From Bacteroidota bacterium (GTDB lineage Bacteria > Bacteroidota > Bacteroidia > Chitinophagales > Chitinophagaceae), in NCBI GenBank assembly GCA_013288445.1, contig JABDBX010000009.1, positions 1-44,893 of the forward strand: 44,893 nt of DNA, written 5' to 3'. Every line of letters starts with the position of its first letter. Positions within the stretch are counted from its first letter, which is position 1. The translations under genes and the position numbers were made by a program. This document shows, piece by piece, positions 1-44,893 of the stretch. The notes under the pieces are model-generated. The model ran no database searches and was not told the DNA's origin. It was given only the letters and a program-made list of their open reading frames with translations.

Positions 1-1
1 A

Positions 2-646
2 AAGGCGGTGGTCCTTGTAGCCGGAATGCAGAAAGAGATAATCATTGTGAATGATTGTTCAAAAGACAATACAGAAGAAGCTATATTTTCTTACCAGGCG
101 GCCAATGCGGATATGCCCATCAGCTATTACAAGCACGAGGTAAATATGGGTAAGGGGGCTGCCCTGCATACCGGTATAAAAAAAGCTACCGGCGACTATG
201 TGATCATACAAGATGCCGACCTGGAATATGACCCCGAAGAATATAATGTTTTGCTGAAACCATTACTCGATGGGTTTGCAGATGTGGTTTATGGCTCCCG
301 GTTTATTGGGGGAAATCCGCACCGCATATTGTTTTTCTGGCATTCTATAGGCAACAGGTGGCTAACTACAGCATCCAATATGCTTACCAACCTAAACCTT
401 TCGGATATGGAGACCTGCTACAAGGTATTCAGGCGGGAGATCATACAGGACATAAAGCTGGAAGAAAAACGGTTTGGGTTTGAGCCGGAGGTTACCGCCA
501 AAATATCGCGCGTGCCTAAGGTGCGGATTTATGAAGTGGGTATATCCTATTACGGTCGCACCTACGAAGAGGGTAAAAAAATAGGCTGGCGCGATGCATT
601 CCGGGCGCTGTACTGCATAGTGAAGTACAATGTGTTTAAGAAGTAG
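2..646 (+). CDS. Glycosyltransferase family 2 (dolichol-phosphate mannosyltransferase-like), 5' truncated by window edge
   Basis: [31 protein letters not shown] motifs; frame stays open upstream ([12 protein letters not shown]) to the window edge. Confidence 0.9.
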
Positions 647-663
647 GTATGCTGAAACAATAG

Positions 664-1812
664 CTAAAACGGCTTGCCCGATGTGCCATTAATAACTGCG
701 TTGCGCAGCACAGGTACCGCATTCATTGTTTTAATGAAGAAGGATGTAAGGTGGTCTTTCCCAAAGTTGCTTTGCACTATGCGGCCTAAAGTGGTGCGCC
801 GTGAGAAATTGCTTTTCCAGGTAGCAGTGTACCTGCGCTCCATTCCCTGGCGGGTGGTGCCGCCTTTCAGGAACTCGTCTATTAGCCCGTGTGCTATCTT
901 GGCAGAATGAAAGGCCATACTCATCCCATTGCCACAAAGAGGTGTTATCATTCCTGCGGCATCGCCAAGCAGCAATACATGGTCCTGCACTTGCTCTTTC
1001 TTATCGAAGCTGATCTGCGATATGGCCACAGGCGACTGGTATAAGAACTCGGCTGTACTGAATATCTTGTTCAACCAGGGATTTTTCATCAGTACTTCTT
1101 GTTCCAGTCGCTTCATATCATTTCCGTTCTTGCGCAGGGTGGCGGCGGTGGTCAGGTAGCACATGCAGCATTTGCCATCCTCTATCTGCGATATGCCACA
1201 GTAGCCGTCTGTGTAGTTATGCAGCCCCACAACATCTTTAGGCCACGGATACCTTATGTGGTATTTAATGCCTACATAGTTATTCAGTGCGCCTGGCTTT
1301 TCTTTTATAAAGGATCGCTGCCATTTTACGTCTATATTGCTACGCTTGCCCCATGAACCACATACTACGCCCGCTGTGAAAACCTGCTCACCGGCAGTTA
1401 CAGTAAAAGAATTGCCGTCCCATTGCACATTATCGGCCCTTGTCCTGGTGAGTACTATGGCGCCTGCCTTTTGCGCGAGAGCGGCAAGAGCGGCATCAAG
1501 CATATATCTGCTGATGCCAAAGCCGCCTTGCGGCAATGCAGCCATCACTTCATTGCCTTTGTTGTCCGTTACCTGTACTTTGTTTATCACCGGTAGTTGC
1601 AGCCCGTCTATGTCCAGCCCCAGGCTTGCTATGAAGGGCTTACTTTCCATGCTTATGTATTCGCCACATACCTTGTGCCGCGGATAGCTGTCTTTTTCCA
1701 GCACCAGTACATGGTACTGCTTGCGGGCAAGCAATATAGCCAGCGAAAGACCAGCAAGTCCCCCGCCTACCACCACCACATCGTATGAATTGCTACTGCT
1801 CATTGCTTGCAC
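664..1812 (-). CDS. FAD-dependent oxidoreductase (geranylgeranyl reductase/monooxygenase-like)
   Basis: N-terminal GGGLAGLSLAILLARKQYHVLVLEK dinucleotide fold; LLGDAAGMITPLCGNGMSMA motif. Confidence 0.88.
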   Translation of the reverse strand: MQAMSSSNSYDVVVVGGGLAGLSLAILLARKQYHVLVLEKDSYPRHKVCGEYISMESKPFIASLGLDIDGLQLPVINKVQVTDNKGNEVMAALPQGGFGISRYMLDAALAALAQKAGAIVLTRTRADNVQWDGNSFTVTAGEQVFTAGVVCGSWGKRSNIDVKWQRSFIKEKPGALNNYVGIKYHIRYPWPKDVVGLHNYTDGYCGISQIEDGKCCMCYLTTAATLRKNGNDMKRLEQEVLMKNPWLNKIFSTAEFLYQSPVAISQISFDKKEQVQDHVLLLGDAAGMITPLCGNGMSMAFHSAKIAHGLIDEFLKGGTTRQGMERRYTATWKSNFSRRTTLGRIVQSNFGKDHLTSFFIKTMNAVPVLRNAVINGTSGKPF

Positions 1813-2497
1813 AAATAAGGAAACGAAATGCCCATTGCCATTTAATATTGTATTGCCGAATGCCCGCCGCCGATAGCAGCTTTATCCAGTCCTTCCTGAT
1901 GAATGCCCGCTTTACCGACAAAGGCGCATCATTCTTCACAAGATAAGATTTGAAAAAGTATTTGGTTATAAACCTTATGGAGTGGTAGGCAATAGGGTGA
2001 CGCTGCAGGTCATTGATAAAAAAGCCGACCCGGCTGTTATTTTTCATCCATTGCAGTTGCTTTACCAGCCGTTCATCTGTAAAGTGATGGCAAAAGAGGG
2101 ATGAAAATACAATATCGGGCTTATTGCCCGGCCACTTTACATGATGGTAGTCGCTGCATATCCATTCCACATTGTCCATAGTGTTTTGCTGCGCAAACCT
2201 GATGCACTCCGCCTTTATGTCTATACCTATAAAAGTTGCGGGGCACTTCCGTTTTTTTAAAAACTTATCTAAGGCTCTAAGGTTATCGCCGCCACCACAG
2301 CCTATTTCGGCAATGAGTAATGGCTGGTTCTTATTTACTTTGTCTAAGAAGAATGCAATGCCGTTGCAGGTAACATTATGCCCTCCAAGAAAAGAACTGA
2401 TTGTGTTTATTTCCTGCATATTCAGCAGTATATCTTCAAAAGCTATGTTGTCGCCGTCTAAGAGCTCCTTCTCGTATGACCGTTGCTGCAGGCTCAT
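1793..2497 (-). CDS. SAM-dependent methyltransferase (class I)
   Basis: LLIAEIGCGGGDNLRAL motif I; overlaps both flanking genes. Confidence 0.85.
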   Translation of the reverse strand: MSLQQRSYEKELLDGDNIAFEDILLNMQEINTISSFLGGHNVTCNGIAFFLDKVNKNQPLLIAEIGCGGGDNLRALDKFLKKRKCPATFIGIDIKAECIRFAQQNTMDNVEWICSDYHHVKWPGNKPDIVFSSLFCHHFTDERLVKQLQWMKNNSRVGFFINDLQRHPIAYHSIRFITKYFFKSYLVKNDAPLSVKRAFIRKDWIKLLSAAGIRQYNIKWQWAFRFLICASNEQ

Positions 2498-3585
2498 ATT
2501 ATGGTCAGTATTACACTCTCCATAGTAAGGCCAGGTCCAAAGGCAGCGGCAAAAATATGCGCATCGTTTTCATCGCCCGATTTGTTCCATATTTGTTGCA
2601 GCACAAATAAGACGGTTGCGGAAGACATATTGCCATAGTTTCTCAAAATGTCGTAGGAAATTGCCAGGTCCTCATCGGCCAGCATTAAGCCCTTACCTAT
2701 AGCCTGCAATATTCGCTTTCCGCCGGGGTGTATGCACCAGTGCTTTATTTCATCGTTTGTATATCCAGCCTTGGCTATCGCCCTGTCTTTTAGTGGCCCT
2801 ATGTCGGCCCGGAATATCTCCGGCACATCGGCAGACAGCGTCATAACAAAGCCGGTGGGAGATATACTCCACGTCATACTGTCTTTGGCGTCTTTTAATA
2901 CTTCGGAGTAAAAGCTATCAATATGGATTCCTTTGTTAGCGTCCTGGTCACCACAAACCAGTACCGCAGCAGAGCCATCGCCAAACAGCAGTGGGGCAGT
3001 GATCGTATCTTCTGAAAATATTTTCTGAAAGTGCAGGCTGCATAATTCTGTGCATACCACCAGCACCTTAGATGCAGGTGTTGCGTTCACAATATCATTG
3101 GCCATTTTCAGCCCGTGAATGGCTGCGTAGCACCCCATAAAGTTTATGGCCGTCCGCACAGTATCCGGCTTCAGCCCCATTGCTTCCATGAGTTGCAACT
3201 CCAGGCCCGGCGCGCTCATGCCGGTGCAGCTTACTGTAATAAGGTGTGTTATTTCATCCTTGCCTATAACCCCGTCTATACACTTTTCGGCAGACCTCAA
3301 CGATAGTGGTAAGGCGTATTTGTGAAACCATTTCATCCGGTGGGTCAGATCGGGGAAGGGCTCCAGGTCGGCAGATTTGGGAAAAAATTCCCATTCGCCA
3401 ACGGGTAAAGTAAAATCTGGGATCACAGAATACCGGTTGTCTATACCGCTGTGATTGTATAGATAGCTGAGTATTCTTTTTTCCTTCTCGCCAGCGCCAT
3501 AAGCGCCCTCCATAAACTCCAGCAGGTGCTGTTGTGTATGCTTGTATTGCGGTACTTCGGTAGCTATAGAAATTATTTTCGCCAC
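2494..3585 (-). CDS. Type III polyketide synthase (chalcone/stilbene synthase-like)
   Basis: VSCTGMSAPGLELQL active-site Cys region, HWCIHPGG His, YGNMSSATVLFVL Asn. Confidence 0.92.
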   Translation of the reverse strand: MAKIISIATEVPQYKHTQQHLLEFMEGAYGAGEKEKRILSYLYNHSGIDNRYSVIPDFTLPVGEWEFFPKSADLEPFPDLTHRMKWFHKYALPLSLRSAEKCIDGVIGKDEITHLITVSCTGMSAPGLELQLMEAMGLKPDTVRTAINFMGCYAAIHGLKMANDIVNATPASKVLVVCTELCSLHFQKIFSEDTITAPLLFGDGSAAVLVCGDQDANKGIHIDSFYSEVLKDAKDSMTWSISPTGFVMTLSADVPEIFRADIGPLKDRAIAKAGYTNDEIKHWCIHPGGKRILQAIGKGLMLADEDLAISYDILRNYGNMSSATVLFVLQQIWNKSGDENDAHIFAAAFGPGLTMESVILTII

Positions 3586-3792
3586 AAATATTAAGTCAGA
3601 GTTCTAAAAAGGTTTGGAACTTAATATTAAGTATAAAAAATCATACCCCGATGCCGATGGGCAATATTAATAGCGATGAAATGGGAAGAATTACGGACTA
3701 AATGGTTGCATTTCATTTATTTATCTGAAAGCGCTATCCAATTTTGCTAAAAAATGAACATTACAGTAACTTTACAACACAAGACGTAATTT

Positions 3793-3990
3793 ATGAACAT
3801 CAGCTTCACGGAAAAACAGCAAAATTACATCTCGATGCAGTTGTCAAGTGGCGATTTTCAAAACGCATCAGAAGTAGTGCGCGATGCCTTGCGCCTGCAT
3901 GAACTCTACAGAAACCGCATGTTGGAAGAGTTGCGTAGCGAAATAGCCAAAGGATGGAATGGCCCGGCAAGTAAGCGTAAATTGAAGTAA
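3793..3990 (+). CDS. ParD-family type II antitoxin (no adjacent ParE visible)
   Basis: MNISFTEKQQNYISMQLSSGDFQNASEVVRDALRLHE ribbon-helix-helix ParD signature. Confidence 0.82.
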   Translation: MNISFTEKQQNYISMQLSSGDFQNASEVVRDALRLHELYRNRMLEELRSEIAKGWNGPASKRKLK

Positions 3991-3999
3991 AATATTAGA

Positions 4000-4428
4000 T
4001 TAGTGGTTATTATGTTTAGCTGCGCTTTTATCTTTAGCAATAAAAACTGCGGCTAATCCTACAATTACCGAAACTGCAATGCCGGCAGCTTGTGTAGGAT
4101 ACCCCAAAATAAGGCAGTATGTACATAATCCGACAACTAACAAGACGGATAAAATAGCTAACATCTGCCCAATCCTAAATGTATCAATGTCTCTTTTGTG
4201 TTGTTCGTGTTGGTTTGAAATAACCTGTATTTCGGCTGCATGCCTTGAAGCTTGCTCTTTTTCAGCCATCAGCATTATTCTTTCAGCAAATCCAGGTTGT
4301 ATTTTGTTATATTTTTCAAGCGTAATCGGGTCGGGAAGGGGGCCAATATGTTGGTGGGTAAATATTGCGGTTGCAGATTGTTGTTCTGATGGTTTATTTT
4401 CTGTTTGTTCCGGGTTGTTCCATTCCAT
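4000..4428 (-). CDS. DUF2335-like two-TM membrane protein
   Basis: GPLPDPITLEKYNKIQPGFAERIMLMAEKEQ.HR pattern followed by two hydrophobic helices. Confidence 0.75.
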   Translation of the reverse strand: MEWNNPEQTENKPSEQQSATAIFTHQHIGPLPDPITLEKYNKIQPGFAERIMLMAEKEQASRHAAEIQVISNQHEQHKRDIDTFRIGQMLAILSVLLVVGLCTYCLILGYPTQAAGIAVSVIVGLAAVFIAKDKSAAKHNNH

Positions 4429-4657
4429 TTTTCAAAGTGTTGAATGAAGATATTATATCGCTGTTTACCTTTAAAAAATCAGCTTTTATATTGTCCCAAT
4501 CGACCTGCAAGCCATCTACATTTGTCAAAGAGGTTCTGATCTTTAAACTTCCAAATAGGTCAGAAAGGCTTTGCCGGTTACCCGGAAAAGGGAACAAATT
4601 AAACCCATTAAGAAAGCCTTCAGTTAATATATGCGTTTTGCTTTGTGCTGCTTTCAT
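4394..4657 (-). CDS. Hypothetical 87-aa protein overlapping the DUF2335-like gene
   Basis: Same-strand overlap with the downstream ORF. Confidence 0.45.
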   Translation of the reverse strand: MKAAQSKTHILTEGFLNGFNLFPFPGNRQSLSDLFGSLKIRTSLTNVDGLQVDWDNIKADFLKVNSDIISSFNTLKNGMEQPGTNRK

Positions 4658-4717
4658 AAAACAAAGGTATAAAGATTTTTGGGTATATATTTTGAGCTAT
4701 TGGTAATCGAAAAATAA

Positions 4718-5524
4718 TTATAAACTAATAGTGCTTAAAATTTCTTTTGCATACTTATCGGAATTACCATATCGGGGTCTTTTTGCAACAACCATTTTTA
4801 TGTCATTATAAATACCGCAATATTCAATATTTTCATTCGTATTTGGTAAACTCTTTAAAGATAATAAACTATTCAAAAAAGGTTTTGCCCAATGATAATT
4901 TGTAAGGAATATGCAATAGTCTGGTTTTAGTTCTTCTAATTCTATCTGAAATAATTCTAGTGCTCCTTTTTGTTGAAATGCTTGTTCAGTACCGTCAGGG
5001 TTTGCTCCTTCAGAAGGAGCTATCTTGTATAAATTGCTCCAAACCATTTTTGAAGTCCATTCTATACTTTTTCTTCCGTTTTCAAACTTACAATGATCGC
5101 AAATAACTTTGTAAACCACGTTCCAAAAGAAAGATCGGTATGCATAATAGGTGCTATGTTTGTAATAATCTTGAATTTCTTTTTCGCACGAGTTGAAATA
5201 GCTTTTGCACCATCTTATCTTTACCCAATCAAGAGGAGAATGTTTTGAATGATGATGATTAGAGTAAAATAAAGAATGATCAATTAATTTTTTGAATTCA
5301 TTTGTAGAGTTATTAACTGAAAATGCCGCTGGCCAACCATTTACAGCTTGTCCATAAAATAAAAATGTTCCTTTTCGTTGTTCTTTATAACCGAATTGAG
5401 GATAAAATAAGCAATAGTCCTTCGTATTATCGGGGTAGTAATTCAATACATTTTCACTAAACTTTTGAACATTATCAAAAAGGCATTTATCGTATTTCTC
5501 CGACAGCTTATTGTATGTTTCCAT
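4718..5524 (-). CDS. Hypothetical protein, possibly uracil-DNA-glycosylase-fold
   Basis: LFYGQAVNGW resembles the GQxxNGW motif of UDG-like proteins; tentative. Confidence 0.55.
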   Translation of the reverse strand: METYNKLSEKYDKCLFDNVQKFSENVLNYYPDNTKDYCLFYPQFGYKEQRKGTFLFYGQAVNGWPAAFSVNNSTNEFKKLIDHSLFYSNHHHSKHSPLDWVKIRWCKSYFNSCEKEIQDYYKHSTYYAYRSFFWNVVYKVICDHCKFENGRKSIEWTSKMVWSNLYKIAPSEGANPDGTEQAFQQKGALELFQIELEELKPDYCIFLTNYHWAKPFLNSLLSLKSLPNTNENIEYCGIYNDIKMVVAKRPRYGNSDKYAKEILSTISL

Positions 5525-5529
5525 GAATG

Positions 5530-7458
5530 TTATATTGCACTCTCTTCGATAACATTCACCCCTGCCATCTCCCTCACAGCATCGGCAATGCCTTTGGCGT
5601 CATAGCCACATTCGCGGTGCAGTTCTTCCGGCTTGCCGTGTTCTACGATTCGGTCAGGGATGCCCAGCATCTTTACTTCTGGCGTATAATTATGCGCGGC
5701 CATAAATTCCAGTACGGCGCTGCCAAAGCCACCAACTACCGTTCCGTCTTCTACGGTAATGATCTTGTGGTAGCGTTGGGCTACCTCATGCAGCATCGGC
5801 TCATCAAGCGGCTTTACAAAGCGCATGTCGTAGAGGGCCGGGAAAATATCTTCGGTAGCCAGCATTTTGCAGGCAGATACCGCAAAGTTACCGGGATGGC
5901 CTATGGTGAGAATGGCAATCTCCTGTCCATCGCATATTTTGCGGCCGGTGCCTATCTTTATTTTTTCAAACGGGGTGCGCCACTGTGGCATCACGCCCTG
6001 TCCGCGTGGGTAGCGGATCACGAATGGCACATTTGTTTCGGGCAGTTGCGCCGTGTACATAAGGTTGCGCAGCTCCGATTCGTTCATTGGCGCGCTCACT
6101 ACCATATTGGGTATGCACCGCATAAAAGGGATATCGTATGCTCCATGGTGCGTAGGCCCGTCATCGCCCACCAGGCCTGCCCTGTCTAAGCAAAAGACAA
6201 CAGGCAGCTTCTGTATGGCCACATCATGCACCACCATATCATATCCGCGCTGCATAAAACTGCTGTATATGTTGCAGAATACCTTTAACCCCTGTGTAGC
6301 AAGCCCTGCGCTGAGGGTTACTGCATGTTGCTCGGCAATACCTACATCTATTGCACGGTCGGGCATCAGGTCCATCATAAACTTCAGGGAGCTGCCCGAC
6401 GGCATAGCCGGGGTAATGCCCATAATAAGCGGGTTCTTCTCGGCCAGTTCTATTATAGTGTGCCCGAAAACATCCTGGTATTTTGGAGGCTCAGGGACTA
6501 AGGATATTTTTTTGTTGATCTTCCCGGTTATCTTATCGAACGTTCCTGGGGCGTGCCACAGTGTCTGGTCTTGCTCTGCCAACTCGTAGCCCTTGCCTTT
6601 TACAGTTTTTATGTGCAGGAGCTTTGGGCCGGGTATGTCGTGCAGCCCCTTCAGGGTTTCCGTCAGTTTCAGCACATTATGCCCGTCAATGGGCCCGAAA
6701 TAACGGAGACCCAACGCCTCAAAAAGATTGCTGCTTTTAGACACCACGCCTTTCAACCCCGCTTCCACCTTCGATGCCAGCCGCTGGAAATCCTTTGTAG
6801 GCAGCTTGCCCAGCATGTTCCACACATCGTCACGGAATCGGTTGTAGGTGTGGGAGGTGGTAATATCGGTAAGGTATTCTTTAAGGGCGCCCACGTTGGG
6901 GTCGATTGACATATTATTGTCATTCAGGATTATGAGCACATTGGCACCACTCACGCCCGCATGGTTCAGCGCCTCAAAAGGCAGCCCAGCCGTCATAGCG
7001 CCATCGCCTATTACTGCTATATGCCTGCGGTGTTCTTCGCCCTTATACTTTGAAGCAATGGCCATGCCCAATGCAGCAGAAATAGATGTAGAGGAATGCC
7101 CAACGCCAAAAGTATCATAAATACTTTCGCTGCGCTTAGGGAACCCGCTAATGCCGCCATACTTTCGGTTGGTATGAAACACGCTGCGCCTGCCAGTAAG
7201 AATTTTATGCCCATAAGCCTGGTGGCCTACGTCCCAAACCAATTGGTCATCTGGTGTATTATATACGTAATGCAGCGCCACGGTAAGCTCCACTACACCC
7301 AGGCTGGCGCCAAAGTGCCCGCCATGCACGCTCACGCAGTCTATAATAAACTGCCTCAATTCATCACAAACCTGCTGAAGCTGGTTTTTACCAAGCTTTT
7401 TAAGGTCATCCGGTGTATTTATCTGGCTAAGCAGCGGCCCTGCAGCAATTTCTTCCAT
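5530..7458 (-). CDS. dxs: 1-deoxy-D-xylulose-5-phosphate synthase
   Basis: HGGHFGASLGVVELTVALHYV, IGDGAMTAGLPFEALNHAG, GIAEQHAVTLSAGLA. Confidence 0.97.
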   Translation of the reverse strand: MEEIAAGPLLSQINTPDDLKKLGKNQLQQVCDELRQFIIDCVSVHGGHFGASLGVVELTVALHYVYNTPDDQLVWDVGHQAYGHKILTGRRSVFHTNRKYGGISGFPKRSESIYDTFGVGHSSTSISAALGMAIASKYKGEEHRRHIAVIGDGAMTAGLPFEALNHAGVSGANVLIILNDNNMSIDPNVGALKEYLTDITTSHTYNRFRDDVWNMLGKLPTKDFQRLASKVEAGLKGVVSKSSNLFEALGLRYFGPIDGHNVLKLTETLKGLHDIPGPKLLHIKTVKGKGYELAEQDQTLWHAPGTFDKITGKINKKISLVPEPPKYQDVFGHTIIELAEKNPLIMGITPAMPSGSSLKFMMDLMPDRAIDVGIAEQHAVTLSAGLATQGLKVFCNIYSSFMQRGYDMVVHDVAIQKLPVVFCLDRAGLVGDDGPTHHGAYDIPFMRCIPNMVVSAPMNESELRNLMYTAQLPETNVPFVIRYPRGQGVMPQWRTPFEKIKIGTGRKICDGQEIAILTIGHPGNFAVSACKMLATEDIFPALYDMRFVKPLDEPMLHEVAQRYHKIITVEDGTVVGGFGSAVLEFMAAHNYTPEVKMLGIPDRIVEHGKPEELHRECGYDAKGIADAVREMAGVNVIEESAI

Positions 7459-7710
7459 GCACTCAATTGGGGTAATAACTTACAAAAATAAATAAAATAA
7501 TAACGCTCCGGTAATATATTAGAAAAACGAAGGTTTAGCGGTATGAGGCAATTATGACCGAAGACTTATTACCAGTATTTCTCTTTATACTTAACAAACT
7601 TGCCTACGTATCACAAATTCAATTTCTGTTATTACAAAAATAATAAAAAAGATTCATCCGGTATCTTAAAAACTCCTTAACCAGTTACCTTTGCCGTTAA
7701 TTAAAGTTAA

Positions 7711-8673
7711 ATGAAGTATTTCCGCGCATATCCCTGGATGTTGCAATTATTGTTGTTTGCAGTGATAATCTTCACAATGATGGGCTTCATAAGCTTTATG
7801 GTCATCACCTTACTCTCTAAGCTCACACCTTTTACTTTAGCTCAAATAACGGTAATAGACGAGCATAGCCCGGTTTCGCTGGTCAACACAGCACTTATTG
7901 TCCAGGGCGTGTTTAGCCTCTTTGTTTTCTTAGCGCCCGCCGGGTTGTTCGCCTACCTTGCCCACCCCGAACCATTACCTTACCTGGGCTTGCGTGCACC
8001 GGGCAAAAAAATACAATTGCTTCTTGTAATACTTATCATGCTTGGCGCCATTCCGGTATTGGAAATGATAGGGGGCTTAATCAGCCGGATCAACTTTGGG
8101 GCGGACGTAAAGGCAAGCCAGGAGGCAAATGACCAGATGCAGAATGCCTTCCTGAATATGCCCGATTTTACATCTTTCCTTAGGGTTTTTATTATCATGG
8201 CCATTGTGCCCGCCCTGGGCGAAGAAATGTTTTTCAGGGGTGTATTGCTTCGCTTCGCTAAAAAACGCATGCGCAGCATGGTATTCCCCATATTGTTTAC
8301 GGCATTGGTATTTGCGGCCGCGCATTCCAATGTTTATGGCTTATTGTCTATTTTCTTAGCTGGTATCTTGCTCGCTGTTATTTACAATCTCACCGGCTCG
8401 CTTTGGTGCAGCATTGTGGCGCACCTGGTGTTTAATGGCTCACAGATAGTTCTTGCCTATGCCGGTGGGAATAACGCCACAAGCAAGGCTATGGCCGATA
8501 GCAGCGCGGTTCCATACTACCTTGCCGCAGCCGGGGCGGTTGTTTTCGGTATTTCCTTTTATTTTTTGCTGAAAAACAAGACCCCCCTGCCCACTAACTG
8601 GACCGATGACTTTCCGCCCGAGGAGCCGACAGACGGGGCCGATGGGAATTGGGACTTTATGGCTAAAAGTTAA
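7711..8673 (+). CDS. CPBP-family intramembrane glutamic endopeptidase
   Basis: VPALGEEMFFRGVLL and FAAAHSNVYG motifs in a multi-TM protein. Confidence 0.9.
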   Translation: MKYFRAYPWMLQLLLFAVIIFTMMGFISFMVITLLSKLTPFTLAQITVIDEHSPVSLVNTALIVQGVFSLFVFLAPAGLFAYLAHPEPLPYLGLRAPGKKIQLLLVILIMLGAIPVLEMIGGLISRINFGADVKASQEANDQMQNAFLNMPDFTSFLRVFIIMAIVPALGEEMFFRGVLLRFAKKRMRSMVFPILFTALVFAAAHSNVYGLLSIFLAGILLAVIYNLTGSLWCSIVAHLVFNGSQIVLAYAGGNNATSKAMADSSAVPYYLAAAGAVVFGISFYFLLKNKTPLPTNWTDDFPPEEPTDGADGNWDFMAKS

Positions 8674-8692
8674 CGCATATCTTTACATCTAA

Positions 8693-9490
8693 ATGGCGCT
8701 CAACTTACCTACATTTTATAAACGCTTAGGCAGCTCAATAGTTTTTGCCGCAGTGATGCTCACCGGCCTGTTGTGGAACGAATGGGCGTTCCTCGCATTG
8801 GTTTGCCTTATAAATGTGTTGTGCCTTCGGGATTACTTCCGCTTGCTGCAAAAAATAGATAAGGGGGCCTACTGGCCCAAATGGTTACCAATAGTGGTGC
8901 AGTTGATCGGTCTGCTTTTTATAGCCATTGATATTTATCCCGGTCTCATTTTTCTGTTCCTGGCACCTGCCTGCTTACTGCTTGCTGGTGTACTGTCTAA
9001 GAAAAACTCCCTGCTGGCCGTATTGCAGTCCATCGGCGGGCTGTGCTACATAACCTTGCCTATGTTCCTGCTGTATAGCCTGCGTATGCATAATTTCATC
9101 CTGCCCCTGGCGCTTATTTTGATGATCTGGTGCAACGATACTATGGCGTACCTCGTGGGTTCATTTATAGGCAAAACACCATTCTCTCCCATCTCCCCAA
9201 AGAAAACATGGGAGGGCACCATTGGCGGGGCTTTACTTACCATTATTGGCGCTGCACTGGTAGGGCATTATTCGGGCACCTACCGTCTTGTTGACTGGAT
9301 GATGCTGGCGCTTTGCGCCACCGTAGCAGGCACCCTCGGCGACCTGCTGGAATCGAAGCTAAAACGCATAGCCGATGTAAAAGATTCCGGCACGCTCATG
9401 CCCGGCCATGGCGGCGCCCTGGATCGTTTCGACTCCCTGCTTATCGCGGCACCCTTCGCCTTTGTTTATGTTATTTATTTTATGAGGTAG
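8693..9490 (+). CDS. cdsA: Phosphatidate cytidylyltransferase
   Basis: SPISPKKTWEGTIGG and KDSGTLMPGHGGALDRFDS signature. Confidence 0.95.
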   Translation: MALNLPTFYKRLGSSIVFAAVMLTGLLWNEWAFLALVCLINVLCLRDYFRLLQKIDKGAYWPKWLPIVVQLIGLLFIAIDIYPGLIFLFLAPACLLLAGVLSKKNSLLAVLQSIGGLCYITLPMFLLYSLRMHNFILPLALILMIWCNDTMAYLVGSFIGKTPFSPISPKKTWEGTIGGALLTIIGAALVGHYSGTYRLVDWMMLALCATVAGTLGDLLESKLKRIADVKDSGTLMPGHGGALDRFDSLLIAAPFAFVYVIYFMR

Positions 9491-9583
9491 GGCCGATTAA
9501 TCCGTAGTTGGGGGACCTGAGTATTTCACCAAGGAACCATAAAAAATCAGTCTAAAATTCAAACAAATTTCGTAACTTTAAGT

Positions 9584-10107
9584 GTGAAAAAAAGGCGGCA
9601 TATACATCTTGATTTCATCATTGATAAGCTTACCAATTCTATTGAAATGTCCTCACCGGGGATAGTTTTAATACGGAAGTTTCACTATTGGTCAAGCCTG
9701 AACTAAAGTTGCTTAAGAAGAAGGATTGGCTGTTCGACTGGCCGCACGAAACCATTGATCCAACTAAAACAGTATATAAGCTAACGATTGTAGAAAATCC
9801 TAAAATAATACAAGGAATTATCAGCATTGAGGACAGAGGTGATCATCTTTTTATGCATCTGATTGAAAGTGCAAAATTCAATAAGGGAAAACAAAAAGTT
9901 TATCTCGGTGTGCCAGGAAACTTAGTTGCATTTGCCTGCAAATTATCAACGGACAAAGGATACAATGGCGTAGTTTCATTCTTTGCTAAAACAAAATTAG
10001 TTGACCATTATAAAGAATCATTAGGTGCAAAAGTGCTTTTTGGAAGTCAAATGGTTATTGATGAACTGAACGCGCGTAAATTAATTCTTAAATATTTTAA
10101 AACATAA
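9584..10107 (+). pseudogene. GNAT-like protein with an apparent 1-nt frameshift near codon 21
   Basis: Frame 2 from GTG 9584 gives VKKRRHIHLDFIIDKLTNSIE; frame 1 continues NVLTGDSFNTEVSLLVKPELK... to 10107. One extra A in GAAATG would join them. Confidence 0.75.
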
Positions 10108-10111
10108 AATT

Positions 10112-10288
10112 ATGGGACTAATCAAAGAACCTTTAAACGTTGACTTTTATTTTGACGATAGGCAAATGACAGAGGAAGATCAAAAAAGGGTAAGTATGTT
10201 TATTGCCAAGCAAAAAGGTATAAAACAAAGACGTTCACGCATCACACTTTCAAGCAAAAACAAACGCCAGCTTGACCAGGCAACATAA
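10112..10288 (+). CDS. 58-aa IKEP microprotein (MGLIKEPLNVDFYFDDRQMTEEDQKRVSMFIAKQKG...)
   Basis: Starts 4 nt after the GNAT-like stop; resembles the second microprotein at 21989-22105; absent from supplied ORF list because short. Confidence 0.65.
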   Translation: MGLIKEPLNVDFYFDDRQMTEEDQKRVSMFIAKQKGIKQRRSRITLSSKNKRQLDQAT

Positions 10289-10327
10289 CCCGAAAATTGC
10301 AACCCGGTGCTATTCTGAAACATATCG

Positions 10328-12355
10328 TTAATGCTTCAAGCCCTGGTAGTAATTATTGTCAACCTGGTTGTACCCCAAGGAAATTGCTTTTTCCACGTCT
10401 TTTAATGCGAGGGGTTTATTTCCGTTCTCCGCATAGCAAAACGAACGTGCATAGTACAATTGCCCGTTCCCGGAATTGATCTGCACAGCTTTTTCAAAAT
10501 CCTTCATGGCTTCCCCGCAGCGGTGCAAATGTTGCAGTTCTATGCCCCGGTTCACGTAGGGCTCAAACATAGCTGGCGCCTGGGCAATGGCAATGCCGTA
10601 TTGGGTGAGAGACGAGTCGTGCTTGCCCGTAATATCGTAGTAGAAACCAAGGTGGCTATGCGCCATAGCGAACTCTGGCCTTAAACGTATCGCCGACCTG
10701 AGGCAATAACCCGCCGAATCCATATCGTGGCCAAGATACATGATACCGAGCGCCAGGTATGCACCTGCGAGGTCGGCATCCGATTTTTTATAGGACATGC
10801 CTTTATAAAAAGACCTCTTTGCATTGTCAATATCTCCCTTTGTACGATACAGTTCCCCCAGAATAAAATATGGAGTAGCATAGCTTACCTGGTAGTAGGT
10901 AGCTTTATTCAGTAAGCTGAATGCAGTGTCGTAATATGCCTTCCTTTCGTTTGGGTTGGTGGTACCAATGTATTTATTATAGCAGTCGGCGCCGAGGTGC
11001 ATGTAGCCTACTGGTATATCCGGCTGCTTTTGTACTTCGTCCGTCCAAAGGCTGGTGGTGTCTTGCCATACCTGGCACCGCTCGTAAGATAGAAAACCAA
11101 GAACGAGCGCATAGGCAAGGCTGGCGCCAAGCGCGAGGTAGCCCGTATTCGCGTTCCTGCCTGGCTGGAAACAACCGGATACAAGCCAACCTGCTATAAG
11201 AAATAAGCCTAAGTAGGGAATGTAACTATACCGCTCTGCCACAACCGCGATGCCCACGGGGATAAACTGTAGCAGTAACGCAATATTGGCCAGGAAGAAC
11301 AGCGAACCGAAAACAACCGTTTTGTTTCGCCGGCCGAACCTCCATACCAGGAAAACAAGAGATGCTACTATAACCGGGTAGATAAAATCGGCGGCCGGTA
11401 ATGAGCCACCCGCCTTTTCGGGGTACGGATAAAAACAACAAAGATCTGCCGGAATGATCGCCTTCCATAAGTAAGTGACCAGGGCATAACTGCCGAACAC
11501 GATCCGTTCCAGGAAGTTGTAAGTAACGCCCTGTGTATCCATGGCGCCATAAGCATGTTGGTCGGAAACAGAGCGGATACCAAAACAGATAGCAATAGCG
11601 AAATGAGGTATCTTTTCTGCCAGTAGCGCAAAGGTCCATTTCCTTCCCTCAAAATAGTCTATCAGCAACAGTGTCACGGGCAAAACAACCGCTACCGGCT
11701 TGGCTAATAAAGAACAAACAAAGAGTGCGATAACGAGCCCATACCACCTCCATTTCCCTGCTCCCGCTGTTCTCACATAATACAGGTAGGTGATACATGC
11801 TGCCAGGTAAAACAATGCATACACCACATCTTTACGCCCCGAGGCCCAGGCAACAGACTCCATGTGCATGGGGTGCAACCCAAACAACAGGGCTGTTACC
11901 GCAGCAGCCACGCGCCTACTTGTGAGTAGCAGAATAAACCAATAGGCGAGCGTGGTGACTGCGATATGAAGCAAAAGACTATCTAAGTGGTACAACCAGG
12001 GCTGTAGCTGCACATAGCTATACTCCATAGCATAGCTAAGAATGGTGAGCGGGTGGTAGTTGCCCTGCACCGAGGTGGAAAAGATGTGTTTTAATCCTTC
12101 GGGTGACAGGTCACGTATCAGCAGGTTGTCTTTTATATAGGCGGTATCATCCCAATCCGTAAACTCATTGTTGAGGCATACTTTAAGAAACAGCCAGGTT
12201 ACCAGGGCAATTACCGCAGGTATCAATACATTGCTATACTTACCTGAAAACACACCACTTGCCGATTTTGGGATGCTATGCTGTTCAGTGGCATGTGGCT
12301 TCACTGGAAGCGTAGTTTTACCCGCTTCTGTATTCCTGGTCTTTTTATTGGCCAT
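10328..12355 (-). CDS. Multi-TM membrane protein with C-terminal tetratricopeptide repeats (TMTC/PMT-like)
   Basis: FTDWDDTAYIKDN, LLFGLHPMHMESVAWASGRKDV, C-terminal TPRs; start placed at MANKKTRN. Confidence 0.85.
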   Translation of the reverse strand: MANKKTRNTEAGKTTLPVKPHATEQHSIPKSASGVFSGKYSNVLIPAVIALVTWLFLKVCLNNEFTDWDDTAYIKDNLLIRDLSPEGLKHIFSTSVQGNYHPLTILSYAMEYSYVQLQPWLYHLDSLLLHIAVTTLAYWFILLLTSRRVAAAVTALLFGLHPMHMESVAWASGRKDVVYALFYLAACITYLYYVRTAGAGKWRWYGLVIALFVCSLLAKPVAVVLPVTLLLIDYFEGRKWTFALLAEKIPHFAIAICFGIRSVSDQHAYGAMDTQGVTYNFLERIVFGSYALVTYLWKAIIPADLCCFYPYPEKAGGSLPAADFIYPVIVASLVFLVWRFGRRNKTVVFGSLFFLANIALLLQFIPVGIAVVAERYSYIPYLGLFLIAGWLVSGCFQPGRNANTGYLALGASLAYALVLGFLSYERCQVWQDTTSLWTDEVQKQPDIPVGYMHLGADCYNKYIGTTNPNERKAYYDTAFSLLNKATYYQVSYATPYFILGELYRTKGDIDNAKRSFYKGMSYKKSDADLAGAYLALGIMYLGHDMDSAGYCLRSAIRLRPEFAMAHSHLGFYYDITGKHDSSLTQYGIAIAQAPAMFEPYVNRGIELQHLHRCGEAMKDFEKAVQINSGNGQLYYARSFCYAENGNKPLALKDVEKAISLGYNQVDNNYYQGLKH

Positions 12356-12498
12356 ATAATAATTTGTGCTGTGCCTTAAAGGTAAGCGATGCCGGCAAAA
12401 TAAATACCTACGGGAATATGGTGGAAAATGAGGTTGGAACAGAAAAATTGCGTTTTGTGCAGTATCATAGGCCATAATTGCCAATACACCGAACGCAG

Positions 12499-12532
12499 TT
12501 GGCACATATTGCAGTTCTTTTCGTTAGTTTTG
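12499..12532 (+). promoter_or_regulatory. Possible Bacteroidota promoter for the MCE gene (TTG ... TAGTTTTG)
   Basis: TAGTTTTG at 12525-12532 fits the TAnnTTTG -7 consensus; spacing to TTG is approximate. Confidence 0.35.
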
Positions 12533-12553
12533 CAAACATTTTGAACGAAACTT

Positions 12554-13498
12554 ATGAGTTTATCAAAAGAAGCAAGGATCGGGTTGTTAGTTACAATATC
12601 CCTCGTGATCTTCTTCGTTGGTTTTTATTTTTTAAAAGGCGCCAATATATTTTCCAATGACCGGGAATACCATTGCTATTATTTGAATGTAGATGGCCTT
12701 CTGCCTTCCGCTAATGTGCAGATAAAGGGGCTGAATGTGGGGCATGTATCAGGTATGCACTTAGCCGGCGACAAAGGAGTAAGGGTAACCATTTCGCTGA
12801 GCAAAAATGTGGACCTGCCGCAGGGTACTGTTGCCAGCCTGGCGTCATTTGACCTGTTGGGCACGAAAATAATAAAATTAGATATCGGACCCGGGCCTGG
12901 CGTATTGACGCCGGGTAGCGACCTGGCATCAAACAGCGAAGGTGGGGTAGTGGACAATATATCGGCAGAGCTTACACCAAGGCTTAAAGAAATGAAGGCG
13001 ACGATTGTGGTGCTGGATTCGGCACTGGCAGGAGTGAGTATGCTGGTAAGCGCCCAGAACCAGAAAGCGCTGACGGAAGCCATAGAAAGTATTAAGGTCA
13101 CAGCCAACAACCTTGCCTCGCTTACAGGCACTTTAAAAGATGAGGGAGGTGAAATTACCGGCATATTGCACAATGCCAATAGCATAACTACCAATCTGGC
13201 CAAGGACAATGATACTATTAACCACATTCTTACCAATGTGAACAACCTGTCGCGGCAACTTGCCAATGCTCCTATTCAAAAATCTGTGAACGACCTGCAA
13301 AAAACAATTGCCGAGTTTCATGGGATAGCCGAGAAGATAAACAGCAGTGAAGGCTCATTGGGTATGCTCGTGAACAACAAAGACCTGTATAATAATCTCA
13401 ACGGCTCCCTTCGGTCGCTCAATAGCCTGATGGCTGATATTCAATCGCACCCCACCCGTTATATAAACGTGACCATCTTTGGCAAGAAGAAAAATTAA
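12554..13498 (+). CDS. MCE-domain (MlaD-family) protein
   Basis: Single N-terminal TM, then YYLNVDGLLPSANVQIKGLNVGHVSGMHL. Confidence 0.92.
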   Translation: MSLSKEARIGLLVTISLVIFFVGFYFLKGANIFSNDREYHCYYLNVDGLLPSANVQIKGLNVGHVSGMHLAGDKGVRVTISLSKNVDLPQGTVASLASFDLLGTKIIKLDIGPGPGVLTPGSDLASNSEGGVVDNISAELTPRLKEMKATIVVLDSALAGVSMLVSAQNQKALTEAIESIKVTANNLASLTGTLKDEGGEITGILHNANSITTNLAKDNDTINHILTNVNNLSRQLANAPIQKSVNDLQKTIAEFHGIAEKINSSEGSLGMLVNNKDLYNNLNGSLRSLNSLMADIQSHPTRYINVTIFGKKKN

Positions 13499-13532
13499 TA
13501 GTTGGATACTCCCAAAACAACGCAATATAGCG

Positions 13533-15401
13533 ATGCTAAAAGCGTGCTTGCTTTGTTTGTGCCTGGGTTTCTTATGTGTACCAACCAATGTGAGCGGACA
13601 AGCGACCGATACCTCTGACAAAATAAGGATAAGCATAGACAATGCAGAAAGCATCACATTTTTCACTACCGACACAGGCACATTCCACCGGTTTGCAGGG
13701 CATGTGATCCTTCGGCAGGGCACCGATACATTGTATTGCGATAGCGCATTCCAGAACAATACCACCAAGAATTTTGAAGCGTTCGGTGATGTGAAAATAG
13801 CCCAGCAGGGAGGCACACATGGCACCAGCAATTACCTGAAATACACCTCGAACAAAAAGCTGGCTTTCATGCGCGGCGATGTGACCCTTACCGATGGCAA
13901 GAATAACCTGAAATGCGAAGAACTAACCTACGACCTGGGTACAAAAACAGGCGTGTATGACAAAGGAGGCACTCTGCATAACGACAGCACTACGGTGACC
14001 AGCAATAGTGGCGTATATAATGTACACGACAAGAACGCAAGGTTCAAGGGCCATGTGGTGATCCTTGACCCCCAATACAATATTAAGTCGGAAGACCTGG
14101 TATATAATACGGAATCGAAGCTGACTGAATTTTATGCCAAGTCAACGGTGACGAGGGACAGCGGAAGGGGCATCCTGCAAACGTCCAGCGGCACCTATGA
14201 TGGGCTGAAGGGAATAGCGCATTTCATAGGCCACTCCTCCATCTGGAACAATGAACAATATATAGAGGCGGATACACTTAACTACAACAGAACAACCGGC
14301 TATGGCCTGGCGAATGGAAACGTGATCTCCATAGATACGTTGCACCATTCTACCATGTATTGCGGCCATGCCGAGTATTTTCAGAAACAACGCAAACTGT
14401 GGGCCACCATAAAGCCGGTGCTGGTGCAGGTGAACGGTAAGGATACCCTGTACATACGTGCAGATACTTTTTATTCGGCGCCTATGGTTAAAGGGAAAAA
14501 AGATAGCACCATTCCTCATCCCTCTGCAACCGGAGCAGCACCGGCCGATACGTTAAGTGACGCCTCCCATCTGCCGGTAACAAAAGCGGATAGTATGCTT
14601 GCCCGGAAAAACAAACTAACACGGGATAGCATAAAATACCATGAGGAAGATGTGAAGGACAACCTGGTAAAACCGGTTTCGCACTCTGCCTTCCATGTTC
14701 CCTCAAAAAACGAAGGACAGCAACATGCCTCAAAGAAAACGACTTCGGCAAAAAAAGGTAAAGGAAAGAAAAGTGTTGCAGCCCAGGAAAACACTATAGT
14801 AACGGATACGACAGAGGCCGATACTACCGCCCCGCTGTATTTTATAGGCTACCACCATGTGCTTATCTTTTCCGACTCATTGCAGGGCAAATGCGACAGT
14901 GTATGCTATACCCGCTCCGACTCGCTGATACGGATGATGTACAACCCCATAGTATGGTCGCACAAAAGCCAGGTAACCGGCGACACTATTTTATTGCAAT
15001 TGGACAGCAGCCAGCTCAGGCGAATGTATGTGCCGAACAATGCGATCATTATCTCCCAATCAGGCCCCGTGATGGCGCATATGTATGACCAGGTGCAAGG
15101 GAAAACACTTACCGCTTACTTCAACAACAATACCATAACCCGGATGGTTGTTTTCCCGAATGCACAATGCATTTATTATTCAAAGGATGAAAAAGGCGCT
15201 TATATAGGCGCTGACGAGGCTACCAGTACGCGGATGCGTATTTTCTTCGATGACCAGAAAATAAAGAACATAAAATTCGAGCAGGATCCGCACCAGACCA
15301 TGACCCCAATGGAACAGGCGGACATACCCAACCTGAAACTAAGTAAATTCAAATGGCTGATAGAGCAGCGGCCAAAGACAAAGGAGGAGCTGTTTAAGTA
15401 G
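13533..15401 (+). CDS. OstA/LptA-like envelope protein
   Basis: Signal peptide; repeated DTLYCDSA, FKGHVVILDPQYNIKSEDLVYN beta-jellyroll-like units. Confidence 0.87.
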   Translation: MLKACLLCLCLGFLCVPTNVSGQATDTSDKIRISIDNAESITFFTTDTGTFHRFAGHVILRQGTDTLYCDSAFQNNTTKNFEAFGDVKIAQQGGTHGTSNYLKYTSNKKLAFMRGDVTLTDGKNNLKCEELTYDLGTKTGVYDKGGTLHNDSTTVTSNSGVYNVHDKNARFKGHVVILDPQYNIKSEDLVYNTESKLTEFYAKSTVTRDSGRGILQTSSGTYDGLKGIAHFIGHSSIWNNEQYIEADTLNYNRTTGYGLANGNVISIDTLHHSTMYCGHAEYFQKQRKLWATIKPVLVQVNGKDTLYIRADTFYSAPMVKGKKDSTIPHPSATGAAPADTLSDASHLPVTKADSMLARKNKLTRDSIKYHEEDVKDNLVKPVSHSAFHVPSKNEGQQHASKKTTSAKKGKGKKSVAAQENTIVTDTTEADTTAPLYFIGYHHVLIFSDSLQGKCDSVCYTRSDSLIRMMYNPIVWSHKSQVTGDTILLQLDSSQLRRMYVPNNAIIISQSGPVMAHMYDQVQGKTLTAYFNNNTITRMVVFPNAQCIYYSKDEKGAYIGADEATSTRMRIFFDDQKIKNIKFEQDPHQTMTPMEQADIPNLKLSKFKWLIEQRPKTKEELFK

Positions 15402-15413
15402 CCATCTTCTGGA

Positions 15414-17207
15414 TTATGCCATTGCCTTTCTCATAGCGGGCTCCTTGCGCTCGCCTATCTGCTGGCGCCACATGGCATAGTATAATCCTTTTTCTCCCAC
15501 CAGGGTCTCATGGTTGCCGGTTTCCACAACATTCCCTTTTTCCAGCACATAGATGCGGTCGGCGTGCATGATGGTGGAAAGGCGGTGTGCGATCATAATG
15601 GTGATGTGCTGCCGCTGTGCCGTAATACCGCGTATGGTCTGTGATATTTCTTCTTCGGTAAGCGAATCGAGCGCTGACGTAGCTTCATCAAATACCATCA
15701 GGCGTGGCTGGCGCAATAGTGCGCGTGCTATAGATATACGCTGGCGCTCGCCGCCGGATAGTTTCAGGCCACCCTCTCCTATGACAGTGTCCAGGCCCTT
15801 TTCGGCACGGGAGAGCAGGTTTTGACAAGATGCCTTTTGCAGCACAGCATTTATATCCTGTTCGGTAGCCGAAGGGTTTACGAACAACAGATTTTCTTTT
15901 ATGGTGCCCGAAAATAACTGTGGGTCCTGTGTTACCAGGCCCATCTGGTGGCGTAGTTCTTCATAGTCAATATTGGCTTCCTCGTGGCCGTTGTAGTAAA
16001 TGTGGCCTTTATTAGGATGGTATAGCCCCACCAGCAATTTCACCAGCGTGGTCTTGCCGCTACCCGATGGGCCTACAAATGCTATCGTTTCACCCAGCTT
16101 CACATCGAACGAGATATTATCGAGTGCAGGGCGGTTTGAGCTGTTGTGCTTAAAGGTGACACTGTTGAACCGAACTGTTTCAATCCCATTTATCGCTTCG
16201 GGCGCTTCCGGGGTAAACTCTACCGGTTTCTTAAAAAGCTCCTGCATATTGTTCAGGCTGGCTTCTGCTTCACGGTAAGAAAGGATAACATTGCCTATTT
16301 CCTGCATAGGGGCAAGAATAAAGAAGGAGAAGAAGGTGAGCGTCAGGTACTGCCCGGCGGTGATGGTGCCCTTGAACACAAAAAACAAAAGGCACATCAC
16401 TATCACCTGCTGCAGGAAGTTTACAAAAGTGCCTTGTATGAACGATATGGTGCGTATGCTGCGTACTTTCTTCAACTCCAGCTTCAATATCTTTATGGTA
16501 GTTGCATTGAGCCTGCGAATCTCCTGGTGGGTAAGGCCAAGGCTTTTTACTAATTCTATGTTACGTAGCGATTCGGTGGTAGAACCCGCAAGTGCATTGG
16601 TTTCGCGGACGATATTTTTCTGAACAGTTTTTATTTTTTTACTCAATGCACTGGTGAGCAATCCCAGTATCACAGCGCCACCTAAATACACCAATGGCAA
16701 ATATGGATTGAGGCGAACTGTGAAAATTATTACGAATACAATGCCAACTATGGTTGGTAGCAGCACATTGAAAAAAGACATGATAAACTTCTCGCAATCG
16801 GCACGTACCTTTTGCAGCACGGAGAGGGTTTGGCCGCTACTCTGGTCTTCAAAATCCTGGTAAGGCAGGCGCAGCGCATGGCGCAGGCCATCTGTGTATA
16901 ATTGCGCCCCGTATTTTTGTATCACCACATTCACCACATAATCCTGGAAATTCTTTGCGATACGGGATACCATAGCAAAACCCATAATGGCGCCAATATA
17001 CACGAGTGCCTGTCTGAAATACCCGGAAAGGTCGCGGGGTACGAGGCCTGCTTTGTCGGCTGTATGGGGATGGTTAACGAAGAGGTCGAGTATCTTACCG
17101 GACACTATAGGGTTAAGCAGGGAAAAGCTTTGGTTGATGGCAGCAAGCACTATAGCCAGGAAGATCATCAGCTTGTAACGGCTGAGGTATTGCATTAATA
17201 GTTTCAT
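15414..17207 (-). CDS. ABC transporter, fused permease and ATPase (MsbA-like)
   Basis: GPSGSGKTTLVKLLVG, LSGGERQRISIARALLRQPRLMVFDEATSALD. Confidence 0.95.
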   Translation of the reverse strand: MKLLMQYLSRYKLMIFLAIVLAAINQSFSLLNPIVSGKILDLFVNHPHTADKAGLVPRDLSGYFRQALVYIGAIMGFAMVSRIAKNFQDYVVNVVIQKYGAQLYTDGLRHALRLPYQDFEDQSSGQTLSVLQKVRADCEKFIMSFFNVLLPTIVGIVFVIIFTVRLNPYLPLVYLGGAVILGLLTSALSKKIKTVQKNIVRETNALAGSTTESLRNIELVKSLGLTHQEIRRLNATTIKILKLELKKVRSIRTISFIQGTFVNFLQQVIVMCLLFFVFKGTITAGQYLTLTFFSFFILAPMQEIGNVILSYREAEASLNNMQELFKKPVEFTPEAPEAINGIETVRFNSVTFKHNSSNRPALDNISFDVKLGETIAFVGPSGSGKTTLVKLLVGLYHPNKGHIYYNGHEEANIDYEELRHQMGLVTQDPQLFSGTIKENLLFVNPSATEQDINAVLQKASCQNLLSRAEKGLDTVIGEGGLKLSGGERQRISIARALLRQPRLMVFDEATSALDSLTEEEISQTIRGITAQRQHITIMIAHRLSTIMHADRIYVLEKGNVVETGNHETLVGEKGLYYAMWRQQIGERKEPAMRKAMA

Positions 17208-17290
17208 AAGCTGCAAAGGTAAGATGTATGTACACTTAAAAAACAATAGGGATATTGGAAAAAATTATATCGTGGTATTTTTGCGCGACG

Positions 17291-18154
17291 TTACACGGTA
17301 TCTATAAATCCCCGCTCTACTTTGTTGAAGATAATAACGCCGGAGATCAATAGTACAGTTGTAAATGCAACACTGTACAGCAACCACTGCACATCGAATA
17401 TGCCGTTTCCGAAGAAGGCATATTTGAATGTTTCAAAAAGCGCCGTCAATGGGTTGAGCCAAAGCAATATGCGGTGATTGTGAACAGATGACAACGGGTA
17501 AATGACCGGGGTGGCATACATGAGCAGTTGCACGCCAAATGCAACGAGGAAGGCAAGGTCACGGTACTTGGTGGTGACGGAGGTAATGAACAGCCCGAAA
17601 CCGAGGCTAAGGGCGGCCATAACTGCAAGCAATACCGGGATAAGTAAGATGTAGATATTTGGCTGTATTGACTTTTTGACGAAAAGGTAATACAACCATA
17701 CTATCAGGAACAACCCAAACTGGATAAAGAACTTCATGAGGCCGGATACCACCTTAGACAATGGCAGTATTAACCGTGGAAAATAGACCTTGCCGAAGAT
17801 AGCTGCGTTCTCTGTGAAGGTTTTGGAAGTGACGTTCAGTGTCTCCGAAAAATAATTCCACATGGTGATGCTGCCGAGGTAGAACAATACTTGCGGAACA
17901 CCGTCTGTGCCTATCTTGGCAATATTCCCGAAAACAAAAACAAACATCAGCGTGGTGAGCATGGGTTGGATGACAAACCATAGAGGGCCGAGTATTGTTT
18001 GTTTATAAACAGTGATGATGTCTTTTTTTACAAACATCATTAAGAGGTCGCGGTAGCGCCAGAGTTCCCTGATGTTAACAGAGAGGTACCCGCGGCTTGC
18101 AGTAATGCTCACATCCCATTTGTCACCATCAAGATCAGTTATTTTACTGTCCAT
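17291..18154 (-). CDS. Polysaccharide ABC transporter permease (Wzm/TagG-like)
   Basis: LLMMFVKKDIITVYKQTILGPLWFVIQPMLTTLMFVFVFG; C-terminal NKVERGFIDTV. Confidence 0.93.
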   Translation of the reverse strand: MDSKITDLDGDKWDVSITASRGYLSVNIRELWRYRDLLMMFVKKDIITVYKQTILGPLWFVIQPMLTTLMFVFVFGNIAKIGTDGVPQVLFYLGSITMWNYFSETLNVTSKTFTENAAIFGKVYFPRLILPLSKVVSGLMKFFIQFGLFLIVWLYYLFVKKSIQPNIYILLIPVLLAVMAALSLGFGLFITSVTTKYRDLAFLVAFGVQLLMYATPVIYPLSSVHNHRILLWLNPLTALFETFKYAFFGNGIFDVQWLLYSVAFTTVLLISGVIIFNKVERGFIDTV

Positions 18155-18212
18155 GTTTTTTCCTTCTGTTCGATGGGCGATGCCCGTCGCTGTTAGATTA
18201 CGTCCTTTCAGG

Positions 18213-18516
18213 AAATGTCGTTAAGTTAAGCAAAAAATCGCGATGGATGATGCTGACGGCATCAAACGTTTATAGAAAACCCTATACAGAATGAGTAACG
18301 ATGCCGAAGGTATCGAACCCACGTTTGTTTGGGTTTCCCTTAGTGACGTTGACGAAATAAATACCACTATATGGCGAAGTTATTTTTCGTTTATGCGAGG
18401 CGCAAAATCCGCGAATAGTGAGCTATTTAAGGACTTTTGGGACGAAGCAGAAATGAAAAAGAACAAGTCAGATGGTGGTATTTATTTTGTCATCGTCACT
18501 TAACTTAACAACATTG
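18213..18516. mobile_element. MITE-like element M2 (copy 1), carrying a 159-bp element; 9-bp TSD CCTTTCAGG
   Basis: Ends AAATGTCGTTAAGTTAAG / CTTAACTTAACAACATTG; flanked by CCTTTCAGG at 18204-18212 and 18517-18525. Confidence 0.75.
18342..18500 (+). mobile_element. 159-bp TIR element, copy A
   Basis: AGTGACGTTGACGAAATAAATACCAC...GTGGTATTTATTTTGTCATCGTCACT, 28/32 TIR match. Confidence 0.85.
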
Positions 18517-18535
18517 CCTTTCAGGGCTGTCCAGG

Positions 18536-20977
18536 TTATTTTTCCTTTGGCTTCCGCTTAAAAAACCGCCCTATGCCTTTTTTCTTATCCTCGCCATAAT
18601 AACCACTGCCATATGACCCGTAACCATAACCATAGCCATATCCATGACCGTAACCATAACCGTAGCCATATCCATAGCCTTCCTCGTATCCATAACCGTA
18701 TGCAAAGCCCCTGTTGGCAAGCACATCATTCACAATAAAGCTGAGGCGGGGTATTTTGCCACTATAATACAGCTCATTAGGAATGTTTAGTTGTTGCTTA
18801 AAGGTATGGCCCTGCCTGATGATATACAGTGTGGTATCGGCATACCTGTTTATCAGTTGCGCATCAGTTACCAACCCCACCGGCGAAGTATCGACAATTA
18901 TATAATCGAATTGCTCGCGCAGGTGATGGAATAACTCCTCTGTGCGCGGCAAGAGGATCAGCTCTGCCGGATTAGGTGGAATAGCCCCGGAAGGAAGGAT
19001 AAACAAATTGGGGTCGATGCCCGACGGAATGATTATGTCTTTATAATCGGTTTTCCCAATCGCATAGTTGGAGAAGCCATTCGTATTTTCGAGGCCAAGC
19101 GTTTTAGATATTTTGGGCTTCCGGAGATCAAGCTCCATCAGTATCACCTTCTTGCCAGACATGGCTAGCGTGATAGATAAATTGACGGCAATAAAGGATT
19201 TACCCTCACCGCTCATGCTCGATGTGATCATCAGCACCTTATCGTTTTTATCAGTAAGCAGGTACTGCAGATTTGTGCGCAGGGCACGGAATTGCTCAGA
19301 GATTATGGTACGGCTGTTTTTCTTGATCGCCACATTTTCGCCATCGATGTTGTTGCCAATTTCTCCTATAATAGGTATGGAGGTAAGCCTGGAAATATCT
19401 GCCTTGCTAATTATCTTTATGTTCAAACCTCGGCGAAGAATGATGATGCCAAAAGGGATTATAGTGCCTATGAGTAAAGACAACATTAGTATGCGCGGCT
19501 TGTTTGGAAGCACCTGGCCATTGGTTATGGCGGGGTCTATGACGCTGGCATCGGCTACAGTGGCCGCTTTCTGAATAGCGGTCTCTTCCCTTTTTTGCAA
19601 CAGGAAGATGTACATGTCCTGTTTGATCGTCTTCATTCGGGCAGAATCCAGATACACCCGCTCCACGCCCGGCACCTCTGCTATTTGCTTGTTTATAGCA
19701 GCTAATTCCGCTTTTATTTTGTCCACCTTTAGCTGTGTTGCCTGCTTGGACGAAACCAGCGAACTCACAATGTTCTGCTTTATTTCATTTTTCTGCGCTA
19801 TTAGTGTTTTTGTTATCGGGTTGTTCCGGGTATGGGATATGAGGTTGGTCTCTATTTCTGAATGAAGGGCATTGAACTTGTTGAGCATATCAGATAGCCC
19901 CTCGTTATCCAACAGGGAAGCCGGCAAAATGATCTGCTTATCTTCTTTATCATCTGTCTTTTCGAAATAATTGCTTACGTCTGCGATCTCTTCCAGTTCC
20001 GCTTCTTCTTCTACCAACTTCTCTACTGTCTCTGCACTTCTTTTCACCAGTTCCTGCGACTGGACAGACATGTCGGCGATATTATTTCTTTGCTTAAAGG
20101 AAACGATACCATTTTCTACCCCCGAAAGCTCGTGGGATACTATCTCGATCCTTTTATTGATAAACTCAAGCGTGCTGTTCGAGATGCGGTTCCTGTTGTC
20201 AATGTTGGCATCCATGTATATTTTCATCAGGGTATTGATGAAGTCCACTGACTTTTCAGGGATGGCGTCTTGCATGGAAATGGTGATATAACTGGCCGAT
20301 TTGCTTGGCGGGCTAATGTCAATCTGGTACATATAGGACGTAGCCACGTCAGACACCGGGTTGATATCTATTGAGTATTGCAATCTATCGGGTGTAAAAA
20401 ATGCAGTTTTCACCAATACCACTCTACCCAACCCAACAGTAATGGTATCGCCCCATTTGCCCGGTATTGTTTTACCATTGGTCTCTACTACCTGGTAGTC
20501 GTTTTGCCCCAGGATATTGATCTTGCAATCGTAATAATCATCAATAGAATCGGCTATAATGAAGGTAAACGGCCTGTTGTTATACAGGTGGGTGGTCTTA
20601 AACCTGCCTGCCACCGAGTAGTCCACATTCAGGTGCAGTTCTTTTACCACTTTGGCTATGGTGGCCCTGCTTCTGAGTATCTCTATTTCGTTGTCAATAT
20701 TTATTTTATTGTCTAATTTCAGCATCTGGGCTATATCATCGCCGGATGTGGAACTGCCTTTTTTAGAATCTATGATCAGCAACTCGCCCGAAGACCTGAA
20801 AATAGGAGTAGAGTAACGGAGAACCAGGTTGCCAATGATCAAAGAAATAATAATGCTGCCTAACAACCAAGGCCAGATGGCCAAAACAGTTGACACCAGC
20901 CATTTTAAATTAAAATTGCCTTCGTCTTCTACTTTAAGTTTGTTTTCAGGAAGAAAAGGTTGTTTCGTACCCTCCAT
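18536..20977 (-). CDS. Polysaccharide co-polymerase / tyrosine autokinase (Wzc-like)
   Basis: Wzz N-terminus, GNLVLRYSTPIFRSSGELLI; Walker A SSMSGEGKSFIAVNLS; C-terminal Tyr-rich GYGYGY tail. Confidence 0.95.
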   Translation of the reverse strand: MEGTKQPFLPENKLKVEDEGNFNLKWLVSTVLAIWPWLLGSIIISLIIGNLVLRYSTPIFRSSGELLIIDSKKGSSTSGDDIAQMLKLDNKINIDNEIEILRSRATIAKVVKELHLNVDYSVAGRFKTTHLYNNRPFTFIIADSIDDYYDCKINILGQNDYQVVETNGKTIPGKWGDTITVGLGRVVLVKTAFFTPDRLQYSIDINPVSDVATSYMYQIDISPPSKSASYITISMQDAIPEKSVDFINTLMKIYMDANIDNRNRISNSTLEFINKRIEIVSHELSGVENGIVSFKQRNNIADMSVQSQELVKRSAETVEKLVEEEAELEEIADVSNYFEKTDDKEDKQIILPASLLDNEGLSDMLNKFNALHSEIETNLISHTRNNPITKTLIAQKNEIKQNIVSSLVSSKQATQLKVDKIKAELAAINKQIAEVPGVERVYLDSARMKTIKQDMYIFLLQKREETAIQKAATVADASVIDPAITNGQVLPNKPRILMLSLLIGTIIPFGIIILRRGLNIKIISKADISRLTSIPIIGEIGNNIDGENVAIKKNSRTIISEQFRALRTNLQYLLTDKNDKVLMITSSMSGEGKSFIAVNLSITLAMSGKKVILMELDLRKPKISKTLGLENTNGFSNYAIGKTDYKDIIIPSGIDPNLFILPSGAIPPNPAELILLPRTEELFHHLREQFDYIIVDTSPVGLVTDAQLINRYADTTLYIIRQGHTFKQQLNIPNELYYSGKIPRLSFIVNDVLANRGFAYGYGYEEGYGYGYGYGYGHGYGYGYGYGSYGSGYYGEDKKKGIGRFFKRKPKEK
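18605..18705. repeat. Tandem hexanucleotide-like repeat encoding the GYGYGY tail
   Basis: Repeated CCATAA/CCATAT/CCGTAA units. Confidence 0.75.
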
Positions 20978-20981
20978 AATT

Positions 20982-21776
20982 CTATTTTACATTTCTGAAT
21001 ATAAGTACAAGGGATGCAAGGGAAATCACTGTGGATAATATGCCAAGATTACGGATAAGCAAATTGTCACTACCCTGTATTTTGATCTTATTCGGCTCCA
21101 CATATATCATATCTCTCTGTTTTAACCAATAATATGGCGACTGGAAGATTTTAGTATCCCTCATGTCAAAACGGACGAATTTTTGCCTGTCGCTGTCATT
21201 TCTTATCAGCAATATATTGTCTCGCTTTGCGGTTAGGTTCAGGTCGCCCGACAAGGCTATTGCATCTATGATGTTTACCTTCTCGCTGGGCATATTTATG
21301 GTTCCGGGCTTGCCCACATCACCCAAAACGGTTATATCAAAATTGGCTATCCTTACATTTACCACGGGGTTATTAAATAGCTCTTTGTATTTCTGCTTTA
21401 TCACTTCCCTCGCTTCAGTGGTCGTCAATCCTCCAACCTTCACAAAGCCTATAAACAGGAGTTCGATATATCCGTTTTTATCCACCAGGAAGCCATTCAG
21501 CGGATTGAAGTTACCGGTAGAGTTTGTAGTAATAGGTGAGTTTCCGGCATTCTGCACTTCCGTTTGCAGGGTAATGGCCAAGTTGTCATTACTCTGGATT
21601 ATTGGGTCAACAAATTTTGTAGTCTGCTCTATTACAACGGGCTGTGAAGTGGAATCTGGCAAATCCTGGAAATACACTACTTTTTTGGCAGATATACACG
21701 AGCTCATCATCGTATATGCGACAAATAGCAATAAAAGACTAAAGCCGGCATAGCCCCGTCTGTTTAAATGGTACAT
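20982..21776 (-). CDS. Polysaccharide export outer membrane protein (Wza-like, SLBB)
   Basis: Lipoprotein-like N-terminus; NITVLGDVGKPGTINMPSEKVNIIDAIALSGDL. Confidence 0.92.
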   Translation of the reverse strand: MYHLNRRGYAGFSLLLLFVAYTMMSSCISAKKVVYFQDLPDSTSQPVVIEQTTKFVDPIIQSNDNLAITLQTEVQNAGNSPITTNSTGNFNPLNGFLVDKNGYIELLFIGFVKVGGLTTTEAREVIKQKYKELFNNPVVNVRIANFDITVLGDVGKPGTINMPSEKVNIIDAIALSGDLNLTAKRDNILLIRNDSDRQKFVRFDMRDTKIFQSPYYWLKQRDMIYVEPNKIKIQGSDNLLIRNLGILSTVISLASLVLIFRNVK

Positions 21777-21988
21777 TCTAAAAATTTTACCAAAAATACT
21801 TCAAAATAGGGAACGGAAGGAAAATAAGTTGGGTTGAATTGACGCAGGATTCAGTGCCAGATTGGGTTAAAAATATCTGAAAGGGCTTTTGCCAGATGCT
21901 CTGGGGGGTAATGGCATAGCAAGCACAAAATATTCACACCAAATTCTTTTTTCTTGTGTGCCGTTCTTTTTTTTTACAGGCGGTTTTT

Positions 21989-22105
21989 CTACATGAAGGC
22001 TTTGTAGTTACGTATATATTCGCTTATCGCAGCTTTTTCTTCCAGTGTCAAAGGTTCGCTTATAATTATGAAGTCAACTCCGGCTGGTTCTTTAATATGT
22101 GCCAT
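21989..22105 (-). CDS. 38-aa IKEP microprotein (MAHIKEPAGVDFIIISEPLTLEEKAAISEYIRNYKAFM)
   Basis: Hand-translated; resembles the 10112-10288 product; 50 nt downstream of the Rpn gene on the same strand. Confidence 0.65.
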   Translation of the reverse strand: MAHIKEPAGVDFIIISEPLTLEEKAAISEYIRNYKAFM

Positions 22106-22155
22106 AATTTTATGTTTTAAAATATTTATCAACCAATATTTGGGAAGATTTCCAG

Positions 22156-22998
22156 TTAAAGGTTAATGTTCTTTATTTCATCTTCCCGAAGACCGGTTAG
22201 TTTTGAAATCGTTTCTATACTTAACCCGTTTTCCAGGCAGTTCTTTGCAACCAGTAAGATGCCTTCTTCAATCCCTTCTCTTCTGGCGGTTTTCATCTGG
22301 GCGATATGATCCCGGTATGCTTTGAGGCCCGCGTAATAGGTCGCCTGCGCTTCCTGGCTCATTTTTGATAATTCTGCTTTTTCGATAGCTTCTATAAATA
22401 CCACCTCATTCTTAAAAATATCAGGAATTGCCTGAAATGATTCCAGGTTTTTGATAAAAAATAGCCATTGGTCGAGCCGGGTTTCCAATTCATGCTCACT
22501 TTTGTTGAAATTGGGCATTTCTAAGTAGATATACGTGAGCTTATCATAAACCTGTTTATTGTGCTGGTTTTTGATAGTGTGCGTATGCACCACCTCACCT
22601 ATTTCCCCTTCATTTCCATAATCACTGAATTTAAAATCCAGTAACCCTATACAATACACCGCCTTTAAATTAAAGTCCCAGTCGCCCTTTACAGCCTGGC
22701 CACTAATAGGGAACGTAGAATAATAAATGGTGCGCTCAATAAAATAATCCTGCTTGGCTTTTTGCAGCTCTACTATGAATTTTTCGCCCTGTTCGTTTTC
22801 GCAGTATATATCATAAACCGCTTTACGCTCATTTATTGTAACAGGTAATTGCTCTGTATTTTTAAATGTAAGGTCTTTAATATGGGTGGTAGTAGGCAAC
22901 AGGGAATTAAGGAAATCAATAAGGATTGTCTTATTGGCTTCTTCCCCAAAAATCTTCTTAAATCCGTAGTCGGTAAAGATGTCTATATATTTTGCCAT
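22156..22998 (-). CDS. Rpn family recombination-promoting nuclease / PD-(D/E)XK transposase-like
   Basis: DIFTDYGFKKIFGEEANKTILIDFLNSLL, VYDIYCENEQGEKFIVELQKAKQDYFIERTIYYS. Confidence 0.93.
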   Translation of the reverse strand: MAKYIDIFTDYGFKKIFGEEANKTILIDFLNSLLPTTTHIKDLTFKNTEQLPVTINERKAVYDIYCENEQGEKFIVELQKAKQDYFIERTIYYSTFPISGQAVKGDWDFNLKAVYCIGLLDFKFSDYGNEGEIGEVVHTHTIKNQHNKQVYDKLTYIYLEMPNFNKSEHELETRLDQWLFFIKNLESFQAIPDIFKNEVVFIEAIEKAELSKMSQEAQATYYAGLKAYRDHIAQMKTARREGIEEGILLVAKNCLENGLSIETISKLTGLREDEIKNINL

Positions 22999-23018
22999 TA
23001 TACTGCAATTGATAATTA

Positions 23019-23177
23019 AGTGACGTTGACGAAATAAATACCACCATATGGCGAAGTTATTTTTCGTTTATGCAAGGCACAAAATCCGCGAATAGTGAGC
23101 TATTTAAGGACTTTTGGGACGAAGCAGAAATGGAAAAGAACAAGTCAGATGGTGGTATTTATTTTGTCATCGTCACT
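23019..23177 (+). mobile_element. 159-bp TIR element, copy B
   Basis: Differs from copy A at four positions, no indels; 29/32 TIR match. Confidence 0.87.
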
Positions 23178-23236
23178 AAAGCAAATTTAGGAATTTATTT
23201 TAGTCGCGGCAGCAAACCATATTATGCGAAAATCAA

Positions 23237-24532
23237 TCATAACCGTGCAGTAACCATCTTCTGATCGAGACAGCCCTTAACGTCATAGATGATGCCCCCC
23301 GGATTTACCCATGTGGTCCAATCCGTGTTTAGGAACGTGGAGTGCGCTACCGTCAGGATTAGCGAGTCGAACAGTTTACCTTCTGGAAGGGTGGAAATGA
23401 TCTCGATGCCATATTCATGCGCAACGTTTTCTGGCTTTGCCCAGGGATCGTAGATGGTGAGGTTTATTTCGTACGATTCCAGTTCCCTTATTATATCTAT
23501 TACGCGCGTGTTCCTCACATCCGGGCAGTTTTCCTTGAATGTGATACCCAGTAAAAGCACGTTTGCGCCTTTTACAACTATATCTTTTTTTATCATCAGC
23601 TTCACCAGTTCCCCAGCTACATAGGAACCCATGCCATCATTCAGCCGCCTGCCTGCGAGTATTATCTCCGGATGATAGCCCACTTCCTGCGCTTTCTGCG
23701 CAAGATAATATGGGTCAACACTGATGCAATGGCCGCCTACAAGCCCCGGCTTGAAGGGCAAAAAATTCCACTTGGTTGCAGAGGCTTCGAGTACCTGGTG
23801 GGTATCAATGCCTAAGCGGTTAAATATTTTGGCCAGCTCATTTACAAAGGCAATGTTGATATCCCTTTGTGCATTCTCTATAACTTTTGCGGCCTCGGCC
23901 ACTTTTATGCTGGCAGCCTTATGAGTGCCCGCTGTAATAATAGACCGGTACAGGGCATCCACCTTATCGGCCGTTTCGGCTGTTGAGCCGGATGTGATCT
24001 TTTTTATTTTGGATATAGTATGCTGTTTGTCTCCGGGATTGATGCGTTCGGGAGAATAGCCGCAAGAGAAATCTTCATTAAACAGAAGGCCTGATACCCG
24101 CTCCAGCACCGGCACGCACTCATCTTCCGTAACGCCCGGATACACCGTGGACTCATACACTACAATGTCCCCCCTCTTCAGCGCCCTGCCCACGGTTTCA
24201 CTCGCTTTGTATAGCGGGCCGAGGTCTGGCCGGTTATTCTTGTCAACAGGTGTAGGTACGGTAATAATGTAAATATTGCACTTAATTAAATCAGCCGCAT
24301 CGCTACTGCAAAACAGCCCATTGGTCTCAATTCGCGATGTTGGGCAAATTAGCTCCTTTAACACTGGTTCCTCAATTTCAAGGGTAATATCGATACCATC
24401 CTGTAGTTCCCCAACACGTTGCCGGTTGATGTCGAAGCCAACCACCGGGTATTTTTTGGCAAACTCGGCAGCCAATGGCAAGCCCACATACCCAAGCCCT
24501 ATAACCCCAATACAATATGATGAATGCTCCAT
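23237..24532 (-). CDS. UDP-glucose/UDP-ManNAc 6-dehydrogenase family (Vi/TviB-like)
   Basis: [51 protein letters not shown]. Confidence 0.95.
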
Positions 24533-24566
24533 GAAATAAAAGTCTGTTGAAAAACCCCTGCATGTA

Positions 24567-25337
24567 TCAAAAACACAGCCTGGAATTTAAAAAAGGATAG
24601 CCCGCAAATGTATGATAATCTTTTGTGGCTGCCATAGCTTTGAGGGTTGCGGCATGTCGTTCGTGGTGCATATCGGTGCCGCAATAATCGTACATGCCTT
24701 TGGCAAGAAGCTGATCTGCAACTACTTTAATATTGCGGCCATAGTACCCGGAGACGGACAGCATATTTAGCTGCAACAGGCAGCCCCTGTCTTTAAGTTC
24801 CTGGTACGTGCTTATGTCATTGTGAAAAAACAAGTAGCGCTCCGGGTGTGCAAGTATTGGGCGGTACCCGGCATTCACCATTTTATAAATAATGTCGGCA
24901 AGCATGGGGGGTTTATACAGCATAGAGCATTCTACTAATACCTGTTTTTCATAAATGGTAAGGAGGGGCTCGGTATCCAGCAGGTTCATAAAATATTCGT
25001 CCATGTAGTATTCCGCTGCTGCTTTTATGGAAATATTCAGATTTTGCTCCTTCATAGCTTCCTGCAGCACAGCCAGGCCGGAGGATATGGTTTGAGCCGT
25101 ATTGGGATAGTAATCTATCATTACGTGCGGAGTAGTAATAATGGTTTTATACCCCATGTCTATCATGGCACGCACCAATTTCAGGCTATCTTCAATAGTT
25201 TTTGCGCCATCGTCTATCCCTGGTATCAGGTGGGAGTGCAGGTCGGCACCCAAAAAAGACCAGTTCGCATTTTCGGGTATGGGCAGATCAAACCCTTCAT
25301 TTTCCCGTTTCTTCCAGTTGAACAACCTCGAAAACAT
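24567..25337 (-). CDS. CpsB/CapC-like PHP tyrosine-protein phosphatase
   Basis: [28 protein letters not shown]. Confidence 0.93.
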
Positions 25338-25553
25338 ACAAGCAAGGTAATGAAAAAACGGGAAAAGGGATTTTGTGCGCTCATAGAGGGTGCAGACGTA
25401 CAGAATAACCTAACGTTGTGGCTCATCAGGGCAGCAAAACGAGAAATAAAAGCCTGAAATTTTTAAAGTAGTAATTCCAAAAAGTTACTTACCTTTGCCT
25501 TCCGGTTGAAAAGTCAAAAAGGGTTACTTTTTGGCTTTTTTGATTTTTTGGTA

Positions 25554-25598
25554 ATTTGGAATTCCGGATATGGGGAGTTTCCTGGAATTTGGAATTTA
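25554..25598. repeat. Solo GGAATTTGGAATTTA-type repeat
   Basis: TTTGGAATTCC...GGAATTTGGAATTTA, same unit as arrays at 29810-29942 and 30341-30445. Confidence 0.6.
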
Positions 25599-25636
25599 GC
25601 GTTTTTGATGTTATTAACAATTGAAGTTCTTTATAA

Positions 25637-25707
25637 ACGGGCATAGTTCAACGGCAGAATAGAGGTCTCCAAAACCTTCGATCGTGGTTCGAATCCACGT
25701 GCCCGTG
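25637..25707 (+). tRNA. tRNA-Trp (CCA)
   Basis: Acceptor ACGGGCA/TGCCCGT, anticodon arm GAGGT-CTCCAAA-ACCTT, T-arm CGTGGTTCGAATCCACG. Confidence 0.95.
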
Positions 25708-25813
25708 CTGTTTTTTTAAAGTTAATCCGTTAAATGGTTAACTCGTTGATTGGTTAAAAGGGCTTACCTTTTAACTAATTAACTAATTAACTAATTAACC
25801 AAAAAGAAAGAAT

Positions 25814-26011
25814 ATGAGCAAATTTGGCAATTACGTACAGGAAGCTTATGATGAGTTGATACACAAAGTGAGCTGGCCAACCTGGGAAGAATTACAGCAA
25901 ACTACTATCATAGTGCTGATCGCGCTTGCTATTGTTACCGGCGTGGTATTTGGAATGGATTTCGTTTCAAAGAACGTATTGGAGTTTATCTATAACATTT
26001 TGGGTAAATAA
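25814..26011 (+). CDS. secE: Preprotein translocase subunit SecE
   Basis: YDELIHKVSWPTWEELQQTTIIVLIALAIVTGVVFGMD. Confidence 0.96.
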   Translation: MSKFGNYVQEAYDELIHKVSWPTWEELQQTTIIVLIALAIVTGVVFGMDFVSKNVLEFIYNILGK

Positions 26012-26604
26012 TGATGGAAACTATGAGCGAAACCGCAATCGTCCAGGATGCTAAACCTGCACAGGAAACCAAGTGGTACGTGATACGCGTTATCAGCGGC
26101 AAAGAGAGAAAAGTAAAAGAGTACCTTGACAAAGAGGTAAAGATCAATAACTGGACCAATTCGGTTGTACAGATACTTTGCCCGATAGAAAAGGTTTTCA
26201 AAGTGCTTAACGGTAAAAAGGTGCTTCGCGAGAAGACTTTGTTCCCGGGCTATATACTGCTTGAAGCAAATGATGGCAAGCTAACTGACGATATCATTCA
26301 TGCTATTAAGAATGTTACCGGCGTTATCCACTTCTTAGGCAAGGAGCATCCTACGGCGCTTCGCAAATCGGAAGTGAACAAGATGTTTGGTAAGATGGAT
26401 GAAGTGAGTGAGCAGGGCATCAGCTATGCAGAGCCATACATCATTGGCGAAACAGTGAAGATAGTGGACGGGCCATTCAACGATTTCAACGGCACAGTGG
26501 AAGAAATAAACCAGGAGAAAAAGAAGTTGAAGGTGGTGGTAAAGATATTTGGCCGCGCTACACCGGTGGAACTGAATTATATGCAGGTAGAGAAAATTGC
26601 CTAA
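26011..26604 (+). CDS. nusG: Transcription termination/antitermination protein NusG
   Basis: KWYVIRVISGKERKVKEYLD, LFPGYILLEA, IVDGPFNDFNGTVEEINQEKKKLKV. Confidence 0.97.
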   Translation: MMETMSETAIVQDAKPAQETKWYVIRVISGKERKVKEYLDKEVKINNWTNSVVQILCPIEKVFKVLNGKKVLREKTLFPGYILLEANDGKLTDDIIHAIKNVTGVIHFLGKEHPTALRKSEVNKMFGKMDEVSEQGISYAEPYIIGETVKIVDGPFNDFNGTVEEINQEKKKLKVVVKIFGRATPVELNYMQVEKIA

Positions 26605-26762
26605 GGAACGTTGACGAAATAAAGTACACCATATTGCGAAGTTATTTTTCTTTTTTACGAGGCGTAAAATCTGCGAATAATGAATTATTTAAAGACTTTT
26701 ACAACGACGTAAAAATGGAAAAGAACAAGTAAGATGGTGTACTTTACTTTGTCATCGTTCCT
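26604..26762 (+). mobile_element. 159-bp TIR element, copy C (diverged)
   Basis: AGGAACGTTGACGAAATAAAGTACACCAT...ATGGTGTACTTTACTTTGTCATCGTTCCT; gapless with A and B. Confidence 0.85.
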
Positions 26763-26787
26763 AAGCAACAGAACAATAATATTTACG

Positions 26788-26818
26788 AAAGCCATACTCT
26801 CCAAGGGTGTGGCTTTTG
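26788..26818 (+). terminator. Probable terminator after nusG
   Basis: AAAGCCATAC...GTGTGGCTTTTGTT hairpin followed by T-rich stretch. Confidence 0.6.
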
Positions 26819-26823
26819 TTATT

Positions 26824-27202
26824 TATACTTTGCACCGCATAGTTTTGTGCATTTGTAAAAGGGGTTTTCGTTCATACCGAACCTTCGATGTATAGGACAT
26901 CGTTACATGGTCAAGCCCTGTAAGGCAATGTCATTAAGTTAAGGAAAAAGCAGAGCCGAATGATGCAGTTGATAGCATATTCGGGTGTATTCCCCCTTGC
27001 GCGTAGGCCATGTGCGCCGACGAAGGGGGAAAGGGGGATGTCCCGACACGCGCTTGGAAGAAGGCAATACCCCTGACTTGCCCTTAACTTAACGACATTG
27101 CCTGTAAGGGCGAAATCTAATAGCGATGGGCATCGCCCATTGAACTTGCGCAGGACACGAAACTACACACCGAATGCACGAAACTATCCCATTTGCAGTA
27201 TA
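26824..27202. mobile_element. M1 MITE-like element (TATACT ends), interrupted by M2
   Basis: TATACTTTGCACCGCATAGTTTTGTGCATTTG at left; right end reverse complement TATACTGCAAATGGGATAGTTTCGTGCATTCG. Confidence 0.75.
26926..27100. mobile_element. M2 MITE-like element (copy 2), nested in M1; 9-bp TSD CCTGTAAGG
   Basis: Ends CAATGTCATTAAGTTAAGG / CCTTAACTTAACGACATTG; CCTGTAAGG at 26917-26925 and 27101-27109. Confidence 0.82.
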
Positions 27203-27615
27203 GTGATTTGCATATCCCGTAGCAGACCACCCACTTTTTTATCTATTGCCAGTGTAAAGGTATCGGGAGAAATGGATGCAAGGTCCATCCAGAAAGTACG
27301 TTCATTGGGAACATGGTTAACAATTACATCAGGCATTTGGCAGGTTACGAGGTAGTAAATGCTGATGACCTGAGAATTATCATAAGCCGAAGCCTGGAAG
27401 AAATCGGTAGTATAAAAATGGCAGGAGACTGCTATCTCCACGCCCAGTTCTTCTTTCCATTCCCGTTTCAGGCAATCTATCGTTCCCTCGCCCCAATCGA
27501 GCCCACCTCCCGGAAATTTTATGATCTTCTGGCCGCGTATCAGTTCCTCATTTACAAGTAGCTTACCCTCTTTTATGAGTAAGCCATAAACCCGGATGTT
27601 AAAGCGATTTTCCAC
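27184..27615 (-). CDS. NUDIX hydrolase
   Basis: FPGGGLDWGEGTIDCLKREWKEELG close to the Nudix box. Confidence 0.92.
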   Translation of the reverse strand: MENRFNIRVYGLLIKEGKLLVNEELIRGQKIIKFPGGGLDWGEGTIDCLKREWKEELGVEIAVSCHFYTTDFFQASAYDNSQVISIYYLVTCQMPDVIVNHVPNERTFWMDLASISPDTFTLAIDKKVGGLLRDMQITILQMG

Positions 27616-27621
27616 TACTTA

Positions 27622-28224
27622 TTACTGCATCGTCATCTTCATGCTTATGGTATCATTGATCCAGTTGGTAGTGGTGCTGAGATGCCTTGTAGCAAACGTA
27701 GCAATGATGCTATCACCATCAGGGGAAATAGTACCGGTGCCATACAATATTTTATAATTATTGTACACCATATGGTAAGTAGAGAACGTATCTAAAGTGA
27801 AGCTAAAACTATTGGCGCTGTCAAGAGAGCAGAGTACATTGTTGTAGTAGGGGTTATCAGCAAAATTATCGATGAAGAAAGTAGTGGGCGTAGCAGAACT
27901 TTTCAGGAAGATCTGATAGTATGTAGTATCCTTTACAAAACCCAGGGAATCGCTGCCAACAATGACCTGCCTCATATTCCAGGTACCCAGGTATTTATCA
28001 ACGGATACGGTAGCGCAATTACTTCCTTCGTAACCGGTAGGGCAAAAGCAATGTGCCAGGCGTGTGAGCGTGTCTATGTGGCAATAACCCATATTCTCAC
28101 AAATAACCCCATCGCACGTGTTCAGATTCGCATCCTGCTTATTGCAGGATATGTACGCAACAGTTAAAAAAGAAAATACAGAGACTATGGCCGCAATAAT
28201 TTTACCGCTTTTCTTACTTCTCAT
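27622..28224 (-). CDS. Putative lipoprotein with EGF-like Cys motif
   Basis: Signal peptide ending YISCNK; CDGVICENMGYCHIDTLTRLAHCFCPTGYEGSNC. Confidence 0.75.
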   Translation of the reverse strand: MRSKKSGKIIAAIVSVFSFLTVAYISCNKQDANLNTCDGVICENMGYCHIDTLTRLAHCFCPTGYEGSNCATVSVDKYLGTWNMRQVIVGSDSLGFVKDTTYYQIFLKSSATPTTFFIDNFADNPYYNNVLCSLDSANSFSFTLDTFSTYHMVYNNYKILYGTGTISPDGDSIIATFATRHLSTTTNWINDTISMKMTMQ

Positions 28225-28374
28225 GGCATAAATTTAATAAAAGTTTTCAATTTTATAACGTTCGGCCCATTTATTCCTAAATCAATTTTTTATTTCCAGT
28301 TATATTATTATCCTGCGGTTAAAGCTATTTCTTTATATTCTCTTGATTTGCAGACGCCGGGATTGCAAAAAAAA

Positions 28375-29802
28375 TTAAACCTGCTTCAATTCTGCAATTA
28401 GTGATTGCAACACTTTTTTGGCATCTCCGAACAGCATAGAGGTTTTTGGCTTGAAGAACAGGTCGTTTTCTATCCCTGCATAGCCCGGCTTCATACTGCG
28501 CTTATTTACGATAACGTGATCTGCTTTCTCTACTTCTAATATCGGCATACCATATATAGGGCTAGAAGGGTCATCTTTTGCAGCGGGGTTTACCACGTCG
28601 TTGGCGCCAAGTATCAGCACCACGCTGGTTGTACCCATCTGGTCGTTAGCGTCTTCCATTTCCAGCAGCTTTTCGTAGGGTACGTCTGCTTCAGCCAGCA
28701 ACACATTCATATGGCCCGGCATACGGCCCGCCACCGGATGAATACCGTAAGAAACTTCCACACCCTTTTCTTCAAGCACTTTTTCCAGCTCATGGCAGGT
28801 ATGCTGGGCCTGCGCTACAGCAAGACCATACCCCGGTATGATGAGCACTTTTTGTGCATAAGCCATTAGCACCGCAGAGTCGCTGAGTGATATTTCTTTG
28901 TAATTGCCTTGCTCCTTAGTTGCGCCACCGGCTGTTGCCTTTGCACCACCAAAAGAACCAATAAGCACATTTTTGAGCGAGCGATTCATGGCCTTGCACA
29001 TGAGTATGGTAAGGATAGTACCTGCGGAGCCTACCAGGATGCCACCGGTGAGCATCACAGGGTTATTGTAAAGGAAGCCACCAAATGCAGCAGCACAGCC
29101 GGTAAATGAGTTGAGCAGTGATATTACCACCGGCATATCTGCACCGCCTATAGGCATTACGAACAGTATGCCGTAAAGGGCTGCAAGTATAGCAATGCCA
29201 TAAAACATGAAGGGCGAAACCGTAAAGCCCCCGATGACCATTACCGACAATACAATAATACCGGCGAAAATGATGAAGTTGATCATTTGGCCGCCGGGTA
29301 TGGTTTTGTCTTTCACCCTTCCATTCAGTTTACCCCAGGCTATTACGCTACCGGCAAAAGAAACAGTGCCGATTATCATTCCCAGTACAATAATGAGGAA
29401 CTTGCCGGTAGGCGGCATACTATCGTTGCGATACTCAATAAGTGAAATAAGCATGGCGCAGGCACCGCCCATACCGTTGAAAAGGCTTACCATTTCGGGC
29501 ATAGCGGTCATCTGCACTTTTTTGGCAGCAAGCGTACCCACAATGGTGCCTATTATCAGCGCCCCGAATATCCAGCCATAGTTGTGCAATCCTACTGGCT
29601 GGCCCTCGCCGCCTTTGTACTGATACAGAAAAATGGTGGCAAAAATGGAAACGATCATACCTGCCGCAGCAATAAGATTGCCCTTGCGCGCACTCTCCGG
29701 ATGCGACAGCATCTTGAGACCCAGGATAAAAGTTACCGAACCAAACAGGTAAGCAAGTAGTAGTAGCGGATTAGTGCTCAGTAATTCTTGAAATTGCTCC
29801 AT
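28375..29802 (-). CDS. pntB: NAD(P) transhydrogenase subunit beta
   Basis: Multi-TM; VIIPGYGLAVAQAQH, YGIHPVAGRMPGHMNVLLAEA, LILGANDVVNPAA. Confidence 0.97.
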   Translation of the reverse strand: MEQFQELLSTNPLLLLAYLFGSVTFILGLKMLSHPESARKGNLIAAAGMIVSIFATIFLYQYKGGEGQPVGLHNYGWIFGALIIGTIVGTLAAKKVQMTAMPEMVSLFNGMGGACAMLISLIEYRNDSMPPTGKFLIIVLGMIIGTVSFAGSVIAWGKLNGRVKDKTIPGGQMINFIIFAGIIVLSVMVIGGFTVSPFMFYGIAILAALYGILFVMPIGGADMPVVISLLNSFTGCAAAFGGFLYNNPVMLTGGILVGSAGTILTILMCKAMNRSLKNVLIGSFGGAKATAGGATKEQGNYKEISLSDSAVLMAYAQKVLIIPGYGLAVAQAQHTCHELEKVLEEKGVEVSYGIHPVAGRMPGHMNVLLAEADVPYEKLLEMEDANDQMGTTSVVLILGANDVVNPAAKDDPSSPIYGMPILEVEKADHVIVNKRSMKPGYAGIENDLFFKPKTSMLFGDAKKVLQSLIAELKQV

Positions 29803-29809
29803 AATTAAT

Positions 29810-29942
29810 TAAATTCCAAATTTTTAAATTCCAAATCCCAAGTGGGATAAATTCCAAATATCATTTATCAAATTCCAAAGGGAGGAAATCCCAATATTGA
29901 AATTCCAAATCCCAATTCACAAATTCCCAATGGGTTAATTCC
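29810..29942. repeat. AAATTCCAAA array (left arm of inverted pair)
   Basis: Multiple AAATTCCAAA or close variants at irregular spacing. Confidence 0.8.
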
Positions 29943-29980
29943 ACATCCGAATTTATATATTCAGCTTCAACCTTATTAAA

Positions 29981-30373
29981 TTAAGCATTGGCACTTGCCG
30001 TTAGCTTATTGATAATTGCAGAAAATATTTTCCGCAATTCCGTTACTTCTTGTTTTAAATAATTTAATTGTTCTGCTTCTTCAACTATCAATAGTTCCAA
30101 CCGGAATATTGTTTCTTTCGCCTCTTTTCTTGATATTCTTATTCTATACAATAAATCCTGTTTGCCTAAATGCTCGTTTGCTTCAATATAATTTGCTCCT
30201 ATGGAAGACGAAGAGCGAATGACCTGCTGAATATACACCCTGTTTATCACATCCTGTTTTAAATTCCTGCAAAAATCCCTTACATCCTTAGCAAATTTCA
30301 AACACCTCAATTCCAGTTCATTCATACCATCATCATTTTTGGATTTTGGAATTTCAACTTTGAAATTTATCAC
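29981..30373 (-). CDS. Four-helix bundle protein (S23 / 23S rRNA intervening-sequence protein family)
   Basis: LKFAKDVRDFCRNLKQD, QVIRSSSSIGANYIEANEHLGKQDLLYRIRISRKEAKET; start may be the internal MNELELRC. Confidence 0.9.
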   Translation of the reverse strand: MINFKVEIPKSKNDDGMNELELRCLKFAKDVRDFCRNLKQDVINRVYIQQVIRSSSSIGANYIEANEHLGKQDLLYRIRISRKEAKETIFRLELLIVEEAEQLNYLKQEVTELRKIFSAIINKLTASANA

Positions 30374-30445
30374 TTTTGGAATCTAAATTTTGGAATTTAA
30401 CCCTCTGGGCCTTGGAATTTGGAATTTACGCTTTGGAATTTGACA
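30341..30445. repeat. TTTGGAATTT array (right arm, inverted relative to left arm)
   Basis: TTTTGGAATTT, CTTTGAAATTT, CTTGGAATTTGGAATTTACG, CTTTGGAATTTG. Confidence 0.8.
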
Positions 30446-30446
30446 C

Positions 30447-30764
30447 CTAAGCCTTCTTTTTCTTTTTACCAAACATTTCCAGCATACGGTCGGTAACTAC
30501 AAAGCCGCCCACTACATTCAGGGTGCCTAATATTACCGCAAGAAAGCCAAGGATAAGGGATACATAATCTCCCTCATGCGCCTCGCCCATCACTATGATG
30601 GCGCCAATAATAACAACTCCATGAATGGCATTGGCGCCGCTCATAAGGGGTGTATGCAATACTGCTGGCACCCGGGATATTACTTCTATACCAAGAAAGA
30701 TAGAAAGTATTACTATGGTTATTAAATGATAGTTGCCATTAAAAAAACTGGTCATCTGGTCCAT
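30447..30764 (-). CDS. NAD(P) transhydrogenase subunit alpha, TM part
   Basis: Multi-TM ISRVPAVLHTPLMSGANAIHGVVIIGAI. Confidence 0.95.
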   Translation of the reverse strand: MDQMTSFFNGNYHLITIVILSIFLGIEVISRVPAVLHTPLMSGANAIHGVVIIGAIIVMGEAHEGDYVSLILGFLAVILGTLNVVGGFVVTDRMLEMFGKKKKKA

Positions 30765-30798
30765 CTATGGAAAAGTTTATGTTTTTGGAATTGTTTGT

Positions 30799-31926
30799 TT
30801 AGCTGTTTACAGGTATTAGTGCGTTTACACGCTCATTCACCACCTTGCCATCGTGGGTTATGCAGGTGCCTTTTACAATATCGTCCTCAAAATTCAGTTT
30901 CAGGCCGCCCTCTTTATCAATGATGAGTTTGGCAAAATTGAGTACGTTCTTGCTATATACCTTGCTGGCATCGGCTGGCGCTGTGGCAGCCAGGGCAGAA
31001 TTACCTATAATTGCAACGCCATGGTGCATAATGGTTTTATCGTTTTCGGTAAGATCTGTATTGCCGCCCGTGACGGAGGCAAGATCAATTATTACCGAGC
31101 CTGGACGCATATCTTCTATCATGGCCTTTGTAATGAGTATAGGCGCTTTCCGGCCTGGTATCTGTGCGGTAGTAATTATTATATCCGACTTGCGGGCATG
31201 TTCATGTATCTTTTCCCGCTGCCTGCGCTGGAAGTCCTCATTTTGCTCCACGGCATAGCCGCCAGCTTTCGATGCGTCGGCGGCGCCTTCCACTTCCACA
31301 AACTTTGCACCGAGGCTCATTACTTCTTCCTTTACTGCCGGGCGGGTATCAAAAACCTCTACCACTGCCCCCAGCCTTTTGGCCGTGGCTATAGCCTGCA
31401 GGCCAGCCACACCTGCGCCTAATATCAGCACCTTTGCGGGGGGTATGCTGCCCGCAGCGGTCATAAACATGGGGAAGTACCTGCAATACTGCATAGCAGC
31501 GAGTAAAACGGCTTTATAACCCGCTATATTGGCCTGTGAACTTAGCACATCCATTGACTGCGCCCTGGTAGTGCGGGGTATAGTGTCCATGCTGAACACG
31601 GAATAACCTTTATCTGCCCACTGCTGCATAAGACCGGGGTTAAACAGCGGCTGGAATATGCCCATCAATACTGCTCCGGGCTTCAAAGCCCCGCCAATGT
31701 TTGTCGCCTGCATAGCAAGCACCACATCTGCCGATGAGCGTATTTGCGATGCATCAGTTATCTCGGCGCCTGCATCTTTATAAGATTGGTCGGTATAAAA
31801 AGCGGTAACGCCTGCACCATGTTCCACCAATACTTTTACATTCATTTTTACAAACGCCGCCACAACCTCCGGTACCAATGATACACGGGTTTCCGGGGCA
31901 TGCTCTTTCAATACACCTATGACCAT
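30799..31926 (-). CDS. pntA: NAD(P) transhydrogenase subunit alpha, NAD-binding part
   Basis: MVIGVLKEHAPETRVSLVPE, VLILGAGVAGLQAIATAKRLGAVVEVFDTRP. Confidence 0.96.
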   Translation of the reverse strand: MVIGVLKEHAPETRVSLVPEVVAAFVKMNVKVLVEHGAGVTAFYTDQSYKDAGAEITDASQIRSSADVVLAMQATNIGGALKPGAVLMGIFQPLFNPGLMQQWADKGYSVFSMDTIPRTTRAQSMDVLSSQANIAGYKAVLLAAMQYCRYFPMFMTAAGSIPPAKVLILGAGVAGLQAIATAKRLGAVVEVFDTRPAVKEEVMSLGAKFVEVEGAADASKAGGYAVEQNEDFQRRQREKIHEHARKSDIIITTAQIPGRKAPILITKAMIEDMRPGSVIIDLASVTGGNTDLTENDKTIMHHGVAIIGNSALAATAPADASKVYSKNVLNFAKLIIDKEGGLKLNFEDDIVKGTCITHDGKVVNERVNALIPVNS

Positions 31927-32078
31927 AAAATATACAAGTATCGTTTAAAGAATGTGTAAATTATAGCATTATTTGAAAAAAACAACTCATTTGGCTATAT
32001 AATTTTCAATAAGCCCAGGTAAACCCGGCAATTACCAAATCTACTTATTCAGTACCTTGCATCCTGTACCTGGGTATT

Positions 32079-32360
32079 ATGGGATCGTATAGTATAGGAG
32101 AAGCGCTGAATCTGCTGCTTGAAAAATCGCACTGGAAACCGAAAGTGATAGAGCTGCGGATAAAAGACGAGTGGGAAACAATTGTAGGGAAGACAATCTC
32201 AAAATACACCAGGTCCACGCTGCTCAATGGAAAAAAGCTGACCATCTATACCGATGTAGCCGCGCTGAAACAGGAGCTATTGCTGGGCAAGGACCAATTG
32301 GTTGTCCGCATCAATGAGTATTTCCAGGACAGGGTTGTGGACGAGATCATTATTAAATGA
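32079..32360 (+). CDS. DUF721-family protein
   Basis: W..IVGKTISKYTRSTLLNGKKLTIYTDVAALKQELLLGKDQLVVRINE. Confidence 0.85.
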   Translation: MGSYSIGEALNLLLEKSHWKPKVIELRIKDEWETIVGKTISKYTRSTLLNGKKLTIYTDVAALKQELLLGKDQLVVRINEYFQDRVVDEIIIK

Positions 32361-32436
32361 GGGTTAAAGTATAAATACCGTCCGATTTTATTAACAATTT
32401 TTTACGCCGCTTATGCAATAACTTCATACATTCCAG

Positions 32437-32793
32437 GTGAGAACTATAGCTACCATGTTGTGTTTGTACCTGTTCGGCTTATTCATACAGCCAGCAGTTT
32501 TCCCTATCCTTACAAAAAGCGGGAAAACAATGTCTTGCTGCAACACGAAGGGGAAAAAGCCGCATAAGGGATGCAAGGATTGCGGTGGTGGGGATTGCAA
32601 CGGTAATCAATGTAATCCTTTCTTTAGCCAATGCCCGGTTTGTGCGGCAAATGCTGTGCCGGTAAAAGAACATATGCTACCAGAACGCAAGCCAGAATTC
32701 TTTATCGCAATGAAATTCTTTTCTAAAGACGCCGATCTTATCAGCCAATACCCGGCTGATATACTACATCCGCCGCAAGCGTCAGTTGCATAA
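32437..32793 (+). CDS. Small Cys-rich exported protein
   Basis: N-terminal hydrophobic segment; MSCCNTKGKKPHKGCKDCGGGDCNGNQCNPFFSQCPVCAA. Confidence 0.65.
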   Translation: MRTIATMLCLYLFGLFIQPAVFPILTKSGKTMSCCNTKGKKPHKGCKDCGGGDCNGNQCNPFFSQCPVCAANAVPVKEHMLPERKPEFFIAMKFFSKDADLISQYPADILHPPQASVA

Positions 32794-32805
32794 TACCGAT
32801 GACAA

Positions 32806-32821
32806 CTGAACGACCGTTCAG
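32806..32821. promoter_or_regulatory. Palindrome CTGAACG-AC-CGTTCAG, possible TetR-type operator
   Basis: 7+2+7 palindrome, 27 nt upstream of the 32849 start codon. Confidence 0.4.
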
Positions 32822-32848
32822 CATTAATAAACTTTCAAAAAAAATAAA

Positions 32849-33085
32849 ATGAAAAAGATAATTTTTGCGGGTATATCCGCAGTGGTATTTTCGTGCGCTA
32901 TGGGCGCGGCAAGCGCTTATGAATATAGTAGTACGGCAAAAAGCACAGCACAGGCAACAGCTTGCTCCTGCACTGACTGCACCTGCCAGGATTGCGGTTG
33001 CACAGACTGCACAGATTGTAACTGTGATGAAGGTTGCTGCGATAGCGGCAATTCCAAGTGCAGTTCGGGTTGCTGTGCGAAGTAA
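32849..33085 (+). CDS. Exported very Cys-rich (metallothionein-like) small protein
   Basis: Signal peptide then CSCTDCTCQDCGCTDCTDCNCDEGCCDSGNSKCSSGCC. Confidence 0.65.
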   Translation: MKKIIFAGISAVVFSCAMGAASAYEYSSTAKSTAQATACSCTDCTCQDCGCTDCTDCNCDEGCCDSGNSKCSSGCCAK

Positions 33086-33098
33086 ATGAGTGTGTACT

Positions 33099-33296
33099 TA
33101 TACTTCAAATGGGGTGTTTTCGTGCATTTGGGGTTGTGTTTCTGCCATACGCAAGTTCGATGGGCGATGCCCATCGCTATTAGATGCCGCCCTTTCAGGG
33201 CTTGACCATATGGCGATACCGCGCATCTAAGGTTAGGTACACTTATGAACGAAACCCCTTTTAACAAATGCACAAAACTATGCCGTGCAAAGTATA
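33099..33296. mobile_element. M1 MITE-like element, uninterrupted copy (inverted relative to 26824-27202)
   Basis: TATACTT ends; CGATGGGCGATGCCCATCG hairpin; intact GCCCTTTCAGGGC palindrome. Confidence 0.78.
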
Positions 33297-33300
33297 GATC

Positions 33301-33332
33301 AAGCCCTTCCGGTAATTCCGGGAGGGCTTTTT
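33301..33332. terminator. Intrinsic terminator hairpin
   Basis: AAGCCCTTCCGGTAATTCCGGGAGGGCTTTTT. Confidence 0.7.
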
Positions 33333-33540
33333 ATAAATCCCGCCACGCCCCATCTTCTTCGGTTGCTAACCAATCTTTCACTAAAACGTTTTCTGATGCA
33401 AAGTGAGTAACAGGTTTGTCCATATCCAAAACTGTTTCTTCGATAGTAAAAGCAATAACCTCTACCTTCTTGCCCACAAAATTCTGCGAATCGCTAATAG
33501 ATATGCTGTTCTTATCCGGAGTGATTATTGTGCGAACCAT
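33331..33540 (-). CDS. Small antitoxin-like protein
   Basis: GKKVEVIAFTIEET... KDWLATEEDGAWRDL resembles small Bacteroidota antitoxin-like proteins; no toxin neighbour. Confidence 0.55.
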   Translation of the reverse strand: MVRTIITPDKNSISISDSQNFVGKKVEVIAFTIEETVLDMDKPVTHFASENVLVKDWLATEEDGAWRDL

Positions 33541-33673
33541 GATATTAGCAAATTTACGGCTTTTTCGGTGAAATCACTCTTTCATATTTCCTCCTTTTTT
33601 CAACTGTTTAGGTAATATTTTCTGACAGATAGAAATTATTTCGGCTAAATTTGTACCAATAAAAATCTGGTAT

Positions 33674-33928
33674 ATGGGAGCAGTAAAAGCGTTGGATAAA
33701 GAGATAAACCATTATTTGGATCATCTAAATACACACCAAAAGGAAGTGGTATTGAGTGTTGTTAATACATTTGCTCAGGAAGAAACTGATTGGTGGGATA
33801 CAGTAGAGGCGTCGGCGAAAGAATCGATAGAAAGAGGACTTATGCAAGCCGATGCAGGAGAAGTGCGGCCACATGAAGAGGTAATGAAAAAATATAAAAA
33901 ATGGCTGTCAAATGAACATACCAACTAA
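33674..33928 (+). CDS. Small antitoxin-like helical protein
   Basis: AKESIERGLMQADAGEVRPHEEVMKKYKKWL resembles C-termini of ParE-associated antitoxins. Confidence 0.65.
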   Translation: MGAVKALDKEINHYLDHLNTHQKEVVLSVVNTFAQEETDWWDTVEASAKESIERGLMQADAGEVRPHEEVMKKYKKWLSNEHTN

Positions 33929-34623
33929 AATATCCTCATCAGCTCTTCGAGGTGCGTTATCTCATAAGTAGGCTTGCGGTTATGCTTTACACCAAACGGG
34001 TTGTAATAGACGGTATCCCAGCCTGCATTTATCGCGCCTAAGATATCCACGTCTATTGCGTCTCCTATCATTATACTCTCTTCTGCTACAGCATTGGCTG
34101 CCTTCAGCGCATAGGCAAATATATCGGGATGGGGCTTCATGCTGTTGCTTCTTTCCGAGGTGATGAGCATGTTGAAATAGCGGGCGATGCCTGAATACTG
34201 TAGTTTGAGCCGCTGCGTAGTCTCGAAGCCGTTAGTGATGAGGTGTATGTCGTAGCGGCCTTTGCAATGCTCCAGTATTTCTTTGGCGTGGGGAACAAGC
34301 AACGTTTGTGTAGGCAGTATTTCTAAGTAGGCAATACTGAGCTCATGGGCCAGGGAAGTATCGGCTACCTTAAAATCAAGGAGCATAAGCCACATACGCT
34401 TCCAGCGCAGTTCATCGCGCTTTATAAAACCCTTCCGGTAGCGCTCCCAAAGCCGGTCGTTATGGTAAGTATATGCCTTGAATAGTGCATCGAAATCAAG
34501 TATGCCACGGTCTTTCAGGTTGTATTCGTCATACAATGTCTTTAACGATGCGGCAGAGTTCTTATCGAAGTCCCAAAGGGTATGATCGAGGTCGAAGAAA
34601 AGATGTTTGTATGATTTAGGCAT
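33925..34623 (-). CDS. HAD-family hydrolase (YjjG-like noncanonical pyrimidine nucleotidase)
   Basis: HLFFDLDHTLWDFDKNS, LITNGFETTQRLKLQYSGIARYFN, MIGDAIDVDILGAINAG. Confidence 0.92.
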   Translation of the reverse strand: MPKSYKHLFFDLDHTLWDFDKNSAASLKTLYDEYNLKDRGILDFDALFKAYTYHNDRLWERYRKGFIKRDELRWKRMWLMLLDFKVADTSLAHELSIAYLEILPTQTLLVPHAKEILEHCKGRYDIHLITNGFETTQRLKLQYSGIARYFNMLITSERSNSMKPHPDIFAYALKAANAVAEESIMIGDAIDVDILGAINAGWDTVYYNPFGVKHNRKPTYEITHLEELMRIF

Positions 34624-34805
34624 GTAGCAGTATGTAACCGGTAAAGGCGTTTTTCGGATTACTGCAAATATAAAGCTATGGATTGCATAGTTGTGCCACA
34701 CTTTTGAAGTGTGGCACAACTGGATGGTTAAGTTTTGATTTTTAACACTGACATTATATTATTTCCCCTATATTTGTGGCTTAATCCTTACAAAAAACTG
34801 GAACA

Positions 34806-34994
34806 ATGAAAAAACTCACGTTATTATTGGTAGCTGCCGTTATGTTATCTGGCGGCGCTTTTGCACAGGAAAAAGCTTGTTGCAAAAAAGGCGCACATTG
34901 CACAAAAGCTTGCTGCAAAGACAAGAAAGGCAGCAAAGAATGTGCAAAAGACAGCAAGTCGGCCAAGACAGAAACTCCAAAGAAAACTTCGTAA
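34806..34994 (+). CDS. Small exported Cys/Lys-rich protein
   Basis: Signal peptide ending GAFAQE then KACCKKGAHCTKACCKDKKGSKECAKD. Confidence 0.65.
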   Translation: MKKLTLLLVAAVMLSGGAFAQEKACCKKGAHCTKACCKDKKGSKECAKDSKSAKTETPKKTS

Positions 34995-35019
34995 CCAGTT
35001 AATTTCTTTGCACAGAATG

Positions 35020-35045
35020 AGCCGGCCATTTGGTCGGCTTTTTTG
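35020..35045 (+). terminator. Intrinsic terminator
   Basis: AGCCGGCCATTTGGTCGGCTTTTTTG. Confidence 0.7.
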
Positions 35046-35111
35046 TGACGGAAAATAAAAAAGAAATACCTTGTGTTAAGTGGATTATATAAATTTCTAT
35101 AGTTTTCAATC

Positions 35112-36692
35112 ATGCGGATAAATAAAGTACAGCTAAAGAATTTTAAGCGGTTTACTGACCTGACATTAGACAACATACCGTCTGATGCTAAGTTAGTGCT
35201 GTTGATTGGCGCCAATGGCAGCGGGAAGTCGAGCGTGTTTGATGGGTTTCGTTATATCGCTTCTTCTGAAAATCGAGAAACATTACGTGACTATTATAGA
35301 AAAAAAAAGGATGAAGAGATAGATTTTATAATTGACTTTGATGGTGGCGACAGTAAAGTTCCTCCGTTTTTTAATAAGTTAATTGGCAGGAGTAGCATCC
35401 GTATATTACCGCAATTGCACAATGGTGGAGATCCGTCAAAGATTGATAATGACCGGGATAGCCCTACCACGTTTATAGAGCATGATAACCGCTTTATTAA
35501 TGACGTTGCCAGCTACATACAAGATGTTGATAATGCGCTACGCGCCCCTGTATTCAGCGGGAAGTCTGCCGACACACTAAAGATATTCCAGGATTTTATA
35601 CGCCCACTTAATGCATCATTACTGAATATTTTTGGCGGCGATGAGACAACAACTATCCAGCTTGCTGAATTTCAGAATGCATCGCCGGTTAGTAACATGC
35701 AGCTGATTTTCAGGAAAGGCGAATCGCGTATTGAATATGATGTGTTAAGCCATGGTGAAAAGCAGGTCGTAATTCTGTTGCTTAATTTTGTTGTTCGTCG
35801 CGAGCAGTATGAGAATGCCATCATTTTCATAGACGAAATGGATTGCCACTTAAATACCGCTTTGCAATCAACATTGCTGGACGAAATAGTTACGAAATGG
35901 ATACCAGATTCATCGCAGCTATGGACGGCATCTCATGCGCTTGGCTTTATTGATTATGCCAGGAAAAGTGAACGGGCTGTGATTCTTGACTTTGACAACC
36001 TGAATTTTGATTTGCCCCAGGTAATACAACCTCAACCAGATGAAAACCTTGATGTTTATGAAATAGCAATCCCAAAAGAAACAATGACTGCTATTTTATC
36101 TGGTAAGAAGATGGTTGTTACAGAGAATAAGAATAGTGGGTTGTATAATTATGCGTTGGGTGAGAAAAGCTATTTGTTCCTGCCAGCAAGTAATAACCGT
36201 GAAGTTTTTTTGACCGTTAAGGAACAAAAGCATCTAATGGGATTGCGGGATAGAGATTATCTCCGAAACGATGAAATTGAAGCCATTAAGAGGAAGTTTC
36301 CTAACCTGAAAATTTTACGGTATTATACGTTTGAGAACTATTTATTTCATCCCGATAATTTAGCGGAAATGCAATGGGAGGGATTTGATATCGAATGGTA
36401 CAAAAACGAAATTATCACTCAGAAAAAGGGGCACCTTTTAAAACTGATTGCAGGCATCGGTACTGCCAGAACAACCTATGTAGAATTTAAAGAAGAGGGT
36501 ATTAAAAACGATGGTGTGTTATCCGAATTTCTCATTGCTTTGGAAAGCAATGAATTTGAAGTGTTTTATCCGTTTTTTAACATGAAGAATTATTTCGACA
36601 AAAGTGTACTCAACAAATATCATTACCAGCAGAAAGATCTCGTAAAAACAACCTGGTTTAAGCAGCAAATACAGTCTATACTTGACGCTTAA
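35112..36692 (+). CDS. ABC-type AAA ATPase fused to a DUF4435/TOPRIM-like domain
   Basis: Walker A GANGSGKSS, signature LSHGEKQV, Walker B AIIFIDEMD; C-terminal MGLRDRDYL and YYTFENYLFHP resemble DUF4435 motifs. Confidence 0.8.
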   Translation: MRINKVQLKNFKRFTDLTLDNIPSDAKLVLLIGANGSGKSSVFDGFRYIASSENRETLRDYYRKKKDEEIDFIIDFDGGDSKVPPFFNKLIGRSSIRILPQLHNGGDPSKIDNDRDSPTTFIEHDNRFINDVASYIQDVDNALRAPVFSGKSADTLKIFQDFIRPLNASLLNIFGGDETTTIQLAEFQNASPVSNMQLIFRKGESRIEYDVLSHGEKQVVILLLNFVVRREQYENAIIFIDEMDCHLNTALQSTLLDEIVTKWIPDSSQLWTASHALGFIDYARKSERAVILDFDNLNFDLPQVIQPQPDENLDVYEIAIPKETMTAILSGKKMVVTENKNSGLYNYALGEKSYLFLPASNNREVFLTVKEQKHLMGLRDRDYLRNDEIEAIKRKFPNLKILRYYTFENYLFHPDNLAEMQWEGFDIEWYKNEIITQKKGHLLKLIAGIGTARTTYVEFKEEGIKNDGVLSEFLIALESNEFEVFYPFFNMKNYFDKSVLNKYHYQQKDLVKTTWFKQQIQSILDA

Positions 36693-36700
36693 ATAAAAAT

Positions 36701-36736
36701 GCCCCCGGCATGACCACACAAAAATCATCCGGGGGC
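36701..36736. terminator. Hairpin between convergent genes
   Basis: GCCCCCGGCATGA-CCACACAAAAA-TCATCCGGGGGC; no U-tract. Confidence 0.5.
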
Positions 36737-36803
36737 GGGTGCTGCAACAGATACAGCTTCATTTGCTATTTATTTATAGGCGGGAAGTGTTTATGATTGT
36801 CAC

Positions 36804-39245
36804 TTATGCTCCCTGGTCTTTGGCGCGTTTCTTCTCATCTTCTGCGCCGCCGCTATGTTTATGAACAGGGGCCACTGTCTTTTTTCCAAAATGGTAGGTG
36901 AGCGATATTGTTTCTTGCCGGGTATCATGCACCGCTACAAACACCTCTGTGTAATTGGTGAAATAAGAAGATCCGCTTTCACTGCCATGCCAGAAAATAT
37001 CGTTTGCACTAAAACGGATGGTAAGCCGTTTCTCAAACAAGTTCTTTTGTATCCCCACATTGAACATGGAAATGGGAGTGAGGTTGAGAAAGCCATATAC
37101 CTGTGCTGCCTGGTAAAACACCGTCAACTCTGCCGACCAGTCTTTGGGCAGGGTGAATTTGTTGCTCGTGTTAATATCGCAAGTGGGCTGGCCTTTGTCT
37201 AAGTTTGTATTGGAAAGATTGCCCTGGTAGCGTGCATAATAAGCATTGAAGTTGGTAACATTCGTCCACCATTTATAAAAGGGTATGGTGTATGCTCCAC
37301 TAATGCCGACGTAACTCATGGTGGCAAGGTTATCCTTGGTCTGTATCGTTACCCTGTCTTGTGTGGTGCTGGGCTTTATTACCTCGGTTATTACATCGCT
37401 GGTAACGCTATAGGAAAGGGTAGTAATGAACCGCTGCTTAAACGTATGAGACAACTCGGCAGCATAGGTAAGCGCGGGGTTCAGGTATGGATTCCCTTGT
37501 TTATTGGTACTTGGATCAACGAAGAATTTGTAGGGGTTCAGATCGTTATAGTCTGGCCGCTCTATGCGCCTGCTTAGCGTAATGCCGAGGTCGTTATCCT
37601 TGTTCACATGGTCCTGTACGGCAAAGCTGGGGAAAAGCTGCACATAGTTCCTGTCAAAAGTTTCGCCGGTTATTTTCTCATCGCCGGTAACCGCAGTCTG
37701 CTCTGCACGGAGGCCGGCCTGCGCACTCCATTTTTTCCATTCCTTACTGCCGTTAACATACAGTGCATTGATGAGCTCGGTGTAAATGAAATGATCGCTA
37801 TTCGTAGGGTCATATACGTTGCCACCATTGCTCCTGTTGTAAAAATCCGGCTCATTATCTGCTGTTACATAGCTTGACTTCATGCCCGCTTCCAGGCGTG
37901 CGCCATTCTTTAGCGGGTTGGTATAATCTGCTTTAAACGACCGGATCTGGGTGACCCCTGCAATATCTCCATGAAGTATGTAATCGGGGTTCAGCGGTGA
38001 GCCATCAAGCGCAATATAGTTGGTTGTAAAGTCCTGCGTGTTTGTGTTCCAGTAGCGGGCATAATCTACATCGGCTGTCAGCTCTTTGCCCGAGGTATCA
38101 AAGGTGTGCTTGAAATGAAGATTCGGAGCATAATTATTCCAGTTGCCTGATGAGGTATTGTGTGTGGCAAAATAAGACTGGATATTATTATCCTGGTCAA
38201 AAACATTGGCGAAATAGTATCCTTTTGTACCCAGGTGAAAGTTTTCGCCGCTTACTGCCATCCCCACGCTCGTTTTAGAAGAAATATCATAGTCCGCGCC
38301 AATCGTTGCAATATTGGTATGAAAGGTGAGTGTGGAATAATTATCCTGCACGTATGCACCATTGAAAACACCATTGGTGTAGTATTTCCTGTCCCAGTCC
38401 ACGTGGCTAAAACCTTCGCGGTAGTTGGCATTATAGCTGGCATAAACATTCAATTTCTTTTCCCGGTAGTTGAGACTAAACCCTGCATTTTCTTTTGGGT
38501 AAATGCCCTGTCCATAGCTTCCGTTAACGCTGCCGTTCCAACCCATTGCCTTGTCTTTTTTCGTTTTTATGTTTATGATACCAGCAGTTCCGGCGGCATC
38601 GTATTTTGCAGAGGGGTTGGAAATGATCTCTATTTTATCCACTGAGTTGGTGGGCATACTCTTTAGCATATTTGCCAGGTCTGCAGCAGATACGGGTACT
38701 ATCCGGCCATCTATCATTATGTTCACACCTTGCTTCCCTTTCAGGCTTATGTTGTCGTTCTGGTCCACAGTTACCCCCGGTGACCGGGCCAGCACATCTA
38801 ATACAGACGAGCCTGCGCTCACTAAGCTGTTCTCTACATTTACCACAAGTTTGTCGGCATGTACTTCCACAAAAGGCACCTGGGCGGTAACTTTTACTTC
38901 TTTCAGATCAGTAGCGCTTTGATGCAGAGTTATATCGGGCAATGCGACTGCATCGTCATTGACTATCACTTTATTTGAACCATAAGTTTGATAGCCTATC
39001 AGCAACGCCTTTACAAAATAATTGCCATTTGCAACAGGGGTTAGCTGAAACTCACCCTTTTCGTCAGTCAGTTCTGTTTTTACCACGGCAGAATCGCCGT
39101 ATCCAAACAGCACTATGCTGGCAAAGCTTACGGGCTTGCCGCCTTCATCTAAAACCCTGCCGGATATAGCGCCAGTGCGGGCTAAGAGGTTACTGGAACT
39201 GAAACAAAACAAGATAAACACGGGTACTATTAAACAGTATCTCAT
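36804..39245 (-). CDS. TonB-dependent outer membrane receptor with carboxypeptidase-like N-terminal domain
   Basis: GAISGRVLDEGGKPVSFASIVLFG; plug VSAGSSVLDVLARSPGVTVDQNDNISLKGKQGVNIMIDGR. Confidence 0.93.
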   Translation of the reverse strand: MRYCLIVPVFILFCFSSSNLLARTGAISGRVLDEGGKPVSFASIVLFGYGDSAVVKTELTDEKGEFQLTPVANGNYFVKALLIGYQTYGSNKVIVNDDAVALPDITLHQSATDLKEVKVTAQVPFVEVHADKLVVNVENSLVSAGSSVLDVLARSPGVTVDQNDNISLKGKQGVNIMIDGRIVPVSAADLANMLKSMPTNSVDKIEIISNPSAKYDAAGTAGIINIKTKKDKAMGWNGSVNGSYGQGIYPKENAGFSLNYREKKLNVYASYNANYREGFSHVDWDRKYYTNGVFNGAYVQDNYSTLTFHTNIATIGADYDISSKTSVGMAVSGENFHLGTKGYYFANVFDQDNNIQSYFATHNTSSGNWNNYAPNLHFKHTFDTSGKELTADVDYARYWNTNTQDFTTNYIALDGSPLNPDYILHGDIAGVTQIRSFKADYTNPLKNGARLEAGMKSSYVTADNEPDFYNRSNGGNVYDPTNSDHFIYTELINALYVNGSKEWKKWSAQAGLRAEQTAVTGDEKITGETFDRNYVQLFPSFAVQDHVNKDNDLGITLSRRIERPDYNDLNPYKFFVDPSTNKQGNPYLNPALTYAAELSHTFKQRFITTLSYSVTSDVITEVIKPSTTQDRVTIQTKDNLATMSYVGISGAYTIPFYKWWTNVTNFNAYYARYQGNLSNTNLDKGQPTCDINTSNKFTLPKDWSAELTVFYQAAQVYGFLNLTPISMFNVGIQKNLFEKRLTIRFSANDIFWHGSESGSSYFTNYTEVFVAVHDTRQETISLTYHFGKKTVAPVHKHSGGAEDEKKRAKDQGA

Positions 39246-39387
39246 AACCGGGTGATTGACTTACCAAATGTATCTGTGAATACCAGAGCCATATTCCCCC
39301 AACGCGGGTGATTTGCAAAAGGCTAACAGAAAAATGAACAATGGGATTACGCTATAACGGCTTTAAGCGTTAATTTCACAAAGGATT

Positions 39388-42300
39388 ATGGCGCACACTG
39401 GGCATAATAAGACGTGGCTTTGTAGCCTTAGGAGTATAGCTCTTGCGGCAGTGTGCCTTTTCTTTACAGTGGTAGCTCATGCCCAGCGTTATCCTTTTCA
39501 TAACCTGAGCGTTGATGATGGCCTGGTGCAGTCGCAGGCTACCTGCCTGGCCCAGGATAAAATGGGCAACTTATGGATAGGCACTTATGGTGGGCTTACA
39601 CGGTATGACGGGAAGAATTGTACCAACTATACCATTCGCAACGGTCTGCAGAGCAATGAAATATGGTCTGTGGCGGCAGATACCCTGGGGAATATATGGG
39701 TTGGAGGCCCAACCGGAATATCTTGTTTTAACGGCAAATCGTTTACCCATTTCCCAAGGCAGCAACCCACTATGCGTGTACTCAACAATACGCAGCAAAT
39801 GCAGGTAGTAGGAGATACGACATGGTGGAGAACCCAGGGCGATGTGTATTTTGTAACCAAGGGAAAGATAAAGTACTTTGTAACACCCGGTGATCCGGGT
39901 TTTGTCTCCTCCATCCTTGCCACGCAGGGTAGCCTGTGGGTAGCAAAAGAGGGAGCGCTTTATCATGTTCACAATAGCAAAACGGACTCGATTAGATTCC
40001 CTGTGCCGCCGGAACAGAAAGCGCCGAACGTGTACCGGATATTCCAGGACAAAGATGGGCAGGTATGGGTAACCACCAACTGGGGCTTGTATAAAATAGA
40101 AGGCGGCCATATTATGCCGGTGATGCTTAACAAAGAAGGCATCGCCATAACCCCTGTTATCTCTGCGATAACCCAGGACAAAACAGGCGCACTATGGCTG
40201 GGCACCAATAGCGGGGCAATCCGTATTTCAGGCAGCACCCAGCAATATTACAATAAGCGCAATGGCCTTACCGACAACTCTTTCTTCGATATGCTTACTG
40301 ATGCTGAGGGTAATGTATGGATGGCCTCTGACGGGCAAGGTGTTTTCAGGTTTTCGGGTACACAGTTCTCCGGGCTTGACGAAACAATGGGCCTGCCCAG
40401 CGCACAGATCATGTCTGTATCGGGCAACAAACGCGACTCACTTTTCTTAGGCACCTACGATGCCGGGCTGTATGTATTTAAGGATGGCAAGGTCGATCCG
40501 CTTACCTTTCCTTCAAACCCTGTGCCCACCATAACATCTATGTGCTATACCCACAAGGGTAAGCTATGGATAGGCACTAGAGGGCGGGGTTTGTGGTCAT
40601 ACAGCGACGAAGTTTTCCGGCAATATGCTGCGCCAGACAGGAACTTCCCGTCTAACTTTATTTACAGCGTTTATGAGGATAACTCCAACCGCCTATGGGT
40701 GGGCTTTGCCAATGGCGCTATGCTCTATGAACACGATAGTTTTAAAACCGTAGCTATAAAAAATGCGCCTGTGGTATCCTTTCTCACCATAGGGCAAGAC
40801 AGTGTTTTAATAGCTACCTACAATGGCCTGCGGCTGTATAATGCAAGCGTTGTCTCAGACTTTATTACAAACACGGTCATTGACAGCTACCATATACAAT
40901 GCTTCATTTTGAAAGATAGAGAATTGTGGATGGGCAGCAGTGACAATGGTGTGGTGCGTTATAATCTGCAAACAGGAAAAATGCTTTCCGTCAATAAAAA
41001 TAATGGCCTTCGTTCAGATTTTGTTTACAACATTGTAGCCGACAATGACGGGAATATATGGGTGGGTACCGGCTTCGGTATCCACAAGATAAAAACGGTT
41101 GCCGTGCAAGGCGGCACAGATGGTGCGCATGACGAGGCGCGTGTAACATTCTATGGGAAAGCACAGGGTATAACGGGCATGGAAAGCAATATGAATGCCG
41201 TGTTCAAGCTGCCCGACGGTAGCATATGGTTTGGAACTACCAATGGCGCTTTTCATTACCAGCCGCGTAATACCGTGGTTTCTCCCGCTCCTGCAAGCAT
41301 TGTGCTGCAATCTGTGAAGCTTACTGCAGAAAGCGGCATAGACCATAACTACTACGACAGCACAGATAACTGGTATGGCATACCCTACCATTTGCGCCTG
41401 CCGTATAAGAAAAACAACATAGCCTTTACCTTCCAGGCGATAACCCTCAGTGGTGCGCAACAGGTGCAGTACCGCTACCGGATGGATGGGCTGGAAACAC
41501 CGTGGTCCGAATGGGCTTCCACCAATTCGGTCACCTACTCGGCATTGCCGCCGGGCAAGTATGTGCTGCATGTGCAATGCCAGGTGGCCGAAGGGCAGAA
41601 CAACCCCGAGCTAACTTATGCCTTCGAGATCATTACGCCTTTCCAGAAAACAAAATGGTTCCGGTTTGCGGTGCTTATAGCCTGCCTGCTATCCGGCATA
41701 CTATTGCAATATATTGTGAACAGCCGCAAGCAACGGCGGCTGCGGCTGCTTGCAAAGCTGCGTGCAGAAGAACAAGGTAAAATACGCGTGCGTACCGCAG
41801 AAGATTTTCATGATGAGATAGGCAATAAGCTTACCCGCATAAATGTGCTCACCAGTGTGCTTAGAAATAAAATAACGCTTACACCTGACACCGCAAGAAT
41901 ATTAGACCAGATAGAAGACAATACCGGCCAGCTATATGGTGGCACGCGCGACATTCTATGGTCGTTGAAGCCGTCTAATGATAACCTCTACGAGATACTT
42001 CACCGCATTCGCGATTTTGCCACAGACCTGTTCCAGGATACGGATGTGAACTTTGTATTTACCGGAACGGACGAAAAATGGCGCAACTACCGCCTGCCAA
42101 TGGACATGAGCCGCAACCTGATAATGATTTTCAAAGAGGCGCTGAATAACAGCCTTAAATATTCGAAGGCAAAGAACGTATCGCTCGATGTCCATTTCAA
42201 AACAAAGGGCGTATTGCAGATGGTGCTGAAAGACGATGGCCAGGGGTTTGACATGCAGAATGTAAAGAAGGGCAATGGCATAAACAATATGCACATCCGC

Positions 42301-42393
42301 ACGGAACGAATGAACGGCAAGCTGTATATAGATTCCAGAAAGGATAAGGGAACAATACTGAATCTGACCTTTAAAATACCGCCAAACAGGTGA
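39388..42393 (+). CDS. Propeller-domain sensor histidine kinase (Y_Y_Y + NarL-type kinase)
   Basis: Repeated GLTRYDGKN, GNIWVGG, LWIGT blades; DFHDEIGNKLTRINVL; DDGQGFD...GNGINNM. Confidence 0.94.
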   Translation: MAHTGHNKTWLCSLRSIALAAVCLFFTVVAHAQRYPFHNLSVDDGLVQSQATCLAQDKMGNLWIGTYGGLTRYDGKNCTNYTIRNGLQSNEIWSVAADTLGNIWVGGPTGISCFNGKSFTHFPRQQPTMRVLNNTQQMQVVGDTTWWRTQGDVYFVTKGKIKYFVTPGDPGFVSSILATQGSLWVAKEGALYHVHNSKTDSIRFPVPPEQKAPNVYRIFQDKDGQVWVTTNWGLYKIEGGHIMPVMLNKEGIAITPVISAITQDKTGALWLGTNSGAIRISGSTQQYYNKRNGLTDNSFFDMLTDAEGNVWMASDGQGVFRFSGTQFSGLDETMGLPSAQIMSVSGNKRDSLFLGTYDAGLYVFKDGKVDPLTFPSNPVPTITSMCYTHKGKLWIGTRGRGLWSYSDEVFRQYAAPDRNFPSNFIYSVYEDNSNRLWVGFANGAMLYEHDSFKTVAIKNAPVVSFLTIGQDSVLIATYNGLRLYNASVVSDFITNTVIDSYHIQCFILKDRELWMGSSDNGVVRYNLQTGKMLSVNKNNGLRSDFVYNIVADNDGNIWVGTGFGIHKIKTVAVQGGTDGAHDEARVTFYGKAQGITGMESNMNAVFKLPDGSIWFGTTNGAFHYQPRNTVVSPAPASIVLQSVKLTAESGIDHNYYDSTDNWYGIPYHLRLPYKKNNIAFTFQAITLSGAQQVQYRYRMDGLETPWSEWASTNSVTYSALPPGKYVLHVQCQVAEGQNNPELTYAFEIITPFQKTKWFRFAVLIACLLSGILLQYIVNSRKQRRLRLLAKLRAEEQGKIRVRTAEDFHDEIGNKLTRINVLTSVLRNKITLTPDTARILDQIEDNTGQLYGGTRDILWSLKPSNDNLYEILHRIRDFATDLFQDTDVNFVFTGTDEKWRNYRLPMDMSRNLIMIFKEALNNSLKYSKAKNVSLDVHFKTKGVLQMVLKDDGQGFDMQNVKKGNGINNMHIRTERMNGKLYIDSRKDKGTILNLTFKIPPNR

Positions 42394-42438
42394 GATTTTA
42401 TTAGCCGTCTTTGACGAACTTTACGTAAACTATTCTTT

Positions 42439-43071
42439 ATGAAACGAGACCTGGATATACGTGTAGCTATTGTAGAAGATGATGAAACTATACGCGAGGG
42501 CTATGCCTTCCTCATAGGCAATACTTCGGGCTACAAGGTTGTGGGCACTTATTCGTCTTGCGAGGATGCTCTGAAGAAAATAGTTGGTGACGACCCTGAT
42601 GTGATATTGCTGGATGTGGAACTTCCCGGTATATCTGGTGTAGAAGCCATACCAAAATTTAAGAAAATACTGCCGGATACCCATATCCTTATCCTCACAG
42701 TTTATGAGCAGGAGATGCTCATATTCCGGGCGCTGGGCAACGGCGCTGCCGGTTATCTAACGAAGAATACCCCACCCGAAAAAATTGTCTCTGCCATACA
42801 CGAAGTGATGGATGGCGGTGGACCAATGAGCGCCCATATTGCGCGCATGGTGATCTCGTCATTCAAGCGCAACGAATCAACCCCCCTCACCCGCCGCGAA
42901 ACCGAAATACTGGAACAGATAGCCACAGGCAAGAGCCGCAAGCGCATAGCCGAAGAATTGTACATAGACCTGGAAACAGTAAAATCGCACATCAAAAACA
43001 TCTACCACAAATTAGATGTGCACTCAAAAGCTGATGCTATTAAGGCAGCTAAGGATAATAAATTTATATAG
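42439..43071 (+). CDS. LuxR/NarL-family response regulator
   Basis: IVEDDETIREG, DVILLDVELPGISGVEAI, LTRRETEILEQIATGKSRKRIAEELYIDLETVKSHIKNIYHKLDV. Confidence 0.96.
   Translation: MKRDLDIRVAIVEDDETIREGYAFLIGNTSGYKVVGTYSSCEDALKKIVGDDPDVILLDVELPGISGVEAIPKFKKILPDTHILILTVYEQEMLIFRALGNGAAGYLTKNTPPEKIVSAIHEVMDGGGPMSAHIARMVISSFKRNESTPLTRRETEILEQIATGKSRKRIAEELYIDLETVKSHIKNIYHKLDVHSKADAIKAAKDNKFI
42919..43071. repeat. 153-bp direct repeat, copy 1 (3' end of response regulator)
   Basis: Same 153-bp length and near-identical to 44528-44680. Confidence 0.9.
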
Positions 43072-43165
43072 TACGGCAGCTTAATTTCATGGTATAGCCT
43101 GATTTTAATTTTTATATTTCAATTTATAGCCTTAATTTTGTTTTCTATTTTATGGCTATAGCCTT

Positions 43166-43630
43166 ATGAAATATCAAAAGCAAAATATTGTTGTTGACCA
43201 GGTTGATAAAAAACTCCACGCTTTTTCTATCCTTAAAGATACCACTCGCCCTGCCGATGGGTGGGTACATGCTATACGGTCTGGCATGAGAATGTCATTA
43301 CGCCAGCTTGGCGAAAGGCTGTCTGTAACTCCGCAAAGTGTAAAGGAACTGGAAACAAGGGAGCAGCAGGGTTCCATCACACTAGATGCACTGGATAAGG
43401 CGGGAAAAGCGCTCAATATGAAGCTGGTATATGGATTTATACCGGAAGCCGGTTCCATAAATGAAATGATAGCAAGGCGTGCACGCCAGGTAGCCACACA
43501 GGTGGTAATGCGCACCTCCATAGCAATGAAACTGGAAGGGCAGGAAAATTCTGCCGAAAGAATAGCCCGGGCAATAGACGAGCTCACAGAAGAATTAATA
43601 AGAGAAATGCCGAGGTACTTATGGGATTAG
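43166..43630 (+). CDS. Mobile mystery protein A-like HTH protein
   Basis: RPADGWVHAIRSGMRMSLRQLGERLSVTPQSVKELETREQQGSITLDALDKAGKALNMKLVYGF. Confidence 0.88.
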   Translation: MKYQKQNIVVDQVDKKLHAFSILKDTTRPADGWVHAIRSGMRMSLRQLGERLSVTPQSVKELETREQQGSITLDALDKAGKALNMKLVYGFIPEAGSINEMIARRARQVATQVVMRTSIAMKLEGQENSAERIARAIDELTEELIREMPRYLWD

Positions 43631-44445
43631 CGCTAGCATATGGCGACGGGCAAACCCCTTTGGATGAAGATGAAAAAGAGGGTTTGCTGATAGGCTCAAT
43701 AACAACCCGGGAACAACTGGATGAGTTTGAACAAAATAACATACAGCAGGCAATGCTATGGCTGCTCAGCAAACGTGTATCCAAAGCTATACTATACGCC
43801 GGATAAAAATGTGCATTGAATTTAAAAAGCCTGGAAGGCTTTAATGTGAATAGCTCCGGGTGCAACCCGGAGTCTTCAGGGTTATACCAGTTGAACCCCG
43901 CCGGGGTTCAATGACCACATCTATTTTCCCACCGGTTTCACCGGTGGCTATTCATCATTTAAGCCCTATCGGGCTTGCCCGTTTATCATTGCACAAACTT
44001 ATGCGGCGAGAAGTATAATATCTTAACTGAGGAGTTTATTCGGGTTCTTCATACAAAAATGTTCGGGCAAGTGTGGGGATGGGCTGGCCAATTCAGAAAG
44101 ACAAATAAGAATATTGGGGTTGATAAATATGAGATACCACAACAGCTGAGAGTATTGCTGGATGATTGCAGGTATTGGGTCCAAAATAAAACATACAGCA
44201 ACGAAGAGATCGCTATCCGGTTTAAGCACCGACTCGTTAGTATCCACTGTTTTGCAAACGGCAATGGAAGGCACTCCCGGCTAATGGCTGATATTATTAT
44301 GGAACGACTATTTGATGGTGATTTTTTCAGCTGGGGTAGCAAAGACACTTCACAGTTAAATGCAGCACGAGCAAATTATCTCGCAGCGGTAAGGGCTGCA
44401 GATGCGGGTGACATTGAACTGCTGGTGGCCTTTGCAAGATCATAG
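43621..44445 (+). pseudogene. Mobile mystery protein B-like (Fic family), split by a hairpin repeat array
   Basis: N-terminus MGLALAYGDGQTPLDEDEKEGL...EFEQNNIQQAMLWLL; C-terminus resumes EKYNILTEEFIRVLHTKMFGQVWGWAGQFRKTNKNIGVDKYEI...HCFANGNGRHSRLMAD after ~200 bp. Confidence 0.82.
43826..43976. repeat. Array of five short palindromes
   Basis: AAAGCCTGGAAGGCTTT; CTCCGGGTGCAACCCGGAG; TGAACCCCGCCGGGGTTCA; CCACCGGTTTCACCGGTGG; AAGCCCTATCGGGCTT. Confidence 0.9.
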
Positions 44446-44508
44446 GATATTCACTACGTTTGGTGTCAAGGTCAAGCTTATGAAGTCATTAATTTTCCGT
44501 TTGCAATG

Positions 44509-44680
44509 GCGCTGGGCAATGGCGCAAATAGCCACAGGCAAGAGCCGCAAGCGCATAGCCGAAGAACTGTACATAGACCTGGAAACAGTAAAATCGCACA
44601 TCAAAAACATTTACCACAAGCTTGATGTGCACTCAAAAGCTGATGCTATTAAGGCAGCAAAGGATAATAAATTTATATAG
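44509..44680 (+). pseudogene. Remnant of a second LuxR response regulator (internal deletion)
   Basis: GCGCTGGGCAATGGCGC, then 153 bp matching copy 1; equivalent segments in 42439-43071 are about 170 bp apart. Confidence 0.75.
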
Positions 44681-44722
44681 AGCGAGTTGATAATTTGCTT
44701 GTTTTTTCATTAATTTTATGGT

Positions 44723-44893
44723 ATGACAACTACCGCAATTATTAAGGAGATACATAAGCTGCCACTTAGGGAAAAGCTCCTGGTGATAGAAAAAGCGCTA
44801 AAACATATACGGGAAGATAAGGAGCACGATCTTGCAAATGCAGTTCGGCATTTATACCATGATTATAAATCTGATAAAGAGCTTACAATATTT
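44723..44893 (+). CDS. Small antitoxin-like protein, truncated by window end
   Basis: MTTTAIIKEIHKLPLREKLLVIEKALKHIREDKEHDLANAVRHLYHDYKSDKELTIF; open to edge. Confidence 0.55.
   Translation, partial: MTTTAIIKEIHKLPLREKLLVIEKALKHIREDKEHDLANAVRHLYHDYKSDKELTIF

Follow-up and report, generated by a model that had tools for sequence, protein, structure and literature searches.

The window analyzed here, a stretch of 44,893 nucleotides that makes up contig 9 of a 3.05-Mb, 65% complete Chitinophagaceae assembly, carries three copies of a 159-bp element with terminal inverted repeats (TIRs). The first-pass annotation had placed these copies at 18342–18500 (copy A), 23019–23177 (copy B) and 26604–26762 (copy C), and direct inspection of the sequence bears out these positions, all on the forward strand, as well as an alignment over the full 159 bp that requires no gaps. 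Copies A and B are 97% identical and belong to one subfamily, with the arms AGTGACG..CGTCACT in copy A; copy C, 80% identical to copy A, has the arms AGGAACG..CGTTCCT. Each copy is bracketed by a 3-bp target-site duplication (TSD), namely TTA at 18340–18342 and 18500–18502 for copy A, for which a paralogous empty site exists, TAA at 23017–23019 and 23177–23179 for copy B, and TAA at 26602–26604 and 26762–26764 for copy C. Within copy C, the left arm (26604–26637, element positions 1–34) is paired with the right arm (26729–26762, positions 126–159), and the conserved core, as delimited by an alignment of 60 diverged copies, occupies 26641–26725 (approximately positions 38–122). This core contains an inner stem with conserved A.G and U.U mismatches, an internal loop with the motif AGGCG / CAACG, and a tip of AATAA/TTATT. 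The left TSD of copy C is also the stop codon of a NusG-like gene (26011–26604), and copy B lies upstream of an Rpn-like gene, about 20 bp from its start.

The arms of copy B match at 30 of 34 positions, a value to be compared with at most 19 in 20,000 shuffles, and the RNA fold z-scores are −8.4 for copy A (folded on 150 nt), −12.0 for copy B and −10.7 for copy C. It had been proposed that every change in one arm is mirrored in the other. This holds for the differences that are diagnostic of A/B versus C (positions 3, 4, 21, 22, 23, and 32), but not for changes private to a single copy: position 27 of copy A is an unmirrored G.T wobble and 16/144 of copy C an unmirrored A.C mismatch, so the mirroring rule is limited to subfamily-diagnostic changes. 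The mismatches reported at positions 8, 13, and 30 are indeed present in all three copies and are joined by a fourth fixed mismatch at position 33; the two left-arm strings originally quoted for the subfamilies are inaccurate, their lengths being one letter apart.

Beyond the 32-bp TIR, the entire element forms one imperfect hairpin. Among 60 diverged copies, 95.7% of alignment cells are paired and 29 pairs have changed on both sides, with a covariation score of 0.333 compared to 0.148 for shuffled and at most 0.090 for slid partners (the structure scored came from the same alignment, which favors it). A register-only test on 39 copies, which involves no energy model, also found the arms to agree with the pairing. 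On a tree built from the core alone, 147 arm changes lead from one Watson-Crick pair to another, as against 1–14 in slid controls; these counts are inflated by shared descent and by the poor resolution of the core tree, whereas the contrast to the slid controls is not. Covariation extends to the inner stem, and across genera the arms are less conserved than the core, with positions 9–19 (TG..AAATAA) being the best-conserved part of the ends. Because the paired arms stand far above the slid controls, independent variation of the arms, which would speak against a constrained stem, is not what these many additional copies display. The first-pass suggestion of a constraint on the stem, whether as an RNA hairpin or as a TIR for a protein acting in trans, is thus supported under shuffling, register, and descent controls.

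The element is mobile and MITE-like. It is 159 bp long, contains no long ORF, occurs in many dispersed copies, and has both TIRs and TSDs, which are the general features of prokaryotic MITEs. Among 162 unique complete copies, the flanking 3 bp read TTA on both sides in 59 and TAA on both sides in 50 (together 109), with 10 mixed, and the preferred target has a C before and a G after it (C-TWA-G). When the flanks of copies are joined, they align over the junction to paralogues that lack the insert and retain a single target. Three of the six empty-site pairs shown are clean (copy A, L013, and L033), and the paralogues of L010 and L004 have a T-C-A-like site with no exact TWA; the tandem copy L025 was excluded as empty-site evidence. 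By a crude ORF rule, 108 of the 133 copies with enough flank are intergenic, and roughly 15 have a stop codon no more than 1 bp away, with the TAA of the TSD serving as the stop, as in copy C. In tandem gene contexts the top strand of the element is antisense in 45 cases and sense in 16 (p=2.6e-4), a ratio composed of 25:5 in the own genome and 20:11 in other genomes, the latter not significant alone. This bias could reflect either the loss of insertions that place a stable hairpin in an mRNA or replication-linked insertion. In a set of 150 neighboring genes the only recurrent families were common ones, for example response regulators, and neither a transposase nor a Y1 family appeared among its 25 commonest Pfam families. 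The Rpn-like PD-(D/E)XK 'transposase' next to copy B (PF12784, 22156–22998) was considered as a partner and rejected, as it is not recurrent among these neighbors.

In the own genome, BLAST with copies B and C found 72 complete places, and a covariance model built from the 60 diverged copies found approximately 97 copies in the 65% of the genome that is represented. The copies group into subfamilies, each with its own arms. Lengths of 157–160 bp dominate in all genera; copies of 170–215 bp are lengthened by additional hairpin modules, located either close to the tip (TCCCGATAGCTATCGGGA) or on the left (TAACTGCCATAGCTTTAGCGAAGGCATGTTAT). Deletion forms of ~50–90 bp also exist. The palindrome TCCCGATAGCTATCGGGA stands in place of the tip segment AGGACTT (L033, L035, and L056–L058) and occurs in copies of the AGTGACG as well as the AGGAACG subfamily, which implies either an exchange between the two or more than one gain or loss. 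Of 150 genomes sampled from the host family, 8 contain the element, counting the own genome, as do about two dozen named assemblies, including Flavipsychrobacter stenotrophus and a Taibaiella MAG; many freshwater Bacteroidetes MAGs also carry copies. One copy (L165, CANCGR010000542.1) sits on a contig of a MAG labelled Gammaproteobacteria, which is probably a misbinned Bacteroidota contig. A search of plasmids and phages returned no match, and viral contigs with the TIR pattern proved to be chance matches in coding sequence. An apparent 3.8-kb composite element (G080:C684) resolved into one complete and one partial copy around host genes. Among the papers searched, none describes such an element in Chitinophagaceae or Flavipsychrobacter.

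The window contains other repeats as well. A second family, with the end GGCAATGTCATTAAGTTAAGG, occurs at 18168–18253, 18499–18528, 26898–26966, 27073–27157, and 33143–33199, and copy A sits inserted in one of its members. Because this end resembles the TIR of DDE_Tnp_1 (PF01609) insertion sequences in carrier genomes (L230: AAGGCAATGTCATTGACTTAAGGA; L236), the family probably represents either a MITE derived from that PF01609 insertion sequence or what is left of it. Near it lies a third inverted-repeat pair (26821–26876 / 33244–33299; 56 nt, 91% complementary) that also recurs elsewhere in the genome. Short AATTCCAAA-type direct repeats cluster at 29812–30446 around a gene from the family of 23S rRNA intervening-sequence proteins.

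The hairpin is not equivalent on the two strands. RNA of the top strand gives the more stable fold in all 130 of 130 copies, with a mean of −62.6 vs −47.3 kcal/mol. Wherever the top strand carries a G.T pair, the bottom strand has an A.C mismatch; if G.T outnumbers A.C, it is therefore the top strand that has to fold. On internal branches of the whole tree, which represent lineages with descendants, we counted 22 G.T and 4 A.C states, compared to 65 and 43 on terminal branches; the core tree gave 19 to 3 and 76 to 44, respectively. The same division is seen in the two large subfamilies of the own genome, where private arm changes comprise 6 Watson-Crick, 15 G.T, 12 A.C, and 18 other states, and arm states found in at least three copies comprise 8, 5, 0, and 1 (paired against unpaired, p=6e-4, with a small shared sample of 14 states). 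A skew that is present in propagating lineages and absent from private changes is most simply read as a sign that pairing counts when a copy becomes a parent and not when it merely stays where it is. Top-strand folding thus appears to be needed for spread, but not for resident copies, and this gives a hint that the mobilizing enzyme acts on a folded single strand.

The same data bear on two other accounts of the paired arms. Many of the double changes pass directly from one Watson-Crick pair to another with no visible intermediates, as would be expected if template-directed correction of a quasi-palindrome during replication kept the arms alike without selection on structure. However, such correction should erase the mismatches at positions 8, 13, 30, and 33 and those of the core, yet most copies and genera retain them. 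Nor would it lead one to expect the preference for G.T over A.C in propagating lineages; we consider it improbable as the explanation, and it may contribute in part. The compensatory changes, tolerance of G.U pairs, and conserved loops also form an RNA-like pattern, such as would be left by a family of structured non-coding RNA genes, or by an RNA regulator, whose copies the host cell retained for their function. Against this, resident copies decay regardless of pairing or of G.T versus A.C, they adjoin unrelated genes with the antisense excess given above, they are accompanied by TSDs and empty sites, and their number reaches ~125 in one genome as opposed to ~5 in a congener. At its cut-off, Rfam recognized only a tRNA in the window and matched no family to the element, and a relaxed search returned generic microRNA-precursor hairpins far below the cut-off. 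We regard an RNA retained by the host as very improbable.

The covariance model also matched 13 other genomes of the class, from seven other families, nearly all of them with several copies. They have ends and TSDs of their own: AGG..CCT with TWA, TACC..GGTA with TNA, and TGG or TGTC ends with CTAG. The hairpin and a similar core are kept despite the other arms, and the internal-loop motif RAGGC..AACGnG was found at the expected place in 33 of 58 matches, compared to 0.8% of shuffles; the strict form of this pattern is absent in genomes G178, G267, G356, and G288. The best groups (G317, G178, and G180; E ~1e-14 to 1e-20) make convincing relatives, and the weakest (G389, G356, and the f10 genomes) could be convergent hairpins. 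One of the genomes, G267, holds ~125 near-identical copies of a relative (L340–L370) and its congener ~5, which looks like a recent burst. We tentatively suggest, as a possibility short of an even chance, that these elements form a mobile superfamily across the Bacteroidia that is defined by its folded core and would move via a folded top strand, as single-stranded DNA or RNA, yet leave a 3- or 4-bp TSD, with the arms and the type of target free to change.

For the element itself, we lean toward the interpretation that it is a non-autonomous, MITE-like element of ~157 bp that is mobilized in trans and whose spread requires the top strand to form one long hairpin with conserved mismatches. The mobilizing protein, provided in trans, would recognize or process the folded top strand, be it single-stranded DNA, RNA, or an extruded hairpin. 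Recognition would rely chiefly on the conserved core with its internal loop, leaving the arms free to change sequence provided that they still pair, and the same or another enzyme would make a 3-bp staggered cut in the target. Single-strand (Y1/HUH) transposition is not known to leave a TSD, and the TSD observed here is therefore a point against a single-strand mechanism. It would fit a conventional MITE derived from an IS5-like or another DDE transposon, in which the two TIRs are bound in duplex form by a single transposase, the arms covary through coevolution of transposase and TIR or through descent from different parents, and the inner hairpin is incidental or deters loss. IS5-family groups have a TSD of TNA or CTAR, and Tourist/Harbinger elements TNA or TWA. 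The precise ends and the fixed 3-bp TSD at TWA agree with such an origin, the TNA and CTAG of the relatives match the group TSD types of the IS5 family, and the conservation of positions 9–19 is what a binding site would be expected to show. In contrast, the core is more conserved than the outermost arms, the inner stem covaries as well, and a duplex TIR offers no reason for G.T to be favored over A.C or for the top strand to fold more strongly in every copy.

A search for the mobilizing enzyme also bears on the duplex-binding alternative. In a non-exhaustive survey of PF01609 and PF13359 loci in 10–11 carrier genomes, we found no transposase with the ends of the element: PF01609 transposases in 11 genomes have other ends, and PF13359 is nearly absent from carrier genomes. 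The apparent natural burst in G267 makes it a genome in which the mobilizing gene should still be present; none of 28 loci in that genome contained a long element with the same ends, and the one long span considered as the parent (L351) holds a cell-wall/alanine racemase gene and has a chance match as its second end. Inverted TIR pairs 60–6000 bp apart in the examined loci yielded no autonomous parent, and solo TIRs in the own genome, which might have been ends of a parent, are truncated or deleted copies. Overall, no autonomous element sharing the ends was present in the loci searched, the own genome being 65% complete. On balance, a duplex-binding DDE transposase seems to us a possible but rather unlikely explanation. 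Y1 genes occur in all 10 genomes, with a copy of the element in only one of ~30 Y1 loci examined (L268). As these searches found no mobilizing gene, the route of movement by the folded top strand is argued from sequence only.

The way in which palindromic bacterial MITEs move, ERIC and YPAL among them, has long been an open question. In this family, the sequence record allows changes in multiplying copies to be told apart from those in copies that did not multiply, and it is solely the changes of the multiplying copies that respect pairing of one strand, which makes single-strand recognition directly testable. In uncultured freshwater bacteria the family reaches ~100 copies per genome, and it is also present in a named species, Flavipsychrobacter stenotrophus. 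It also carries a caution, in that strong covariation, usually taken as a sign of functional RNA, can stem from mobility.

Among known systems, ERIC (also IRU; Enterobacteria, 127 bp) and YPAL (also RU-2; Yersinia, 168 bp) are mainly intergenic non-coding repeats with TSDs whose transcripts fold as long stem-loops, and for which the mobilizing enzyme is not established (PMC2229807). The present element is likewise small (100–200 bp), non-coding, mainly intergenic, flanked by a TSD, and folded into a long hairpin. It differs in host phylum, in sequence as far as searches go (Rfam gathering level), and in its TSD, which is TWA here versus TA-type in ERIC and 3–26 bp in YPAL. In addition, covariation, strand asymmetry, and the restriction to propagating lineages were measured here, and the core is better conserved than the ends. 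The Correia (NEMIS) element of Neisseria is also a MITE with TIRs and a TSD whose RNA forms a long stem-loop (PMC2229807); its 24-bp TIR is conserved, whereas the outer arms here vary freely yet stay paired.

REPINs form a hairpin over the whole element with compensatory stem changes (PMC3116915), and in REP sequences conserved hairpin mismatches are needed by TnpAREP, a single-strand transposase, for the processing of one strand (PMC8266576), which sets a precedent for the mismatches kept here. The element resembles both in its whole-element hairpin, conserved mismatches, and strand rule. REPIN ends, however, are conserved with GTAG-type tags, in contrast to ends that vary and a TSD that is present here. 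In place of end palindromes tagged with GTAG or CGTC, the arms have CGTC, CGTT, TCTC, or CCTT, and there is no recurrent linkage to a RAYT (Y1) gene. With IS5-derived MITEs and with Tourist/Harbinger elements, Harbinger being related to IS5 (PMC12730594), it shares a 3-bp TSD. Its TWA and the TNA and CTAG of its relatives are in keeping with IS5-family MITEs, and the PF01609 and PF13359 loci of the partial survey have other ends than the TIR that such MITEs would share. Membership in the IS5 family or in REP/REPIN is established in neither case; the TSD types recall the former, and the mismatches and strand rule the latter. By mechanism, our analysis would place REPINs perhaps nearest. The element is best described as MITE-like and akin in kind to ERIC, YPAL, and Correia (PMC2229807, PMC10969869), and what is new is its host group, its target, an inverted conservation in which the core exceeds the outer arms, and a strand-specific constraint on propagation.
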